A stretch of 64,000 nucleotides of DNA from Rhizobium sp. BK418. GTDB taxonomy: Bacteria; Pseudomonadota; Alphaproteobacteria; Rhizobiales; Rhizobiaceae. The stretch covers positions 62,001 through 126,000 of the forward strand of contig NZ_SLZK01000009.1 of NCBI RefSeq assembly GCF_004341105.1, given 5' to 3'. Shown here piece by piece: positions 1-64,000 of this stretch; position 1 is the first letter of the stretch; every line of letters begins with the position of its first letter. Under the pieces are notes generated by a model. The model saw nothing but the letters and a program-made list of their open reading frames with translations, did no database searches and was not told the DNA's origin. The translations under genes were made by a program, and so were the position numbers.

Positions 1-491
1 CCTGTCTCGGGCGCGAGGTCAAGGTGACAAAAGTCGCGATGAGCGGTGCCACCTCATATTGGGCGAAAACGCATCTGGATAGGGTCGTAGCGGAGAGGCC
101 GGACATCGTTTTGGTCGAGTTTTACGCGAACGATGCCACCCTCCACCGTTTTGTCTCTGTGGCCGCCAGCCGAACCAACATGGCCTACATTCTCGATGAA
201 TTGCGCAAGAGACTTCCCGACGCTCGGATCATCGTTATGGCAATGAATCCCTTTTCCGGGATTCGCGGAGCCATCCGGCCATTCGTTGATGATTATATCG
301 AGGCACACAAGCAGGAGGCGCAAAATAGACACCTGGAGTTTGTAGATTTTCGGGGTCTCTGGATGCAGCTTGCGCCGGCGGAACGTGAGCGGGCAATACC
401 GGATGGCGCGCATCCAAAGCCCGAGGCGGCATCGCAGATCATCGTTCCCGAACTCGTCAATCGCATTTCAGGGTCAGCGTGCAAACAATAG
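1..491 (+). CDS. SGNH/GDSL-type hydrolase, 5' end missing
   Basis: The frame is open to the left edge, so the N-terminus with the GDS nucleophile block lies outside; a GTG at 24 is only an internal codon option. The remaining part shows a block-III-like FYANDA and a C-terminal DGAHPKPEA that fits the Asp-x-x-His catalytic block of SGNH hydrolases. Members of this family deacylate or trim carbohydrates and lipids. It precedes a polysaccharide cluster, so removal of acyl groups from the polymer is a reasonable guess. The family is likely; the substrate is unknown. Confidence 0.65.
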   Translation, partial: CLGREVKVTKVAMSGATSYWAKTHLDRVVAERPDIVLVEFYANDATLHRFVSVAASRTNMAYILDELRKRLPDARIIVMAMNPFSGIRGAIRPFVDDYIEAHKQEAQNRHLEFVDFRGLWMQLAPAERERAIPDGAHPKPEAASQIIVPELVNRISGSACKQ

Positions 492-584
492 CCGTCATTG
501 TCCGGACTATCACCTGCCGGAGACGTGAACTCCTTCATTCAACGGCAATTTGAAGCAGAATTGCAGTCATTGGAGATCTTGCAA

Positions 585-1655
585 ATGCATAGACGTGAGT
601 TTCTGAAAGCTGCTGCTGGCGCAGCTACAGGCCTGATGAGCTATGGATATCTCAGTGAGGCATCCGCGCAAATTGAAGATTCTCTGAGAAGCCTGGCGGA
701 CAGGAAAGGCTTTCGATTCGGCAGTGCCATCGACTACCAGAACCTAAAGGACGAATGGCTAAGGAATCTCTACAGGACACATTGCAACTCATTGACTGCC
801 CGTAATGCGATGAAATGGGTGGGTACTGAACGGTCACCCGGCAAATTTGCCTTCGGTGAAGCAGATGCGATCGTTGCATTCGCCGAAGCTGAAGGCATGA
901 AAAGCTACGGCCATACGCTCGTGTGGAAAAACGTCCCGACCTGGGTGTCTCGGATTAAAGATGCGGAGGAGGCCCGCAACGTCATGCTGCGTCATGTCCG
1001 CACGGTCGTCGATCATTTCAAGGGTAGGGTCGATGCCTGGGACGTCGTCAATGAACCGATGGAGTACGATGTCGCGGAGATGCGATCCTGGGCAATTCAA
1101 AATTTGCTGGGAGACGACTATGTGACGGAAAGCTTTCTAGCCGCCCACGAGGCTGACCCGGACGCGACTCTTGTTCTCAATGAAGCTCATTTGGAAAAGG
1201 CGGGCTCGAATTTCGAACAACGACGAATTTTGCTCCTGAAACTGATAGAGGCCCAGCTCGCAAAGGGTGCGCCGATCCACGCGGTTGGACTTCAGGGGCA
1301 CTTTCGCCCAGGCCTCGACAAGCTTGATGAGGCCGGCGTTTCACGGTTCTGTGGAGAGCTGAAGGGTATGGGCCTTTCCGTATTTATCACGGAACTCGAT
1401 GCTTCGTGCCGCTTCACCTACGCAGACAAGAAATTTACTGAGGCCGATTACGGCAAAATCTTCGGGTCTTTCGTTACGACTGTCGCAGAAAGCGCCAATT
1501 TAAAGGGCGTAACGGTCTGGGGGCTGGCCGAAAAATACGGAGAGCTGGAGCCGAAGCCCGTCGGCGCTTGCCGCAAATACATTAATCTCTACGACGACAA
1601 TAACGAGCCAAGAAGTACAGTCGAAGGTCTCACGGCTGCCCTTAACAGCCTATAA
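585..1655 (+). CDS. GH10 endo-1,4-beta-xylanase-like glycanase, Tat-exported
   Basis: A 356-aa retaining glycoside hydrolase of family 10. I chose the ATG at 585 rather than the upstream GTG at 498 because it begins with a twin-arginine signal (HRREFLKAAAGAA) ending near ASAQ and has GGAG 9 nt upstream. The acid/base motif WDVVNEP places Glu at about residue 157, and ITELD places the nucleophile at about 270; HAVGLQGH and VTVWGL are further GH10 signatures. GH10 enzymes cut beta-1,4-xylan. In this setting, just before glycosyltransferases, it more likely cuts the cluster's own polymer or a host glucuronoxylan. Export to the periplasm or beyond is predicted. Confidence 0.88.
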   Translation: MHRREFLKAAAGAATGLMSYGYLSEASAQIEDSLRSLADRKGFRFGSAIDYQNLKDEWLRNLYRTHCNSLTARNAMKWVGTERSPGKFAFGEADAIVAFAEAEGMKSYGHTLVWKNVPTWVSRIKDAEEARNVMLRHVRTVVDHFKGRVDAWDVVNEPMEYDVAEMRSWAIQNLLGDDYVTESFLAAHEADPDATLVLNEAHLEKAGSNFEQRRILLLKLIEAQLAKGAPIHAVGLQGHFRPGLDKLDEAGVSRFCGELKGMGLSVFITELDASCRFTYADKKFTEADYGKIFGSFVTTVAESANLKGVTVWGLAEKYGELEPKPVGACRKYINLYDDNNEPRSTVEGLTAALNSL

Positions 1656-1687
1656 GTCCGCCGAACATCAAGATCCGGAAGTTTATC

Positions 1688-2839
1688 GTGAAAAATGTCG
1701 CCATCTACGTCGAAACTTTTTTACCCCCAAGTCAGTCGTTCATTATCAATCAAGCGCAATCTTTCCGGAATTACAAAGCGACAATCCTCGCAGGAACCCG
1801 GGTTAATTCCGCCCATACTCAACAAGAGAAGATAGAGGTCGAAAACATAAGAAGTTCGCCTCGCATGCGTGCGGGGGAACTACTTTTGAAGATTCCCCGG
1901 ATCGGCATTCCGGCACTCTTTCCGGTCACTAAAAAAGCACACCTCATACATGCCCATTTCGGTAAGAACGGTTACGTGATCGGACCGCTTGCACAGTCTG
2001 CCAAACTGCCACTCATCACGACTTTTCATGGCTTCGACGCGACATATAGCGGCGACCCAAAAGGTCCGGGCGGCTTCAATCAGGTGCGTTTCTTCTCGCA
2101 CGGTCGCAAACAGATGGCAGGTTGGAACGGCTGGAGTATCGCGGTATCCGATTTCATTCGCGAACGGCTGCTGGAAATCGGTTTTCCGGAACAACGGATA
2201 CTGCGCCACTACATCGGTTTGGACCTCACGATGTTCAAAGGGTCGTCGGCGAAGCGGCGCAAGGGGTTGGTCGTTTCTGTCGCCCGCTTCATCGAGTACA
2301 AGGGGCATCGCTACATGATCGAGGCATTGTCTCATGCTGCAGCGCAAGGTAATCCGATCGAGTTTGTCATGGTCGGAGATGGCCCTTTAAGGGGAGAAAT
2401 CGAGGCTTTGGCGCGCAAAAGCTTGCCAAAGGTAACGATTTATGAAAACCTTTCGCAGGTGCACATAAAAAACCTGCTTGCCGAAGCCGAGCTCTATCTA
2501 CATGGGAGTGTGACTTTGGAAAATGGTCATGCAGAGGCTTTCGGTCTCGCAAATTTGGAAGCTCAGGCTGTGGGGACGCCGGTCGTCGCTTTTCGTTCAG
2601 GCGGAGTCGGTGAGGCTGTCGAAGATGGGGCAACAGGTTTTCTGGTTGCCGAACGAGACACCGCTGGCATGTCAAATGCGATAGGGCGTCTCTTGAACGA
2701 TACGGATATGTGGGCTGCTTTCAGCGCCCGGGCGGCAGCGATGGTCTCGGAGAAATTCGATATCCTCCATCAGACCCGGCTGCTCGAAGACTATTACGAC
2801 GCGGTTCTGGGTGAGTTTGCGGCAGCGAGGCGCGCGTGA
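1688..2839 (+). CDS. Family 4 glycosyltransferase (GT-B)
   Basis: A 383-aa retaining GT4 enzyme, starting at GTG. The C-terminal donor-binding half has VARFIEYKGH near residue 198 and the E-x7-E motif EAFGLANLE near 284. It would transfer a nucleotide-activated sugar to a lipid-linked repeat unit on the cytoplasmic face of the inner membrane. It ends in a 1-base overlap with the following acyltransferase (TGATG), so the two are translationally coupled. Sugar specificity cannot be read from the sequence. Confidence 0.88.
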   Translation: MKNVAIYVETFLPPSQSFIINQAQSFRNYKATILAGTRVNSAHTQQEKIEVENIRSSPRMRAGELLLKIPRIGIPALFPVTKKAHLIHAHFGKNGYVIGPLAQSAKLPLITTFHGFDATYSGDPKGPGGFNQVRFFSHGRKQMAGWNGWSIAVSDFIRERLLEIGFPEQRILRHYIGLDLTMFKGSSAKRRKGLVVSVARFIEYKGHRYMIEALSHAAAQGNPIEFVMVGDGPLRGEIEALARKSLPKVTIYENLSQVHIKNLLAEAELYLHGSVTLENGHAEAFGLANLEAQAVGTPVVAFRSGGVGEAVEDGATGFLVAERDTAGMSNAIGRLLNDTDMWAAFSARAAAMVSEKFDILHQTRLLEDYYDAVLGEFAAARRA

Positions 2840-3306
2840 TGGCTAAGAATGGAAACCAGCCCAAATGGGGTCTCTACTCATTTCGTCGATGGCGCAATGC
2901 GATCGTCAAACTGAAGTGGCTCTACTACACGAAATTCTGGGGCATGGACATCCATCCAACCGCCAGCTTTTCCTTAAGTGTGCGTTTCGACAAGACGAAT
3001 CCCAAGGGCATGCATATTGGAGAAGAGACTTATGTTGCATTCGAAGCCGCAATACTGACCCACGATCTTACACGTGGTCTTTTTCTTGACACACGGATCG
3101 GCAAAAGGTGCTTCATCGGTGCGAGAAGCATTATTTTGCCGGGAGTTGAGATCGGTGACGAATGTGTCATCGGCTCCGGCGCTGTTGTAACGAAGAGTGT
3201 GCCTTCGCGCTCGCTTGTGGTCGGCAATCCTGCCAAAATTATTAGAAGCGATATCAAGATTATTTCACGTTACGGACGCATGGCTGTCGACGAACCCGCG
3301 GAATGA
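2839..3306 (+). CDS. Hexapeptide-repeat (LbH) acyltransferase
   Basis: A 155-aa protein of the WcaF/NodL-like left-handed beta-helix family. The C-terminal half carries hexapeptide turns (IGARSIILPGVEIGDECVIG) and the usual closing VVGNPAKII. A GTG three bases upstream is an alternative start. Such enzymes move an acetyl group from acetyl-CoA to a sugar hydroxyl. Sitting between two GT4 genes, it probably O-acetylates the repeat unit. It lacks a long N-terminal domain, so sugar-acetylation by a trimer is the expected mode. Confidence 0.85.
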   Translation: MAKNGNQPKWGLYSFRRWRNAIVKLKWLYYTKFWGMDIHPTASFSLSVRFDKTNPKGMHIGEETYVAFEAAILTHDLTRGLFLDTRIGKRCFIGARSIILPGVEIGDECVIGSGAVVTKSVPSRSLVVGNPAKIIRSDIKIISRYGRMAVDEPAE

Positions 3307-3363
3307 TTTCGTCCAAAAACTTCTGGCAATTGGCGTCGGAGACGAAGCAGGGTGAGCGTAAAC

Positions 3364-4650
3364 ATGAATTATTCTCAGAGAATTAATGTGGAAGAGGCGA
3401 CGAGGGAATTTGAACCTTTTCCCGTTGTTTATTTCTCGTTGTCATTTCCTGAACTCAGCCAGACATTCGTATTTAATGAAATCCGCAGCATTGCCGAACT
3501 CGGCGGTGATATCAGGGTGCTCTCTTGCAAGGCACCTTCGGGTAATCGCTCGAATCTTCCGAAAGTCTATGGTTACGAAGATCGAGTTGATACGATCTTC
3601 AATGGAGCGGAGAGTTCCGGTCGGGCGCGACGGTTGATGGCGGCGGTGAGAGCTGCGTCAAAGCTGCTGATCAGGAATCCTGCATTGCTTCCGAATATTC
3701 TGTCGGCAGCACGTAGTGGCGATTCCGTGGTGCCGTTTTCCACGAAGCTTGCCATTGCAGACAGACTGCAGTCTCAGCCCGACAGCATCGTTCATTGCCA
3801 TTTCGGGCCTGCCGGCAAAGTTATTGCCGACCTGAAAAAACATGGTCTGGTGAGGTCGCCCATAACGACCGTGTTTCATGGTTATGACATCACGCAATAT
3901 CTCGTCGAATCGACCGACGCGTATGACACGTTGTTCGCTGAGGCAGACCTGCTGATTCCGATCAGCGATTTCTGGCATCGCCGCCTTGTGGAGCTCGGGG
4001 CGCCCTCCGACAAGATTCGCACCATCCGTCTTGGTGTCGATTCCAATGCCTTCAAATACAAGCAGCGCGCTGCAGCCCCTGGCGAAGCGACGCGGTTCAT
4101 CACGATCGGTCGAATGACGGAGAAAAAGGGCCACCGTTACACGGTTGAGGCGTTCAAAGCTTTGGCAGCGCGTCGGCCTGACCTGAACATTTGCCTCGAC
4201 GTCATTGGAGACGGTCCGGATCTTCAAGAGATTCAAGCAATCTCCCAATCCAACGCCAGGATCACCTTGCATGGAGCGCTTGCGCATCAGGATGTCAGGG
4301 CAATGCTGGACCAATCGCATATCTTTGTTTTGCCCAGTGTGGTCGCGGCCAATGGGGATATGGAAGGTATTCCTGTTTCGATCATGGAGGCAATGGCCAT
4401 GGGATTGCCCGTGATCAGCACGCACCATAGCGGCATCCCGGAACTTGTAGCGGACGGCTCTTCAGGCATCCTCGTCGGCGAGCGCGATGTTGGTGCTCTG
4501 TCAGCGGCAATGGAAAAGCTTGGATCGCAGCCGGAACTTCTATTGGCAATGGGTAAGGCAGGCCGCGCGATCATAGAGCGCGAATATAATGAGCGGACAC
4601 AAGCTCGCGTTCTGATGAACGAGCTTTCAAAGATCTCATCAAAACAATAG
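3364..4650 (+). CDS. Family 4 glycosyltransferase, WcaL/AmsK-like
   Basis: A 428-aa GT4. The ATG at 3364 is preferred because GGTGAG lies 7 nt upstream; the in-frame GTG at 3352 sits inside that sequence. GRMTEKKGH (about residue 249) and the E-x7-E motif EGIPVSIME (about 334) mark the donor site. The N-terminal PVVYFSLSFPELSQTFVFNEI is typical of colanic-acid-type GT4 enzymes. It follows the acyltransferase after a 57-nt gap and probably adds another sugar to the lipid-linked repeat unit. Confidence 0.88.
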   Translation: MNYSQRINVEEATREFEPFPVVYFSLSFPELSQTFVFNEIRSIAELGGDIRVLSCKAPSGNRSNLPKVYGYEDRVDTIFNGAESSGRARRLMAAVRAASKLLIRNPALLPNILSAARSGDSVVPFSTKLAIADRLQSQPDSIVHCHFGPAGKVIADLKKHGLVRSPITTVFHGYDITQYLVESTDAYDTLFAEADLLIPISDFWHRRLVELGAPSDKIRTIRLGVDSNAFKYKQRAAAPGEATRFITIGRMTEKKGHRYTVEAFKALAARRPDLNICLDVIGDGPDLQEIQAISQSNARITLHGALAHQDVRAMLDQSHIFVLPSVVAANGDMEGIPVSIMEAMAMGLPVISTHHSGIPELVADGSSGILVGERDVGALSAAMEKLGSQPELLLAMGKAGRAIIEREYNERTQARVLMNELSKISSKQ

Positions 4651-4658
4651 GTCGATTG

Positions 4659-5990
4659 ATGCATGTGGTTATAGAAAATACCGTATGTCTGAATGCAGGC
4701 GACGCTGCCATCCTGATCGCGATTATGAAAATAATACGCGAAACCTTTGGAGATGATGTTCAGTTTTCGGTGTTTGACAGCGATCCCGAGATCGCGCGCC
4801 GGTACTATTCGGGTATCGATTTCTATCCCTTGACGACATCTCTTCTGGCAACGAAGCCGGTACTGACCTTTCTCGGCCAGCAGTGGAGCATCAGGCTTCG
4901 CCGCAATATCGACCGGATCAAGCGTCGTGAGTTTCGACGTATGCTTTCTGTTATGTCCAGTGGGCGCAAAGCGGGTGGAAGCCTTCTGTTGGATCCACAA
5001 GTCGCTCGCAACATCGAGATTTATTCGAAAGCCGATATGGTGATTTCGACAGGCGGCACATATCTTGTTGAGCGCTATGGCCTCGATGAGCGCATCGAGG
5101 AGTTTGAAAAGGACTTAGCCCTCAAGAAGCCGCTTGTGTTGTTCACACAATCGCTCGGTCCGTTTAACCAGCCGAAGAACAGGATTGCCGTCAAAAAGAT
5201 TCTGGACCAGGCACACCTGGTCCTTCTCCGGGACGCTCGGTCGCAGCAATATTTGCGCGACATCGATATCACGCACGACCGGCTAGAGGTTGTCGCCGAC
5301 AGTGTTTTTGCGCTCGCGGATATTGAGCGCCTCTCCGCGCCATCGCGTGCGCGGGCCGGTGAGAGGTTGCGAGTGGCGGTCTCTGTTCGGGACTGGGCAC
5401 ATTTTGAAGGGCGAAGCCCGGCAGAGGGTATGGAGCGTTATCTTGACGCGGTAGCCGGGGCTGTGACCGCGCTGGTGCGTGAAGATAATGCCGAAATCGT
5501 ATTTCTTTCGACGTGCCAGGGCATCCCTGAGTATCGATACGATGACTCCGCCGTCGGCCAGCGCATTTTCGAACGGCTGGATGATGAAACGCGCAAATCC
5601 GTCAGCGTTGACCACGCTTTCCACGAGCCTGAGGATTTGCTCGCTCAACTGCAGGGCTTCGATTTCGTTATCTCAACCCGAATGCATATGGCGATCCTGT
5701 CGCTTTGCGCTGGGGTTCCCGTTCTGCCGATCGCCTACGAATTTAAGACCACCGAGCTTTATAACTCGCTCTCGCAGGGCGAGTGGGTGACGGATATATC
5801 CCACATTGACCGGGAATCTTTCGCGGCCCTTGCACGTCGCTTCAGCAATAGTCTGACAGATTTTTACGCCAAGGTAGCACCCTACATTATCGAGCAATCC
5901 CGTTCTGCCCGGTCGGCCGGCGGTCTGATTGCCGCTAGTATCAGTGCATTGCCAAACCCGACTGAAAATAAAAGGTCAGCGATGCGATGA
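4659..5990 (+). CDS. Polysaccharide pyruvyl transferase
   Basis: A 443-aa member of the CsaB/ExoV/PssM-like family, which makes a ketal from phosphoenolpyruvate on a terminal sugar. Seen: the N-terminal NAGDAAILIAI, STGGTYLVERYG near residue 130, LFTQSLGPF, and the family signature STRMHMAILSLCAGVPV near 338. ATG 4659 is preferred over the TTG three bases earlier. The stop overlaps the flippase start by 4 nt (ATGA), indicating coupling. Pyruvylation gives the polymer acidic groups that affect charge and host recognition (known for rhizobial EPS). Confidence 0.87.
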   Translation: MHVVIENTVCLNAGDAAILIAIMKIIRETFGDDVQFSVFDSDPEIARRYYSGIDFYPLTTSLLATKPVLTFLGQQWSIRLRRNIDRIKRREFRRMLSVMSSGRKAGGSLLLDPQVARNIEIYSKADMVISTGGTYLVERYGLDERIEEFEKDLALKKPLVLFTQSLGPFNQPKNRIAVKKILDQAHLVLLRDARSQQYLRDIDITHDRLEVVADSVFALADIERLSAPSRARAGERLRVAVSVRDWAHFEGRSPAEGMERYLDAVAGAVTALVREDNAEIVFLSTCQGIPEYRYDDSAVGQRIFERLDDETRKSVSVDHAFHEPEDLLAQLQGFDFVISTRMHMAILSLCAGVPVLPIAYEFKTTELYNSLSQGEWVTDISHIDRESFAALARRFSNSLTDFYAKVAPYIIEQSRSARSAGGLIAASISALPNPTENKRSAMR

Positions 5991-7534
5991 GCGAGCCATT
6001 GCCGAAATCAGAAACGGGTTCAGTAGGAGGCAAGACGCTATTGGCATCCATATGGTTGCTGACGGGCGTCTTCTATAGTCGCGTCGCCAACCTTGCGATG
6101 ATCATCATTCTCGCGCGTATTCTTGTGCCGGCGGACTTTGGCCTTGTGGCGCTTGGCACGACATTGCTGACGATCCTTACCACAGTCACCGACCTTTCCC
6201 TCGCCAATGCGCTTATTCACCATAAGGATGCGAACAAGGAGGATTTTGATACTGCTTTCACGCTAAGTGCCATCCGCGGTCTGGCGCTGTCGGCTGTCAT
6301 GATCGGCAGCGGTTTTGTGATGGCGCACATCTATAATGATTCGCGCCTCATTGGTGTCTGCCTTGGTCTGTCGTCGCGACCTCTGTTGAACGGTTTGAAG
6401 AGCCCGCATTTCATCCGATACTCCAAGGATCTCGACTTCAAAACGGTCGCTTTTTCAGAGGCGATGGAATACACGGCGCAATTGGTGGTTTCGGTTGCCC
6501 TGGCCTTGGCGACCAACAGCTATTGGGCAATTGTCGCCGGCGCCGTCGCAGCCTCCTGCTCGGGAATTGTCGTTTCGTATATCTACGCACCCTATCGTCC
6601 GAGCATCTCATTTGGATCATGGCGAAAGATCCTGGATTTCTCGATTTGGCTGACGTTCAATCAGTTCGTATCCGTTATCGGCAGCCGGTTTGATAATTTT
6701 CTCGCCGGTGGCCTGCTCGGGATATCTGCTTTTGGTGCCTACAACGTCGGCAACAACATTTCCGCAATGATCACGCAATCTGCTGCGCAGCCGCTGGAAC
6801 GTGTCCTATTTCCAAGCTTTGCGAAAATGACTCATGACAATGCGCGGCTAAAACAGGCTTATCAGAAAAGTCAGGCGTCGTTTTTTGCGATAGGAATGCC
6901 GCTTGGCGTAGGCCTCGCTCTCGTCGCAGAGCCGTTTGTCTATCTGATGCTTGGGCCGAACTGGTCCATAGCCGCGAAAGTTATCCAGTTCATTGCGCCA
7001 GTTTTGGGCATTCAGATTGTATTCGGCCCGGCAAATGCACTTGCATATGCCGTCGGCGCTACCCGAAATCTCTTCAATCGCGGCATCGTTCTCCTTGTTC
7101 TGCGCGTCCCGATTGTTTTTATCGGCCTATATTTCTTTGGAATGACGGGGCTGCTCATAGCGCGTGTCGTCTCAGGCGGCGTGTTGGTGTCCGTCGTCAA
7201 TTTCTATCTCGTGCGCTCGTTGACCGGGTTGAGAATTTGGGACCAGCTTTTCGTTACCTGGCGCAGCTGGGTCAGCGGCGTTGCAATGGTGTTAAGCGTT
7301 CTGGTGACAGGGGCAGCGCTCCCGCCGGTCGATAGCAGCCACACTGCCACGCTGGCGCTGTTCGTCATGTCAGTTGTGGGTGCGGCGGTCTATTGTTCTT
7401 CACATGCGCTTTTGTGGGTTCTCGCGGGACGGCCAAGTTTGGCCGTCGAGGCGGAGATCGCAGGCGTCATTAAGAAATTTCTCGGGAGGCGGTCTTTGGT
7501 CATGTCAAATAACAGGAGCGGAAATGTCGGCTGA
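5987..7534 (+). CDS. Wzx-type polysaccharide flippase
   Basis: A 515-aa polytopic membrane protein of the MOP/PST superfamily, close to PssL/ExoT-type flippases. Repeated hydrophobic segments cover most of the length, and the N-terminal LASIWLLTGVFYSRVANLAMIII is typical. It would move undecaprenyl-linked repeat units across the inner membrane to the polymerase. It is coupled to genes on both sides: 4-nt overlap with the pyruvyl transferase and 11-nt overlap with the next GT2. Confidence 0.88.
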   Translation: MSEPLPKSETGSVGGKTLLASIWLLTGVFYSRVANLAMIIILARILVPADFGLVALGTTLLTILTTVTDLSLANALIHHKDANKEDFDTAFTLSAIRGLALSAVMIGSGFVMAHIYNDSRLIGVCLGLSSRPLLNGLKSPHFIRYSKDLDFKTVAFSEAMEYTAQLVVSVALALATNSYWAIVAGAVAASCSGIVVSYIYAPYRPSISFGSWRKILDFSIWLTFNQFVSVIGSRFDNFLAGGLLGISAFGAYNVGNNISAMITQSAAQPLERVLFPSFAKMTHDNARLKQAYQKSQASFFAIGMPLGVGLALVAEPFVYLMLGPNWSIAAKVIQFIAPVLGIQIVFGPANALAYAVGATRNLFNRGIVLLVLRVPIVFIGLYFFGMTGLLIARVVSGGVLVSVVNFYLVRSLTGLRIWDQLFVTWRSWVSGVAMVLSVLVTGAALPPVDSSHTATLALFVMSVVGAAVYCSSHALLWVLAGRPSLAVEAEIAGVIKKFLGRRSLVMSNNRSGNVG

Positions 7535-8504
7535 TGCTCTTCCTGAAGTTGATATCATTATTCTATCCTGGGATAGAATAGATGATACTATCGAGGCGAT
7601 ACAGAGTGCGCTTGAGCAAGTTGATGTCTCAGTCCACGTCCAGATTGTTGATCAGGGCTCCCAGGCCGATGGCCTGAAAAAACTTACGGCATTCTGTGCG
7701 CAGTACCCCAATGTGAAGCTGGTAACGAACGAACGTAACAATGGGGTGCCTGGCGGTCGCAATCAGGCGTCGAGGCTCGGATCTGCGCCGTACATCATTG
7801 CCTTGGACAATGATGCGGTCTTTATGGACGATAAGCAGGCCGCGAGAGCCGTGGAGTTGATGGAGCGTGACCAAGGCGTCGCCGCCATGGCTTTCAAAAT
7901 CGTCACATATGATGAAGGCGTTGACGACAGAAGCAGTTGGCCCTTTCCCCATCCCATTCAAACTTGGTCAGATCGCTCTTTCGAAACGGCCCGTTTTGTT
8001 GGCGCTGGCCATATTCTGCGTCGGTCGACTTTCGAGAAGGCTGGGGAATACGATGACGTGTTGTTCTTCTTGCATGAGGAGGTTGACCTTGCCTATCGCC
8101 TTATGAACCAGGGGCAGAGGATCATTTATCAGCCGGCCATTTGTATCAGGCATAAAGTATCCGCCGAACGGAGAGTTTCCTGGTCTGATGGCAGAATATA
8201 CTATCATGTCAGAAACGTCGTTTATTTGGCGTTCAAGTATAATTTCAAAGTATCTGGCGCATTCCTCAACGTTTTTCTCGCGGTCTTGGTCGGCGTGAAA
8301 CGGGGGTTCTATCTCGGCACATTCAAAGGCCTGGGGGCAGGGTTGCTTCTTTCGGCGAAAGGCTTGCGCCAACGCTGGAGCGATTCACGGGTGCGTCTGA
8401 CTGATGCCACCAAGCTGGCAATCCGTCTATCCGTGCCCGGCGGCGAGCTACCACAGTCTCGCCGTGCACTCATGCGCCTGAAAAGCGTACTGACCAACAA
8501 ATAA
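7524..8504 (+). CDS. Family 2 glycosyltransferase
   Basis: A 326-aa GT-A enzyme. The ATG at 7524 is preferred over an open frame from 7374 because CAGGAG lies just upstream and the fold begins with VDIIILSWDR. It has a NNGVPGGRNQA segment and a DND metal-binding motif near residue 95, then HEEVDLAYRLMNQG. This pattern (rhamnosyl/galactofuranosyl-like GT2) suggests transfer from a dTDP- or UDP-sugar, but the donor is unknown. The gene overlaps wzx by 11 nt. Confidence 0.85.
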   Translation: MSADALPEVDIIILSWDRIDDTIEAIQSALEQVDVSVHVQIVDQGSQADGLKKLTAFCAQYPNVKLVTNERNNGVPGGRNQASRLGSAPYIIALDNDAVFMDDKQAARAVELMERDQGVAAMAFKIVTYDEGVDDRSSWPFPHPIQTWSDRSFETARFVGAGHILRRSTFEKAGEYDDVLFFLHEEVDLAYRLMNQGQRIIYQPAICIRHKVSAERRVSWSDGRIYYHVRNVVYLAFKYNFKVSGAFLNVFLAVLVGVKRGFYLGTFKGLGAGLLLSAKGLRQRWSDSRVRLTDATKLAIRLSVPGGELPQSRRALMRLKSVLTNK

Positions 8505-8519
8505 GAGGTGGGTTGGCAC

Positions 8520-9425
8520 GTGACAGAGCAAGCGCTTATCTCAGTGGTCATTCCGACCTACAATCGTGCTGCCAGGACTTTGGCGGCAGTAAAATCGGTC
8601 CTGTCCCAAACTTATAAGAATATCGAGATAGTCGTCGTCGACGACGCGTCTGCTGATAATACTCTGGAAGTCCTGAAACAGGTCGAAGATCCGCGGTTGC
8701 GCGTGATAGCACTTGGTCAAAATCGCGGGGGAGGGGTCGCGCGCAATACTGGTATCGACAATGCAAAAGGTGAGTTTGTTGCTTTTTTGGATTCAGATGA
8801 CGAGTGGTCCAAGAGCAAGCTTGAAATTCAGCTAAGCGCATTGTTGACCAGTTCGGACGATAGAACGATCTCGTTTACGAACCTCATCATAGACGACGGC
8901 CGGACGCAAACCCTGCTCAACAACATGCCGCTTCAGCCCGATCAGAAAATAGGTGATTACATATTTCTGAATTGGTCTCAGGCGCATGTTCAGACCAGCT
9001 CCTGGTTGATGCCGACAGGTATTGCGAGAGCTGTACGCTTTCGGGACGATCTCAGGATCCATCAAGACTGGGATTTCCTGATCAGAGCTCAGCGGCGCGG
9101 ATATCGTTTCCTGCACGTGCCTCAACATTTGACGATCTGGCGCGTGGATGATCGTCCTGACAGAGTTAGCCTGTCGCCTGAACGCCTCGACAGGTCACTT
9201 GCGTGGCTAGACACCGTGCGGGGAGACATCGGAAATAATGCTTATCGCGCATTTCTGGCACGACAGGCGCCTGCTTTTGCGCGTTTGGGCGCTTATAGGT
9301 CGATCAAATGGATAACGATCGCTGCCATATCCGGAGCAGTCTCTCCGCGTACCGCATTGCGCTTGTTTAACCAGGTTCGAGGCGCCATCGCGAAGGCTTC
9401 GACCAAGCCCGTCATTAGCAAATGA
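8520..9425 (+). CDS. Family 2 glycosyltransferase
   Basis: A 301-aa inverting GT2. It contains ISVVIPTYNRA at the N-terminus, VVVDDAS, and FLDSDDEW near residue 90 as the nucleotide-sugar and metal site. GTG 8520 is favoured since GAGGTGGG precedes it; a GTG at 8508 would overlap that sequence. There is no long hydrophobic segment, so it is a peripheral cytoplasmic enzyme. It belongs to the plus-strand glycosyltransferase block. Confidence 0.86.
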   Translation: MTEQALISVVIPTYNRAARTLAAVKSVLSQTYKNIEIVVVDDASADNTLEVLKQVEDPRLRVIALGQNRGGGVARNTGIDNAKGEFVAFLDSDDEWSKSKLEIQLSALLTSSDDRTISFTNLIIDDGRTQTLLNNMPLQPDQKIGDYIFLNWSQAHVQTSSWLMPTGIARAVRFRDDLRIHQDWDFLIRAQRRGYRFLHVPQHLTIWRVDDRPDRVSLSPERLDRSLAWLDTVRGDIGNNAYRAFLARQAPAFARLGAYRSIKWITIAAISGAVSPRTALRLFNQVRGAIAKASTKPVISK

Positions 9426-9432
9426 GAGGCTG

Positions 9433-10335
9433 ATGATGAAAATCTCGGTGCTTATCAACAACTATAATTATGGACGCTATCTGCGTGCGTGCATCGATAG
9501 CGTTCTCGCGCAGGATTACGCTGAACTCGAAATCGTCGTGGTTGATGATGGGTCGACGGATGACTCGCGTGACATCATCTCGTCATACGGCTCGCAAATT
9601 GTGCCGGTATTCAAAGAGAATGGCGGCCAGGCCTCAAGCTTCAACGCAGGCTTTGCCGTTGCGAGTGGTGAAATCATTTTTTTGCTCGATTCCGATGATG
9701 CATTTCTCCCCGGAAAGCTCCGTCAGATTGCTCGGTTGTATGATCGTGATTCTCTGGACTGGTGTTTCGATCGGGTGACGACAACAGAGGCTGAGGGGCC
9801 GTCAGAGAAGCTGGAGGTCCAGATGTACGATCAGCGTGACGCGATCCGTCGAGGGCATTATCCGTCAATCCCGGTGCCGACATCCGGCTTGAGCTTTCGG
9901 CGTAGCCTTATTGAACAGATCTTGCCGATGAAGACGGCCAAGGATGTTGTGCTGAGCGATAATTATCTGAAATTTGCGGCGGTCTATCTTGGCCGGGGTG
10001 CCATCGTCTCGACGCCGCTCACCTTTCAAAGAATTCACCAGGCAAATCGGTACACTGGCACATCCAGAGCGAGCAGCCTGCGTCCTAAGATCATGATTGC
10101 CACGGGTCTGGAGTTGGCCCGTCGTTACAGCGGGCTTCATGCGCTCGGCAAAGGCTTGATAGCCGGAGGTATCGCCGAGGCCGGCACGCCATTCACGCAG
10201 CTCCGAATGGAGGCCGAGCGTGCCTTGGCAGATAGTCCGTTTGGGCAGACCGCAGTATCGCAGATCGTCATCGCTGCGGCCCGCAAACGTCTGATCAGAA
10301 AACTGAAAGGCTACCGCAATGACAACCGGACATGA
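9433..10335 (+). CDS. Family 2 glycosyltransferase
   Basis: A 300-aa GT2 with ISVLINNYNYGRYL at the N-terminus, VVVDDGSTDDS and FLLDSDDAF near residue 85. It starts at the first of two consecutive ATG codons, 7 nt after the previous gene. The C-terminal part is basic and may contact the membrane. It overlaps the next glycosyltransferase by 17 nt. Donor and acceptor sugars are not predictable. Confidence 0.86.
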   Translation: MMKISVLINNYNYGRYLRACIDSVLAQDYAELEIVVVDDGSTDDSRDIISSYGSQIVPVFKENGGQASSFNAGFAVASGEIIFLLDSDDAFLPGKLRQIARLYDRDSLDWCFDRVTTTEAEGPSEKLEVQMYDQRDAIRRGHYPSIPVPTSGLSFRRSLIEQILPMKTAKDVVLSDNYLKFAAVYLGRGAIVSTPLTFQRIHQANRYTGTSRASSLRPKIMIATGLELARRYSGLHALGKGLIAGGIAEAGTPFTQLRMEAERALADSPFGQTAVSQIVIAAARKRLIRKLKGYRNDNRT

Positions 10336-11335
10336 GATGGACGCCGTGCAGTCAGCTGACAATAAGATCTGGCGCATAACCGTTGCTGTACTGACCTATC
10401 GGCGGCCGGAAGGTATCAAAAAGCTCCTGGATTCGCTGATAAACCAGACGAGACATCCCGCTCGACCCTATCATATGACAGTTTTGGTCGTTGACAACGA
10501 CGCGACCGAAAGCAGCCGCGGTATCGTAGAAGGTTTCGATACGAAAGGGGCCTTCGATCTCGTTTATTCAGTCGAGCCCCGTCAAGGTATTCCTGTTGCA
10601 CGCAATCACGCTCTGGATAAGGCGCCGCAACCGGCGCCGGATACGGGCGAGTTGGTGGATCCCGACTATTTTTGTTTTCTCGATGATGACGAATGGGCAA
10701 CCGAGGGCTGGATGGATGCGATGCTTGACACATGCATCAAGCAGCAAGCCGATTGTGTCTACGGCTACGTGGTGCCGGTCTATCCGCAGAACCCGCCGGA
10801 ATACTGGGTCAAGGCGCGCGTATTTGAAAGCGCCCGGAACCAGGAAGGTGCACGCATCGACTATGCGGCGTCCAACAATGTGATGTTCGACTACAAACTG
10901 GTAAAATCTTGGAAGCTTCGCTTTGAAGAAAAAATGCTGAATACCGGTGGAACAGATTACCTTTTCTTCAATCAGGCAGTCAAACTGGGGATGAAAATCG
11001 TTTGGACCGAGCGCGCAATGGTCTATGATATCATCCCACTGAAGCGGATGACGTGGAAGTGGGTGCTGCAGCGACAGTACCGCCTCGGCAATACTTTTGC
11101 GGTGAGCGAAGTTCTACACGGAAATCGCAAGCAGCGGCTTTACCGGCTGATATACGGCATAATGCGGACGGGCTTGGGTGTGGCCATGTTGCCGACACTG
11201 GCGGTGTCACCTTATCTCGGAATGCGAGCGCTCACGCATCTGTTGCGGGGTGCCGGGGTCGTAACCGGTCTATTTGGTCATTTCTATCAAGAATATCAGC
11301 CGCCGAAAGAAATGCCATCTACAGCTACGAAGTAG
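10319..11335 (+). CDS. Family 2 glycosyltransferase with C-terminal hydrophobic region
   Basis: A 338-aa GT2. Seen: VAVLTYRRPEGI at the N-terminus, VLVVDNDAT, GIPVARNHAL and FLDDDEWATEGW near residue 121, which is the divalent-metal and donor site. A hydrophobic stretch near residues 280-320 (GLGVAMLPTLAVSPYLGM) suggests association with the inner membrane. It is the last of four consecutive GT2 genes, which with two GT4 and PssDE gives seven transfer steps after initiation. Confidence 0.86.
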   Translation: MTTGHEMDAVQSADNKIWRITVAVLTYRRPEGIKKLLDSLINQTRHPARPYHMTVLVVDNDATESSRGIVEGFDTKGAFDLVYSVEPRQGIPVARNHALDKAPQPAPDTGELVDPDYFCFLDDDEWATEGWMDAMLDTCIKQQADCVYGYVVPVYPQNPPEYWVKARVFESARNQEGARIDYAASNNVMFDYKLVKSWKLRFEEKMLNTGGTDYLFFNQAVKLGMKIVWTERAMVYDIIPLKRMTWKWVLQRQYRLGNTFAVSEVLHGNRKQRLYRLIYGIMRTGLGVAMLPTLAVSPYLGMRALTHLLRGAGVVTGLFGHFYQEYQPPKEMPSTATK

Positions 11336-11349
11336 GCCATATCAGCGCC

Positions 11350-12681
11350 ATGAGCATCAGCAGCCCCTATCAGCACAGTCTAAGGATCTCGCCGCAAAAG
11401 AGGCTAGGAAGGTCGAGGCTCGCCATTCGGAAAGAGGTCTTTATCCACGGCCTTTTGTCGATAATGTTTTATATCGCACTCTGGCGCGGAACGGGGATGT
11501 GGTATGGTTTGCCGGCGAACTTTGATGACGGCTCGGACCTTAGTGTTTTGCCGCAGCAGTTCATTCTTTACAGCCTGATCCCGCTGACAGCTATTTACGC
11601 TTTTCTTGAGCCGAACCGGTTTGTTGCTTATTTCCGGCGTACTCCCCCGTTGCTGATGATAATCGCTGTTCTATGCATTGCATCAGCAGCTCAGTCTGTC
11701 CAGCTGTCGGCCTCTTTGAGGGGACTGGTGGCCATAGTCGTCATCACCCTGCCACCTCTGTTGTTTCGTTTACGATACGGCAGCGTAGAAACCCTCCGAT
11801 TGGCCAGAAATTTTTGCATCGTCGCGATATTCGCCAACGTCCTTTACACCTTTGCGTTTCCCCAGTTTGCGGTCATGCAGGGAAATGACTACGACGGGAT
11901 GGTCAAAGGACTTTTTTATCACAAGAACGGCTTGGGCCAGTTCTGCGCTATCGCCTTCATAATCATATTGGACATGAAATCGCCGCTTAGGCGGCTGAGT
12001 TACGAGATGCTCATTCGTAACTTAGCTCTTCTGCTGACGCTCCTACTCGTTGTTTTGGCGCGATCCTCGACGGCAGTTGTGATGATTGGCGTGGGTACAT
12101 CGATGCTCTTTGGTTTGAGAGTGATCAGCGCGGTTGGAAACATCACGGTAAAATCTCTTTTCGTCCTTCTTTTTTGTATTTTGCTGGGCTTGCTGGGATC
12201 TCTGGCCTACCTCGGCGTCGCCGAAGCTATTGCAAGTGCCTTTGGTAAGGACCTGACATTCTCCGGCCGTTCGAATATCTGGGATCAGCTTTTGCCGCTT
12301 GTCTACGAGCGACCTCTTCTGGGTTATGGATTTTCGACGTTTAAGCAGCCGGATATAATAAAGGAATATGTCCATGTTACTTTTGAGGCGAAGTCCACCC
12401 ATAATTCTTATCTGGAACTTGCTTTGAGTATTGGTGTTCCTGCAACGGTATTGTGGACACTTTATGTATTATCTCGCATATATTTAAAGACAATCATGAC
12501 GCAAAGTTCGACCCAAATGAGAGAGGCGCAGTCGAGAGAGGCAGTAATCCTGCTGCTGATCGCTATTGGCGGGCTTACAGAGGCTGCGATGATGCTGTCC
12601 CCTTCTCTCGTGTGGCCGATTATGGTTGCAGCTCTGCCGCTAACCTGCTCTCCCATCATTCTGAAAACGAAAAGGCGATAA
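11350..12681 (+). CDS. Wzy-type polysaccharide polymerase (O-antigen ligase family)
   Basis: A 443-aa polytopic membrane protein. ATG 11350 is the first start after the preceding stop; the frame is open further upstream but overlaps the GT2 gene. It has about ten hydrophobic segments and the Wzy_C-like signature STHNSYLELALSIG near residue 350, preceded by LLGYGFSTF. It would join flipped repeat units in the periplasm. A second protein of the same family lies on the minus strand at 20882-22324, so either could be the main polymerase. Confidence 0.8.
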   Translation: MSISSPYQHSLRISPQKRLGRSRLAIRKEVFIHGLLSIMFYIALWRGTGMWYGLPANFDDGSDLSVLPQQFILYSLIPLTAIYAFLEPNRFVAYFRRTPPLLMIIAVLCIASAAQSVQLSASLRGLVAIVVITLPPLLFRLRYGSVETLRLARNFCIVAIFANVLYTFAFPQFAVMQGNDYDGMVKGLFYHKNGLGQFCAIAFIIILDMKSPLRRLSYEMLIRNLALLLTLLLVVLARSSTAVVMIGVGTSMLFGLRVISAVGNITVKSLFVLLFCILLGLLGSLAYLGVAEAIASAFGKDLTFSGRSNIWDQLLPLVYERPLLGYGFSTFKQPDIIKEYVHVTFEAKSTHNSYLELALSIGVPATVLWTLYVLSRIYLKTIMTQSSTQMREAQSREAVILLLIAIGGLTEAAMMLSPSLVWPIMVAALPLTCSPIILKTKRR

Positions 12682-12683
12682 CG

Positions 12684-13160
12684 ATGAGCGCAAGCGCATA
12701 CGAGCCAAAACAAAATCGGAAAATTCTGGCAGTGTCATCGGGAGGCGGCCATTGGGATGAGTTGATCGCTCTGCGTGGGGCATTTGACGAGGCCAACGTT
12801 GTATTCGCGACCACCATTCCCGAGCTTTTGCAAAAATATTCAATCACGGACGGATATTGCCTTCCTGATTGCAACAGGAATGATCTGTGGATGTCTGTCC
12901 GTTGCTTCTTCGCGGCGTTCAGTCTCGTTTTCCGGTCCAGGGCAGATGTCGTCATCTCGACAGGTGCGGCTCCCGGTCTCTTCTGCTTGCTCGCCGCTCG
13001 GATCATGGGCAAGAAAACCATCTGGATAGATAGCATTGCCAACGCCGAAGAACTGTCTATGTCCGGAAAGCTGGCCGGTTTTGTCGCAACGACATGGCTT
13101 ACCCAATGGCAACATCTGGCTCGCCCATCCGGACCTCATTTTGCGGGAGCAGTCCTTTGA
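12684..13160 (+). CDS. pssD: PssD-like glucuronosyltransferase subunit (Alg14-like)
   Basis: A 158-aa N-terminal half of a split GT-B enzyme. ATG 12684 lies 2 nt after the polymerase stop. The motif ILAVSSGGGHWDEL and the segment DVVISTGAAPGLFCLLAARIMGKKTIWIDS match Alg14/PssD, the acceptor-binding and membrane-associated half. In Rhizobium leguminosarum PssD and PssE together add the second sugar (glucuronic acid) to the lipid-linked glucose. The stop overlaps the PssE start (TTGA), which fits co-translation of the two halves. Confidence 0.88.
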   Translation: MSASAYEPKQNRKILAVSSGGGHWDELIALRGAFDEANVVFATTIPELLQKYSITDGYCLPDCNRNDLWMSVRCFFAAFSLVFRSRADVVISTGAAPGLFCLLAARIMGKKTIWIDSIANAEELSMSGKLAGFVATTWLTQWQHLARPSGPHFAGAVL

Positions 13161-13627
13161 TCTTGATTACGGTCGGCACGCAATTACCGTTCGATCGCCT
13201 TGTTAAGGCCTTGGATGAAATGGCCCAGAACATTTCTACGCCGATGTTCGCTCAGATCGGGAAGGGTGAATACAAGCCACGCAATTTCGAGTGGGTAGAA
13301 ACGATCGCACCCCTGGAGATGGACGGCGTATTTGCCAGGACTTCATTGATTGTGTCCCATGCGGGAACAGGGACGGTTCTTGCAGCCAAGAGGTTCAAGA
13401 AGCCGATTATCTTGTTTCCCCGGCGTGCCGCGTTTGGTGAGCACAGAAATGACCACCAACTGGCAACCGCTGGTCAACTTGACGGGAGGCCGGGAATACG
13501 GGTCGCCTATACAGAAGCTGAACTGGGTGAGCTAATTGCTCGCCCTCCAGCAGAAGAAACCGAATTGAACGTGGCCGCCGCGCCGGATGCAAAACTTGTA
13601 GACTATCTTCGATCCGTTATTGGCTAG
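13157..13627 (+). CDS. pssE: PssE-like glucuronosyltransferase subunit (Alg13-like)
   Basis: A 156-aa catalytic C-terminal half of the split glycosyltransferase. I set the start at TTG 13157, overlapping the pssD stop by 4 nt. This gives the family's usual beginning (ILITVGTQLPFDRL), and GCGGGAGC sits a few bases upstream; a longer frame from 13094 would run inside pssD. SHAGTGTVLAAKRFKKPIILFPR is the donor-binding motif. It works as a heteromer with PssD. Confidence 0.88.
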   Translation: MILITVGTQLPFDRLVKALDEMAQNISTPMFAQIGKGEYKPRNFEWVETIAPLEMDGVFARTSLIVSHAGTGTVLAAKRFKKPIILFPRRAAFGEHRNDHQLATAGQLDGRPGIRVAYTEAELGELIARPPAEETELNVAAAPDAKLVDYLRSVIG

Positions 13628-13775
13628 TGCCCTGGCGCGCGAGGCCGTTCAAATAACGGAGAAGGAATAGGAAAGCCATTGGTTGCTCAAGAGATTTGTC
13701 GTACGTCGTGCGGGCCGCTGCCTTGAAATGAGCCTACGCCAAGTTTGTCACTGACATTGCTGTACAGGAGGCTGG

Positions 13776-16028
13776 ATGCTTTCGCCGAATTCACCGACCG
13801 TATTGGCGGTATCTCAAACCGATGATCAATCCGAAAAGATTGATTTTGAGAAGCTTTTCGCGATAGCGCGCCGCCAATGGCGTGTCGTTGGGATCTGTGT
13901 CGCTTTTTTTGCCGTGTTGGCGGTTATCTATCTCCTGACGACCGCGCGATATTTTACCGCATCGACCAGCGTTCTGATCGACCGCGGCAACTCAGAGTTG
14001 ATAAATCAACTTTCTTCGCTGGGCGCACCAATAGATGACGAAACCGCGTTGCTGAGTGAAATTCAGCTGTTTCAATCTGATACGATCGCATTGGCAGTCG
14101 TTGATAATCTCAAGCTCGCTGACGATCCGGTATTCATGGCGTCAGATTTTTCTCTCACACAGTTTTTGAAGTCAGCCTTGAATTTCAATTCTTGGTTCGC
14201 CAGCGCGGACTTGGTGACGGCCGCTGACGATCGGCGGCAAGATGCGGCCAGCATGTTGAATGCCAATATGGACGTCGAGCGCGTTGGCAAGTCTTACGCA
14301 CTGTCGATTAGCTACACATCGCGCTCGCCAGATCAGGCGGCAGCTATAGCGAATGCTTTGGCCGACGCATACTTGGTAGACAAGCTAAATTCAAAGTTTG
14401 AGGCGACAAGCCGCGCAAGCGGTTGGCTGCAAGAGCGTATTGATGAACTCAAGCAAAAAGCGCTCGAATCTGACCTGGCAGTGCAAAAATTCCGGGCTGA
14501 CCACGGTCTTGTTGCAACCGACGGAAATTTGCTGACAGACCAGCAACTTTCTGAGCTCAGCAGCAATCTCATTAAAGCCCAGGCTGACACTGCGCGCGCT
14601 CAGGCGAAGTTTGATCGTATCCGTAAAATTATCGATGCCGGTCAGATGGATGCGATCGTGACCGACGTACTCGACAATTCTCCGTCTAACGACATTCGCA
14701 AGAAGTATCTTGAAGACTCAAAGCTCGCGGCAGAAATTTCTGCACGCCTTGGGCCGGACCATGAGCAGGTGCTGCGGCTCAAGGCCGAGATGGACGAATA
14801 TAAACGGCAGATGTTCGACGAGCTTAATCGCATCGCCGAAAGCTATAGAAGTGATTTGGATGTCGCGCAGACGAGGCAGAAATCACTTGAGGACAGTGTC
14901 GCAAAGGCAACTCAGGTTAGTGCTGCCGCTGGGGAAACTCAGGTTGAATTGCGCGAACTCGAGCGCAAGGCGGACTCGTATCGAAACCTGTACCAGAGCT
15001 TCCTGACCCGTTTCCAAGAGGCGGTGCAGCAACAGTCATTCCCTATAACCGATGCCAGAGTGATTACCCGCGCGCAAACTCCAGACAAACCAAGCGCACC
15101 TAAAAAACCATTGGTTTTAGCGGTCGCAATTTTTCTCGGGCTTGCCGCGGGAAGCGCGATTGGCGCGTTTCGCGAATTTCGTGACCGCTTCTTCCGCACA
15201 GGCGACCAAGTACGAGAGATCCTGGGGCTTGAATATCTGGGGCATATTCCAAAGGTGGCTGCCGAAGAATTCAAGATTTCTTCGGAGCAATCCGCTCAAC
15301 AAGTGCGAAAGATCAGCGGCCTCCATGAGTATGTCGTTGAGCATCCCTTGTCGGCTTTTGCCGAGACACTTCGTAATGCAAAGGTGGCCGCGGATATCGA
15401 GAACCCCATGCGCCAGACAAAGATCATCGGTGTGGTCTCTTGCTTGCCGTCTGAAGGAAAATCGACGCTTGCCATCAACTTCGCGCAGCTCCTGTCAAAC
15501 CAAGGGGCGCGTACACTCCTCATAGATGGTGACCTCAGAAATCCGGGTGCGACGAGGGCCTTGGGTCAGCATGCAGCTGATGGATTGCTGGAAGCTTTGC
15601 TGCAGGACAGACCCCTCGACCAGCTCATTTTGACTGACCCGGTAACTAATCTTTCGTTTCTGCCGGCTGTAGTCAAATATCGGGTGCCGCACTCCTCCGA
15701 TGTGCTGGCCTCGGCGGCAATGGCCAATCTCCTGAGCGAGGCCACAAAGAGATACGATTATATCGTTCTTGATCTGCCTCCGCTTGGGCCTGTTGTCGAC
15801 GCTCGTGCAATCAGCCATCTGCTCGACACGGTGCTGCTCGTAGTGGAATGGGGCAACACCTCGCGGCGGATCGTGCAGTCGATAATGACTGAGCAGCCGG
15901 AAATAAGAAAACGATGCGCAGGCGTTATTCTTAACAAGGTTGATCTGGACAAGATCAAGCTTTACAGATCGCACGGCTCAAGCGAGTACTATTACAGCCG
16001 TTATTCCAATTACTATCAAGAGAACTGA
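13776..16028 (+). CDS. Wzz-domain tyrosine autokinase (BY-kinase, ExoP-like)
   Basis: A 750-aa polysaccharide co-polymerase. TM1 (about 34-53) and TM2 (about 441-461) flank a long periplasmic coiled-coil region. The cytoplasmic kinase has Walker A LPSEGKSTLA (about 556), Walker A' LLIDGDLR (about 582) and Walker B IVLDLPP (about 662). Seven tyrosines lie in the last 21 residues (SEYYYSRYSNYYQ), the autophosphorylation cluster. It sets chain length and couples polymerisation to Wza export. TTTCGC-type start context follows a GGAGG 7 nt upstream. A phosphatase gene lies 1 kb downstream. Confidence 0.92.
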   Translation: MLSPNSPTVLAVSQTDDQSEKIDFEKLFAIARRQWRVVGICVAFFAVLAVIYLLTTARYFTASTSVLIDRGNSELINQLSSLGAPIDDETALLSEIQLFQSDTIALAVVDNLKLADDPVFMASDFSLTQFLKSALNFNSWFASADLVTAADDRRQDAASMLNANMDVERVGKSYALSISYTSRSPDQAAAIANALADAYLVDKLNSKFEATSRASGWLQERIDELKQKALESDLAVQKFRADHGLVATDGNLLTDQQLSELSSNLIKAQADTARAQAKFDRIRKIIDAGQMDAIVTDVLDNSPSNDIRKKYLEDSKLAAEISARLGPDHEQVLRLKAEMDEYKRQMFDELNRIAESYRSDLDVAQTRQKSLEDSVAKATQVSAAAGETQVELRELERKADSYRNLYQSFLTRFQEAVQQQSFPITDARVITRAQTPDKPSAPKKPLVLAVAIFLGLAAGSAIGAFREFRDRFFRTGDQVREILGLEYLGHIPKVAAEEFKISSEQSAQQVRKISGLHEYVVEHPLSAFAETLRNAKVAADIENPMRQTKIIGVVSCLPSEGKSTLAINFAQLLSNQGARTLLIDGDLRNPGATRALGQHAADGLLEALLQDRPLDQLILTDPVTNLSFLPAVVKYRVPHSSDVLASAAMANLLSEATKRYDYIVLDLPPLGPVVDARAISHLLDTVLLVVEWGNTSRRIVQSIMTEQPEIRKRCAGVILNKVDLDKIKLYRSHGSSEYYYSRYSNYYQEN

Positions 16029-16425
16029 AGTTCTCATCGGCTTGAGGGCTCTTTGTGATCGCCGCATGGCTTGTATGGCATTGGCCCTCTTGGCCGAAGC
16101 CGCCTAAGGATATGCGTATGGACGGGCCGTATGCAATCTCAAGCGGTTACCGTTGCAACCTGTGTGGGACACTCTATCGCAATCGTTTCGATGAGTTGCC
16201 TTCGCCATCGTATAGTGGCATGGCGGAGAGCCGCCGGCAAACAGGCCTTTTTTCCGTCTCGTCTCGATCCATGGAGATCATCGACCACAGTGATGCGGCA
16301 TCGGGGAGGCCCCGATGTTGCAAAACAAAACAGCCTTCATCGATTTGGTTTGATTTGATTAAGTTTTTAACGTAGGCTTGTTCCACTCTAGAACGTGAAT
16401 CCCTTGCTGGATGGAGCGGTGGCCT
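16029..16425. other. 397-bp gap after the BY-kinase gene
   Basis: Open frames of about 100 codons exist here (16055-16375 and 16071-16358), but they overlap each other and resemble no family I know. The right part is AT-rich with T-runs (16340-16370) and may hold a promoter for the small membrane protein. No RNA gene is recognised. Confidence 0.3.
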
Positions 16426-16626
16426 ATGGATGGTCAGAGATTCAATTTCTTTCGTGCATTTCTTTTGGCTGCTTTGATGCTGCCGCTGATGATTATGGCT
16501 GCCGGTTACAGTCTTATCTGCGGTATTTTTGAGCGGCGCTTGGGCGTCGATTTGTGGGCGGGTCTTGGGCTACCCGCCAGCGATCAGGATGATCGCGAAA
16601 TAATTGATTCAATTACACGGATCTAG
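16426..16626 (+). CDS. Small membrane protein, function unknown
   Basis: A 66-aa protein. ATG 16426 is preferred over ATG 16411 because GGAGCGG lies 6 nt before it. Residues about 8-30 form one transmembrane helix (FRAFLLAALMLPLMIMAAGYSL), and a short charged tail follows. Small membrane proteins such as ExoX/PsiA repress EPS synthesis in rhizobia, but I see no clear similarity, so this is only a possibility raised by its position between kinase and phosphatase genes. Confidence 0.5.
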   Translation: MDGQRFNFFRAFLLAALMLPLMIMAAGYSLICGIFERRLGVDLWAGLGLPASDQDDREIIDSITRI

Positions 16627-17083
16627 CCGCTTTTCGGCTATAGCGGGACGCGGCCGGAAGACCGCCCGCTAGTTCTCACTGACCTGTCCTCTCAATGAGC
16701 CGCTGTTGAGCAACTTGTGCTTCTGCTCGATGAGCCGGCACGCATAGCGATGGCACAGTTGTCTAAAATCAGATCAACAATATCAGGAAAACAGTGGCTT
16801 TATCCAGCCAAACGCCCGGTGCATTTTTCTTTCTTTAATCGGAATAGTGTGAAGTGCACATTATTATTATGTCCGGTGTCGAAATGGACGTGATGATATC
16901 GCGAGCGAAGATCGTCTATAATGTCCGCCGATTGGTGATAGTTGAAAATGCCGAATGGAATCTCGGCCTCTGGCGTAGCTGACAGAAGCCCCAAGACAAT
17001 AAGTTGCATTTCGCCTCCGAAACGCACGGTAGTTGGACGGCGGCGCGCGCCGTCGGTTTTTCCCCTGCAGCGGCAGGAGGCAA
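16627..17083. other. 457-bp gap before the phosphatase gene
   Basis: It holds a GC-rich inverted repeat around 16640-16671 (AGCGGG...CCCGCT) that could end the upstream transcript, then AT-rich sequence with ATTATTATTATG near 16860. Minus-strand frames at 16800-17163 show no family resemblance. No gene is called. Confidence 0.35.
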
Positions 17084-17872
17084 ATGGTGTTGCTTCGTAA
17101 CATCCGTAAATTTGTCGCGCAGTTTTCAAAAGATTCGCCTGCTAGTCTCGCCCCCTCACGCACGCGGCTTGTAATGGATCCGGCCGAATGGCCTGTTATC
17201 TATGCGATCGGAGACGTTCACGGCTGCTACGAAGAGCTCGTGGGTGCCGAACAGCGTATTTCCGAGGATTTGCGTGATGGCCGCGCTTTAGTCGTGTTGC
17301 TGGGGGATTACGTAGATCGAGGCGCGCGTTCCTGCGACGTCCTGGAACATCTGTGCCAGCCTTCGCCGCCCAACATCAACAGGATTGCGCTTTGCGGCAA
17401 CCATGATGACTTTTTTTTAAGATTCTTAAACAATGAGCTTTCTACGGAGGCATGGTTGCGCTTCGCTGGATACCAGACACTGACCTCTTACGGTGTCGAC
17501 CCTGCGCACATACTCCGTGTCGGTGATACGATGGCATTGCGAGAGGCAGTGGATCAGGCGGTTCCGGCCAGTCATCGAATCTTGCTGGGAAAGCTGCCCT
17601 CGATGTTGCAGATCGGAAATCTCGTTTTTGTTCACGCAGGGATCCGTAGCGGATTACCTCTGGAGCATCAAAGCGATGAGGATTTGATGTGGATCAGGGA
17701 GCCTTTCCTGACACGAGGACCTGAGCTTCCGATCATTGTGGTCCATGGACATAGCCCGCAAGTCCGGCCCCACCTCGGGAATGGTCGAATTGGAATTGAT
17801 ACGGGCTGCTATGCCACAGGCCGACTGACTGTGGTCAGAATCGGAAATCGTGCCGCTAAGATCCTTTCTTAA
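17084..17872 (+). CDS. PPP-family metallophosphatase (PrpA/PssZ-like)
   Basis: A 262-aa serine/threonine-type phosphatase. ATG 17084 follows a perfect CAGGAGG; an upstream start at 17033 would add a Pro/Arg-rich stretch. All PPP motifs are in order: GDVHGCYEE (about 43), GDYVDRG (about 74), GNHDDF (about 105), VHAGI (about 183) and HGHSP (about 220). R. leguminosarum has a PPP phosphatase, PssZ, needed for EPS production; this may be an equivalent. By position it could oppose phosphorylation of cluster proteins, but the substrate is not known. Confidence 0.85.
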   Translation: MVLLRNIRKFVAQFSKDSPASLAPSRTRLVMDPAEWPVIYAIGDVHGCYEELVGAEQRISEDLRDGRALVVLLGDYVDRGARSCDVLEHLCQPSPPNINRIALCGNHDDFFLRFLNNELSTEAWLRFAGYQTLTSYGVDPAHILRVGDTMALREAVDQAVPASHRILLGKLPSMLQIGNLVFVHAGIRSGLPLEHQSDEDLMWIREPFLTRGPELPIIVVHGHSPQVRPHLGNGRIGIDTGCYATGRLTVVRIGNRAAKILS

Positions 17873-17892
17873 CCGCACTTGCTACGGTGCGC

Positions 17893-18681
17893 TCAAGGCA
17901 ACTTGGAGATATCAAGGCCGCTTCTGGCGAAGAGTTTCTTGCGAGATTCTGACAAGGATATCGAGGCGCGCTTGATATAGGGTATCAAAGCCGGACGAAC
18001 ATTCGGGATCTGCTGCACAATCTGGGCAGGGTCCCCCATTTGGAAGAGAAGGTCGAGATCCTGCTCGACCCAAGGGCTTGAAGATCTCAGTGTCGCTTCA
18101 CTGAATCTGTTCCAAAAATAGAGGCGCGCGAGAAGCTCCATCTGATCAGCAGGCGCCAGCTTCACGGACTGCGCCATCAACTGCGCGGTAGCCTGAGGAT
18201 CTTCCGCAACAACGGCTCGGACGACGGCGAGGCGAAGCCACAAGTTGCTGTTGGTGGGCATGCAGCTCAGCGCATGCTGCAGGAATTTCTCGGCCACGGT
18301 AACGGCTGACAGCCAAGCTTCGTAGTCATTGGCCTCATTTGCGTTGTCTATCTGCTTCAGCACGACGGTTGTGGCAGCCATGATGATATCGGAGCGGCAA
18401 TAGGCCCCCGCGACAACTTCAGCGGGCATGCTGCCGACCCGGGAGAGACTTTTGGGGCTGACGACACCGTCTTGTTCTATCTGCTTGGCCACGACAAACA
18501 TATCAGCAAACGCAATCGAGCGATGGAGTTCGCTAACAGCGAGCACCAGAAATGCAGCGATAACGACAATGAAGCAGCAAGACAAAAAGGGGGCGCGACG
18601 TACCCCCAAAGGGATTGTCGCCAGCCGTGTCGTTCTTTTCAAACCCCTACGACTGCCGCGAATTTCTCCACTGGTCAGCAC
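17893..18681 (-). CDS. Membrane-anchored protein with helical repeats, unknown function
   Basis: A 262-aa frame starting at GTG; the true start is uncertain because the first 25 residues are basic and no strong ribosome-binding site is seen. One hydrophobic segment (about 31-49, FLSCCFIVVIAAFLVLAVS) is followed by an alpha-helical, TPR-like periplasmic part (WLRLAVVRAVVAEDPQATAQLMAQSVKLAP). It faces the phosphatase gene tail to tail and is the last of a minus-strand series with wza. A role in assembling or exporting the polysaccharide is plausible from position only. Confidence 0.6.
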   Translation of the reverse strand: MLTSGEIRGSRRGLKRTTRLATIPLGVRRAPFLSCCFIVVIAAFLVLAVSELHRSIAFADMFVVAKQIEQDGVVSPKSLSRVGSMPAEVVAGAYCRSDIIMAATTVVLKQIDNANEANDYEAWLSAVTVAEKFLQHALSCMPTNSNLWLRLAVVRAVVAEDPQATAQLMAQSVKLAPADQMELLARLYFWNRFSEATLRSSSPWVEQDLDLLFQMGDPAQIVQQIPNVRPALIPYIKRASISLSESRKKLFARSGLDISKLP

Positions 18682-18719
18682 AATTCGTCCACTAGGTCAG
18701 ATTTTTATGTATGTGTGTG

Positions 18720-19373
18720 TCAGGTACCGCTCGGGCTAACGGACTGGGTGTTCTGGGTCGAAAAATTACCACCGCCACTTGCCGAAGTCCGCAGCAGATT
18801 TGCGGTAGAATTCTGGGAGCCATCGGTCGACCCATCGCCTTCACCGCCGCCAAGAATGTCGCCGGCGGGGCCATTGGCAATGTCGGCCGCGGCGGCAGCC
18901 GCAGAACCTGGCGAACCCAACGCAGCGGTTGCGGTCTGACCGTTAAGCGCCTGTACGAAGGCTGTCTGGAGACCACCAAGCGTCGTATCGGCAAGCAATG
19001 CGTCTGCAATCGCCTTGGTGATCGCATCCGCCAGCTCCGGATGCTGAGGGCGGCATATATTGGCAGCCCGTCCAAGGCCAGCGCCGATCGCAGCCATCTG
19101 CGCAGGCGTCCCTGCCTTCGCAAGGTTAATCATCTTCGCAGTCAGATCTGTTTCTGTTGCGGTATACGACCGCACCTGGTCAGACAAGCCAATGGCTGAG
19201 CCATTTGCAAACAGAAATGCTTCGGGAGATGCATTGAATGCGCTGACCATTACGGGCGACGCCATTCCCGGTCCGTTAAGGCAATTTCCCGCGAAGGAAG
19301 TCGATGAAAAAGCAAGGCTTGCAACGACCATGGTTACGGCGCCGACAGCCGTTGTAAGATATTTATCTGCCAT
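18720..19373 (-). CDS. Secreted protein of unknown function near wza
   Basis: A 217-aa protein. ATG 19373 is preferred over 19397 because AAAAGG lies upstream; it begins with a signal peptide cleaved near SFAGN. The middle has Ala/Ile-rich helices with two conserved-looking cysteines (NCLNGPG and ICRPQHPEL). The last 70 residues are Gly/Ser/Asn-rich and low complexity, as in cell-surface proteins. It lies 66 nt downstream of wza and likely shares its transcript. I do not recognise the family. Confidence 0.65.
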   Translation of the reverse strand: MADKYLTTAVGAVTMVVASLAFSSTSFAGNCLNGPGMASPVMVSAFNASPEAFLFANGSAIGLSDQVRSYTATETDLTAKMINLAKAGTPAQMAAIGAGLGRAANICRPQHPELADAITKAIADALLADTTLGGLQTAFVQALNGQTATAALGSPGSAAAAAADIANGPAGDILGGGEGDGSTDGSQNSTANLLRTSASGGGNFSTQNTQSVSPSGT

Positions 19374-19438
19374 TCTGCGTAACCTTTTATATTCCAAACC
19401 GCATCGGCAGAACTAACATTCTGTTCTGCCGTCTGGTC

Positions 19439-20638
19439 TTAGTTCAAATCTCGTATCGCGTTCCGGGTATCGAGCGCATCATTAGAAACACCGGATACCG
19501 TAGAGCTTATCGAGTTCAGGATATCGAGGAACTTGACCAGCTCGACCGAGGATGCGTTCGAGATATAAATGACGTCCTTATCCTGCATCCGGAATTGCTG
19601 GATCGCAAACATCGTCGCCGGATCACGGAGGTTGGCCCGGAAGATTACCGGAACTTCCGCTCCAGGGAACCGCGACACGTCGATGTTCAGCTTCTGCAAG
19701 ATTTTCCTGTCGACCTGACGGTAGAGGACGACTTCCCGTGGATCCGCCCGGTTATCCAGGACGCCGCCGGCCTTGGCAATGCCCTCGCCAAGTGTCAGGT
19801 TCGAATCTTCGAATTCGATACGGTTCTGCTGCCCTGTCGCACCCAGCGCGATATAAGTGCGGCGTTCGTGCTCAACGGAAACAGTGTCGCCCGGCGCGAC
19901 ATAGATATTTTCCGAGGGATTGCGCAACAGGGTCTCGTAAGCAACGGTCGCCGTCCTTCCCCGCCTCTGCAACGTCACATTCGTTTCGATGTTGGGTGTT
20001 GTCAGACCGCCTGCTGTCGAGATCACATCCAGGATGCGATCGCCCGCCGGAGTGAGCTGCACCTTTTGTGGATTATTGACATCACCAACGACGGCAACCT
20101 CTGCAGACTTTGTCGTTGTCGTTGTCAGGACCACCTGCGGTTCGATTGCGCGACTGGCAAGCCTGTCTTCGATATCCCGTTCGACCTCTTCTTTCAGTCT
20201 TCCAGCGGCTGGCACGCGTCCAGCGTAAGGGACGCTGATCGTACCATTCTTGTCGATAGTCTGTGCAGGGAGCGTAATGAAGTTGCCTGGGCGGCTGCCA
20301 GCGTCAGACGGGATAAAAAGACCGCCAGCCTGAGCTTCGAAAACAGAAATCTGAACGACGTCGCCGGCGCCGAGTGGGATATCAGGCGCACCGCCCCTGC
20401 CGCCGCCGAAGCCGCCCAGCGAATTGGACTTAACCTCGTTAAAGAAGGGAAGAATTGCCTTATTCAGATCAATCAGGACATAGTCGATGCCAACCTTCCG
20501 GTTCTTCGTCGTGACCTTCACTGTGGCATCTTTATCGAAATCGGTATGATCAGGGCCGGATCGAGGCAACGAGGTGCAGCTCGACAGCGCGATTAGCGTC
20601 GCAGCGACGATAGAGGTGCGTCGAAAGTTGATGCTCAT
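19439..20638 (-). CDS. Outer-membrane polysaccharide export lipoprotein (Wza-like)
   Basis: A 399-aa protein. ATG 20638 gives a lipoprotein signal with lipobox LSSC (Cys about 20); AGGGAT lies upstream. The poly-export domain begins at PLGAGDVVQISVFE (about 85), and SLBB-type repeats follow (VAVVGDVNNPQKVQL, YIALGATGQQNRIEF). It should form the octameric outer-membrane channel fed by the Wzz/BY-kinase. The C-terminus lacks an obvious extra domain. In R. leguminosarum the equivalent is PssN. Confidence 0.88.
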   Translation of the reverse strand: MSINFRRTSIVAATLIALSSCTSLPRSGPDHTDFDKDATVKVTTKNRKVGIDYVLIDLNKAILPFFNEVKSNSLGGFGGGRGGAPDIPLGAGDVVQISVFEAQAGGLFIPSDAGSRPGNFITLPAQTIDKNGTISVPYAGRVPAAGRLKEEVERDIEDRLASRAIEPQVVLTTTTTKSAEVAVVGDVNNPQKVQLTPAGDRILDVISTAGGLTTPNIETNVTLQRRGRTATVAYETLLRNPSENIYVAPGDTVSVEHERRTYIALGATGQQNRIEFEDSNLTLGEGIAKAGGVLDNRADPREVVLYRQVDRKILQKLNIDVSRFPGAEVPVIFRANLRDPATMFAIQQFRMQDKDVIYISNASSVELVKFLDILNSISSTVSGVSNDALDTRNAIRDLN

Positions 20639-20881
20639 CTTATCCCTGTTAAGTTTTTCGTCTCGCAGGTTGGCGCTTATGCAAAGCATAAAACGGCGGG
20701 AATATCTGCCAGAACGAGGTCCATGATAGCCAATAAATCGTTAATGTGGCAACGGCGCCACATCAGGGCAGTGGAATTATGGTTAATTTCTGACGATCCA
20801 TACCGGATTGCTAATTAACCAATTTGAATAGATTGGAGAAGTCTTCGATATATTATCCGCCGTTTCGTAATATATTTTTCA

Positions 20882-22324
20882 TCAATATATTAATCCCGGT
20901 TCAATTTTATCATTATTATACTTGTGCAGCGCAGCATTTTTGTTGGTAACCGGCGCGAGTGTGTGCTTGTAACATACGCACACAATACCGGAAAGGAAGG
21001 CGGCGTAGAAAACCGAAAAGCCCGGAATCTGGATGGAAAAGTCGACAAGCGCATGACCCCAGACGAGAATAGTCGTCGCCAGGCCCAGCACTGCATAGTG
21101 CCGGCTGCGCTTTCTGTTGCGATAGCCGCGCCAGAAAGTCAGTAGGAGGGCCGCGAGGACAAGTGATGCGAGAATTGGAAATATGACGCCAAGCGTCAAA
21201 AAACCTTCGAGATAAGTGTTGTGTGCCCGATCAAAGATATTGAAGATACCGCAGCGGGAATCCCGATAACCGGAAAATACAGTTCGAAACGTGCCAAAGC
21301 CGGTGCCAAAAAGCCAGTTGTCGGATGTAGCTTTGATCACATCCGGCCAGATGCAGAAACGAGCGTCATCAAACCCTTGAATGTTCGCTCGTAGCATTGT
21401 TTTCGATGTAAAAAGAAGAAAGAATCCCGTGCCTAAGCAGGCAGCGACAATCATGGCAGCTATACGAGACAATATCGAATCCAGTCGCGCGAATGAATGA
21501 GGAAATATCCAAAGCCACTGACCTGCTAGGAAGGGAGTGTAGATCAGTATTGCAAGCGCAGTCAGAAAAATCCCGGCGCGTGATTGCGTAAGCAGCAAAG
21601 CCGCAAAGGTGGCGCATGATATAACGCAATAGTAGAGACGCGGTAGCGTCGCGCCTTTCTGCAACTCACGCGATGCATTGTCGGCTTTGAAAAGGAAAGA
21701 ATCAAATAGAAGCGTGAGCTGCATCAGCAAACCCAAGCCAAAAAAAGTGGCATTGGTATTCCTGTTCACGAAGGTGGCTGTCAGGCTTTCTCGATAGGCG
21801 GTTTTCGCCTCGCCGAGAAGTGTGCCGGGAAGGAACAGGAACTGATAGAGACCATATATCGCAAGGATCCCCGCCGCCGAGGCCAGGAGCCTGATCATTA
21901 TTTGATCATCCTGCGAGCGGTCCGCGACAATGAGTCCGGTTAAAAACGTCACGGCGGGCAGAGCAAATTGCAGCAACGTTGCAAGCGTGTCCGCGGGTTC
22001 AACGGAGATTGTCTTCGCTGCCGCCGCCATTGCCCGTGCCCCGGCCCATAGGGGGTCGTCGGAGAGCGCAAAGGGAACCTCGACAGTCTGAAAGATGATC
22101 CAAAGAACCGTGAGCGAAAAGACGGCGAGTGCGGCACCGAATATCCATTGTCCGCGCTCTGGTGGACCGTAGATAACGACGGCAATTCCACCCAGTATAC
22201 ACATAAGGATTAGGATCAGCGCCTGAGGCAAAATATCAACCAAGCCGAATGGTAACACTGAAAATACAATCAGGCCGTAGTAAATATAAAGCAGTAAACG
22301 AGGAGAAATTCTGAGCGACAGCAT
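20882..22324 (-). CDS. O-antigen ligase/polymerase family membrane protein
   Basis: About 480 aa with many transmembrane segments. The Wzy_C signature DRAHNTYLEGFLTLGV lies near residue 375, preceded by FGTGFGTFRTVFSGY and a large loop. The start is uncertain: ATG 22324 or GTG 22354, neither with a strong ribosome-binding site. It could polymerise or ligate the polysaccharide and would then overlap in role with the plus-strand polymerase at 11350. It lies 243 nt upstream of wza, enough room for wza to have its own promoter. Confidence 0.8.
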   Translation of the reverse strand: MLSLRISPRLLLYIYYGLIVFSVLPFGLVDILPQALILILMCILGGIAVVIYGPPERGQWIFGAALAVFSLTVLWIIFQTVEVPFALSDDPLWAGARAMAAAAKTISVEPADTLATLLQFALPAVTFLTGLIVADRSQDDQIMIRLLASAAGILAIYGLYQFLFLPGTLLGEAKTAYRESLTATFVNRNTNATFFGLGLLMQLTLLFDSFLFKADNASRELQKGATLPRLYYCVISCATFAALLLTQSRAGIFLTALAILIYTPFLAGQWLWIFPHSFARLDSILSRIAAMIVAACLGTGFFLLFTSKTMLRANIQGFDDARFCIWPDVIKATSDNWLFGTGFGTFRTVFSGYRDSRCGIFNIFDRAHNTYLEGFLTLGVIFPILASLVLAALLLTFWRGYRNRKRSRHYAVLGLATTILVWGHALVDFSIQIPGFSVFYAAFLSGIVCVCYKHTLAPVTNKNAALHKYNNDKIEPGLIY

Positions 22325-22583
22325 GTGTAATAGGAAATGTGGTAGACAAGTCACTGTGACTGCACCAACAGAAAGTAATTTTCAAGAAGTTTTTACTGAA
22401 TGCACGCAGTAAAGCGAATGCTAATGGATAAAAGGGCAATCGTTAAAATTGTAACTATCGATTTAAGCCGATGAATAATCTTGTTCTGTAGGTTGGCCCA
22501 TATCTCAGGCAAGGCAAATTCGAATGAGATGTCAGTTGGTTGCATCCAGACTAGGGATTTGTCGTACACCGTATAGAGGCAAT

Positions 22584-23183
22584 ATGTCGGCTCATAAATT
22601 TCTGGCTGCACTCGTCCTGGTTTCCTTCGCTGGTACTCAGAATTTGCATGCCGGTGCGCTGTCTGGCCTGACACGTGATCTGAACGAAACTCCGTCGGTC
22701 AAATATATCCAGGTAAGAAAAAGGACTATGGCGCCCTTCGCGCATGTTATGTTCTGTGCGCGTCAGCCGCAGGAGTGTGAGGCAAAAGGCGGTGCGGCCG
22801 TTGTGGCACTCAGCACCTATGCCGATAAGCAGCTGCGCGCCGTCAACGCCTCGGTCAACCGCTCGATCGTTCCGCGCAACGACGCAAGCGGGAAGGTCTC
22901 TGACGATGTGTGGGAAGTGAACGTCAAAAGCGGCGACTGCGAGGACTTCGCTCTGACCAAACGTGACCATCTTATCGCGATGGGTTGGTCGTCGAAGGCT
23001 CTCAGAATCGCGGTAGCAAGAACGCCCTATGGCGAAGGCCACGCGGTTTTGGTGGTGAAGACCAACGTTGGTGATCTGGTGCTCGATAATCGCACCAATG
23101 CTATAAAGACCTGGGATAAAACCGATCTGAATTGGGTTATGATCCAATCTGCGGATGATCCGCGGGTGTGGTACGAATTGTAG
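22584..23183 (+). CDS. Transglutaminase-like cysteine peptidase (BTLCP/LapG-like)
   Basis: A 199-aa periplasmic peptidase. ATG 22584 follows AGAGG by 4 nt and opens a signal peptide cleaved near LHAGA. The papain-like triad is visible: Cys in SGDCEDFA (about 117), His in EGHAVLVV (about 152) and Asp in LVLDNRT (about 168). LapG-type members cleave large secreted adhesins at the outer membrane under c-di-GMP control; no LapD or giant adhesin gene lies nearby. Many rhizobia have several such genes of unknown target. Confidence 0.82.
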   Translation: MSAHKFLAALVLVSFAGTQNLHAGALSGLTRDLNETPSVKYIQVRKRTMAPFAHVMFCARQPQECEAKGGAAVVALSTYADKQLRAVNASVNRSIVPRNDASGKVSDDVWEVNVKSGDCEDFALTKRDHLIAMGWSSKALRIAVARTPYGEGHAVLVVKTNVGDLVLDNRTNAIKTWDKTDLNWVMIQSADDPRVWYEL

Positions 23184-23628
23184 AAGGCTTCACCTGCCGG
23201 CGGATGTTGGCGGGATAGAACCAGCTAGCGCAATGCGCGATGCCGCGTTCGAAGCAGACGCGATCGAACATGTGCAGCGCGGAACGAGCTATCGACCCCG
23301 CCTGGAAACCAGCAGGTAAGTAGTTCTCCCCTGACCGATCCACAGGCGCAGCTAGATTGATTCCGTCAGTGCGAAGCGATGACCCGGTCCCCGCGGCGAC
23401 GCATTGCGGTAGGGGAATGGCGTTTGCGGACAGGCCCAATTGGATTGGCTAATGGCCAAACGTAAGCTCGACCTTCTGGTTCCTACGCCTGTTTTTCCAG
23501 AGATGCGGCGACTTTTAGCGCGCGGATGGCTCAGCTTCGATGAGGAGCTGATCTGGTTAGGGCCAGCGGTTAGCACGATCCCTTGGCGGATTTCATCCGG
23601 AGGTTTTCTTGATGGCGGCACCCTGTTG

Positions 23629-23643
23629 TTAACGATTTGTTAA
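23629..23643 (+). promoter_or_regulatory. CtrA-binding box 1 (TTAA-N7-TTAA)
   Basis: TTAACGATTTGTTAA matches the full CtrA consensus exactly. It lies 50 nt before the minC start. CtrA controls minCDE in Sinorhizobium meliloti, so function here is likely. Confidence 0.75.
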
Positions 23644-23663
23644 CCATGAAGCAGCTAAAGCTT

Positions 23664-23678
23664 TTAAATCGAAATTAA
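23664..23678 (+). promoter_or_regulatory. CtrA-binding box 2 (TTAA-N7-TTAA)
   Basis: TTAAATCGAAATTAA is a second exact full box, 35 nt downstream of the first and 15 nt before the minC start; another TTAA half-site overlaps the minC start (23696-23699). Placement over the probable transcription start suggests repression or tight timing. Confidence 0.7.
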
Positions 23679-23692
23679 CCAAGTTTACTAAC

Positions 23693-24436
23693 GTGTTAAC
23701 CGACGCACGCTCCATTCGCATCAAGGGCCGATCGTTTCTTGCGGTCGTGCTGACGCCCGACCTGCCGTTCGACAATTGGCTCGCGCGGCTCGACGATCTC
23801 GCTGCCCGCTCTGCAGGCTTCTTTCTCGGGAGGCCGGTGGTCCTGGATGTAAGCGAGCTGTCGCTGGATCGTGCTGCGCTGAGGGCGATGGTTCAGGCCC
23901 TTGGCGAGCGCGGCGTCAGGGTCATGGGCATCGAAGGAGCGCGGCCCTCTCAGCTCGACGCCAGCATGCCGCCGGGCATGGTCGGCGGGCGTCCTGCCGG
24001 TGACGTGGATGTGCCGACTGCGGATGCTCAAGCCGAAGGGCAGCCGCCGCGCAAGGCAAGGCCGTCGGAGGTGCGGGAGGTCGCTGCGCCCATCGTTCGC
24101 GCCGTCGCGCCGTCGTTGGTATTGCACGAACCGGTGCGATCCGGCCAGTCGATCGTCTTCCCTGAGGGAGACGTGACGGTCGTTGGTTCGATCGCTTCGG
24201 GAGCGGAGGTGATCGCCGGGGGCTCCATCCATATCTACGGCGCGCTTCGCGGAAGGGCGCTCGCCGGATCGGTCGGCAATGCGGCGGCGCGAATTTTCTG
24301 CCGCAAGCTCGAAGCCGAGCTTTTGGCAATCGACGGAATCTACAAGACGGCAGAGGATTTGCCAGCAGAATTGCGCGGTCAGGCTGCGCAACTATGGCTT
24401 GAGAACGATGCGATCATGGCGTCGCGGCTGATTTAA
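23693..24436 (+). CDS. minC: Septum site-determining protein MinC
   Basis: A 247-aa inhibitor of FtsZ assembly, starting at GTG. The N-terminal domain (about 1-105) binds FtsZ. A Pro/Arg-rich linker leads to the C-terminal beta-helix (FPEGDVTVVGSIASGAEVIA onward, about 160-245) that binds MinD. It is the first gene of minCDE, 29 nt before minD, behind two CtrA boxes. MinCD copolymers keep the Z-ring away from the poles. Confidence 0.93.
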   Translation: MLTDARSIRIKGRSFLAVVLTPDLPFDNWLARLDDLAARSAGFFLGRPVVLDVSELSLDRAALRAMVQALGERGVRVMGIEGARPSQLDASMPPGMVGGRPAGDVDVPTADAQAEGQPPRKARPSEVREVAAPIVRAVAPSLVLHEPVRSGQSIVFPEGDVTVVGSIASGAEVIAGGSIHIYGALRGRALAGSVGNAAARIFCRKLEAELLAIDGIYKTAEDLPAELRGQAAQLWLENDAIMASRLI

Positions 24437-24465
24437 CAGGTAGACGGTTCAAACAGGAGAGGGAT

Positions 24466-25281
24466 ATGGGAAAGGTCATTGTTGTAACCTCAGGAAAAGG
24501 TGGCGTTGGCAAGACAACCTCGACTGCAGCGCTGGGGGCTGCGCTGGCGCAAAGGAACGAGAAAGTCGTCGTCGTCGATTTTGACGTCGGCCTTCGCAAT
24601 CTTGATCTCGTGATGGGAGCGGAGCGCAGGGTCGTCTATGACATGATCAACGTCATCCAGGGTGATGCGAAGCTGACCCAAGCGCTGATCCGTGATAAGC
24701 GGCTTGAGACGTTGTTCCTGTTGCCGGCATCCCAGACCCGCGACAAGGACTGCCTCACTGCAGAAGGTGTCGAGCAGGTCATCAACGAACTGAAGAAACA
24801 TTTCGACTGGGTGATATGCGATAGTCCTGCCGGTATCGAGCGCGGTGCGACACTGGCGATGCGGCATGCCGATATCGCAGTCGTCGTCACCAATCCGGAA
24901 GTTTCCTCGGTGCGCGATTCCGACCGCATCATCGGCCTTCTGGATGCCAAGACGGAAAAGGCGGAGCGCGGCGAGCGCATCGAAAAGCACCTGCTTCTCA
25001 CCCGCTACGATGTCACCCGCGCTGAACGCGGCGACATGCTGAAGGTGGATGACGTACTGGAAATCCTGTCGATCCCGCTGCTCGGCATCATTCCCGAAAG
25101 CATGGATGTGCTGCGCGCTTCCAATCTCGGCGCTCCGGTCACGCTTGCCGATCAGAATAGCGCCCCGGCCAAGGCTTATTTCGAAGCGGTTCGCCGTCTC
25201 AATGGCGAGGTTCTTCCGGTATCGATCCCCGGCGAGAAGCGCGGCCTGTTCGGCAAGATCTTCGGACGGAGGGCAGCATGA
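24466..25281 (+). CDS. minD: Septum site-determining ATPase MinD
   Basis: A 271-aa ParA/MinD-family ATPase with the deviant Walker A KGGVGKTT (about 11-18), the switch segment [10 protein letters not shown] and CDSPAGIE. The C-terminal amphipathic membrane-targeting helix ([12 protein letters not shown]) is intact. AGGAGAGGG precedes the ATG. ATP-bound dimers recruit MinC to the membrane, and MinE triggers hydrolysis. The stop overlaps minE by 4 nt. Confidence 0.96.
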
Positions 25282-25535
25282 GCGTGTTCGATTTCTTTCA
25301 GAAGAGAAAAACCGCGCCGGTTGCACGGGAGCGACTGCAGGTGCTGCTGGCGCACGAACGCGCGTCTCCCGGCTCGGATCTCGTGTCTGTACTGAGGGAG
25401 GAGATCCTGGCTGTTATCGCCAAACACGTCGAAATCGAAGGCGACCGCCTTCAGATAAGGATTGACCGGGGCGAGAACGTTTCGATCCTCGAAATCGACG
25501 TGGAGATCCCCGTCAGGGCTGCCCGGGCGGCATAA
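25278..25535 (+). CDS. minE: Cell division topological specificity factor MinE
   Basis: An 85-aa protein of normal length. The N-terminal [24 protein letters not shown] holds the membrane-binding and anti-MinCD helix, and the C-terminal part ([23 protein letters not shown]) is the dimerisation sheet. It stimulates MinD ATPase to give pole-to-pole oscillation. It is coupled to minD by an ATGA overlap. Confidence 0.95.
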
Positions 25536-25546
25536 TTTACGACCGT

Positions 25547-25577
25547 CAGCCGAAGGACTGCAAAAGTCTTTTGGCTG
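25547..25577 (+). terminator. Hairpin after minE
   Basis: The arms CAGCCGAAGGACT and AGTCTTTTGGCTG pair over about 13 bp with an imperfect centre and a short loop, 12 nt after the minE stop. No T-run follows, so termination may be inefficient or factor-dependent. Confidence 0.5.
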
Positions 25578-25661
25578 ATTGTCATTGCATCGCTTCTGGA
25601 GACAGCGTCAGAGCAATTCGACCGGACAGACCGCAGGCCGGCCGAATTGCGCTGGTGAATG

Positions 25662-26294
25662 CTAATGGGGCCTTTGGGCGACTGCGATCATTGACTTTGC
25701 GAGCGGCGAGATTCGCCCGACATACTCAAAATCGACAGTCTCGAATCCCGTATCCAGCAGGAGCGTCCCAAGGGTTTTCGGCGACCAGAACTTGATGTGG
25801 CCATGATCCTTGAGCGGCATATGATGGTCGTCCATCTTGCCGGTTAGTGCCAGTGCCAGATTCTTCCAGTAGCCATGAAATGGCGTCGATACGACGGCCA
25901 GACCTCCCGGTTTCACCAGATCAAACATAGTCGACGAGAAAGTCTTCGGATCGTAGACGTGCTCCACCACCTCGAGGCTGATAACAGCGTCGAATGTTCC
26001 ATACTGGTTGGCAAGATCGTCGTAGGCTGATCCAATTTCCAGCGGAAGATCCGGATAAGCCATATTGGCCTTTGCAATGCCGTCCTGAGAAGGATCAACG
26101 CCGGCTACTTCATAGCCTTTGTCAGAAAGCAGGGCTGCGGCCCCACCGGTACCGCAACCAAGATCGAAAACCGTTGTCTGATCGGCGGCTTCGAAATTGT
26201 CTTCAAGTACATCGACAATTGTCGGCAGAAGATAGTTATGGGCGGTAGCGGGTTTAGAATGAACATAGGTACTGGCGCTTAGATCGACAGACAT
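25662..26294 (-). CDS. Class I SAM-dependent methyltransferase
   Basis: A 210-aa protein with motif I VFDLGCGTGG (about 42), GVDPSQDG, and ISLEVVEHVYDP, a UbiG/Methyltransf_11 pattern. A C-terminal LVKPGGLAVVSTPFHGYW also matches small-molecule or lipid methyltransferases. The substrate is unknown. The AAGGAGGGAAT ribosome-binding site directly abuts a perfect palindrome (26304-26323), so expression is probably controlled by a repressor. It faces minE tail to tail. Confidence 0.85.
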   Translation of the reverse strand: MSVDLSASTYVHSKPATAHNYLLPTIVDVLEDNFEAADQTTVFDLGCGTGGAAALLSDKGYEVAGVDPSQDGIAKANMAYPDLPLEIGSAYDDLANQYGTFDAVISLEVVEHVYDPKTFSSTMFDLVKPGGLAVVSTPFHGYWKNLALALTGKMDDHHMPLKDHGHIKFWSPKTLGTLLLDTGFETVDFEYVGRISPLAKSMIAVAQRPH

Positions 26295-26303
26295 ATTCCC
26301 TCC

Positions 26304-26323
26304 TTGACCGTGGTCACGGTCAA
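26304..26323. promoter_or_regulatory. Perfect palindrome, candidate operator
   Basis: TTGACCGTG-GT-CACGGTCAA has 9-bp arms around a 2-bp centre, 10 nt upstream of the methyltransferase ATG and touching its Shine-Dalgarno. The size and symmetry fit a dimeric TetR/MarR/GntR-type repressor. No matching regulator gene is adjacent; the RpiR gene at 26518 is the nearest candidate. Confidence 0.55.
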
Positions 26324-26517
26324 CTACCGTAGGAAGTAGTTGGACGGGAGTTTGATCACAGTGTGTTGTTAATGTGATTATAAGAGCTTGATCGGGATTT
26401 CCGATCTTCAGAGAGAGCCGATTGTAGATCTGTCTGGGTTTCGATGATCAGAGGCGTGCAGCGACAGCGTCTTTCGATTTCCTTTAGGTTGTCGGCGCTC
26501 GTGTCTGCCTTCGGCCG

Positions 26518-27405
26518 CTAGAGAATCACCGGCGATAGACCACAGTCCCCGCGGAACGCCTTGAAACTGCTAAGCGCGCGCAGCGAACGGCCGTCATCGA
26601 TGGCGGCGAGGTCGAGAATGACGGCATTGGCGATGGTCATGGGAACGACTAGCGACTGCGATTCGCCGGCTTCGCCACGGGAAACTGATATCTGCCGATC
26701 GGGCGCGGGATCGATGCGGGCACTGAGGAGATCCGTCAGCGCCAGTGTTTTGGCGCCTCTTTCTGCGGCGATCCTTCTAATCTGATGAATGAGCGGCGAG
26801 GCTTTGCGAAAGGCGAGCAGCCAGACGACGTCGCCCGGCTTCAACGTCGCCAGCACTTCAGCGATCAGGTGCATCTGGCTTGCCAGATCGATAGACGGAT
26901 ATCCAGAGCGATTGAGCCGCAGCGCGATCAGTGAGGAGAGGGCGGCGGAATGGCCGCGTCCGAAGACTAGTACCCGGCGACAGTCGCGCAGCATTTCCGC
27001 AAAGCCTCTGATATCGGCATCGGCAACCGCGTTACGCACCTGCTGGAGAGCTGCAATCTCGCTGTCGAGCACGGAGGAGAGGACACCGCCTTCTTCCGCC
27101 CGGACGAGACGGGCTGCCATGCGAGCGGCAGGATTTTCGAAATCGCCGCCGCCTTCAATGAGGTTGGCTTGCAGGAAGGTTCTGAATTCAGGATAGCCCT
27201 TGAAGCCAAGACGGCGCGCTAGCCGCACGGCTGACGCCGGATGCACGCCGGCGCGAAAGGAGACGGTCTTGCCGTTTTCCATCGCCGCGCGGATGGGGTC
27301 CTGCATCATTACGTCGAGAAGGCGCGTGTCGGCCTCGGTAAGCCTCGTCGAGTTGCGGCTGATGAGATCACCGAGAAGTTGCGGAATTTCGTTCGATCTT
27401 TCCAT
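26518..27405 (-). CDS. MurR/RpiR-family transcriptional regulator
   Basis: A 295-aa regulator with an N-terminal HTH_6 domain (about 1-77, including AVRLARRLGFKGYPEFRTFLQ) and a C-terminal SIS sugar-phosphate-binding domain (about 125-250, VLVFGRGHSAALSSLIALRL). RpiR proteins sense phosphosugars. It is the last gene after ugpBAE-GDPD-ugpC on the same strand, 48 nt downstream of ugpC, so it probably responds to glycerol phosphate or a related compound and controls this operon. Confidence 0.88.
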   Translation of the reverse strand: MERSNEIPQLLGDLISRNSTRLTEADTRLLDVMMQDPIRAAMENGKTVSFRAGVHPASAVRLARRLGFKGYPEFRTFLQANLIEGGGDFENPAARMAARLVRAEEGGVLSSVLDSEIAALQQVRNAVADADIRGFAEMLRDCRRVLVFGRGHSAALSSLIALRLNRSGYPSIDLASQMHLIAEVLATLKPGDVVWLLAFRKASPLIHQIRRIAAERGAKTLALTDLLSARIDPAPDRQISVSRGEAGESQSLVVPMTIANAVILDLAAIDDGRSLRALSSFKAFRGDCGLSPVIL

Positions 27406-27453
27406 TGCGTCACTTTCGTGGGCAGCTTTCCGGGCCCGGGCGGCAAGCGGCGT

Positions 27454-28500
27454 CTAGATTCGACGATCTTCAGCTGAAAGATCGACGCGGCTCCCGCTCT
27501 GGCTATTGAAAAAGACGGCCCGGTCAAGGTCGCACAATATCCAGAAGTTGTCGGCGTGGCGCGGCACGTCCTTGCGCGGACTGGTCAGCGTGATGCGCCC
27601 GGCCGGGCTGTCACAATGTAGGATGATATCGGAACCCGTCATTTCCGACAGCATAAGCCTGCCGGGAAGGGCGGGTTGCTCAGGCTTCTCGACACGGATC
27701 GTCATGGATTCGGGGCGCAGCCCGGCTACCAGACCCGAACGGCCCTGCCAGCCGGGAAGATGTTCGACAGGAAGGAAGTTCATCGGCGGCACGCCGAGGA
27801 AGCCCGCGACAAAGCGGTTCTGCGGCTGATCGTAGATCGCTTCAGGTGTATCGAACTGCAAGAGATCGCCGTCCTTCATCACGGCAATTCGATCAGCCAG
27901 CGAGAGGGCCTCGGTCTGGTCATGGGTGACATAAACGATGGTTGCACCGAGTTGGTGATGTAGTTCCTTGATTTCGGTGCGCATGGCGACGCGTAACGCG
28001 TTGTCGAGGTTCGACAGCGGCTCGTCCATCAAGAAGATGGAGCTGTTGCGCGCCATGGCACGGCCCATCGCTACGCGCTGACGCTGGCCGCCGGAAAGTG
28101 CACCCGGTTTGCGATCGAGATACGCTTCGAGCTGCAGCGTCCTCGCGACGCTTTCGGCGCGCGCATTGCGTTCGGCTTTCGGCATGCCGCGCAACTCCAG
28201 GCCGAAGGCGATGTTCTCGCGCACCGTCATGTGCGGATAGAGCGCGTAATTCTGGAAAATCATGGCGATGTCGCGATCCTGGGGCGCAAGATCATTTGCC
28301 CGCCGACCGCCGATTTCGATAAGGCCCTCCTCACAGCGTTCAAGCCCGGCAATCAGCCGCAACAGCGTGGACTTTCCGCAGCCGGACGGACCGACAATGA
28401 CGACGAATTCGCCTGATTTGATGTCCATGGAGACGCCGTGCAGAATCTCTGGCCCGTCGGGATAGGATTTTCTGATGTCCCGCAGGGAGATGCCGCTCAT
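27454..28500 (-). CDS. ugpC: ABC transporter ATP-binding protein, UgpC-type
   Basis: A 348-aa MalK/UgpC-family ATPase: Walker A GPSGCGKSTLLRL (about 37), Q-loop FQNYALYPHM, signature LSGGQRQRVAMGRA (about 136), Walker B IFLMDEPLSNLD, and a C-terminal TOBE regulatory region. It powers import by UgpA/UgpE. The start overlaps the GDPD stop by 4 nt. UgpC and MalK proteins are similar; the surrounding ugp genes decide the name. Confidence 0.88.
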   Translation of the reverse strand: MSGISLRDIRKSYPDGPEILHGVSMDIKSGEFVVIVGPSGCGKSTLLRLIAGLERCEEGLIEIGGRRANDLAPQDRDIAMIFQNYALYPHMTVRENIAFGLELRGMPKAERNARAESVARTLQLEAYLDRKPGALSGGQRQRVAMGRAMARNSSIFLMDEPLSNLDNALRVAMRTEIKELHHQLGATIVYVTHDQTEALSLADRIAVMKDGDLLQFDTPEAIYDQPQNRFVAGFLGVPPMNFLPVEHLPGWQGRSGLVAGLRPESMTIRVEKPEQPALPGRLMLSEMTGSDIILHCDSPAGRITLTSPRKDVPRHADNFWILCDLDRAVFFNSQSGSRVDLSAEDRRI

Positions 28501-29267
28501 TGCTCGGCCTCCACACGGAGGCGATTGCGAATGGCGATTGCAAGGCTCGGCCGGTCTGTTGTGAAGATTTTCACGCCAAGCGCCAGAACCTTTTCGATCT
28601 GCCGAGCTGAATGGGCCGCCCAGCAGCCGAAGTCGAGGCCGGCAGCATTGACCTCAGCCATCAACGCAGAATCGGCAGTATCCACATGGATGCCGATTTC
28701 CGGGATATCGTGGGCCTTCGCGACTTCGATGATGGCTGCGGTTCCAAGCTGCCGCAGTACCGGCGGGCTGACAAGCCAGAGTTTGGGCCGGCTGGTGGCC
28801 TTCGAAAGCGCATCCTGCGATTCCACTAGAAAGGAAGAGAAGGTCGTCCTTTCCAGCATGTCGTGGCGGGCAAGGGTTTCGATGACGCGCGGCACAAAAT
28901 TTTCGTAGGGCCGGCCATCGACGCCCGGCTTGATCTCGCAGCGAAAATCAACCGCGCTGTCGATATAGATCGCACAGAGTTCGTCAAGCGAGATTGGATG
29001 TCCGCCGGCGCCGTAGTTGATGATGGCGGCGCGAACTTCAGCCTCGCTCATGGCTGCGATTGCACCACTACGGTCCGTCGTGCTGTCAAGCGTCGCGTCG
29101 TGATGAACCATGATCGCGCCATCGGCTGTCGGATGAACGTCGAACTCCACCTCCTCCAGCGACATCTTTGCCGTGGCTGCAAAACCTTGGGGCGTGCTGT
29201 CACCGAATTCCAGAGTACCGCCGCGGTGCGAAGCAATGCGTGTCATTCTGTGCTTGTCCTTCTTCAT
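28497..29267 (-). CDS. Glycerophosphodiester phosphodiesterase (UgpQ-like)
   Basis: A 256-aa TIM-barrel GDPD with catalytic SHRGG (His about 14), the metal ligands EEVEFDVH and the general acid MVHHDATLD. It hydrolyses glycerophosphodiesters to glycerol-3-phosphate and an alcohol. There is no signal peptide, so it acts in the cytoplasm on imported diesters, which fits its place inside the ugp operon. The start may be ATG 29267 or ATG 29246; the latter has AAGGACAAG upstream. Confidence 0.9.
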   Translation of the reverse strand: MKKDKHRMTRIASHRGGTLEFGDSTPQGFAATAKMSLEEVEFDVHPTADGAIMVHHDATLDSTTDRSGAIAAMSEAEVRAAIINYGAGGHPISLDELCAIYIDSAVDFRCEIKPGVDGRPYENFVPRVIETLARHDMLERTTFSSFLVESQDALSKATSRPKLWLVSPPVLRQLGTAAIIEVAKAHDIPEIGIHVDTADSALMAEVNAAGLDFGCWAAHSARQIEKVLALGVKIFTTDRPSLAIAIRNRLRVEAEQ

Positions 29268-29269
29268 GG

Positions 29270-30079
29270 TTATTTAACGGCGCCGAGCGTGATACCGCGC
29301 ACTAGATGGCGCTCGACGAGCAGAAAACCGAGGAGCACGGGCAGGATGCTGAGGGTGGAGGCGGCCATCACGAGAGGCCAGTCGACCAGGCCCTCGCCGG
29401 GATTGATGCGATAGAGGCGGGCGAGGCCGATCTGCAGTGTGTAGAGATCATCCTTGCCGACGGCGACCAGCGGCCAAATATAGTTGTTCCACTCTGAGAT
29501 GAAGATGTAGAGGCTCATCGAGAAGATGGCCGGCCGCGCTATCGGCACGATCACCCGCCAGAGCACCTGCAAGGGTGTGGCGCCGTCCATGTAGGCTGCC
29601 TCGTCCAGCGCCTTCGGTATGCCCTTGATATACTGACGCAGAAAGAAGGCTGCAAAGCCATTCGATATCGCCGGCAGGATGAGGCCGGCATAGGTATCAA
29701 GCAGCCCCGCCTTGGCGAGCGTCAGATAATTTGGAATGAGGCTGATATGGCTGGGGATCATCAGCGTGGCGACCGTCGCACCGAAGAGAAGATTTCCGTC
29801 CCGGAACCGGTAGCGCGCGAAGGCGAAGGCCGCTGTGGTCGCGACCGTGATGCCGAGCAGCGTCACCAGCCCCGACACGATGATGCTGTTGAGGAGATAA
29901 CGGGCGAAATTATACTCGGCGACAGCGCGAACATAGTTATCCAGGGTGAACTCGTATCTGCCTGTATAATAGGACTGCGCGGTCTCGAACGACATCCAGA
30001 TGGAATAAAGCACAGGCGAAAGGAAGATCAGCCCGGCAGACAGCGCAAGACCTGTGACGACAGCGTTCTTACGCTTCAT
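29270..30079 (-). CDS. ugpE: ABC permease UgpE
   Basis: A 269-aa inner-membrane permease with six predicted helices and the EAA loop DEAAYMDGATPLQVLWRVIVPIARP (about residue 170). It forms the channel with UgpA for glycerol-3-phosphate and glycerophosphodiester uptake. It overlaps ugpA by 11 nt and is followed 2 nt later by the GDPD gene. Confidence 0.87.
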   Translation of the reverse strand: MKRKNAVVTGLALSAGLIFLSPVLYSIWMSFETAQSYYTGRYEFTLDNYVRAVAEYNFARYLLNSIIVSGLVTLLGITVATTAAFAFARYRFRDGNLLFGATVATLMIPSHISLIPNYLTLAKAGLLDTYAGLILPAISNGFAAFFLRQYIKGIPKALDEAAYMDGATPLQVLWRVIVPIARPAIFSMSLYIFISEWNNYIWPLVAVGKDDLYTLQIGLARLYRINPGEGLVDWPLVMAASTLSILPVLLGFLLVERHLVRGITLGAVK

Positions 30080-30971
30080 AATGGACCCTCCGGCCTATGA
30101 CGAAGGATTTGATCAGCGCCAGCATAATCAGAAAGATGAAAAGCAGGACGGCGAGCGCCGAACCTCTGCCGATGTCGAAGAGCGTAAACCCTATGCGATA
30201 GAGCAGATTAACGAGCATGTCGGTAGCACCCGCCGGGCCGCCATGGGTCATGATGTTGACGATGGTGAAGACCTGGAAGGCCTCTATGACGGAAATAACC
30301 AGGAGGAAGTAGGTGGTCGGCATGACGAGCGGCACGGTCACCCGCCGGAACACGTGGAAACGCTGGCCGCCATCGACGGCGGCGGCGTCATAGAGTTCCT
30401 GCGGCACAGCCTGCAGGCCGGCGATATAGATGATGATATCGTAGCCGAGCTGTTTCCACGTATTGACGAAGATCAGCACCCACAAAGCAAGTTGCGGATC
30501 CTGCAGCCACTGCACCTTGCCGAGACCGAGCGAGGTCAGAGCAGCATTCACCATGCCGTAGTCGGTAGCGAAGATCCATGAAAAGACGACAGCGATCGAA
30601 ACGGTCGATGTGACGGAGGGAAGAAACAATGCCCCGCGCAAGAGCCGCGAGGGCAACGTCTCACGGACGAGGTAGCTCGCGACCGCCAACGCCAGAGACA
30701 ATCTGATCGGTACGGAGATCAGCGCGAAGATAGCGGTGATCTGTAACGAATTCCAGAAGTCGCGAGAGTTCAGCAACAGGCGGTAATTATCGAAGCCGAC
30801 GAAAGGCATGGTCGGCGACAGGAAGTCCCAGTGCCGAAAGCTGAGGTTCACACTGGTAATAACGGGAATATAGGTAAAGACCGTGATGAAGAGGATCAGC
30901 GGTGCGACCAGGAGATAGGGTGTGAGTTTTCGCAGCATGGGGACCGAGACAGTTGAGACGACGGGCCTCAT
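30069..30971 (-). CDS. ugpA: ABC permease UgpA
   Basis: A 300-aa permease of the MalF/UgpA type. The N-terminal hydrophobic segment begins TPYLLVAPLILFITVFTYIP, and the EAA loop YDAAAVDGGQRFHVFRRVTVPLV lies near 215. ATG 30971 is the first start; Met12 is an alternative. It pairs with UgpE and follows ugpB after 28 nt. Confidence 0.87.
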   Translation of the reverse strand: MRPVVSTVSVPMLRKLTPYLLVAPLILFITVFTYIPVITSVNLSFRHWDFLSPTMPFVGFDNYRLLLNSRDFWNSLQITAIFALISVPIRLSLALAVASYLVRETLPSRLLRGALFLPSVTSTVSIAVVFSWIFATDYGMVNAALTSLGLGKVQWLQDPQLALWVLIFVNTWKQLGYDIIIYIAGLQAVPQELYDAAAVDGGQRFHVFRRVTVPLVMPTTYFLLVISVIEAFQVFTIVNIMTHGGPAGATDMLVNLLYRIGFTLFDIGRGSALAVLLFIFLIMLALIKSFVIGRRVHYEA

Positions 30972-30999
30972 GGTCCACCGTCTTGCTGAAGGGAGAGGC

Positions 31000-32259
31000 T
31001 TAGTTGCTGGAACGCTTGGCTTCTTCGCGGGTCTGTGCGGCGAAGTCCTTCATCGTCTCGGCAACGTCGCGCTGGCCGAGCGCCATGGCTTCCCACATCT
31101 TGTATTCGGTCGTACGCATCCAGGTGACGACCGGCGGACGGGCACGGCCATGGGCGAAATCGAGCTGCTTGATGGCGACATCGATGCCCTGCTTCTTGGC
31201 GAGCGCTTCGGCGGCGGCGGGCTGGGCCGCACTCTTCTTGTTGATCGGCAGGTAGCCTGTCGCGGCGAACCAGATGGCGTTTGCCTCCGGCGAAGCGGCA
31301 TAGCTGATGAATTTGTAGGCTGCGTCCTGGACGTTCTTCGAAGAAGTCGAGAGGATACCGATACCAGCGCCGCCGATCGGAACGGAGCAGACCTTGTTGC
31401 AGGGCATCGGGCGGACTTCGAGCTTGTCACCGAGCGCCTTCTTGGCGCCGCCATAATCACCCGTCGAGTTCAGGGAAATGCCGACCTTGCCGGCATAGAA
31501 GGCGTCGCGGCCGACATCTTCATCGGTGACGCCGTCGGGAGAGGCAACCTTGTGGTCATGAACGAGCGAGGCCATCCACTGATACGCTTCGATCGTATTT
31601 GGCGAGTCGAGCAGGATGTCGTTGGTCTTGGAGTCGATGAGCTCGCTATCGTTGGACATGACGAGACCCCAGCGGGCGAACTGACCGGGAGCAGCAATGC
31701 CGGTGATGCCTTCCGAGCCGAGTTTTTCGGTAATTGCCTTCGAAACGGCAAGAATGTCTGCGAAAGTTTTGAGGGACGGTTCCGTCGTGAAGCCGGCGCG
31801 CGCCAGGATGTCCTTGTTGTAGTAGAGGACCGGCGTGGACGAGTTGAACGGCACTATGTAGTTCTTGCCGTTATAGACGCCGACTTCACGGGCATAGTCG
31901 TAAAGGTCGTCCTTCAGCGGGTCGGCATTGAAATAGGGTGTGAGGTCGATCAGGGCGCCGCGATCGGCAAAGAGGCCGTAGCGGGTGACTTCCATGATGA
32001 CGGCATCGGGGGCGCGATTGGCGGGAATGGCCGCTTGCAGCTTTGCGACGATATCGTTGTAATCGCCAACAAATTCGCCTTCGATGTGAATGCCGGGATT
32101 GGCCGCTTCGAAATTGGCGATGATCTTGCTGAGCGCCTCGCCGGACGACTTGCTGAAGCTGTGCCAGAACTTCACCGTCGTATCGGCATGTGCCGAACCA
32201 ACCATGGACATCAGAGCGACGACGCTGGCCGCAATCGTATTCTGCAATTTAACTGACAT
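31000..32259 (-). CDS. ugpB: Glycerol-3-phosphate-type ABC substrate-binding protein UgpB
   Basis: A 419-aa family 1 solute-binding protein. ATG 32259 is chosen for GGGAGAAG upstream and a clean signal peptide cleaved at GSAHADT. TTVKFWHSFSKSSGEAL is the typical UgpB beginning. Because it is the first gene of ugpBAE-GDPD-ugpC, a glycerophospho-compound is the likely ligand, although UgpB and other sugar-binding proteins look alike. A PhoB-like box lies 56-99 nt upstream, implying induction on phosphate starvation. Confidence 0.87.
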   Translation of the reverse strand: MSVKLQNTIAASVVALMSMVGSAHADTTVKFWHSFSKSSGEALSKIIANFEAANPGIHIEGEFVGDYNDIVAKLQAAIPANRAPDAVIMEVTRYGLFADRGALIDLTPYFNADPLKDDLYDYAREVGVYNGKNYIVPFNSSTPVLYYNKDILARAGFTTEPSLKTFADILAVSKAITEKLGSEGITGIAAPGQFARWGLVMSNDSELIDSKTNDILLDSPNTIEAYQWMASLVHDHKVASPDGVTDEDVGRDAFYAGKVGISLNSTGDYGGAKKALGDKLEVRPMPCNKVCSVPIGGAGIGILSTSSKNVQDAAYKFISYAASPEANAIWFAATGYLPINKKSAAQPAAAEALAKKQGIDVAIKQLDFAHGRARPPVVTWMRTTEYKMWEAMALGQRDVAETMKDFAAQTREEAKRSSN

Positions 32260-32610
32260 AATACTTCTCCCTTGCAAAAGAAATTGCATCACGTGTTGGC
32301 GACGATTAGCGGGCAGACGAGACAGTTTCTTGAAGGCTGTGTGAAGTTTTGGTGACTGGGCGGGTGTATGGATGGTTCAACGCTGCGTCGGAATAACTAC
32401 GTCAATATTCTCGATATAAAATGCACGCAGAGGGTGGCATATTTACAAAAAGACAACCGAACGGTCTTTAATAAAATTCGCCATAGGTTGCATATTTTGC
32501 AAAACTTCTTTCAAAAAGCTCAGTAATGATTGTTTTAAGATAACAGAGGCACCAAAAATGGAGCGCCGAGACTTCACGCACTGATTGATATATTCAGCAA
32601 AATATGCTTG
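32260..32610. other. 351-bp divergent intergenic region (ugpB / type I secretion)
   Basis: Besides the PhoB-like array, the sequence from 32390 to 32610 is AT-rich and presumably carries the promoter of the type I secretion genes. No small gene or RNA is recognised. Confidence 0.5.
32316..32358 (-). promoter_or_regulatory. PhoB-box-like array upstream of ugpB
   Basis: Read on the minus strand there are four half-sites at an 11-bp period: CAGTCAC, ACTTCAC, CCTTCAA, CTGTCTC, compared with CTGTCAT. The outer two match 5 of 7 and the inner two 3-4 of 7. The position 57 nt before ugpB and the period fit PhoB activation. A CTAATC about 10 nt further on could be the -10. Confidence 0.55.
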
Positions 32611-34377
32611 ATGGAATTCAGTTTTAGTAAACAAATCGATAGCGGCGTGTCTCTATCTCGAACATGGTATGCATTTCTTGCGGTCGCGGTTGCTAGTGGA
32701 TTTATCAATCTGCTGCATTTGACCGGCTCTTTATTTATGCTCGAAGTCTATGATCGCATTTTGCCGAGCAAGAGCATCCCATCTCTGATTGCCTTATGTA
32801 TGCTTGTCCTGTTGCTCTACGGCTTTCAGATGGGGTTCGATGTCGTCCGTGGTCAGATGCTGACGCGGGTAGCCGATATTCTGGACCAACAACTGGAAGG
32901 CCGCATGTACAGGGCGCTGCTCAAAGTGCCTTTTTCCGGTGAGGTCAAGGGTGATGGTCTGCAGGCTCTTTCCGACCTCGACCAGATTCGCGGGTTTCTT
33001 TCTGGTAACGGTCCCAACGCCCTGTTTGATTTCCCGTGGCTGCCATTTTACCTGCTCATTTGCTTCCTGCTTCATCCCTGGATCGGGGTCAGTGTCCTGA
33101 TCGGTGCCGTCATTCTGGTTATTTTGGCGGTGCTGACGAATTGGTCCACCGCAGCGCTGAACGAGAAGGCGGCGAGTGCGCGCGGCCAGCGTAACATTTT
33201 TGCAGGTAGCAGTGTCCGCAACGCCGAAGCCATTCAAGCCATGGGCATGTCAGGCACGATGATGGCGGTATGGCGGGAGCTGCACGGCCAGTACAAGCGC
33301 GAGAGCCGAAGGGCGGCCGATATTGTCGGTGCCTACGGCGCTGCGTCGCGTGTGGCCCGCATGATCATCCAATCGGGCGTCATGGCCGTGGGGGCTGTGC
33401 TCGTAGTGAGTGGCGACGCTACCGCGGGCAGCATCATTGCCGGATCGATTCTTTCGGCAAAAGCGCTTGCGCCGGTGGAGCAGGCGATCGGCAATTGGCG
33501 CAGCTTCACATCCGCCCGGCAGGGTTGGAAACGCCTTCAAAAGTTTTTCGAAATTGCCCCGGAAACAGAAAGAGCGCTGTCTTTACCCCGACCGGCCTTC
33601 ACATTCTCGGTTGAAAATTTGACCGGAACTCCGCCCAACGGGTCTACAGTCACGCTGGCTGACGTTTCATTCGAGCTTCAGGCAGGAAGCGCACTCGGCG
33701 TCATCGGACCGAGTGCATCCGGCAAGTCAACGCTTGCGCGTCTGATCGTCGGTGCCTGGCCGATACGCTACGGCAAGGTGCGGTTTGACGGAGCGAATCT
33801 CGATCAATGGGACATGGATGAGCTTGGTCAGTATCTAGGCTACCTGCCGCAAACGGTCGAATTAATGGCTGGCACGGTTGCGCAGAATATCGCTCGTTTC
33901 CAGCCTGATGCGACGCCCGCCTCGATCATCGATGCCGCAAAAGCTGCAAATGTTCACGATCTTATCTTGAACCTGCCAGAGGGCTACAAGACCAAGGTTG
34001 GAGCCAATGGCGACGCACTCTCAGCCGGGCAGAGACAGCGTATTGCCTTGGCGCGAGCGCTTTATGGGGACCCTTTCCTCGTCATATTGGATGAACCCAA
34101 TTCAAACCTGGACGCGGAAGGTGAAAACGCTCTCAACGGCGCGATCGCCAACGTGAGGGCGCGAGGCGGCATTGTGATCGTCATCGCACATCGGCCGAGC
34201 GCGCTTGCGAATGTGGATCTGGTTGCGGTTATTGCAGCTGGCAAGCTGCAGCGGTTCGGCACGAAGGAAGAGATTTTCGGGCAGGTACTGCGTCAGAATA
34301 TCCGGCCGGTCACATCGGATCAACAGCCGCGAGTGATCGAAGATGCTGGGTCATCATCCGCTGCGAATGACGTGTGA
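32611..34377 (+). CDS. Type I secretion ABC transporter (PrtD/PrsD family)
   Basis: A 588-aa exporter half. ATG 32611 is used in place of TTG 32608. The N-terminal membrane domain (about 15-300) has six helices (FLAVAVASGFINLLHLTGSLFMLEVYDRI is the family's start). The nucleotide-binding domain shows Walker A GPSASGKSTLARL (about 370), signature LSAGQRQRIALARAL (about 471) and Walker B LVILDEPNSNLD. There is no peptidase C39 domain, so it fits RTX-protein export. It forms an operon with the fusion protein and the substrate gene; a TolC partner must be elsewhere. Confidence 0.92.
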   Translation: MEFSFSKQIDSGVSLSRTWYAFLAVAVASGFINLLHLTGSLFMLEVYDRILPSKSIPSLIALCMLVLLLYGFQMGFDVVRGQMLTRVADILDQQLEGRMYRALLKVPFSGEVKGDGLQALSDLDQIRGFLSGNGPNALFDFPWLPFYLLICFLLHPWIGVSVLIGAVILVILAVLTNWSTAALNEKAASARGQRNIFAGSSVRNAEAIQAMGMSGTMMAVWRELHGQYKRESRRAADIVGAYGAASRVARMIIQSGVMAVGAVLVVSGDATAGSIIAGSILSAKALAPVEQAIGNWRSFTSARQGWKRLQKFFEIAPETERALSLPRPAFTFSVENLTGTPPNGSTVTLADVSFELQAGSALGVIGPSASGKSTLARLIVGAWPIRYGKVRFDGANLDQWDMDELGQYLGYLPQTVELMAGTVAQNIARFQPDATPASIIDAAKAANVHDLILNLPEGYKTKVGANGDALSAGQRQRIALARALYGDPFLVILDEPNSNLDAEGENALNGAIANVRARGGIVIVIAHRPSALANVDLVAVIAAGKLQRFGTKEEIFGQVLRQNIRPVTSDQQPRVIEDAGSSSAANDV

Positions 34378-34387
34378 TGAGGCCGCC

Positions 34388-35692
34388 ATGCGTTTGCGAA
34401 ATCTAGCAAAATTACCGCTTGCCAAGCACATCGCCGCCGTCGTCCTGTTGGCATTCGGCCTGGTCGTCGGCGTTTTCGGATGGGCGATGACGACCGAGCT
34501 GTCGAGCGCGGTCATTGCCTCCGGGCGCGTCATCGTCGAGGGAAACACAAAAAAAATACAACATCTAGCTGGCGGGATTGTCAGCGAAATCGACGTCAAG
34601 GAGGGCGATCGGGTGGATGCCGATCAAGTGCTCGTCCGCCTGAATGGAACGGTAGTACAGGCCAATCTTTCAATTGCGGAAAATACGCTTGCGCAACTCT
34701 ATGCACGCCGCGCAAGACTTCAGGCCGAAGCATCCCGCGCATCCGAGTTGACGGTTCCCGAAAAACTGTCCGAGCTCACAACGTCCAAATCGGCTGCAAC
34801 GCTCGTTGCAAGCGAACAGAATCTATTCATCAGCCGTAAGAATGCCCTTGAAGGCATGAAGAGGCAGATGGTCACGCGAAAGCAACAGTTAACCGATGAA
34901 GTCAATGGTCTGACGGTTCAGATCGATGCGATCCGGGATCAGGTCAGCCTTGTTGATCAGGACCTTGAGAAGGTTAATACGCTCTATCAAAAGGGCCTGA
35001 CGACACAGCAGCGGCTGAACGATTATAAGCGCCGCAAGTCTGAGCTTGAAGGGCAGATGGGTCAGGGTATCGCGGCCCGTGCGCAGACTGAAGGCAGAAT
35101 CGGCGAGCTTGACCTCCAGCTCCTGCAACTCGACGAAGACAGGCAGTCGGAAGTGTCCAAGGATCTGACCTCGGTTGAGGCCAGTATCGCCGAATATGAA
35201 GAGCGGCTGGCCGCGACTCAGGATCAGCTCGCCCGCCTAGAGATCCGGGCCCCGATTGCAGGCCGCATCTATCAGCTCGGCGTTCACAACGTTAACGCAG
35301 TGGTGCAGCCGGGCGAAGTCTTGATGCTCATCGTCCCCGAGCATGACGAACTGCAAGTTGAAGCAACCATCGTGCCCAAGGATATTGACCAGATTTACAA
35401 GGGGCAGCCGGTCGATATCCGGTTTACAGCGTTCAACCAGACGACGACGCCTGATATTGCAGGGAAAGTTTCCGTCATCTCGCCTGACCTTCAGACGGAC
35501 CCGCGTACAGGGGCAGCGTTTTATACGCTGCGAATAACGCCTGATATGACCACTCTGAAGAATCTGTCCGAGGGCTCCCTCTATCCAGGCATGCCCGCCG
35601 AAATATTCATCAAGACCGCAGACCGCACGGTCATATCGTATTTCACCAAACCTTTCAGAGATAGGCTGCGACTGGCATTCAGAGAAGAGTGA
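34388..35692 (+). CDS. Type I secretion membrane fusion protein (HlyD/PrsE family)
   Basis: A 434-aa periplasmic adaptor. ATG 34388 is preferred (GATGAGG upstream; starts MRLRNLAKLPL), though Met codons at 34343 and 34367 are in frame. One N-terminal TM helix (about 15-38), lipoyl half-motifs, then a long coiled coil (about 100-280) and the C-terminal beta-domain with RIYQLGVHNVNAVVQPGE. It links the ABC exporter to an outer-membrane TolC. Confidence 0.9.
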   Translation: MRLRNLAKLPLAKHIAAVVLLAFGLVVGVFGWAMTTELSSAVIASGRVIVEGNTKKIQHLAGGIVSEIDVKEGDRVDADQVLVRLNGTVVQANLSIAENTLAQLYARRARLQAEASRASELTVPEKLSELTTSKSAATLVASEQNLFISRKNALEGMKRQMVTRKQQLTDEVNGLTVQIDAIRDQVSLVDQDLEKVNTLYQKGLTTQQRLNDYKRRKSELEGQMGQGIAARAQTEGRIGELDLQLLQLDEDRQSEVSKDLTSVEASIAEYEERLAATQDQLARLEIRAPIAGRIYQLGVHNVNAVVQPGEVLMLIVPEHDELQVEATIVPKDIDQIYKGQPVDIRFTAFNQTTTPDIAGKVSVISPDLQTDPRTGAAFYTLRITPDMTTLKNLSEGSLYPGMPAEIFIKTADRTVISYFTKPFRDRLRLAFREE

Positions 35693-35867
35693 TCTCGTCG
35701 GTCTATTGTACCAAAAAGGGCCTGATCAAATCTCTCTTTCATCGCTGTTGCATACTTGCCAAAATCTTATGCTTAATTATTAGTAAACTTAGACGTTTGT
35801 CGCTGGTGAAATTAGTGTATCGGGCGTCGCAACGAAAGCTTTGTTAGAAAAGCAACGGAGAACATTC

Positions 35868-36830
35868 ATGGCAGGTTTGACAGTCACGTTCGGGAACGGT
35901 GGTGCCTCTACCGTTTTCGACCTTCAAAGCATCGACGCGCAGAATAATAGTGCTCTTGATAACAGCACGCAGAAGCAGGAAGTATCCGATCAAAACGGCT
36001 CGACCCTTCAATCGGGCTCTGTCAACGTCGGGGTTGCACCCGTCAGCGGTTCCGGTACGGGTGGCAATGTCGCCGTCAACTTCGACGCGGCTACGAATTC
36101 CTTCAACTTCGACGTGGTCGGGAAGTGGAATTCGGTCAAGAACGTTTTGGCCCAATCCGACAGTGCAGAAAACGTCTATTTCAAGGACTTCGTTCAGGCT
36201 GACGTCCATCTCGGCGGCACCACTGCTTCGACGGTCGAAATTCTCAACGTCAAGCGTGCAAACGTTACGACCGGCTCGGGCAATGACACCGTAACGATCT
36301 CGCTTCTGTCAAATGACAAGAACTGGGTAAACGCAGCTACGGTCGACACGGGTGCCGGCAACGACACGATTACGATCAAGGCCGGCCAGAGCCTCAATGC
36401 AATTGGCGGAATCAGCGGCGCAACTGCCGTTAACGGTGGCAACGGCGTTACGGACGGCAGCAATTCGTCCGTCATCATCAATGCAGGTGCCGGCGATGAC
36501 ACGATCGATCTTCATGGCGTCAACCTGAAGTCCTCGACGGTCATTGGCGGCACTGGCGTCGATCATATGATCGCAAGTGGTGGTGCAGATACCTTCGTCT
36601 TCAAGCTTGGCGATATGGCTGCCTCACTCGTGACTGACGTCATCGAAGGCTTCAATGCTGCCGTCGACAAGGTCAAAGTCGAAGGTACGACTGCTGACGA
36701 CTGGAGCGTCGCGCATTTTGCCGGGGACACCATCATCTCTTACACGGGATCGACCCCAGGTCACGACGGTGAATCGATTATCCTGAAGGGTAATATCGCC
36801 TCGGACATTCATAACTGGTTCACCGTATAA
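35868..36830 (+). CDS. RTX-like secreted protein, probable type I substrate
   Basis: A 320-aa acidic protein. ATG 35868 follows ACGGAGAAC; the frame is open from 35841. There is no Sec signal. The N-terminal half is Ser/Thr/Asn-rich and beta-like. Three or four degenerate RTX turns appear (GSGNDTVTI, GAGNDTITI, GAGDDTIDL, GGTGVDHMI), and then GADTFVFKLGDMAA and VITD-like VTDVIEGFNAAVDKVKV, the usual pre-C-terminal region. The C-terminus ends IHNWFTV, fitting an uncleaved type I signal. Its position right after the transporter pair supports this. Function (adhesion, biofilm or enzyme) is unknown. Confidence 0.8.
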   Translation: MAGLTVTFGNGGASTVFDLQSIDAQNNSALDNSTQKQEVSDQNGSTLQSGSVNVGVAPVSGSGTGGNVAVNFDAATNSFNFDVVGKWNSVKNVLAQSDSAENVYFKDFVQADVHLGGTTASTVEILNVKRANVTTGSGNDTVTISLLSNDKNWVNAATVDTGAGNDTITIKAGQSLNAIGGISGATAVNGGNGVTDGSNSSVIINAGAGDDTIDLHGVNLKSSTVIGGTGVDHMIASGGADTFVFKLGDMAASLVTDVIEGFNAAVDKVKVEGTTADDWSVAHFAGDTIISYTGSTPGHDGESIILKGNIASDIHNWFTV

Positions 36831-36847
36831 TTGTCTGAGCTAGATCA

Positions 36848-36875
36848 GGACATGCCGCCGGAAGGCGGCATGTCT
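36848..36875. repeat. Direct repeat copy 1 flanking the IS, terminator hairpin
   Basis: A 28-bp sequence, identical to 38403-38430. It is itself an inverted repeat: GACATGCCGCC and GGCGGCATGTC around GGAA. It lies 18 nt after the RTX gene stop and would act as that gene's terminator. Confidence 0.8.
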
Positions 36876-36887
36876 CAGACTGCTGAC

Positions 36888-36917
36888 AAACCCGTCGATA
36901 TTTTCGGCGGGTTTTGT
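36888..36917 (+). terminator. Hairpin and T-run just inside the left IS end
   Basis: AAACCCG (36888-36894) pairs with CGGGTTT (36908 onward) over a 13-nt loop, followed by TGTTTTT-like sequence. On the plus strand it would stop transcription entering from the RTX operon. Confidence 0.55.
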
Positions 36918-36978
36918 TTTTGCGGATTGGATTTCAGGGTTTGCGTTGTTTGGGCGAAGCTGAAGAGGGTTTGTCGGC

Positions 36979-38364
36979 TCACGCCGTGGCCGGTTTGGGC
37001 CCTTTGGTCAGCGCCATGGCGATCTTCTTGATGTTCTGGGCGGCGGCGGCCAGCAAGCACTGACAGGCGAGGCGGGTGAGGCCTCGGAAGCGGGCGTAGC
37101 GATGGCCGTGAAGCTGCTTGGCGTCGGCAAAGGAGCGCTCGACCGTCTCCTTGCGCCGCTTGTAGATCGCCTTGCCCCAAGGGGTGAGGCGGTTGGCGTC
37201 GGTGCGTTCGCGGGCCTCTTGCCAGACATGGCGGGTGATGGTGCGGATGGTCTTAGCGTTGCTCGTGCAGGAGGCCAGCAACGGACAGTCGCGGCAGATG
37301 GCTGGATCGGATGCGTAATGTTTGTAACCGTTGCGGTCGGTGGTGGCATAGGCGAGCAGCTGTCCCTCGGGGCAGCGATAGCCATCCATCTCCGGCTCGA
37401 AGACGAACTTCGACTTGCGCATCATGCCGGCTTTTGGCGGGGTCGGATTGCGGTAGCCGGTGACGCCGAGGATGCCGCGGTCTTCAAGCCCTTTGGCGAT
37501 GCCGGATGTCGCATAGCCGGCATCCAGACCGACAGCCCCGACGCCGAAGCCGAAGCGGCTGCGCTGACGGTCGAGCCGATCGAGATAGACGATCGAGTCA
37601 TGCACATTGGCCGGCGTGACATGGGTATCGGTGATGATCGCAAGCTTGCCGTCGACCGTGCGGTGGTCGAGATAGAAGAAGCCCTTCGGCTTGCCGTCGC
37701 GCACCATATAGCCGCTGTCGGGATCGGTGCGCGAGACCTTGGTTTGCCTGACCGCCGGCTCGCGGTCCTTTTCCGTCAGCGGCTTCTGGCCGTGCAGCGC
37801 CCGTTCCGCCTCGATCGCTCGGTCGAGTTCGGCCCAGTAGTCGGAGCGCGACTTCTCGATCAGGGCAAGATCGTACTTGCCCTTGTTGGCATTGGCTTTC
37901 AGATGCGTCGAGTCGGTATAGAGCACCTGACCGTCGATCAGGCCATGGCCGATCGCCTGTTCGACGATATGGTCGAAGATGTCCTGGGCGACGGCAGCGT
38001 CGGTAAAGCGCCGCCGGCGGTTCTGCGACAAGGTCGAGGCATCGAACACCCCATCCGTCAGCTTCAGCCGCAGAAACCAGCGATAGGCGACGTTCACCTC
38101 GATCTCGCGCACCAGCTGGCGCTCCGAGCGCAGGCCGAACAAATAACCGATGAACAAGGCCTTGAACATCAGCGTCGGATCGAGCGCCGGCCGGCCGTTG
38201 TCGGCACAGTAAAGCCCCGCCACACGCTCATGGATGAAGGAGAAGTCGATCACCGCGTCGATCTTGCGAAGCAGATGATCCTTCGGCACCAGGCTGTCGA
38301 GCGTCACCATCTCGAGCGCCGTCTGTTCAGGAGCGGGTTTCTTCAACATATCCCAATGAATCAC
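36979..38364 (-). CDS. IS1182-family transposase
   Basis: A 461-aa DDE transposase. The N-terminal DUF772-type region (LRKIDAVIDFSFI, GRPALDPTLMFKALFIGYL) is followed by the catalytic domain: Asp in VLYTDSTHLKAN (about 150), Asp in VGLDAGYAT (about 280) and Glu in RKETVERSFADAK (about 425). A Cys cluster (CRDCPLLASC) is typical of the family. No frameshift or internal stop is seen. Met5 is an alternative start. Confidence 0.93.
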   Translation of the reverse strand: MIHWDMLKKPAPEQTALEMVTLDSLVPKDHLLRKIDAVIDFSFIHERVAGLYCADNGRPALDPTLMFKALFIGYLFGLRSERQLVREIEVNVAYRWFLRLKLTDGVFDASTLSQNRRRRFTDAAVAQDIFDHIVEQAIGHGLIDGQVLYTDSTHLKANANKGKYDLALIEKSRSDYWAELDRAIEAERALHGQKPLTEKDREPAVRQTKVSRTDPDSGYMVRDGKPKGFFYLDHRTVDGKLAIITDTHVTPANVHDSIVYLDRLDRQRSRFGFGVGAVGLDAGYATSGIAKGLEDRGILGVTGYRNPTPPKAGMMRKSKFVFEPEMDGYRCPEGQLLAYATTDRNGYKHYASDPAICRDCPLLASCTSNAKTIRTITRHVWQEARERTDANRLTPWGKAIYKRRKETVERSFADAKQLHGHRYARFRGLTRLACQCLLAAAAQNIKKIAMALTKGPKPATA

Positions 38365-38392
38365 AAACCCCTCGACGAGGCCAGGGGTTTGT
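38362..38392. terminator. Hairpin at the right IS end
   Basis: ACAAACCCCT and AGGGGTTTGT form a 10-bp stem around an 11-nt loop, overlapping the right inverted repeat. It lies before the transposase gene, so it would shield it from outside transcription. Confidence 0.5.
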
Positions 38393-38402
38393 CAGCAGTC
38401 TG

Positions 38403-38430
38403 GGACATGCCGCCGGAAGGCGGCATGTCT
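38403..38430. repeat. Direct repeat copy 2 flanking the IS, terminator hairpin
   Basis: Identical to 36848-36875 over 28 bp. It lies 20 nt from the lacI-type gene's stop on the minus strand, so it can now serve as a terminator for that gene. Confidence 0.8.
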
Positions 38431-38449
38431 ATTTGATGGTGAGTATGGG

Positions 38450-39490
38450 TTAGCCTCTCAGACTGAAAGCATCGCTCTCGCCGGGGGCAAGCTCTAGTGG
38501 CCAAATCCGGTTGCGTACGCCGTTACGGTAGATCTCCGAATAAGCAGGCATGCTTGCAAGCAAGGTTTCGGCGAGTTCGGCCCCGAGGTCGCGTAGAGAC
38601 ATGCGGAAGCAGGTGAGCGTCGGCTGCAGGAATTTTGCACGCGGTTCTTCTCGGAAGCCGATGACGGCAAGGTCGCGGCCTGGCACGATACCGGCTTCGA
38701 CCAGGCGGCGGTAGAGGCCGATCGCCATGAGTTCGTAGATCAGGATGATGGCGGTCGGCCTGTCGTCGATCGACAGCAGTTCATCGCCGGCTTGATAGCC
38801 ACCCTGTTCGCTGGATTTCACGCGGATCACCAGCTCCGGATCATATTTGATCCCGTGCTTTTCCAGAGCCTTTCGATAGGCATCCACGAAGACATAGCCG
38901 AGATTGATTTCGCTCGACGGCGCCGCGATCGCGATGCGGCGATGCCCTTTGGCGACGAGGCGGTCGACGGCGCAGGTCGCGACGCCTTCGAAGTCCAGAT
39001 CGATCCAGGTGTAGTTGTTGCCGCCGGAAGAGCTGCGGCCGAGTGTCACGAAGGGGATCTTGGCCTTGACGAGCAGATCGATGCGCTTGTCGATCCGTTG
39101 TGTGGCGGAGATGATCATTGCATCGACGACGCGTCGTGCCACCATGCGCTTGAGGTATTCGTAGGGGTCTTCGTCGCTTGGGCAGGGGAGCATGACGAGA
39201 TCGAGATTGTGGCGGGAGAGCACGCTCTGCAGCCCACCCGTCACGCCGAGAAAGAAGTTGTCACTGTTTTCGACTGTTTCCTTGCTGGTTTCGATCATCA
39301 GGCCGATAACATTGGTCGTCCCTTGCCGAAGACTGCGACCGGATTGGTTGGCGACGTAGCCGAATTCTTCGGCGGCCGCTAGCACGCGCTTGCGCGTCTC
39401 TTCGTTGACATCCGCCTTACCATTCAGCGCGCGCGAGACCGTCCCGATCGATATATCGAGATGTTTTGCGAGCTGACGAATACCTTTCAT
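38450..39490 (-). CDS. LacI-family transcriptional regulator
   Basis: A 346-aa repressor. ATG 39490 is preferred because it starts the canonical helix-turn-helix (MKGIRQLAKHLDISIGTVSRAL). The C-terminal periplasmic-binding-like domain (about 60-335) senses a carbohydrate. It is divergent from the dehydrogenase/ABC operon, and GTAAACGTTTAC-type operators lie between them and near its own start, so it likely represses both. Ligand unknown. Confidence 0.9.
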   Translation of the reverse strand: MKGIRQLAKHLDISIGTVSRALNGKADVNEETRKRVLAAAEEFGYVANQSGRSLRQGTTNVIGLMIETSKETVENSDNFFLGVTGGLQSVLSRHNLDLVMLPCPSDEDPYEYLKRMVARRVVDAMIISATQRIDKRIDLLVKAKIPFVTLGRSSSGGNNYTWIDLDFEGVATCAVDRLVAKGHRRIAIAAPSSEINLGYVFVDAYRKALEKHGIKYDPELVIRVKSSEQGGYQAGDELLSIDDRPTAIILIYELMAIGLYRRLVEAGIVPGRDLAVIGFREEPRAKFLQPTLTCFRMSLRDLGAELAETLLASMPAYSEIYRNGVRNRIWPLELAPGESDAFSLRG

Positions 39491-39541
39491 CTGAGGCGAT
39501 CTTTCTTCAGGAATGCGGATCATCCCATCTTATTGCCATGG

Positions 39542-39553
39542 GAAAACGTTTAC
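39542..39553. promoter_or_regulatory. LacI-type operator O3
   Basis: GAAAACGTTTAC shares the AAACGTTT core and central CG of the other two operators. It lies 52 nt upstream of the regulator's start, suggesting autoregulation, and is about 159 bp centre-to-centre from O1, allowing a DNA loop. Confidence 0.65.
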
Positions 39554-39691
39554 GGAAAGCATCTGGCGTGAAGCGGAGATGCCATTTTACGCGAGATTCA
39601 AAAATTTTTGTTGCTGCATCGCCGAAGGTTTCGGCCTAACCGCCCGTCGTCATTGCGATTTTTCGCAACAGCTGACTAAAACAGCCAGCCA

Positions 39692-39720
39692 TTGACAGCA
39701 GTAAACGTTTCCGCTTAGGA
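39692..39720 (+). promoter_or_regulatory. Promoter of the Gfo/Idh-ABC operon
   Basis: A perfect -35 TTGACA (39692-39697), a 17-bp spacer and a weak -10 TTAGGA (39715-39720). Operator O1 lies in the spacer and O2 just after the -10, a classical repression layout. Confidence 0.6.
39701..39712. promoter_or_regulatory. LacI-type operator O1
   Basis: GTAAACGTTTCC, differing from the perfect palindrome at two end positions. It sits between -35 and -10. Confidence 0.7.
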
Positions 39721-39722
39721 TC

Positions 39723-39734
39723 GTAAACGTTTAC
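39723..39734. promoter_or_regulatory. LacI-type operator O2
   Basis: GTAAACGTTTAC is a perfect 12-bp palindrome with central CG, typical for LacI/GalR proteins. Its centre is 22 bp from O1, two helical turns, so two dimers could bind the same face. Confidence 0.8.
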
Positions 39735-39780
39735 GGAAGGCGTTTCGGGAGGAAACTGAGACGCACCCTTGGAGGAAATC

Positions 39781-40815
39781 GTGAAATTGAATGCCGTTCT
39801 GTGCGGGTGCGGAGCTATGTCTAAAGGTTGGCTGCGTGCTATCAAGGAAACGCCTGATCTTGCCGAGACGATCGAGATCGTCGGCCTGGTCGACGTCAAT
39901 CCGGCAGCTGCCGAAACGCTCGCCGAGGAATTCGGTTTGAGCGCGGCTCGGGTCGGCACTGATCTCGCCACCGTCATCGCTGAAACCAAAGCAGACATCG
40001 TTTTCGACGTCGTTATTCCGACCGCTCGTTTCAATATCGTCTCGACGGCCATGAAGGCCGGCTGCCATGTGCTCTCTGAAAAACCGATGGCGACTTCGCT
40101 TGCAGAAGGGGCGGCGCTAATCGATCTCGCCGCCGAAACTGGCAAAATCCATGCGATCATTCAGAACCGCCGCTTCATCTCCGGCGTCCGACGCCTGCGC
40201 CGTTTCGTCGAAAGCGGGGCGATCGGTGAACTGACCGGCATACATTGTGATTTCTTCATTGCTCCCCATTTTGGCGGCTTCCGCGAAGAGATGGACAATG
40301 TCCTGCTTCTCGACATGGCGATCCATACTTTCGACGCTGCCCGCTATGTGGCTGGCAAAAAGCCGCTCGCCGTCTACTGCGTCGAGCGTAACCCCAAGGG
40401 CTCTTGGTATCGGCATGGCGCCTCGGCCAATGCCACTTTCGAATTCTCGGACGATGTCGTCTTCACCTATCGCGGCTCCTGGTGTGCCGAAGGTGAGCGC
40501 ACGAGTTGGGAAAGCCAGTGGCGTATCGTCGGCTCGAAGGGAATGCTGACCTGGGACGGCGCCGATGGCTTCAAAGCAGCGGTTTCCGGCAATGAGCCGG
40601 GCCTGCTTCGTGGTTTTTCACCCGTTGAGGTTCCCGCGCCTGAGCGCGAAGAGGACACGCATGGGCATGCCAGCGTGATCGCGAGTTTCATTGAAGCGAT
40701 ACGTACCGGCACGCGGCCGGAGACGGTCAGCTCCGACAATATCAGAAGCCTCGCCATGGTCTTCGGCGCGATCGAAAGCGCCAGGACCGGGCGTCGCGTT
40801 GAAATTTCAGCATAA
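39781..40815 (+). CDS. Gfo/Idh/MocA-family oxidoreductase
   Basis: A 344-aa NAD(P)-dependent dehydrogenase. The start is GTG 39781 because GGAGGA lies 4 nt upstream; the longer TTG start would include that site. It has a Rossmann motif CGCGAMSKGW, VDVNPAAAETLAEEFG and the catalytic-type Lys in SEKPMA (about 102). A sugar or cyclitol is the probable substrate. First gene of the LacI-controlled operon. Confidence 0.88.
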   Translation: MKLNAVLCGCGAMSKGWLRAIKETPDLAETIEIVGLVDVNPAAAETLAEEFGLSAARVGTDLATVIAETKADIVFDVVIPTARFNIVSTAMKAGCHVLSEKPMATSLAEGAALIDLAAETGKIHAIIQNRRFISGVRRLRRFVESGAIGELTGIHCDFFIAPHFGGFREEMDNVLLLDMAIHTFDAARYVAGKKPLAVYCVERNPKGSWYRHGASANATFEFSDDVVFTYRGSWCAEGERTSWESQWRIVGSKGMLTWDGADGFKAAVSGNEPGLLRGFSPVEVPAPEREEDTHGHASVIASFIEAIRTGTRPETVSSDNIRSLAMVFGAIESARTGRRVEISA

Positions 40816-40826
40816 GGATAGATGAT

Positions 40827-41729
40827 GTGAGCAATCCCGCCAAAGCCATTCGTATCGGAACCATGGTCAGCGCCTCGAAGGGCGGCGCTGACAAACGCAT
40901 CGCCCAGATCGCCGATATGGGTTTCGAGAGTTTCGAGCCCTTCTTCTGGCAGACGACCAACGGCCAGGATCTTGCCGAACTCGGCAAGCGCAGCGTGGAC
41001 GCGATCGGCGACCGGGACATCACCATTTCAACGCTCGGCATGTTCGGCAATCCGCTCGAGGAGACCGAGATGGACCTGCAGACATTGCAAGGCTGGAAGG
41101 ATTGCATCGACAACGCGCATCACTTTGGCGCCACCTGCGTCGCAGGCTTCACCGGCCGCATCCGCAACAAGCCGCTGACTGACAGCCTGCCGCGTTACAA
41201 ACAGATCTGGAGCGAGCTCGCCAAGCGCGCCGCCGACAAGGGCATCAAAATCGCCTTCGAAAATTGCGCCATGGATGGCAACTGGGCGACCGGCGACTGG
41301 AACATTGCTCACAATCCCGATGCCTGGGAGCTGATCTTCAACGAGACGCCCGACGACAATATCGGCCTGGAATGGGAGCCGTGCCATCAGATGGTCTATC
41401 TGATCGAGCCGCTGCCGCAGATCCGCAAATGGGCGAGTAAGATATTCCACGTCCACGGCAAGGATGCGACCATCCGTTGGGATGTCATCAAGGAACATGG
41501 CATTTTCGGCAAAGAGAAGTTCGTCTTCATGCGCACGCCGGGTTTCGGCGACAGCAACTGGACCGACATCATCTCCGAACTCCGGCTTGCGGGTTGGTCC
41601 GGTTCCATCGACATCGAAGGCTGGCATGACCCGGTCTATCGTGACGCCCTCGAAATGACCGGGCAGGTCTACGCGCTGAACCACCTCAAACATGCTCGGG
41701 GCGGCGATTTCGTCGTCGATCCGGTATGA
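40827..41729 (+). CDS. Sugar phosphate isomerase/epimerase (AP endonuclease 2-like TIM barrel)
   Basis: A 300-aa protein starting at GTG, 11 nt after the dehydrogenase. Metal-ligand positions are visible: FENCAMDG, EWEPCHQM, FHVHGKDA and DIEGWHDP, typical of xylose-isomerase-like TIM barrels. With a Gfo/Idh enzyme such proteins isomerise, epimerise or dehydrate keto-sugars or inosose-like compounds. The exact reaction is not known. Confidence 0.86.
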   Translation: MSNPAKAIRIGTMVSASKGGADKRIAQIADMGFESFEPFFWQTTNGQDLAELGKRSVDAIGDRDITISTLGMFGNPLEETEMDLQTLQGWKDCIDNAHHFGATCVAGFTGRIRNKPLTDSLPRYKQIWSELAKRAADKGIKIAFENCAMDGNWATGDWNIAHNPDAWELIFNETPDDNIGLEWEPCHQMVYLIEPLPQIRKWASKIFHVHGKDATIRWDVIKEHGIFGKEKFVFMRTPGFGDSNWTDIISELRLAGWSGSIDIEGWHDPVYRDALEMTGQVYALNHLKHARGGDFVVDPV

Positions 41730-41794
41730 GCGAATATGGTCGGCGTGGAGGAAATCGCCGGCCATTTAATGGATAACCACAAAGGAGGAGAACT

Positions 41795-43027
41795 ATGGCT
41801 ATCCGCAAATCGGTAATTCTGGGCGCGCTGGCGCTCGCAGGCGTCTCGCTCTTCGGCTTGTCGGCCAAGGCGGAAGACGTCAAGCTGACGCTCTGGTCGC
41901 TGGACAAGGACACCCAGCCGGCTCCGAACCTGGTCAAGGAATTCAACGACCAGCACAATGGCATCACCATCGAATATCGCCTGATCCAGTTCGATGACGT
42001 CGTTACCGAAGCGATGCGCGCCTATGCCACCGGCCAGGCGCCCGATATCATCGCTGTCGACAATCCCGAACATGCGCTGTTTTCATCGCGCGGCGCCTTT
42101 CTTGATCTCACCGATATGATCAAGAACTCGAAGGTCATCAAACCCGAAAACTACTTCCCCGGACCGTTGAAATCGGTCGAATGGGACGGCAAGTATTTCG
42201 GCGTGCCGAAGGCGACGAACACAATCGCGCTCTACTACAACAAGGACATGTTCAAGGCGAAGGGGCTCGATCCGAACAAGCCGCCGCAGACCTGGGACGA
42301 ACTCGTCGAGGATGCCCGCAAGCTCACCGATCCGGCCAAGAACGTCTATGGCCTTGCCTTTTCGGCCAAGGCCAATGAGGAAGGCACCTTCCAGTTCCTG
42401 CCCTGGGCGCAAATGGGCGGCGGCAGCTACGAGCACATCAATGCCGACGGTGCGGTCAAGGCGCTCGAAATCTGGAAGACGATCATGGACGAGAAACTCG
42501 CCTCGCCCGATACGCTGACGCGTGGTCAGTGGGATTCGACTGGTACCTTCAATTCCGGCAACGCCGCCATGGCAATTTCCGGCCCTTGGGAGCTGGACCG
42601 CATGGTGCAGGAAGCCAAGTTCGACTGGGGCGTCACGCTGCTGCCGGTTCCGAAGGAGGGTGCAGAGCGCTCTTCGGCAATGGGCGACTTCAACTGGGCG
42701 ATCTTCTCGACCAGCAAGCACCCGGCCGAAGCCTTCAAGGCGCTCGAATATTTCGCCTCGCAGGACGACAAGATGTTCAAGAACTTCGGCCAGCTTCCGG
42801 CCCGCTCCGACATCTCGATCCCGGAAACCGGCCAACCGCTGAAGGATGCTGCGCTGAAGGTCTTCCTCGAGCAGCTGAAATACGCCAAACCGCGCGGCCC
42901 GCATCCGCAGTGGCCGAAGATCTCCAAGGCTATCCAAGACGCCATTCAGGCCGCGCTGACCGGCCAAATGAGCCCGAAGGATGCGCTTGATCAGGCTGCC
43001 GACAAGATCAAGGCAGTTCTTGGCTGA
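41795..43027 (+). CDS. Carbohydrate ABC transporter substrate-binding protein
   Basis: A 410-aa family 1 binding protein with signal peptide cleaved near [29 protein letters not shown] is a typical start. AGGAGGAG precedes the ATG by 6 nt, a very strong site that fits the high level needed for a binding protein. The ligand is a sugar, type unknown. Confidence 0.9.
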
Positions 43028-43131
43028 TCTTCCGCGTCACCGGATGGCCTGATGGCCATCTCCCTTTTCCTCCCGGCAGGGGCTGCTCAGGCATCGGCCA
43101 AGGCAGCCCCGTTCGGAGCATTGGAGGACCC

Positions 43132-44034
43132 ATGAGAAGGACCTTTTCCAGCATCAGGGATGGCCGCGGTTTCGATATCGTGCTTGTCGCCTTTCCGCTC
43201 GGTTTTTTGTTCCTGATGGCAGGCCTGCCGCTCATCTACAATGTGGTGATGAGCTTTCAGGAGGTTGACATGTTCAGCCTCGGCACCTTCTCGCGCCCCT
43301 GGGTGGGCTTCAAGAATTACGTGGATCTTTTCGCGCAGCCGGAGACGCTGCCGATCCTTTACAATACGGCGATATTCGTCGTCGGCTCCATTGCCGGACA
43401 GTTCCTGATCGGTTTCGGCCTGGCTCTGTTCTTCTGGGTCAATTTCCCCGGTGCTTCCTGGCTGCGTGGTCTCTTCCTCGTCTCCTGGGTCATGCCCGGC
43501 CTCGTCGTCGGCGCGATCTGGAACTGGATCCTCTCGGGCGATTTCGGGGTGCTGAACTTCATCCTGAAGGAAAGCGGCATCATCTCCGGCAATATCTTCT
43601 GGCGCTCGGATCCGCACTATTCGCTCTACGCCGTCATCATCGCCAATATCTGGCTCGGCACCTCTTTCAACATGATCCTGCTGTCCGTTGGCCTCTCCGG
43701 CATTCCCGGCGATCTCTATGAGGCAGCCGAACTTGATGGTGCCACGGCCTGGCAGCGGTTCTGGACGATAACCCTGCCGATGATGCGCTCCACCATTGGC
43801 GCCATCATCGCGCTCGGCCTGATCTTCACGCTGCAGCAGTTCGACCTCTTTGCCGCCATCACGTCCGGCGGGCCGAACAACTCCTCCAACGTCACGCAAT
43901 ACTGGGCCTGGGATTTGTCTTTCCGCCAATATGACTTCGCCAAGGGCGCGACCATTTCCGTCATCATGATCGTCTTCGTGATGGTCGCCTCTGTGGTTTA
44001 CGTGCGCTCGACCCGCCACGAGGTGCGCGGATGA
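43132..44034 (+). CDS. Carbohydrate ABC permease (MalF-type)
   Basis: A 300-aa permease with six predicted helices (PLGFLFLMAGLPLIYNVVMS near the N-terminus) and an EAA loop YEAAELDGATAWQRFWTITLPMM (about 200). GGAGGACCC precedes the ATG. Its stop overlaps the next permease by 4 nt. Confidence 0.9.
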   Translation: MRRTFSSIRDGRGFDIVLVAFPLGFLFLMAGLPLIYNVVMSFQEVDMFSLGTFSRPWVGFKNYVDLFAQPETLPILYNTAIFVVGSIAGQFLIGFGLALFFWVNFPGASWLRGLFLVSWVMPGLVVGAIWNWILSGDFGVLNFILKESGIISGNIFWRSDPHYSLYAVIIANIWLGTSFNMILLSVGLSGIPGDLYEAAELDGATAWQRFWTITLPMMRSTIGAIIALGLIFTLQQFDLFAAITSGGPNNSSNVTQYWAWDLSFRQYDFAKGATISVIMIVFVMVASVVYVRSTRHEVRG

Positions 44035-44858
44035 GCGAGACTGCACGCAATCGCCTGATGCTCGTGATCGCCATCATCATGGCGGCGATCTACCTGTTCC
44101 CGCTCTACTGGATGTATATTACCGCGCTGAAAAGCGGCTCGGAGATGTTTGCCACTCCGCCGAGCTTTTGGCCCGCCTCTCCGCAGTGGGGTACTTATGC
44201 CTACGTCTGGGAAAGCCGGGACATGGGGCGTTATCTTTGGAATTCGCTGGTGATCGCGATCGGCGCGGTGGTCATCATCACTGCACTCGGCGTCGGCTGT
44301 GCCTATGTGCTGGCGCGCTACCGCAATATCTGGGTGGATATCGGCCTCTTTCTCATCCTCATGCTGCAGGTTCTGCCTGCCTCGCTGATGATTACGCCGA
44401 TCTTCGTCGGATTCTCGCAGATCGGGATGCTGAACTATCCGCGGCTCGCCGTCATCATCGCCATTGCCGCAAAGAGCATGCCTTTCTTCGTGGTGCTGGT
44501 TCGCGCCACCTTCATGGCGGTCCCGATGGAACTGGAAGAGGCGGCCCTTGTCGACGGCAACTCGCGTGTCGGCGCCTTCTTTAACATCGTGCTGCCGCTT
44601 GCCCGTAACGGCATTCTGGTCAGTGCTATTCTCATCTTCATGCAGGCGTTTGGCGAGTTCGTCTATTCCAAGTCGATGATTCAGGCGGCCGAGCTTCAGC
44701 CGGCAAGCGTCGGGCTCAATTCCTTCATGGGTCCGAACACCAACGAGTGGAACAACATCATGGCCTACGCGACGATGTATGTGACGCCGATCCTCGCCAT
44801 CTTCGTTCTTTTGCAGCGCCGCATCGTATCCGGCCTCACCTCAGGAGCCCTCAAATGA
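44031..44858 (+). CDS. Carbohydrate ABC permease (MalG-type)
   Basis: A 275-aa permease. EAA loop EEAALVDGNSRVGAFFNIVLPLA (about 180); the C-terminus ends QRRIVSGLTSGALK as is normal for MalG-type proteins. Coupled by 4-nt overlaps (ATGA) to the genes on both sides. Confidence 0.9.
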   Translation: MSETARNRLMLVIAIIMAAIYLFPLYWMYITALKSGSEMFATPPSFWPASPQWGTYAYVWESRDMGRYLWNSLVIAIGAVVIITALGVGCAYVLARYRNIWVDIGLFLILMLQVLPASLMITPIFVGFSQIGMLNYPRLAVIIAIAAKSMPFFVVLVRATFMAVPMELEEAALVDGNSRVGAFFNIVLPLARNGILVSAILIFMQAFGEFVYSKSMIQAAELQPASVGLNSFMGPNTNEWNNIMAYATMYVTPILAIFVLLQRRIVSGLTSGALK

Positions 44859-45925
44859 CCGCTCAGATCGAGCTTGCCGGCGTCAACAAATATTACGGCG
44901 CTTTCCACGCGCTAAAGAATATCGATCTTTCCATCGCCAAAGGCACGTTCGTTGCGCTGGTCGGCCCTTCCGGTTGCGGAAAGTCTACCCTGCTGCGTTC
45001 ACTGGCCGGCCTGGAAACGATTTCCGACGGCAGCCTGAAAATTGCCGGCGAATTGATGAATGGCGTTCCGCCGCGCAAGCGCGACGTTGCCATGGTGTTT
45101 CAGTCCTACGCGCTCTACCCGCATATGACAGTCGAGGAAAATCTCACCTACAGCCTGCGCATGCGTGGTGTCGCTAAGGCCGAAGCGAAGAAGGCTGCCG
45201 AAGAGGTCGCGGCCACCACCGGTCTCTCGCATCTCCTGAAGCGCTATCCGCGTGAACTATCGGGAGGCCAACGCCAGCGTGTCGCCATGAGCCGTGCCAT
45301 CATCCGCCATCCGAAAGCCTTCCTGTTCGATGAGCCATTGTCGAATCTCGATGCGGCGTTGCGTGTCCATATGCGCAAGGAAATCCGGGCCCTGCACGAT
45401 CGCCTGCATGCGACCTCTGTCTATGTCACGCATGACCAGATCGAGGCCATGACGATGGCCGATCACGTCGTCGTCATGCGCGAAGGCATCATTGAGCAGC
45501 AGGGCCGGCCGCTCGACCTTTACGACAAGCCCGCCAATAAGTTCGTCGCCGGCTTCATTGGCTCGCCCGCGATGAACTTCATTCCCGCGATTGCAGATGA
45601 GGATGGCAAGAGCCTGACGCTCGATCTCGGCGCGGTCAGGCAGCGGATTGCCATCGACCATCAGGTTCAGCCCGGCCGCAAGGTTACCGCAGGTATCAGG
45701 CCGGAGCATATCGATATCACCACTCAGGGGCAGGGGAGCTTTGATGTACCGGTTGCAGTGGTCGAATCCACGGGTTCCTCGACCTTCATCACCGCCGCGA
45801 CGACGCCGGAACTGACGATTGTCGAAACGGGTAGAGGAACGGCTCAACCGGGCCAGACAATCGGCGTAACGGTAGATCCGGCGCAGGTGCATCTTTTCGA
45901 TGAGACGAGCGGTGTAAGAATTTAA
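44855..45925 (+). CDS. Carbohydrate ABC ATP-binding protein (MalK/UgpC-type)
   Basis: A 356-aa ATPase. ATG 44855 overlaps the permease stop, and TCAGGAG precedes it; a longer frame from 44747 is inside the permease gene. Walker A GPSGCGKSTLLRS, signature LSGGQRQRVAMSRA, Walker B AFLFDEPLSNLD, and a C-terminal TOBE/OB domain. Last gene of the LacI-controlled operon; a hairpin follows. Confidence 0.92.
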   Translation: MTAQIELAGVNKYYGAFHALKNIDLSIAKGTFVALVGPSGCGKSTLLRSLAGLETISDGSLKIAGELMNGVPPRKRDVAMVFQSYALYPHMTVEENLTYSLRMRGVAKAEAKKAAEEVAATTGLSHLLKRYPRELSGGQRQRVAMSRAIIRHPKAFLFDEPLSNLDAALRVHMRKEIRALHDRLHATSVYVTHDQIEAMTMADHVVVMREGIIEQQGRPLDLYDKPANKFVAGFIGSPAMNFIPAIADEDGKSLTLDLGAVRQRIAIDHQVQPGRKVTAGIRPEHIDITTQGQGSFDVPVAVVESTGSSTFITAATTPELTIVETGRGTAQPGQTIGVTVDPAQVHLFDETSGVRI

Positions 45926-45933
45926 ATCCGACT

Positions 45934-45956
45934 CCTGCCAGACCAATCCTGGCAGG
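45934..45956 (+). terminator. Hairpin after the sugar ABC operon
   Basis: CCTGCCAG and CTGGCAGG form an 8-bp stem with a 7-nt loop, 8 nt after the ATPase stop. Only a weak T tract follows (GTCTACTT). Confidence 0.55.
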
Positions 45957-45973
45957 GTCTACTTGCGATCGTT

Positions 45974-46165
45974 TTATCGTGCAAGCGAAGGCGGCGCGGC
46001 TTGCTGCGCTGCCAGTTCGGTCTCATGCGGCTGTTCGCTTGAGTTTGCCCACACCGCCACTGCAAGACCCGCAACGAGGAAATAGGGGAGTTTGCTTGAG
46101 AGCTTGAGTTTGCCCGATGCGCTATTGCCGCGCGTGCACTCAAAGCCAGACATTTCTGGGGTCAT
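45974..46165 (-). CDS. Small single-span membrane protein, unknown
   Basis: A 63-aa frame from ATG 46165 (an upstream start at 46198 is possible). One hydrophobic helix (LPYFLVAGLAVAVWA) lies between a basic N-terminal part and an acidic, Ala-rich tail. No family is recognised. It stands alone between the ABC operon and emrB; a 6-bp perfect hairpin at 46227-46241 separates it from emrB. Confidence 0.45.
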   Translation of the reverse strand: MTPEMSGFECTRGNSASGKLKLSSKLPYFLVAGLAVAVWANSSEQPHETELAAQQAAPPSLAR

Positions 46166-46226
46166 CAGTACCTGTCTCGTGTGAATATCACATTTCAATC
46201 ATAGTATATGCGGCGATTCGAATGAA

Positions 46227-46241
46227 CCCCCAGATTGGGGG
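46227..46241. terminator. Short perfect hairpin between emrB and a small gene
   Basis: CCCCCA-GAT-TGGGGG with a 3-nt loop, 30 nt after the emrB stop. No T-run on either side, so it may be a processing signal or weak terminator. Confidence 0.35.
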
Positions 46242-46271
46242 ATGGTAAAACGCGCGGAGCGAGAGGTCGGA

Positions 46272-47882
46272 TTAATGTCCAGCCGGGCCACCTGACCCTT
46301 CGTCAAGATTGATCTTGCGCAGGATGAAGGCCAGCGGCAGGACCGCGAGCGACAGCCACATGAGCGTGTGGAAAACGTCGATATAGGCAAGATAACTCGC
46401 CTGGATCTGCACCTGCTGTCCTATCCAGCCCATAGCCTGCGATTGCACGTCCACCGTTCCTGCCCCCTTGTCGGCAAAATACTGCGTCGCTCCCTGCAGC
46501 GCATAATTGTAGGCAGGGTCGGAGGGAATGACATGTTCAATCAATCGGTTCTGATGCCACTGTTCGCGATGGGCAAGCACGTTTGAGGCAATCGCAACGC
46601 CGATCGAACCACCCGTATTGCGCGCCGCATTGATGAGGGCCGACGCCTGGTCCGTCTGGTCGGGCCTCAGGCCATCGTAGGAGGCTGCGGTCATCGGGAT
46701 GAAGATCAGCGGCAGGCCGAGGCCGAGATAGATGCGCGACCAGACGAAGAAGCCGAAGTTCAAGTCGCCATTGAGGCGCGTCATGTCGTACATGGCGGCA
46801 GCAATGATCGCTGTGCCGATGGCGATCAGGTATTTCGGCTGGAACTTATTGGAGATCCGTCCGGCCACGAACATCATGAACATCGTGACGAGGCCGCCAG
46901 GCGACAGCGCAAGGCCGGCCCAGGTCGCCGTGTAGCCGAAATTCTGTTGCAGAACCAATGGAATGAATTGGGTCGTGGCGATTAGGATCGCGCCCGTCGC
47001 CAGCATGACGATGAAACAGGAGCCGAATTGCCGGCTTGCCAGCAGGCGGACGTCGACGATAGGATTGGCCGCGTTCATCAGCCAGGGAATCGCGAGAAGA
47101 AAAGCTGCAACGCAGATCGCCGTCGCGGCTATGATGAAGTTCGAGCCGAACCAGTCTTCCGTCTGGCCACGATCAAGAACCAATTCGAGCGCCCCGAGAA
47201 AGGTGGCAACCATCAGGAAGCCGACAATATCGAAACGCACGCCTTGCCGGCGCATCCTCGCCCGCTCCTGACGCAGTGAATCCGGCTCGTTCACCAGGAC
47301 GTAGACGAGGATGAAAGCGAAGAGGCCGACCGGTCCGTTGATCAGGAAGCACCAGTGCCAGGAGAAATTGTCAGAGAGGTAGCCGCCGAGCGTCGGGCCG
47401 ACTACGGGGGCGACGACAACGGCGACGCCGAACAGGGCAAAAGCCTGGCTGCGCTTCGATGGCGGAAAGGAATCGGCGAGGATCGACTGGGAGATCGGTA
47501 CCATCCCGCCGCCTGCAAAGCCCTGTATCATGCGGAAAATCAGCAGGGATTCGAGGTTCCAGGCAAGGCCGCAGCAGATGGAGGCAATGGTGAAGGTGGC
47601 AAGGCACAAAAGGTAGAAGCGCCGTCTACCGTAACGCTTGGCAATGAAGCTGCTGGCGACGAGAATGATGGCATTGGAGACGAGATAGGTCGTGACGACC
47701 CATGAAGCCTCGTCGGCGCTGACGGCAAGACCGCCGGAGATATAGCGCAACGCCACATTGGCAATCGTCGTATCCAAAACTTCCATGAAGGTTGCAAGTG
47801 AGACGACCAGGGCAATCAGCCACGGATTGGCGACGCGCGCACCTGATGCCGGCATGCCATCGGCTGTCGTGGCATCACTCAT
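46272..47882 (-). CDS. emrB: DHA2-family multidrug efflux permease (EmrB-like)
   Basis: A 536-aa MFS transporter with 14 predicted helices. Motif A-like SSFIAKRYGRRRFY, motif C-type GPTLGGYLSDNFSWHWCFLINGP, and the start LVVSLATFMEVLDTTIANVAL all match EmrB/QacA. It exports hydrophobic compounds by proton antiport together with EmrA. The start overlaps the emrA stop by 8 nt. Confidence 0.9.
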   Translation of the reverse strand: MSDATTADGMPASGARVANPWLIALVVSLATFMEVLDTTIANVALRYISGGLAVSADEASWVVTTYLVSNAIILVASSFIAKRYGRRRFYLLCLATFTIASICCGLAWNLESLLIFRMIQGFAGGGMVPISQSILADSFPPSKRSQAFALFGVAVVVAPVVGPTLGGYLSDNFSWHWCFLINGPVGLFAFILVYVLVNEPDSLRQERARMRRQGVRFDIVGFLMVATFLGALELVLDRGQTEDWFGSNFIIAATAICVAAFLLAIPWLMNAANPIVDVRLLASRQFGSCFIVMLATGAILIATTQFIPLVLQQNFGYTATWAGLALSPGGLVTMFMMFVAGRISNKFQPKYLIAIGTAIIAAAMYDMTRLNGDLNFGFFVWSRIYLGLGLPLIFIPMTAASYDGLRPDQTDQASALINAARNTGGSIGVAIASNVLAHREQWHQNRLIEHVIPSDPAYNYALQGATQYFADKGAGTVDVQSQAMGWIGQQVQIQASYLAYIDVFHTLMWLSLAVLPLAFILRKINLDEGSGGPAGH

Positions 47883-49056
47883 CTCGGTTCCTCGGCCGCA
47901 CGGTTACCGTCGGAACCACAGACATGCCGGGACCGATCGCCACATCCTTCGGCCAACTGTCGATAACGATCTTGACCGGCACGCGTTGGGTTACCTTCAC
48001 AAAATTGCCGGTCGCGTTTTCCGCGGGAAGAAGCGAGAAGGCCGTGCCCGAACCGGGCTGGACAGAATCCACACGGCCGCGAAGGACGTGATCCGGATAT
48101 GCGTCGATCGTCACATCGACGGGCTGACCCGGCCGCATATCCGTCAACTGGGTTTCCTTGAAATTGGCCGTCACCCAGATCTCATCTGGCACGAACATCG
48201 AGACGGCCTGCCCCGCCTGAACATACTGGCCTTTCGAGCCGCTGAGCTTCACGACACGGCCGGGCTGTGCGGCCGTGATCGTCGTATAGCTGAGATTCTG
48301 CTCTGCAGTTTCGACCTGGGCTTCCGCCTGATGCAGGCTGGCGACAGCACTTGCCCTCTGCGCTTCGGCAGCCGCCTTGTTCTTGATGGCTGAGGTAACG
48401 CTTGCCTGGGCCTGAGCGGTGCTCGCCTCGTTCTGCCGCAAGGTAGACATTGCCTGCTGGGCTGCCTGCTCGGAGCCCGCACCGCTTTTGACCAGTTGCT
48501 GCTGCCTGTTGTTCTCGTCCTTGGCATATTGAAGGGCGGCCTCTGCCGATGCCAGCTGCGCCTTGGCCTCGTCGATTGCCGCCGCTGCAGCGGCGATCTG
48601 AGCTTCGGCGCTCGAAATGGCAGCCTTTGCGACGTCTATCTGGCTACGCGCCTGATCGAGCGCGATCTGGTAGTCGCGCGGGTCGATCTTGGCGATCACC
48701 GTTCCGGCATCGACATGCTGGTTATCGGAGACGGGAATCTCCGACACGTAACCCGAGATCTTGGCCGCGACGGAGAAGCTGCGCGCATCGACGAACGCAT
48801 CATCCGTCGTTTCATAGGGATGGAAATAGATAAGCCAGACCAGGTAGCCGGCGGCAGCAAGGGCAATCAGCGCAAGAACAATGAGAAGAGCGGCGATCGG
48901 ATGACGCCTGATGACAGAGGGTCGCTTTTCCTTCTCCTGGTCCTTCTCGGCAGTGTTTTCTGCCTCTTTGACCGGGGCTTCGTCTGTTGCGGGAGCGGAA
49001 GGTTGCTGTTGCCTGGCGGCGGCGCGCTGGTTTTGGGGCACGGCAAAAACTTTCAT
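47875..49056 (-). CDS. emrA: HlyD-family efflux adaptor (EmrA-like)
   Basis: A 393-aa periplasmic adaptor with a cytoplasmic Gln/Ala-rich head, one TM helix (about 55-78), lipoyl halves and a long coiled coil (about 150-260, rich in Ala/Gln). ATG 49056 is preferred; a start at 49146 would add 30 unlike residues, but neither has a strong ribosome-binding site. It pairs with EmrB; a TolC-type outer channel is needed from elsewhere. Confidence 0.87.
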   Translation of the reverse strand: MKVFAVPQNQRAAARQQQPSAPATDEAPVKEAENTAEKDQEKEKRPSVIRRHPIAALLIVLALIALAAAGYLVWLIYFHPYETTDDAFVDARSFSVAAKISGYVSEIPVSDNQHVDAGTVIAKIDPRDYQIALDQARSQIDVAKAAISSAEAQIAAAAAAIDEAKAQLASAEAALQYAKDENNRQQQLVKSGAGSEQAAQQAMSTLRQNEASTAQAQASVTSAIKNKAAAEAQRASAVASLHQAEAQVETAEQNLSYTTITAAQPGRVVKLSGSKGQYVQAGQAVSMFVPDEIWVTANFKETQLTDMRPGQPVDVTIDAYPDHVLRGRVDSVQPGSGTAFSLLPAENATGNFVKVTQRVPVKIVIDSWPKDVAIGPGMSVVPTVTVRPRNRDE

Positions 49057-49210
49057 CTTGAAACCGGAGACCAACGCCGGATCATCGGCTTCGGTTCCGG
49101 TCAAAATGCCGCAAGCCCCGGGGACGGCCGCTTTTTCAATTCGCATACCCGGAACAATTTCCAGTGGTAGTGGTTAGGCAAGCGCCCGGCAAAGCTTTAC
49201 GGATTACACC

Positions 49211-49657
49211 ATGACCTACACGACCACGCGCTCTTACGTTGCAATCGTAGCGCCACCTCTGCGTTCGGTTCCGCTCCATTTTTCCGCCGCCTGCCTTGTT
49301 GGCGCGCTTCTGACCGACATTGCCTACTGGCGGACAGCCGAAATGATGTGGACGAACTTTTCCTCCTGGCTTCTCACCTTCGGATTGCTGCTCGGCGCTC
49401 TGGCGGCGATTGCCGTCCTCATCGACATCTTCAGCGGGCGACTTCTCCTGGGCGGTTTGGGCTGGCTCTATATCATCGGCAACATCGCCGCCTTTGTAGC
49501 GTCGCTCTTCAACGCCTTCATACACAGCCGCGACGCATGGACCTCGGTCGTGCCGACGGGGCTGACCCTCTCGATCGTTGCAGCCGTACTGATCGTGATC
49601 AATGCTTGCTTCGGCTGGGCCATTTTGCGCCAGCGCACAGGAGGTCTCGAACAATGA
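49211..49657 (+). CDS. DUF2231 membrane protein
   Basis: A 148-aa protein with four predicted helices and the family pattern PLHFSAACLVGALLTDIAYW near the N-terminus. DUF2231 proteins often sit beside redox or PQQ enzymes and may carry electrons or heme, but function is unproven. It overlaps the following dehydrogenase by 4 nt (ATGA), so the pair is an operon. Confidence 0.82.
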   Translation: MTYTTTRSYVAIVAPPLRSVPLHFSAACLVGALLTDIAYWRTAEMMWTNFSSWLLTFGLLLGALAAIAVLIDIFSGRLLLGGLGWLYIIGNIAAFVASLFNAFIHSRDAWTSVVPTGLTLSIVAAVLIVINACFGWAILRQRTGGLEQ

Positions 49658-51000
49658 GCCGCTCCCTTGCTTTATTCCGTTGCAATGCGTTGGCGCTGAT
49701 CCTGCTCTGCAGCAGCGGCGCGCTTCTCGCTGGCTGCAGCGACAATGAGCCCGACCCGGCGAGCGAAATCGGCCCCAATCCCAAACTGCCGGAACAGGCC
49801 CAATATCTCGTACCGCCGATGCACGTCGCCTCGGTGATCGGATGGAAGGAGGGCGAAACGCCGAAAGTCGCCGATGGGTTGCAGATCAAGGCGCTGGCGA
49901 CGGGGCTGAAACATCCGCGCTCGGTCTATGTCCTGCCAAACGGCGATGTGCTGGCGGTCGAATCCATTGCGCCGCCTGCCGCGTCGATCAAGCGGCCCAA
50001 GGATCTGATCATGGGCTGGATAGAATCCATGGCGACCTCGGGCGGTGGCTCCAGCAACGAGGGAAGCAACCGCATTACCCTGCTGCGCGATGCCGATGGC
50101 GATGGGATCGCCGAAGTCAAGGAGACCTTCCTCGACCATCTCAATTCGCCCTTCGGCGTGGCACTTGTCGGCAATGAACTCTATGTCGCCGATACCGATG
50201 CCATCAGGCACTATCCCTATCAGGAGGGCGAGACGAAGATAACCGAGCCCGGCACCGTGCTGACCGAACTCCCCGGCGGGCCGATCGACCATCATTGGAC
50301 GAAGAGCCTCGTCGCCAGCGAAGACGGCAACAAGCTCTATGCCGGCGTCGGCTCAAACAGCAACATCACGGAAAACGGCATTGAGGCGGAAAAGAACCGG
50401 GCCGCTATCCTAGAAGTCGACCGGCAGACCGGCAGCTTCAGGATTTTTGCCAACGGCCTGCGTAATCCCAATGGCCTCAGTTGGGAGCCACAGACACATG
50501 CGCTCTGGACGGTCGTCAATGAACGCGACGAACTTGGTCCGAATCTCGTTCCTGACTATATGACCTCAGTCAAAGATAGCGGCTTTTATGGTTGGCCATA
50601 TAGCTATTTCGGTCAGAATATCGATCCACGCGTCATGCCGCAGAGGCCAGATCTCGTGGCGAAGGCCATCGTCCCCGATTACTCCCTGAGTTCGCATGTG
50701 GCGCCGCTTGGCATGGTCTTCTACACCGCCGACAATCTGCCAGCGCAATATAAGGGCGGCGCGTTCGTCGGCGAACATGGCAGCTGGAACCGCTATGAAT
50801 TCAATGGCTACAAGGTCGTTTTCGTACCATTCCAGAATGGCAAGCCGAGCGGGAAACCGCAGGACATCGTCACAGGCTTTCTACAAGGGGACGACCAGAC
50901 GCATGGCAGGCCGGTCGGTCTGGCAGTCGACAAGGCCGGCGGCCTGTTGATCGCCGACGATGTCGGCAACACGGTTTGGCGCGTGACCGCCGCGAAGTAG
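49654..51000 (+). CDS. PQQ-type soluble sugar dehydrogenase lipoprotein (sorbosone dehydrogenase-like)
   Basis: A 448-aa protein. ATG 49654 follows AGGAGG and opens a lipoprotein signal with lipobox LLAGC (Cys about 23). The rest is a six-bladed beta-propeller typical of sGDH/sorbosone dehydrogenases: PRSVYVLPNGDVLAVE, HHWTKSLVASEDGNKLY, GLRNPNGLSWEP, GEHGSWNR. It would oxidise an aldose in the periplasm. Actual PQQ dependence and substrate are not shown here. Confidence 0.85.
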   Translation: MSRSLALFRCNALALILLCSSGALLAGCSDNEPDPASEIGPNPKLPEQAQYLVPPMHVASVIGWKEGETPKVADGLQIKALATGLKHPRSVYVLPNGDVLAVESIAPPAASIKRPKDLIMGWIESMATSGGGSSNEGSNRITLLRDADGDGIAEVKETFLDHLNSPFGVALVGNELYVADTDAIRHYPYQEGETKITEPGTVLTELPGGPIDHHWTKSLVASEDGNKLYAGVGSNSNITENGIEAEKNRAAILEVDRQTGSFRIFANGLRNPNGLSWEPQTHALWTVVNERDELGPNLVPDYMTSVKDSGFYGWPYSYFGQNIDPRVMPQRPDLVAKAIVPDYSLSSHVAPLGMVFYTADNLPAQYKGGAFVGEHGSWNRYEFNGYKVVFVPFQNGKPSGKPQDIVTGFLQGDDQTHGRPVGLAVDKAGGLLIADDVGNTVWRVTAAK

Positions 51001-51071
51001 GCCGCGCGTGCCGACCGTTCCTCTTGACGCCGGCCTTGCCGTGTGGAGGTGGGCGATCTGCCTGCCAGCCC

Positions 51072-52733
51072 TCAGATCTCGGTTCGCCGCAGCAGATAAT
51101 CCAGTCCCCCGATCCTGAACCACCTATAGGCATAGGGCTCCAGGAGCAGGCAATGTTTGCCGCGATCGTCGGCTTCGCTGTTGTCGCCATCGGCGATGTC
51201 GATCAACAAGTGCCCTTGTTCGCCGACATCAGGATCGATTTCAACTTCCACGGGCTTCGAATGGAGATTGTGGACGATCAGCACGGCATTGTTTCGCCAA
51301 TCGTACCGGATGGCGAGCACGCCCGGGTCGCCGGCATCGAGGCAGGTAAAGTCACCCCAGCCGATCTCCGGCGCCTCCTTGCGCATGCGGATCAGGCGCT
51401 CTGTCCAGTTCAGCATTGACTGCGGATCGCGCCGTTGCGCCGCAACGTTCACGTGCTGGTATCCGTAAGGGCCTTTCGTAATGACCGGCAGGACAGGTTT
51501 ATCGTGTTTGGTGAAGCCCGCATTGGGCTCTCTTGACCATTGCATCGGCGTGCGGGCGCAATTGCGCTCAGGCAGCGACAAGTCATCGCCCATAGCGATC
51601 TCGTCGCCGTAGCGAAGAACGGGCGTTCCCGGCAGCGAAAACATCAGACTGTAGGCCATACGAATGTGCGGGGCGCTGTCCTTGAGCATCGGCGCCAGCC
51701 GGCGCCGGATGCCGCGGTCGTAAAGCTGCATGGATTTGTCCGGTCCAAAGGCGGCGAACACCGCCTGGCGCTGTTTTTCGCTCAGTCGCCCAAGATCGAG
51801 CTCATCGTGGTTCCGCAGGAACAGACCCCATTGCGCCGTTTGCGGCCGGGCGCGCGTCTTTTCCATGGCTTTGACGAGCGGACCGGTGTCTGCGGTTGCC
51901 AGCGCATAAAAAAGCGCCTGATTGACCTGGAAATTGAACATCATCTGCATACGGTCGCCATCTTCGCCGAAATAATCGAGATCAGTTTCCGGCAGGACAT
52001 TGGCCTCGGCCAGGATGATGGAATCGCCCTGCCGCCACTGCAGGAATTCGCGGAAGGTTCTCAGCATGTCGAATTGCTCCGCCGGCTTCTTCACAGCCGC
52101 TCCCTTCTTGGCAATGATGAAGGGGACGGCGTCCATTCTGAAGCCGGAGACGCCGAGCTGGATCCAGAATCCCATGATCTTCAGGATTTCGGCCTGGACA
52201 TGCGGGTTGGCGGTGTTGAGATCCGGCTGGCAATCGTAGAAGCGGTGGAAGTAATAGGCCTTTGCGGCCTCATCGTAGGTCCAGGTGGATTTCTGCACTC
52301 CCGGAAACACCATGCCTTGATCGGCATTCTCAGGCTTTTGCTCGGACCAGACATACCAGTCGCGATAGCGGGATGCCGGATTTCGTCGCGCCTCCTGAAA
52401 CCACGGATGCTGATCGGACGTGTGGTTGACCACAAGGTCGATCAATACGCGGATGCCGCGCTGGTTGGCGCCGTGCGTGAATTCGACGAAGTCACCGAGC
52501 GTGCCGTAGCGCGGATCGACATTGTAATAGTCGGAGATGTCGTAGCCGTCATCTTTTCCGGGAGACGCCTGGAACGGCATTAGCCAAACTGCAGTGATAC
52601 CGAGACCTGCAAGATAGTCGAGGCGACGCATGAGTCCCTGAAAATCACCAATGCCATCGCCATTTGCGTCCATGAACGTTTCTACCGACAGACAGTAGAT
52701 TACGGCATTCTTGTACCAGAGGTCGTTTATCAT
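51072..52733 (-). CDS. GH13 alpha-amylase-family enzyme, trehalose synthase-like
   Basis: A 553-aa protein. ATG 52733 follows AGGGAGAAGG; the frame is open upstream. The GH13 regions are all present: DLVVNHTSDQHPWF, GFRMDAVPF (nucleophile Asp about 210), LAEANVLP (acid/base Glu) and FLRNHDELDL (transition-state Asp). The start NDLWYKNAVIYCLSVETFMD fits maltose alpha-D-glucosyltransferase (TreS), which interconverts maltose and trehalose, but alpha-glucosidases are similar. Trehalose enzymes belong to the stress response in rhizobia. Confidence 0.85.
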   Translation of the reverse strand: MINDLWYKNAVIYCLSVETFMDANGDGIGDFQGLMRRLDYLAGLGITAVWLMPFQASPGKDDGYDISDYYNVDPRYGTLGDFVEFTHGANQRGIRVLIDLVVNHTSDQHPWFQEARRNPASRYRDWYVWSEQKPENADQGMVFPGVQKSTWTYDEAAKAYYFHRFYDCQPDLNTANPHVQAEILKIMGFWIQLGVSGFRMDAVPFIIAKKGAAVKKPAEQFDMLRTFREFLQWRQGDSIILAEANVLPETDLDYFGEDGDRMQMMFNFQVNQALFYALATADTGPLVKAMEKTRARPQTAQWGLFLRNHDELDLGRLSEKQRQAVFAAFGPDKSMQLYDRGIRRRLAPMLKDSAPHIRMAYSLMFSLPGTPVLRYGDEIAMGDDLSLPERNCARTPMQWSREPNAGFTKHDKPVLPVITKGPYGYQHVNVAAQRRDPQSMLNWTERLIRMRKEAPEIGWGDFTCLDAGDPGVLAIRYDWRNNAVLIVHNLHSKPVEVEIDPDVGEQGHLLIDIADGDNSEADDRGKHCLLLEPYAYRWFRIGGLDYLLRRTEI

Positions 52734-53006
52734 CGCCTTCTCCCTGCTTCGGAGCGAAAGGTCGGCGTCAAAAGATTGTTCCCGGCGCCGCGTAAATGCC
52801 GGTTGCTGGCCAAGCTCACCGGCTACGAACCGGCTTCGGACATCTCGAGGGGTGACGGCCGGTTGTGTCAAATTTAAATGCTGGCGAATAGACTGCCCGC
52901 TATGGTCCCGCCGCATGCATCATCAATGCATGCGATGTCAGGGGAGCGTGAATTTGGCAAGATCGATCAGCTATTTACAAGTTAGGCGGCTTCTTTTGGG
53001 GCGGAA

Positions 53007-53240
53007 TCAATCCAGCCACTCATTCGAGAAAGCCAGGCTTGCGATAGAAATCGGCCGCTCTTCGGACCGGACTGTCAGCGATATGATCGCCCTCTCTCCG
53101 GCTGGCAGCTCATCGCGCGCGATATCCACTAGGATTCGTGCGATTTCCCTGAGCACCTCGACTCGTGATGCAAGTTCCATTCCTTCATTGTCCCGGATCA
53201 GGCCGTCGCCATTGTGAAGGTCAAAGAAGTATCTGGCCAT
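53007..53240 (-). CDS. DUF6894 small protein
   Basis: A 77-aa protein. ATG 53240 with GGGTGAG upstream gives the family start ARYFFDLHNGDGLIRDNEGMEL. It is one of the rhizobial small cytoplasmic proteins of unknown function, often many copies per genome. A GGAAC (minus strand, 53295-53291) lies 51 nt upstream, as in EcfG -35 sites, but the -10 is poor. Confidence 0.78.
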   Translation of the reverse strand: MARYFFDLHNGDGLIRDNEGMELASRVEVLREIARILVDIARDELPAGERAIISLTVRSEERPISIASLAFSNEWLD

Positions 53241-53359
53241 TTGCTCACCCCATTGAAATATTTCATCATGAAGTGCCGGCCGTCCAAATTGTTCCATTCA
53301 CCTAGCTTGTTGGGAAGTCATCGTTTTTCAGCTTCCAGTTTGAACGGGGAGAGCCATTC

Positions 53360-54079
53360 TTGATCGAGCCGCTTCTCCTCAATCTCGAAAGTCACGACGT
53401 GCTTTCCACAGCGGAGATCGAGCTCCTGCGCTCAATCGTCGGCCGTGAAAGATTCGTGGGTGCTGGAGAAGACCTTGTCTCCGAAGGAAGCCGGCCCACT
53501 CATTCTACCCTGCTGCTCGACGGATTTGCCGCCCGATATAAGGTCCTGGAGGACGGCACCCGGCAGATCACCGCGCTGCAGGTTGCCGGCGACTTCGTTG
53601 ATCTGCATGCCTTTCCGCTGAAAGTGGTGGACCACGGCATTCTGGCGGTATCAAACTGTCGTATTGCCTCGGTGGATCACCAGGAATTGAAGGCGATAAC
53701 CGACACCAATCCGCATCTGACGCGCCTGCTGTGGCTCGATACACTGGTCGACGGGGCGGTACATCGTGAATGGATTGTTGCCATGGGGCGCCGTTCAAAG
53801 AAGGCGCATCTCGCCCATCTCATTTGTGAGCTTTACGTACGGCTTCGTACGGTGCGCAGAACGAATGGGCCAAGCTTTCAGCTGCCATTGACGCAGAATG
53901 CCATGGCGGATGTCCTCGGTGTTTCCCTGGTTCATCTGAACAAGACGCTGCAATCGCTTCGGAAGGAGAAGGCGTTCACCTGGGAGGGGAGAGTGATTAC
54001 CATTGTGGACTGGGACAAGCTGCAGAAGATTGCCGGCTTTGACGCCGGATATCTGTCGCTGTCAATCGAAGCGCGCTAG
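53360..54079 (+). CDS. Crp/Fnr-family transcriptional regulator
   Basis: A 239-aa regulator starting at TTG 53360, 4 nt after GGGGAGAG. The N-terminal cNMP-binding-like domain (about 15-125) lacks the Fnr cysteine cluster. The C-terminal HTH_Crp (about 155-225) has LPLTQNAMADVLGVSLVHLNKTLQSLRKEK. The ligand is not known; such proteins are often multiple in Rhizobium. It may control the small genes next to it. Confidence 0.87.
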   Translation: MIEPLLLNLESHDVLSTAEIELLRSIVGRERFVGAGEDLVSEGSRPTHSTLLLDGFAARYKVLEDGTRQITALQVAGDFVDLHAFPLKVVDHGILAVSNCRIASVDHQELKAITDTNPHLTRLLWLDTLVDGAVHREWIVAMGRRSKKAHLAHLICELYVRLRTVRRTNGPSFQLPLTQNAMADVLGVSLVHLNKTLQSLRKEKAFTWEGRVITIVDWDKLQKIAGFDAGYLSLSIEAR

Positions 54080-54125
54080 AAATGTCGTTGTTGACGACGT
54101 ATGGTGTCCAACATGGGAATGCATC

Positions 54126-54347
54126 ATGATCACGCGTTACATCAGGCCTCGCGACGAAGCGTTGACATCGGATGATCTCGCCGCATGCCAGAAAGTGTTG
54201 GATGCTGTGAAGGCCGAATTCAGGCTTGCCGATGACGATGGCGAGGTCGGCCATTCGGCTGCGATCATAATCGAGCTCTACCGCCAGGGCGTCCACGACG
54301 AAGAACGACTTAAAACTCTGGTTTTTGCGACGCGTGGCAAGATCTGA
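54126..54347 (+). CDS. Small cytoplasmic protein, unknown (Rhizobiales type)
   Basis: A 73-aa protein from ATG 54126 (TGGGAATG upstream). Mostly helical: ITRYIRPRDEALTSDDLAACQKVLD. It looks like a common rhizobial small protein but I cannot name the family. It follows the Crp/Fnr gene by 46 nt on the same strand and could share its transcript. Confidence 0.65.
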   Translation: MITRYIRPRDEALTSDDLAACQKVLDAVKAEFRLADDDGEVGHSAAIIIELYRQGVHDEERLKTLVFATRGKI

Positions 54348-54412
54348 AGCGCATGCCTTCAATGTGGATAGACCGATCTGGTTTGGCCGTCTCGCTCGCA
54401 TCGGGAGATCTT

Positions 54413-54715
54413 ATGAGAAGTTTGGTTTTAGCGGCCGCTGTTCTGCTTCCCACGGCAGCCTTTGCCGTCGAGGCCGTGGAGGTTAACGCCCGCGAGCATT
54501 CTTGCCGTGAGCTGGCGCAGATTATCCAGCAGAAAAAGGCCGTCTTTGTTCGCATGGGGCTCGGTGGGCGGAGCTTCCGGTCTCCGCCGGCACGATGCCG
54601 TTTAGGTGACAAATATGACGTGGCCAGAATACGTGCCGCCAACGGGGAAATGTGTGTGCTCGATTACGAGTGCGTTTATGACCCGCAATCCTTCTACAAC
54701 AGGTTTCCCAAATAG
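54413..54715 (+). CDS. Small secreted protein, unknown
   Basis: A 100-aa protein. ATG 54413 follows GGGAGATC and opens a signal peptide cleaved near FAVEA. Four cysteines (SCRELAQ, ARCRLGD, MCVLDYECVYD) suggest disulfides in the periplasm. No family is recognised. It ends tail to tail with the DUF6074 gene. Confidence 0.7.
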   Translation: MRSLVLAAAVLLPTAAFAVEAVEVNAREHSCRELAQIIQQKKAVFVRMGLGGRSFRSPPARCRLGDKYDVARIRAANGEMCVLDYECVYDPQSFYNRFPK

Positions 54716-54728
54716 CGCAGTGAAGGCG

Positions 54729-54971
54729 TTATTGCTCGGCGGCGGTGGCGTAAGCGGCCTGAAGTTCCATCTGCACGGCATGCATGAACAAAGCTGCCTG
54801 CTGCGAGATTTCGTGCTCGCTGCAGCCTTGGGCTTTCAGGTTAGCCGCAAAACTGGCCATTTCTGACCTCCAGAAGCGGTTTGCGGCCTCTCCGTGAAGG
54901 GTCTGTAGTGCCTCGCTGCAGCGCCTGATATCGGCAGTGCGTCGGTCGGCTGGAAACTGCAGTAGCGTCAT
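54729..54971 (-). CDS. DUF6074 small protein
   Basis: An 80-aa protein. ATG 54971 follows CGGAGAAAG and gives MTLLQFPADRRTADIRRC, then LHGEAANRFWRSEM, the DUF6074 pattern. An open frame extends to 55325 but that part is not protein-like. Cytoplasmic, function unknown, found in Rhizobiaceae. Confidence 0.75.
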   Translation of the reverse strand: MTLLQFPADRRTADIRRCSEALQTLHGEAANRFWRSEMASFAANLKAQGCSEHEISQQAALFMHAVQMELQAAYATAAEQ

Positions 54972-55203
54972 GCTTTCTCCGTGATTTTGGGCGAATCGCC
55001 AAGTATTCCGCAGAGTGGCGATGAGTTCTTCACAAGTGGTGAAGGCCAGCCTCGAATAACTATGGTGTCGTGCCCCGTCGCGGCGGACGGTCGGCACTGC
55101 TGGATTGTCCATCACCGAAAGTTGACAATGGACGCTCTGGCATCCATCGCGACTGCGGCAAGCTATGTTAAAGTTCTCACCGTAACGCAGTGATGGGACA
55201 CTG

Positions 55204-55986
55204 ATGATGCTGACAACACTTGCGATGCTCGCGAGCCTGTCCGGTGCTGCCGCCACGATCGCGCAATCAAGCCAGAACGAGGTCGATGTCGAACTGGTGC
55301 TGGCCGTCGATACCTCCCGCTCCATGGACTATGAAGAGGTTCGCATACAGCGCGAGGGCTATGTCGAGGCGCTCAGGCACAAGGAGTTCCTGGATGCCGT
55401 CAAAGGTGGCCTTACCGGCCGGATCGCCATCAGCTATTTCGAGTGGGCAGGCTATGTCGTCCCAGGTTCCGTCATCGACTGGCAGGTGATCGAGACGCAG
55501 AAGGATGCGTTGGAGTTCGCTGACAAACTGGAAGCGAGGCCGATCGCCACGCAGCGCCGCACGTCCATATCGGCGGCGATCGTTCAAGGTGTTTCGATGC
55601 TGGCAATCAGCCCCTATAGGAGCAATCGCGAAGTGATCGACGTTTCCGGCGACGGCCCCAATAATTCCGGCGATCCCGTCACGCCTGCCCGCGATACGGC
55701 CCTGGGGACGGGAGCCGTCATCAACGGCCTTGCGATCATGCTGCGGCCATCCGAGGTGCCGGAGGGGCTTGATAAATACTATGCCGATTGCGTCATCGGC
55801 GGCCCCGGCTCCTTTGTATTGCCGGTTCACAAGATCGAGGATTTCGCCGTCGCCGTTCGCCGGAAGTTGGTTTGGGAAATCAGCGGCCTTGAACCCCCAG
55901 CGCAGGTCCGCAAAATCGCAGCCAATCAGCCGACAACGGACTGCCTTGTCGGTGAGAAGCTGTGGCAGAACCTCTTCGACCGCTGA
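55204..55986 (+). CDS. DUF1194 von Willebrand factor A-like protein
   Basis: A 260-aa secreted protein with a signal peptide cleaved near TIAQSSQNE. The VWA fold shows a MIDAS start LAVDTSRSMD (D-x-S-x-S) near residue 33. DUF1194 proteins are common in Alphaproteobacteria and presumably bind metal and partner proteins in the periplasm; no function is proven. It is convergent with the luciferase-like gene, 4 nt apart. Confidence 0.82.
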   Translation: MMLTTLAMLASLSGAAATIAQSSQNEVDVELVLAVDTSRSMDYEEVRIQREGYVEALRHKEFLDAVKGGLTGRIAISYFEWAGYVVPGSVIDWQVIETQKDALEFADKLEARPIATQRRTSISAAIVQGVSMLAISPYRSNREVIDVSGDGPNNSGDPVTPARDTALGTGAVINGLAIMLRPSEVPEGLDKYYADCVIGGPGSFVLPVHKIEDFAVAVRRKLVWEISGLEPPAQVRKIAANQPTTDCLVGEKLWQNLFDR

Positions 55987-55990
55987 ACAC

Positions 55991-56920
55991 CTATCCCGAT
56001 TTCGAACTTGCGGTCAGAGGCGCTGTCTGTTCCAGCCGAGGCAGAACCTCTTTCGCGATGATTTCAAGGTCGGAGAGCGCTTTGTCGTCTTCGACAGCAA
56101 GATTGAACGCGACGTGATGCACACCAAGCTGGCGAAGGGTCACAAGAGCGGCAAGCAATCCATTCGGCCCCGTCCGATACCCGAGATCGATGTCATCGAG
56201 ACGATCGACGGGTGTATCGATGAGTTCGAGCGCCATGGCTTGACCCATTCCGCGGAATTCGCTGGTTGTGCGCTGCACGGCCCGATGCCACAGCGCGATC
56301 CGGTCCTTCTGTGCGACAAGCGGACGGTGATAGGTCATCCAGGCTTCGGCGTTTCTGGCGATCCATTCGAGCGACTGCGAGGATGAGCCGACTGCGATCA
56401 ATGGAACGTGGCGGCCACTGCGTGGACGGATCTCAAATTGGTCCTCGTCTGTCTGCGAGCCAACGCGACCGTCGAGAGCGTCACTGAGGGCCGCCCAATT
56501 CTTTCGAAACAATTCTCGGCGGTCCTCGACATGGCGGCCAAATGCTGAAAATTCAGATGGGCGATCGCCGGAGCCGAGCCCAAGAACGAACCTGCCCGAC
56601 GAGAGCACGTCGATCGAAAGAGCCGCCTTGGCGATATGCAGGGGATGGCGCAGCGGCAGGACGATCGAGCCGGTCGCCAAAGTGATCGATCGTGTAGACG
56701 CTGCGAGCGCACCAAGCAGAACCCAGGGATCGGAGTGGCCGATGGGATCGGGATAGGCCGAACTGTTCAAAGGGACATCTCGGACCCAGATGGCCGCAAA
56801 ACCAAGCTCATCGGCGCGACGGACAAGCTCCATCTGAAGGCCGAAATCGATGTCCCGCCGTCGCCGCGCCTGCAAGGGAAGAATGATACCGATCGTCAGC
56901 TGTGAATCTTGGAAGAGCAT
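55991..56920 (-). CDS. Luciferase-like monooxygenase family oxidoreductase
   Basis: A 309-aa LLM-class flavin protein (TIM barrel). ATG 56920 is preferred to an upstream frame beginning at 57091. LTIGIILPLQ, GFAAIWVRDVPL and FVLGLGSGDRPSEF are typical. It would use reduced FMN or F420 to oxidise an unknown substrate. Many LLM proteins in rhizobia act on sulfonates, but no such genes are adjacent. Confidence 0.82.
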   Translation of the reverse strand: MLFQDSQLTIGIILPLQARRRRDIDFGLQMELVRRADELGFAAIWVRDVPLNSSAYPDPIGHSDPWVLLGALAASTRSITLATGSIVLPLRHPLHIAKAALSIDVLSSGRFVLGLGSGDRPSEFSAFGRHVEDRRELFRKNWAALSDALDGRVGSQTDEDQFEIRPRSGRHVPLIAVGSSSQSLEWIARNAEAWMTYHRPLVAQKDRIALWHRAVQRTTSEFRGMGQAMALELIDTPVDRLDDIDLGYRTGPNGLLAALVTLRQLGVHHVAFNLAVEDDKALSDLEIIAKEVLPRLEQTAPLTASSKSG

Positions 56921-56999
56921 CAACCGTTTCCCGCGTTGCCTGACTGCACGTGGGTGATCTGCGCGAGGTTTGCAATAGCGGAAAATGCTGTCGCTGGTG

Positions 57000-57308
57000 C
57001 TACCAGAGGGCGACCGGCGCGCTTGCCAAAAACTGGTCGAGAGCAAAAGCAAGCGCGGGGGCAGCTGCCACGATCTCCTCGCGGGCCGCAAAAATGAGCA
57101 GCCCCAGCATCGAGATTATCGATCCAGCTTCGATGAGCGACATGGGATTGCCGACAGATGTCAGAGATGCCGCGGGGAGAACGACATGTGGTCGCGCGGC
57201 TGTGGGGCTGTTGTCGTTTGCAGGATGAAAGAGACGGGTAGGGCGAGGATAGGCGACGCGGGATTTCTTGCATATTCCAGGGTAGGTTTCGCAGACTGAA
57301 CTAGACAT
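57000..57308 (-). CDS. Small membrane protein, unknown
   Basis: A 102-aa frame starting ATG 57308 with TAGGGA 7 nt upstream. The N-terminal 50 residues are basic and Pro/Ser-rich with an ANDN motif seen in many short Rhizobium proteins, and one hydrophobic segment (MSLIEAGSIISMLGLLIFAA) follows. No family known. Confidence 0.5.
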   Translation of the reverse strand: MSSSVCETYPGICKKSRVAYPRPTRLFHPANDNSPTAARPHVVLPAASLTSVGNPMSLIEAGSIISMLGLLIFAAREEIVAAAPALAFALDQFLASAPVALW

Positions 57309-57564
57309 CGGATGTCCCTAACCGCATTGAAAATTCTAGAGTTAATTTGGGGTTCGGGCGGTCTTGCTTCAACTATACTCATAGATAGGGGCTGGCTCCG
57401 AATTGGGGGGCGGCCATCTGCCTTCGTTATGCGCTGGGTGCATAGGTGAGCTGTAGTCTGGACGCTACTCATTCTCGCAGCCTCATATTATATATTGGTC
57501 ATCAAAGCGAACGAAGCGCCGCTGACTGGCAGCTGGTCGCTAGACCCACGGAAAGGGGACTAAA

Positions 57565-57711
57565 ATGAGCATCGCACGCACTTTCAACAACTGGCGTAAG
57601 TACCGTCAAACCGTTAATGAACTTGGCCGTATGTCGAGCCGCGAGCTTAACGACCTCGGTATTGCACGTGGTGATATCCGCGAAGTTGCACGCGCCGCTA
57701 TCGGCCGCTAA
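57565..57711 (+). CDS. DUF1127 small Arg-rich protein (YjiS/CcaF1-like)
   Basis: A 48-aa basic protein; ATG follows AAAGGGGA. Its whole length is the DUF1127 motif: NNWRKYRQTVNELGRMSSRELNDLGIARGDI. In Rhodobacter sphaeroides the DUF1127 protein CcaF1 binds RNA and is encoded just upstream of the CcsR sRNAs; here a CCUCCUCCC-loop RNA follows 150 nt downstream. In Agrobacterium such proteins affect RNA turnover and phosphate stress. A CTGGAC (57458-57463) may be the -35 of its promoter, but the -10 is unclear. Confidence 0.85.
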   Translation: MSIARTFNNWRKYRQTVNELGRMSSRELNDLGIARGDIREVARAAIGR

Positions 57712-57731
57712 GACGGCATCCACGTGAACCA

Positions 57732-57768
57732 AAAAACGCGCTCGACCTTTCAAAGTCGGGCGCGTTTT
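57732..57768 (+). terminator. Rho-independent terminator after DUF1127 gene
   Basis: AAAAACGCGCTCGAC and GTCGGGCGCGTTTTT form a long stem around CTTTCAAA, ending in T5. It starts 20 nt after the stop codon and would end the DUF1127 transcript before the sRNA. Confidence 0.88.
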
Positions 57769-57825
57769 TCGTTTGTCGAGCCATTCGTCTGACGCATAGT
57801 GCATGGCAGCCCTGCAAATATGTGC

Positions 57826-57854
57826 CTAGAAGAATGGCAAGGCTCAGCCTACAT
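57826..57854 (+). promoter_or_regulatory. Sigma70-type promoter of the sRNA
   Basis: CTAGAA (57826-57831), a 17-nt spacer, then CTACAT (57849-57854). This matches 4/6 and 5/6 of the rhizobial CTTGAC-N17-CTATAT, and the implied start (about 57861) lies directly before the first sRNA hairpin. Confidence 0.6.
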
Positions 57855-57860
57855 GTTGTT

Positions 57861-58017
57861 TTAACGAAGCGATGAAACTCCTCCCTCGTCGCTTCGTCCG
57901 AGACGCGGCTTACCTCCTCCCGAGCCAGCGTCAATGTGGCGGCATCCTCCTCCCGCCGCCACGCGTCATAAGAAGGCGTCTGCCGGATTTCCTCCCTCGG
58001 CAGGCGCCTTATTTTTT
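57861..58017 (+). ncRNA. CcsR/alpha-r14-like sRNA with CCUCCUCCC loops
   Basis: About 157 nt with four hairpins in a row. H1 57865-57896: stem CGAAGCGA/TCGCTTCG, loop with CTCCTCCC. H2 57902-57932: GACGCGGCT pairs with AGCC-A-GCGTC, loop CCTCCTCCC. H3 57936-57962: GTGGCGGC/GCCGCCAC, loop ATCCTCCTCCC. H4 57973-58010: AAGGCG(T)CTGCCG pairs with CGGCAGGCGCCTT, loop contains CCTCCC, then T6 as terminator. Repeated anti-Shine-Dalgarno loops define the CcsR and alpha-r14 (cuckoo) families. It likely base-pairs with ribosome-binding sites or sequesters a protein. Confidence 0.85.
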
Positions 58018-58126
58018 GCAAAAATTAACCGTCATCGCCTCGGCCATCCGGATCTGAATGGTCTCTTATGGCTCCGGTGGCGTTCCCTTACCAGTCAGAT
58101 AGGTCGAGCCGGGCCCGATCTCACGA

Positions 58127-59044
58127 TCAGAGATTTCTAAAGACTGTGCAAGCGACACCGGCAGCGCGTATGGTGCCGCAGAGCTTGGTCGCCTCTGCGC
58201 GTGTCTCCCGGCCGATTCTCGCTGCGTAGCGCGGCCGGTATCCGAAATTTCCACCTCTCTGCCGTACGATCACCGCGCGCTCCGCGTTCAGCGGGTCCGG
58301 AAGCTTTGCCACCGATATCGTGAAGAGCCTGTCTGCGACGGACGGATTGTAGTGGGCGGCAAGCTGTACGCCCCATGGCGCCCAGTCCGCCGATCCGGTC
58401 AGAACGGGCTCGTTCATCTGCCGCGTCTCGGCGAGCGCCACGCATGCCTCCCGGAACGGCATGCCGTCCCGCAGGTCGGGAGCGGCGGTCTCCGGAGGGC
58501 TATCCCGCCAGGTTTCCACGGTCCGGCCGGTAATTGCGAAAACATAATCGCGGGTCTCGATCGGCAGGCGGCCAGAGGAGAGAAAACGGTTGAGACCGGA
58601 CTCCCCGGCATTATAGGCAGCGGCAGCAAGTCCGAGATTGCCGAAGCGAAGCCTGAGTTCGTCGAGATAACTGGAAGAGGCCTTCAGCGCCTGAACGACA
58701 TCGAAGCTGTTTTCCAACGCTCTCAAACGAGCGGTACCCGGCATGAACTGCGCAATGCCTTCCGCACCCTTCGGGCTCACCGCTTCCGGGCGGAACAGAC
58801 TTTCGCGCCAGATCAGGCGGGCGAAGAAGGTCGCGGGAATGTTATGGGCCGCTGCGAAATGATCCATGGCCGCACAGAGATCCGCATTGAAATAATCTTT
58901 TCGAATGCAGACTGTTTGTCCATCGCCACCGTCACCCCGATAAAGACAGGCCCCTTCGGGCGGCGACGGCTCGGCGGCGCCGGCGGCAGGCGCCATTGCA
59001 GCCCATGCAGCAGAAACCAGCACCGCCATTAAGCCTAGCCGCAT
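58127..59044 (-). CDS. Periplasmic lytic transglycosylase (SLT domain)
   Basis: A 305-aa protein. ATG 59044 gives a signal peptide cleaved at AAGAAEP; the frame is open upstream. The SLT/GEWL fold shows FARLIWRESLFRPEA (catalytic Glu about 90), GIAQFMPGTA and AAYNAGE. It cleaves peptidoglycan to 1,6-anhydro-muropeptides. A C-terminal region of about 130 residues may bind the wall. Several Cys (ACLYRG, VCIRKD, LCAAMD) suggest disulfides. Confidence 0.88.
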   Translation of the reverse strand: MRLGLMAVLVSAAWAAMAPAAGAAEPSPPEGACLYRGDGGDGQTVCIRKDYFNADLCAAMDHFAAAHNIPATFFARLIWRESLFRPEAVSPKGAEGIAQFMPGTARLRALENSFDVVQALKASSSYLDELRLRFGNLGLAAAAYNAGESGLNRFLSSGRLPIETRDYVFAITGRTVETWRDSPPETAAPDLRDGMPFREACVALAETRQMNEPVLTGSADWAPWGVQLAAHYNPSVADRLFTISVAKLPDPLNAERAVIVRQRGGNFGYRPRYAARIGRETRAEATKLCGTIRAAGVACTVFRNL

Positions 59045-59141
59045 CTCATCATCGCCAAACCTGCCCCGTGATATCGTGGCGGTTTTCAATCGAGACGGCA
59101 AGTTCCATTGCGACCGCGGGTTTATCCGCGATCGACGGAGT

Positions 59142-59405
59142 TCAATGCACAACCGTCAGGATCGCTATTCCGGCTTCGGCAGCGGCACGGCGAATGGCAT
59201 CTTGCAACTCGCTGAGGTCGATCTGCCCTGTGATCGCATCGACGCAAGCCTTGACGGCCATGACATATTCCTCGCCGTCCTCAGACGGCCAGTCCGTTAT
59301 CAAGACTTCGGCGATGTCTCTCAGTGTCCTGACGACCCTGTATTTTTCCCGGCCACCCAGCATCAGTACCAGAGGGGGGATGCGTTCGTATGTGTTCCAT
59401 TCCAT
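59142..59405 (-). CDS. DUF982 small protein
   Basis: An 87-aa protein. ATG 59405 follows GGGGAGACC; the start at 59423 is upstream of that site. It shows the DUF982 pattern with ITDWPSEDGEEYVMAVKACVDAI and AIRRAAAEAGI. Function unknown; very common in rhizobia, usually as several copies. Confidence 0.78.
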   Translation of the reverse strand: MEWNTYERIPPLVLMLGGREKYRVVRTLRDIAEVLITDWPSEDGEEYVMAVKACVDAITGQIDLSELQDAIRRAAAEAGIAILTVVH

Positions 59406-59722
59406 TACACTTGGTCTCCCCAACGCATGGATATTAGTAACGTTGCAAGAACCATACCGATTGGCTGTGAAGTTCGTGTATCGGGGACAACTGCACGGTT
59501 GCGGGTCGATTTTCCGTTCCCGGCAGCATTAAAATGGAGGCGCTAACTCATGTTTTTTGTTGCGCATTGCCCTCGTCTTCACTAGAGAAAGACTATCATT
59601 GGCCTGGATGTGCCCCGGCCACGTAAGCGTTAACGTCACTCAACGCGTATGATCGAACGGCTTTGCGGCTTCGATCTGCGCGACTGTGTCCTGCGGATCG
59701 TTTCCCGAAGCCCCGGAAGGAC
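59406..59722. other. 317-bp gap between DUF982 and siderophore-interacting genes
   Basis: Divergent promoters are expected here. I see no clear iron box (RirA or Irr) and no RNA gene. The minus-strand frame reaching 59596 has no family resemblance. Confidence 0.35.
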
Positions 59723-60499
59723 ATGATGGATAACCAGCAATCCACGAACCAGCAACTCCCCGCGCCCACCGTCGAACGGATCCGCCATGAGTTGCGCCGC
59801 CGCTCGCTCACGGTTGAAAGCATCAGCGATATTACGCCCGGCATGCGACGGATCGTGCTGAAAGGCGACGGTCTGGCCGACTTCACCAGCCTAGCACCGG
59901 ACGACCATATCAAGGTCATTGTGCCCGGCGTCGATGGTGCGGAAGAGCGTCGCGACTACACTCCACGCCGCTTCGACAATGCAGCCCGCAGCCTGACCAT
60001 CGACTTCGCCTTGCATGAGGCCGGGCCGGTGACGCAATGGGCGATCGATGCCCGGCCCGGTACGCCGCTCGAAATCGGCGGGCCGCGCGGTTCGGCAGTG
60101 GTCTCCGGCGGCGTGAAGAGATGGCTTCTGATCGGCGATGAGACGGCACTCCCCGCCATCGGCCGGCGCATTGAAGAGAGCTCGGCGAATACGATCATCA
60201 CTGCGATAGCCGCCATCGCCGACCACAATGAAGAGCAATCTTTCGAGACTGCTGCGACCCTCGAGACGCGCTGGGTCTATCGTCCTTTATCTGATACGAC
60301 GAATGCCGAGCCGCTCATTGCTGCTTTGGCGGGGATCGATATCATCGCTCAGACATTCGTCTGGGTCGCAGCCGAGGCATCAGTGGTACGGGCAATTCGT
60401 GCCTATCTCGTCGAGGAGCGTAACTATCCGCTGAGCTGGATCAAGGCATCAGGTTACTGGGTCAAGGGTAAGGCGGATACGACCGAAAAGTTTGAATAA
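59723..60499 (+). CDS. Siderophore-interacting protein (FAD/NAD(P)H ferric-siderophore reductase)
   Basis: A 258-aa protein; ATG 59723 follows GGAAGGAC. The N-terminal FAD-binding barrel has SDITPGMRRIVLKG and the RDYTPRRFD signature (about 78); the C-terminal SIP/NAD-binding part has GDETALPAIGRRIE (about 140) and GYWVKGKADTTE at the end. It reduces ferric siderophores in the cytoplasm, releasing iron, as ViuB/YqjH proteins do. No siderophore biosynthesis or receptor gene is next to it. Confidence 0.88.
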   Translation: MMDNQQSTNQQLPAPTVERIRHELRRRSLTVESISDITPGMRRIVLKGDGLADFTSLAPDDHIKVIVPGVDGAEERRDYTPRRFDNAARSLTIDFALHEAGPVTQWAIDARPGTPLEIGGPRGSAVVSGGVKRWLLIGDETALPAIGRRIEESSANTIITAIAAIADHNEEQSFETAATLETRWVYRPLSDTTNAEPLIAALAGIDIIAQTFVWVAAEASVVRAIRAYLVEERNYPLSWIKASGYWVKGKADTTEKFE

Positions 60500-60623
60500 C
60501 CCGAGATATGGCTGAGGCTTTCAATACATCCTTCCAGATCGCTCCCGCCAATCGGCCGGAGCGATCTAACAATGCTTATCCACATGGGCTGCTCGCCATT
60601 TCATCTGTTCCGAGCCACGTCGT

Positions 60624-60649
60624 GGAACCTCCCTCAAATCCCAGTGTTT
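60624..60649 (+). promoter_or_regulatory. EcfG-type promoter candidate for the DUF2934 gene
   Basis: GGAAC, 16 nt, then TGTT (60645-60648), against the general-stress sigma consensus GGAAC-N16/17-CGTT. It lies about 82 nt upstream of the DUF2934 start. One base differs in the -10. Confidence 0.45.
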
Positions 60650-60730
60650 CTCCGAAAAGGAGATGTGTCACGGGTGCCAGCGGCACCAACGCCAGAGCGC
60701 GCACCAGCGACACTGCGATGGGAGGATGCG

Positions 60731-61000
60731 ATGGCCAGAGACAGAGAAGAAGCAATTCGTCAACGCGCCTATGAAATCTGGGAGCAGGAGGGACGCCCGG
60801 AAGGGGCCGCACTCAGACACTGGCTGCAGGCGTCCGACGAACTCAGCGAGGACGATGAGCATGAGACGATGCAGGAGCTGATCGACGAAGATGATCGCGA
60901 TGATGCCGCTCTTCTGCAAGGCGCCGGCGAAAGCGGCGATATTCATACGCGCCGCCGGAGGGTTTCCGGAGCAACCCCGCACATATCGAGTCGCGCATAA
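60731..61000 (+). CDS. DUF2934 small protein
   Basis: An 89-aa protein. ATG 60731 follows GGAGGATGCG exactly; the longer frame from 60572 is not protein-like. It begins ARDREEAIRQRAYEIWEQEGRPEG, the DUF2934 motif, followed by an acidic tail. Function unknown; often part of the general stress response in rhizobia. Confidence 0.8.
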   Translation: MARDREEAIRQRAYEIWEQEGRPEGAALRHWLQASDELSEDDEHETMQELIDEDDRDDAALLQGAGESGDIHTRRRRVSGATPHISSRA

Positions 61001-61005
61001 GTAGA

Positions 61006-61380
61006 TTACTTCTCTGACCGTTCAAGCAGAATACGAGCTTCCTCGAAACGACGCTTTCGGTCACCATCATCTTCATTTGGCGAATAACAGGTGTTCGACA
61101 CGCAGAAGCGGGTGAGGTGATGTGGTTTGTCGACCTTGTCGAATTCGCATTCGAAAGTGTCCGTCATATCGCCAGGCGCAGTCCCGGCTCGTGTCGAATA
61201 GGTCATCCGAACGCCCGGGGGCTTGAGCTCCGGAAAGGACTGCACGGTGCCGATTGCAAGCTGATCGCTCATGAAGAAGCCTTTGGCGACTGATTGACAT
61301 GTCGCTTCGAGATTCGGCGACTGTGCGAAAGCTGCAGCTGGAAACCAGATAATGCCGAATAATACTAAATATTTACGCAA
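61006..61380 (-). CDS. Secreted protein, unknown
   Basis: A 124-aa protein with a signal peptide cleaved at AFAQSPN. Three or four cysteines (ATCQSV, FECEFDK, FCVSNTCYSP) probably form disulfides in the periplasm. The C-terminus is charged. It is convergent with the DUF2934 gene, 5 nt apart. No family is recognised. Confidence 0.65.
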   Translation of the reverse strand: MRKYLVLFGIIWFPAAAFAQSPNLEATCQSVAKGFFMSDQLAIGTVQSFPELKPPGVRMTYSTRAGTAPGDMTDTFECEFDKVDKPHHLTRFCVSNTCYSPNEDDGDRKRRFEEARILLERSEK

Positions 61381-61444
61381 GAGCGTTGCCTCCTGATGCC
61401 GTTCAGAATGAGGTAGAGCCGATCCGGCAAAAGCAAATAGGGCC

Positions 61445-61666
61445 TCAGGCAGCTCCGGAAAAATCTTCCGACAATAGGCTCAGCAATTCGTTGCGATCCC
61501 GCACGCCGAATTCGAACCAATCGACGAGCGCTTTTGCCTTTGTCATTCCGAGGTCACTGTCACGGCGACAGTGCGCGGCTAGGCACCATTCCCGGTGGAT
61601 GCCATCGAGAAAGTTCATCGCTTCCGACGTCAGAGCTTCCTTTGGCCAAACCGTTCGCGTCATCAT
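61445..61666 (-). CDS. Small cytoplasmic protein, unknown
   Basis: A 73-aa frame; ATG 61666 (or 61663) follows AGGGAGCGC. The body has WPKEALTSEAMNFLDGIHREWCLAAHC and VDWFEFGVRDRNELLSLL. It lies 64 nt upstream of the secreted protein gene on the same strand. Resembles short hypothetical proteins of Rhizobium; family not named. Confidence 0.6.
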   Translation of the reverse strand: MMTRTVWPKEALTSEAMNFLDGIHREWCLAAHCRRDSDLGMTKAKALVDWFEFGVRDRNELLSLLSEDFSGAA

Positions 61667-61771
61667 GCGCTCCCTGTGCGGCCCCACATTAAATGACCTA
61701 TGGTTGAGTGCAATGGCGAGAATGCAACACCGAGGGATTAGTTGTCGTCGGTCGATACGTCGTTACGCGGC

Positions 61772-61800
61772 AAAAAGGCGGCAGATGTCTACCTGCCGCC
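61772..61800 (-). terminator. Rho-independent terminator of the Gfo/Idh-AKR gene
   Basis: On the minus strand GGCGGCAG-loop-CTGCCGCC is followed by TTTTT, 27 nt after the fusion gene's stop. Perfect 8-bp stem. Confidence 0.88.
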
Positions 61801-61827
61801 AGTATTGTCGTTGGTGGTGCAAGGCAA

Positions 61828-63831
61828 TCAGCCTTCCAACCACTTCACCTGTTCGGGCGTCAGCTGGATATCCAGCGCCGAAAGGCTGTCTTCCAGTTCG
61901 GCGATCGTACGCGGCCCGATCAGCGGGATGACAGGGAAGGGCTGGGCGATGACATAGGCAAGCGCGATGTGGATCGGATGCCGACCGAGCTGCTTTGCAA
62001 GCTCGATCGCTCGGTCACGCCGCTCGAAGTTGCGATCGGAATACCAGCAGCGTACGATCTCCTCGTCGTCACGCTTGTCGCGGCCGGCCCGGTCTGTGAA
62101 GAAACCGCGGCCCTGGCTCGACCAGGCGAAGTTCGGGATTTGCTTCTCGTTCAGCCATTTCTTCCAGTCATCATCAGAGGCGGCAACGCAGCCGGCCCAG
62201 ATGGGATCCAGCATCTCGGCGAGTGAGAAGTTGTTGGAAAGCGCGCCGGGCGCTGACTTGCCATTCTTCTTCGCATAGGCAATCGCCTCGTCGAAACGCT
62301 CGCGCGTCCAATTCGAGCCACCGAAGATGCCGCGGATGCGGCCGCGTTTGACCTCCGCATCCATGGCATCGACGAATTCGCCGACCGGCACATCGGTATT
62401 GTCGCGATGCATGAAGTAGATATCGACATAGTCGGTCTTCAGGCGGTTGAGCGACTGATCGAGCTGCTTGCCGATAACATCGGGATAGCAGAGCGGCGAA
62501 TGGGCGCCCTTGCCGATCAGAACGATCTCTTCGCGCGGCACTTTGCGGCTCGTGTGCCAGTCGCCGAATATGCTCTCCGTCTTGCCGCCGCCATAGACGA
62601 AGGCGGTGTCGAAGACATTGCCGCCCGCTTCGTAGAAGGTATCGAGGGTCAGGGAGGCGGACGCGAAATTCGGGAAGAATTCGAAGCCGAGGGTGACGAC
62701 CGAAGCTGGCTTGGAAATCCCGGGGATCTGGCGCTGCGGAATGGAATTGCCGCGCCGGACAGTCCCGCCTGCGATGTTCAGCGTGCGTTTGGCGGCTTTC
62801 TCGACACCATATTCGAGGCCAACCGAAGCGCGCCACTGGTCGAGCACTTTAAGGTTGTTGATCGAATCCGCCCAGCTCATCCCGGGCGCGCGGAACTCCT
62901 TCTCGCCGGCGCGGATCGCGTCACCCGCCGCATCCGCCTCGAAGGAGTAGAGCCAGCGATCCTCCTTGACCTCGACGGTCTGCTGCTCGTTATTCTTGAA
63001 GATCTCGATCTTGCCAACGCCGCCCTTATGGCCGGACGCGAACCAGAAATCCTTGACTTCGATACGGCCCTGCGAACCGATGATGCGCAAGACATTGTCC
63101 TGCTGCGCCATGATCGAGCACGAGACTTCGGCGATGATCTCGTTCGGGAATTTCAGTACGGCTGACGCCCATTCATCGACACCGGACTGGCCGAGATGCG
63201 CGACGCCAGCGACATTTTCCGGCTCCAGGAAAGGCTTTCCGGCGGCCGCGCCGGCAAGCAGGCGGGCCATGGAGACCGGATAACCGCCGACATCCAGAAT
63301 ACCGCCGCCGGCGGTGTCATTGGCGAACAGGCGGTGTTCCGGTTTGTATGTGCCCATGCTGAAGCCGAACGAGGAGCGGATGATGCGGATTTCATCGATC
63401 GTGCCGCTCTTGATAAGCTCGATCAGCTTTTCGGTCTGCGGATGCACGCGATACATGAAGGCTTCGCCGGCAAAGACACCAGCCTTTTTGGCCTCGTAGT
63501 AGATTGCCTCCGCGTCATAGGCGGAAAGCGCAATCGGCTTTTCGACCAGCACATGCTTGCCGGCGCGGATCGCCTTGATGGCCCATTCGGCGTGACCGGT
63601 GTGGGGCGTGGCGATATAGATCGCATCGACATCCGTGTCGGTCAGAAGCGCTTCATAGCCGTTGACAATACGCGCGCCCGGAAAACCGTCTGCGAGTCCC
63701 GGCCTGTCGGGGTTGCGCGTGGCAATTGCGACGAGCTTGCCGGTGCGTGAATGCGCGACGCCATCTGCAAAGGTGCGGGCGATGGTGCCGGGGCCGATGA
63801 TGCCCCAGCGGATTGGATTATCTGAAGTCAT
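61828..63831 (-). CDS. Gfo/Idh/MocA dehydrogenase fused to aldo/keto reductase
   Basis: A 667-aa two-domain oxidoreductase. ATG 63831 follows GAGGACAG. Residues about 1-330 form a Gfo/Idh protein (RWGIIGPGTIARTFADGV, Lys in VEKPIA near 95). Residues about 350-667 form an AKR (LGFEFFPNFASASLTLDTFYEAGGNVFDTA; Tyr in FVYGGG; Lys in VLIGKG; HRDNTDV). No stop or frameshift separates them. The two could do successive or opposite redox steps on one sugar. It follows an ABC ATPase gene 34 nt upstream, pointing to sugar uptake and catabolism. Confidence 0.9.
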   Translation of the reverse strand: MTSDNPIRWGIIGPGTIARTFADGVAHSRTGKLVAIATRNPDRPGLADGFPGARIVNGYEALLTDTDVDAIYIATPHTGHAEWAIKAIRAGKHVLVEKPIALSAYDAEAIYYEAKKAGVFAGEAFMYRVHPQTEKLIELIKSGTIDEIRIIRSSFGFSMGTYKPEHRLFANDTAGGGILDVGGYPVSMARLLAGAAAGKPFLEPENVAGVAHLGQSGVDEWASAVLKFPNEIIAEVSCSIMAQQDNVLRIIGSQGRIEVKDFWFASGHKGGVGKIEIFKNNEQQTVEVKEDRWLYSFEADAAGDAIRAGEKEFRAPGMSWADSINNLKVLDQWRASVGLEYGVEKAAKRTLNIAGGTVRRGNSIPQRQIPGISKPASVVTLGFEFFPNFASASLTLDTFYEAGGNVFDTAFVYGGGKTESIFGDWHTSRKVPREEIVLIGKGAHSPLCYPDVIGKQLDQSLNRLKTDYVDIYFMHRDNTDVPVGEFVDAMDAEVKRGRIRGIFGGSNWTRERFDEAIAYAKKNGKSAPGALSNNFSLAEMLDPIWAGCVAASDDDWKKWLNEKQIPNFAWSSQGRGFFTDRAGRDKRDDEEIVRCWYSDRNFERRDRAIELAKQLGRHPIHIALAYVIAQPFPVIPLIGPRTIAELEDSLSALDIQLTPEQVKWLEG

Positions 63832-63865
63832 GACTGTCCTCTTTCGTCTTTCGGTCTTGGGATGG

Positions 63866-64000
63866 TTAGCGGAGCCGCTTGCCTGCGGCATCGAACAGGA
63901 AGAGGCGGGCGGCGGGCAGAGAGACTGCCAGTGTCTCGGTCTTGCCGAGGCTGCGGGATTCTGGACGCTCGATGATGAGCTGCTCACCGCCGAAATTGGC
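63866..64000 (-). CDS. C-terminal end of an ABC sugar transporter ATPase, cut by window edge
   Basis: Only the last 44 codons are present (ending LFLFDAAGKRLR and TAA at 63866). They match the TOBE-type tail of MalK/UgpC ATPases (GEQLIIERPESRSLGKTETLAVSLP). The main part lies beyond the right edge. It would be the gene before the Gfo/Idh-AKR fusion in one operon. Confidence 0.8.
   Translation of the reverse strand, partial: ANFGGEQLIIERPESRSLGKTETLAVSLPAARLFLFDAAGKRLR

Follow-up and report, generated by a model that had tools for sequence, protein, structure and literature searches.

The gene for an arginine-rich, 48-amino-acid DUF1127 protein and the small RNA (sRNA) encoded downstream of it are a member of the known association of DUF1127 genes with cuckoo/ar14 sRNAs, in a split layout with a terminator between the two parts. 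They lie in a 64,000-nucleotide stretch (the window; G000:C9:62001-126000) of a Rhizobium genome of 6.4 Mb in 21 contigs. Based on the gene, the sRNA family and its covarying hairpins, the terminator, the linkage of the two parts and the conservation of a regulatory box, we propose that the gene and the sRNA are transcribed separately, that one LysR-type regulator (LsrB/VtlR) activates both, and that the sRNA silences messages carrying GGGAGGAG; taken as a whole, we consider this proposal likely. The locus joins two literatures that are apart so far in the open-licence excerpts from which published work is cited here, one on LsrB with the sRNA NfeR1 and the other on VtlR with DUF1127 proteins. 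The function of DUF1127 is disputed between RNA binding (Rhodobacter) and sensor-kinase binding (Agrobacterium) or protein partners (Salmonella): CcaF1 was reported to bind RNA (PMC10253847), and Agrobacterium DUF1127 proteins were reported to bind PhoR, with CcaF1 able to substitute for them (PMC12501420). A shared switch in a conserved neighbourhood, if true, would test directly whether DUF1127 acts with RNA.

The original prediction had placed here a 48-aa DUF1127 gene, a terminator and then a four-hairpin RNA with anti-Shine-Dalgarno loops, and each part was confirmed: the protein by a PF06568 match well above the curated cut-off, the terminator by a 15-pair stem and the RNA by its fold (Table 1). 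Folding of 57861-58018 gave -74 kcal/mol (z -8.1), and none of 200 shuffles was as good. The loops of the four hairpins present CUCCUCCC, CCUCCUCCC, CCUCCUCCC and UUCCUCCC in this order, the first and the last being shorter variants of the unpaired CCUCCUCCC motif. CcsR sRNAs have this CCUCCUCCC loop motif in common with the locus. Hairpin 4, together with a U tail reaching 58018, probably doubles as a terminator. A simple promoter and terminator scan of the window reported no promoters and neither terminator hairpin, probably because the T run of the first is paired within its stem and the loop of the last is longer than the scan permits.

Table 1. Features of the DUF1127-sRNA locus, in positions of the window.
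Feature	Positions	Strand	Basis
Exact VtlR/LsrB box GCAT-N3-TG-N3-T, GCATAGGTGAGCT, upstream of DUF1127	57440..57452	+	Motif match, definition of PMC7486931
Predicted -10 TTATAT, DUF1127 promoter	57488..57493	+	Best 5-of-6 match to CTATAT in searched range
DUF1127 protein gene, 48 aa	57565..57711	+	PF06568, 62 bits (cut-off 23.3)
Terminator-like hairpin, 15-bp stem, 8-nt loop, T-rich 3' side	57732..57769	+	Folding
Near-box GCATGGCAGCCCT, one mismatch (TG to AG) to VtlR/LsrB box, upstream of sRNA	57801..57813	+	Motif match
Candidate -35 CTAGAA, sRNA promoter	57826..57831	+	Inside conserved TGCCTA block of alignment
Candidate -10 CTACAT, sRNA promoter, 17 nt after -35	57849..57854	+	Best 5-of-6 match in searched range
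Four-hairpin ar14/cuckoo-type sRNA, about 158 nt, both ends predicted	57861..58018	+	Fold, alignment, covariation
Hairpin 1, loop AACUCCUCCC	57864..57897	+	Fold; mostly outside Rfam match, kept in relatives
Rfam ar14 (RF02344) match	57896..58012	+	60.8 bits (gathering 58.8)
Hairpin 2, loop ACCUCCUCCC	57902..57932	+	Fold; absent from RNAalifold consensus
Hairpin 3, loop AUCCUCCUCCC	57936..57962	+	Fold, covariation
Hairpin 4, loop AUUUCCUCCC	57973..58010	+	Fold, covariation

When the Rfam models were run, ar14 was the sole match over gathering in the window, which bears out the predicted membership of the alpha-r14 family; the score is just 2 bits over gathering, and the match spans hairpins 2-4. 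The same model also matches the sRNAs of relatives. An alignment (A2) was made of 31 sRNAs, those of the window and of relatives of the same layout, excluding the split or gap loci L246, L256, L269, L278, L279, L286 and L292, plus L066. Across these 31 sRNAs the loops are nearly invariant and the stems variable, and 98.4% of cells are paired in the RNAalifold consensus of 30 pairs. Double changes were found in 15 of the 30 consensus pairs and amounted to 96 cells, compared with a mean of 29 for shuffled partners and a maximum of 19 for slid structures; many of them divide two clades, so that the number of events is smaller than that of cells. For further pair types the alignment did not stand out from shuffles (35 versus 33.5). 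The stem of hairpin 2 is misaligned between the clade of the window and the others, so the consensus is without this hairpin. Lack of a family-model hit and of hairpin conservation had been named in advance as grounds for dropping the prediction; ar14 scores over gathering, and the stems covary. With 98 occurrences against 128 expected, the bare word CCTCC shows no enrichment in the window, and therefore the signal consists in loop placement, fold and conservation.

Among known systems, the RNA resembles the ar14 sRNA NfeR1 of S. meliloti in its CCUCCUCCC-type loops, in an LsrB-type box upstream and in the presence of several copies per genome. Unlike NfeR1, it has four hairpins (NfeR1 has three), a 5' hairpin not covered by the model, a DUF1127 neighbour and one mismatch in the box. 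Four-hairpin forms of the SmelA099 type have been described (PMC3927594), and these cuckoo or SmelA099-type sRNAs, with four hairpins, an anti-Shine-Dalgarno loop in each and variable stems, show no clear difference from the RNA of the window in a likeness drawn by description.

The linkage of the two parts was analysed in 41 Rhizobiaceae genomes of 40 genera (ar14 E up to 0.001, DUF1127 E up to 0.0001). Matches to ar14 were found in 40 of the 41 and to DUF1127 in 40, one genome having neither. Of the 143 ar14 matches, 76 had a DUF1127 match no more than 1 kb away. In 75 of these the strands agreed, with ar14 following DUF1127 in 64 and preceding it in 11. Chance would give about 0.3 on either strand for an assumed genome size of 4.5 Mb; the matches are not independent, since arrays yield several per gene. 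Counting ar14 over gathering, 66 of 113 were linked on the same strand, and 38 of 40 genomes contained a linked pair. Linkage concerned 60 of the 75 DUF1127 matches of at least 45 bits, which are mostly of the short type, and 3 of the 75 weaker ones. An order-wide sample showed an ar14 match in 20 of 61 genomes, over the cut-off in 7; a DUF1127 gene ended within 250 nt before the best ar14 locus, or overlapped its start, in 8 of 18 genomes and in 4 of the 5 with ar14 over the cut-off, counts that omit the genome of the window and its genus mate. Class-wide, ar14 (E up to 0.001) was found in 5 of 115 genomes, over the cut-off only in that of the window. In one genome of another order (G062) a DUF1127 gene lies 40 nt before two ar14 matches that score below gathering, and the other three class-wide ar14 loci have no DUF1127 gene alongside; the pattern used in a class-wide hairpin test did not place DUF1127 in 14 of 28 loci, G062 included.

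The pairing is common in Rhizobiaceae and thin elsewhere by the ar14 model. The conserved protein-sRNA neighbourhood that had been predicted was thus found far beyond chance in this family, and also in some other families of the order; outside the order it held in a single genome, with scores below gathering. It did not hold up as news, because the association is already in print: short DUF1127 genes often accompany CcsR-like sRNAs in alphaproteobacteria, at the 'CIN1 locus' (PMC10253847, 2023, which cites Reinkensmeier and Giegerich 2015 for it). Among the plasmids of a collection, the 10 kb surrounding the locus had their closest counterpart on a 2.1-Mb plasmid of Sinorhizobium sp. B11, which covered 94% of them at 82% identity, and a 2.1-Mb plasmid of Rhizobium sp. 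WYJ-E13 covered 37% at 84% identity; records very near the window were possibly excluded from this comparison. The gene order in common with B11 is LLM oxidoreductase, DUF1127, gap and lytic transglycosylase.

Layouts were assigned by custom scripts in a named set of 80 loci, chosen from 540 relatives as the best matches to an alignment with the window protein as its first member; the layout of the window is over-represented in this set, and related loci are not independent. In the fused layout (22/80; Aurantimonas, Martelella, Aureimonas, Phyllobacterium, Aminobacter and Brucella included) the anti-Shine-Dalgarno hairpins start 2-36 nt past the stop codon. In the split layout (26/80; Rhizobium, Agrobacterium, Neorhizobium, Shinella and Ciceribacter included) the script calls a terminator ahead of the first hairpin, and this hairpin lies 99-251 nt past the stop codon, at least 141 nt past it in 24 loci. 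Six gap loci have the spacing of the split ones and no called terminator, and 26 loci have no downstream hairpins, 8 of them with at least two upstream. As upstream control, a CCTCC-loop hairpin was detected in 11 of the 80 loci, some being real upstream arrays. Split loci mostly have a ARSFNNWRKYRQTV-type protein, a type shared by many loci without downstream hairpins. A less biased family sample of 75 loci contained 40 fused, 26 without hairpins, 5 split and 4 gap, and the layout of the window was recognized by eye in four (the window, L107, L128 and L129). These labels depend on the script, which called a locus fused when the first hairpin was within 130 nt of the stop and included among the split ones the doubtful L094 and L139 (family sample) and L256 and L286 (named set); another rule, which misses terminators with paired T runs, gave 2 split loci instead of 5 in the 75. 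Three of the four gap loci in the family sample (L096, L102 and L111, from G028, G038 and G015) have tandem DUF1127 genes, two in succession before one sRNA array.

Each part of the locus has promoter-like sequences upstream. The predicted -10 before the DUF1127 gene is sigma-70-like, with TATAT kept across the alignment, and the box upstream is exact in 7 of 8 aligned rows, window included (counted by eye). The start of this box is 48 nt from the predicted -10, and the same 48 nt separate the start of the near-box from the predicted -10 of the sRNA; assuming a start at 57862, the sRNA box occupies -61 to -49. The stretch preceding split-layout sRNAs is strongly conserved in the alignment of relatives, and CTAGAA-N17-CTACAT of the window, with its conserved upstream block, is close but not identical to CTTAGAC-N17-CTATAT of NfeR1 (PMC10746234). 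Because the terminator and this conserved promoter-like stretch lie between them, the DUF1127 gene and the sRNA appear to be separate transcripts, and the sRNA seems to own a promoter; a joint transcript could arise through leaky termination. Attenuation by an upstream ORF, the mode of S. meliloti duf1127-1 (PMC12218461), was considered and rejected, since the ORFs seen ahead of the gene (57312-57449 and 57446-57568) have their first codons upstream of the start predicted at about 57500.

This arrangement bears on the comparison with ccaF1-CcsR1-4 of R. sphaeroides, whose neighbourhood the locus had been predicted to repeat. A DUF1127 gene directly upstream of sRNAs is common to both, and this part of the prediction stood, a short DUF1127 gene lying beside a CcsR-like sRNA; the repetition is incomplete in that a terminator and a promoter-like stretch intervene. 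In R. sphaeroides one precursor is made behind an RpoHI/RpoHII promoter and processed, CcaF1 and RNase E taking part in CcsR maturation (PMC10253847); the sRNAs are within the DUF1127 transcript and a terminator is present only at its end, whereas here a terminator-like hairpin separates the two parts. The same mode could operate at this locus if a precursor read through the terminator, RNase E freed the sRNA from the DUF1127 3' UTR and the protein aided maturation. Such processing would be in line with the reported roles of CcaF1 and RNase E and with the fused layout being the commonest in the family sample, but it would have to pass a 15-bp terminator stem, a terminator being called in a similar place, 49-56 nt past the stop, in seven close relatives (L077, L078 and L237-L241). 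It would also leave aside the stretch before the sRNA, which shows promoter-like conservation and has a box whose distance is nearly fixed; we consider such processing unlikely.

Separate transcripts could be coordinated through the box. The sequence GCAT-N3-TG-N3-T was proposed for VtlR in Agrobacterium and Brucella (PMC7486931), and the LsrB site in the NfeR1 paper is written differently, as TGCA-N6-GCAT (PMC10746234). This box is what the locus has in common with the VtlR/LsrB regulon (AbcR sRNAs, DUF1127 genes, NfeR1 and VrsA), and the sRNA box lies in the place reported for S. meliloti abcR1, -61 to -49 (PMC8844928); the locus differs in that DUF1127 and ar14 promoters are adjacent, the box being exact at the former and having one mismatch at the latter. 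In published work, LsrB activates and NtrC represses the ar14 sRNA NfeR1 (PMC10746234, PMC7143759), in Brucella three DUF1127 genes and abcR2 are under positive control by VtlR (PMC12595884), and Agrobacterium VtlR activates atu1667, which was called orthologous to two Brucella DUF1127 genes (PMC7486931). Since LsrB activates NfeR1 and VtlR activates DUF1127 genes, we infer that one LysR-type regulator (LsrB/VtlR) may co-activate both units here. Within the excerpts of the open-licence literature, we found no statement of a shared box for neighbouring DUF1127 and ar14 units and no paper linking DUF1127 with NfeR1 or its older names.

The box has seven fixed bases only and 17 exact matches in the window, on both strands; therefore the exact DUF1127 box by itself means little. 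Among the 32 split or gap loci of the named set, the interval from -64 to -51 relative to the first hairpin contained an exact sRNA box in 25 and, when one mismatch was allowed, a box in 29, and no box was found near the usual place in 3; controls for the exact box gave a mean of 1.1 (maximum 6) in shuffles and 2 on the opposite strand. In the same set, the DUF1127 box was exact in most split loci (20 of 26), in 2 of the 22 fused loci and in none of the 6 gap loci. In 17 of the 32 split or gap loci the DUF1127 box was exact and the sRNA box had no more than one mismatch; both were exact in 13. The distance from box to -10 was 48 nt in 21 of 35 DUF1127 promoters and 47-48 nt in 19 of 29 sRNA promoters of the named set; with shifted anchors in the DUF1127 set, 5% were at 47-48 nt.

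In the family sample, an exact gene-strand box preceded 24 of 75 short DUF1127 genes (shuffles 1.8, maximum 6; downstream control 2) and an exact box preceded 15 of 46 unlinked ar14 over gathering (shuffles 1.1, maximum 7). The latter were at two distances before the model start, 54-59 nt (9) and 90-99 nt (6), and the longer one suits RNAs that, like that of the window (95 nt), have an additional hairpin at the 5' end. The opposite strand was also enriched for the exact box (DUF1127, 15/75; unlinked ar14, 5/46). Allowing one mismatch, the DUF1127 counts were 52/75 on the gene strand, 60/75 on the opposite strand and 27 in shuffles, and those for unlinked ar14 were 28/46, 27/46 and 13; the box may be near-palindromic. 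A permuted-motif control had a mean of 0.9; its maximum of 24 probably arose because some permutations reproduce the motif. In a positive check, a LysR gene of the genome was found to adjoin tandem AbcR genes (RF00519), and an exact box precedes each of the latter. Judging from its place and sequence, this LysR gene is probably LsrB. A third AbcR-like gene in the genome is without the box.

The TG to AG change in the sRNA box of the window is common to 6 of 7 close relatives (L077, L078, L237-L239 and L241); the seventh, L240, has no sRNA box within one mismatch. Because this mismatch affects a fixed position and is common to close relatives, LsrB binding at the sRNA box of the window could be weak or lost. 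The mismatch also agrees with a reading in which the neighbourhood is real and its parts no longer cooperate, the sRNA being one of several redundant ar14 copies and perhaps silent. Five ar14 copies in the genome exceed the cut-off, that of the window scoring lowest, and in S. meliloti Northern blots reliably revealed just one of the six copies under the tested conditions (PMC7143759). We find this reading improbable, as the stems covary and the upstream region is conserved, close relatives of the window included. There is hardly any reason to believe that the 158 nt encode a peptide: open frames exist (a 61-aa ORF at 57872-58057 and a 107-aa ORF on the minus strand), but the 61-aa ORF has no Pfam family, sequence changes track base pairing, and lengths range from 158 to 173 nt over the 31 relatives with no steps of three, the ends being set by the analyst.

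According to the proposal of separate, co-activated units, the DUF1127 mRNA would extend from its own promoter to its own terminator, and the sRNA would start about 150 nt past the stop codon from its own sigma-70-type promoter. With a VtlR/LsrB-type LysR box placed to start 48 nt before the -10 of both promoters, LsrB/VtlR would probably switch the pair on together without co-transcription. The four anti-Shine-Dalgarno loops would then pair with GGGAGGAG-like ribosome-binding sites and block translation, the targets perhaps being notably ABC-transporter binding proteins. A comparable action is known for NfeR1, which uses its three loop motifs to silence messages at their ribosome-binding sites (PMC10746234, PMC7143759). 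A wider generalization, to which we give somewhat less than an even chance, is that DUF1127 genes and anti-Shine-Dalgarno sRNAs of Rhizobiaceae form one LsrB/VtlR module, in which an ancestral transcript was split, the pairing was kept by an equidistant LysR box, and redox or nitrogen stress would jointly raise a translation-silencing RNA and a protein that binds sensor kinases or RNA.

Candidate targets were searched with the pattern GGGAGGAG-N3-8-ATG, which occurs 44 times in the genome, compared with 6 for the reversed pattern. Thirty of the 44 sites were examined, and 18 were followed by ORFs of at least 200 aa, among which Pfam identified 7 ABC solute-binding proteins and 1 ABC permease. 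The control site GAAAGGAG occurs 41 times (8 reversed), and 30 examined sites gave 7 long ORFs and no ABC protein. The excess of ABC transport behind GGGAGGAG (8/18 versus 0/7; one-sided chance of about 0.04, by hand) is suggestive only. A duplex-energy target scan of the window gave the antisense ORF of the sRNA itself as top match, and its other matches gave little. A weak ar14 match (25.9 bits) at 41732-41820 of the window, on the minus strand, is antisense to a AAAGGAGGAG ribosome-binding site, which belongs to an ABC solute-binding protein gene (SBP_bac_1; 41795-43024, plus strand); this match is probably a target-like site and not a second sRNA.

Further arrangements of DUF1127 genes and sRNAs were observed. 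A second cluster in the same genome (contig C1 of G000, 467392-468494; L003, L006 and L113) consists of a three-hairpin ar14, a DUF1127 gene, a single CTCCTCCC hairpin 4 nt past the stop, a terminator and another DUF1127 gene, in this order. In Rhizobium sp. Root1334 (L279, 1830-2071) part of the sRNA, a hairpin included, is duplicated internally. In L209 (G073; same class, another order) four hairpins with TCCTCCCC or CCCTCCCT loops were called after a DUF1127 gene; they may represent a distant form of the RNA. Finally, L384 (G161; same order, another family) contains at 899-2421 four tandem same-strand DUF1127 domains and three ar14-like matches, which looks like a repeated protein-plus-RNA unit.
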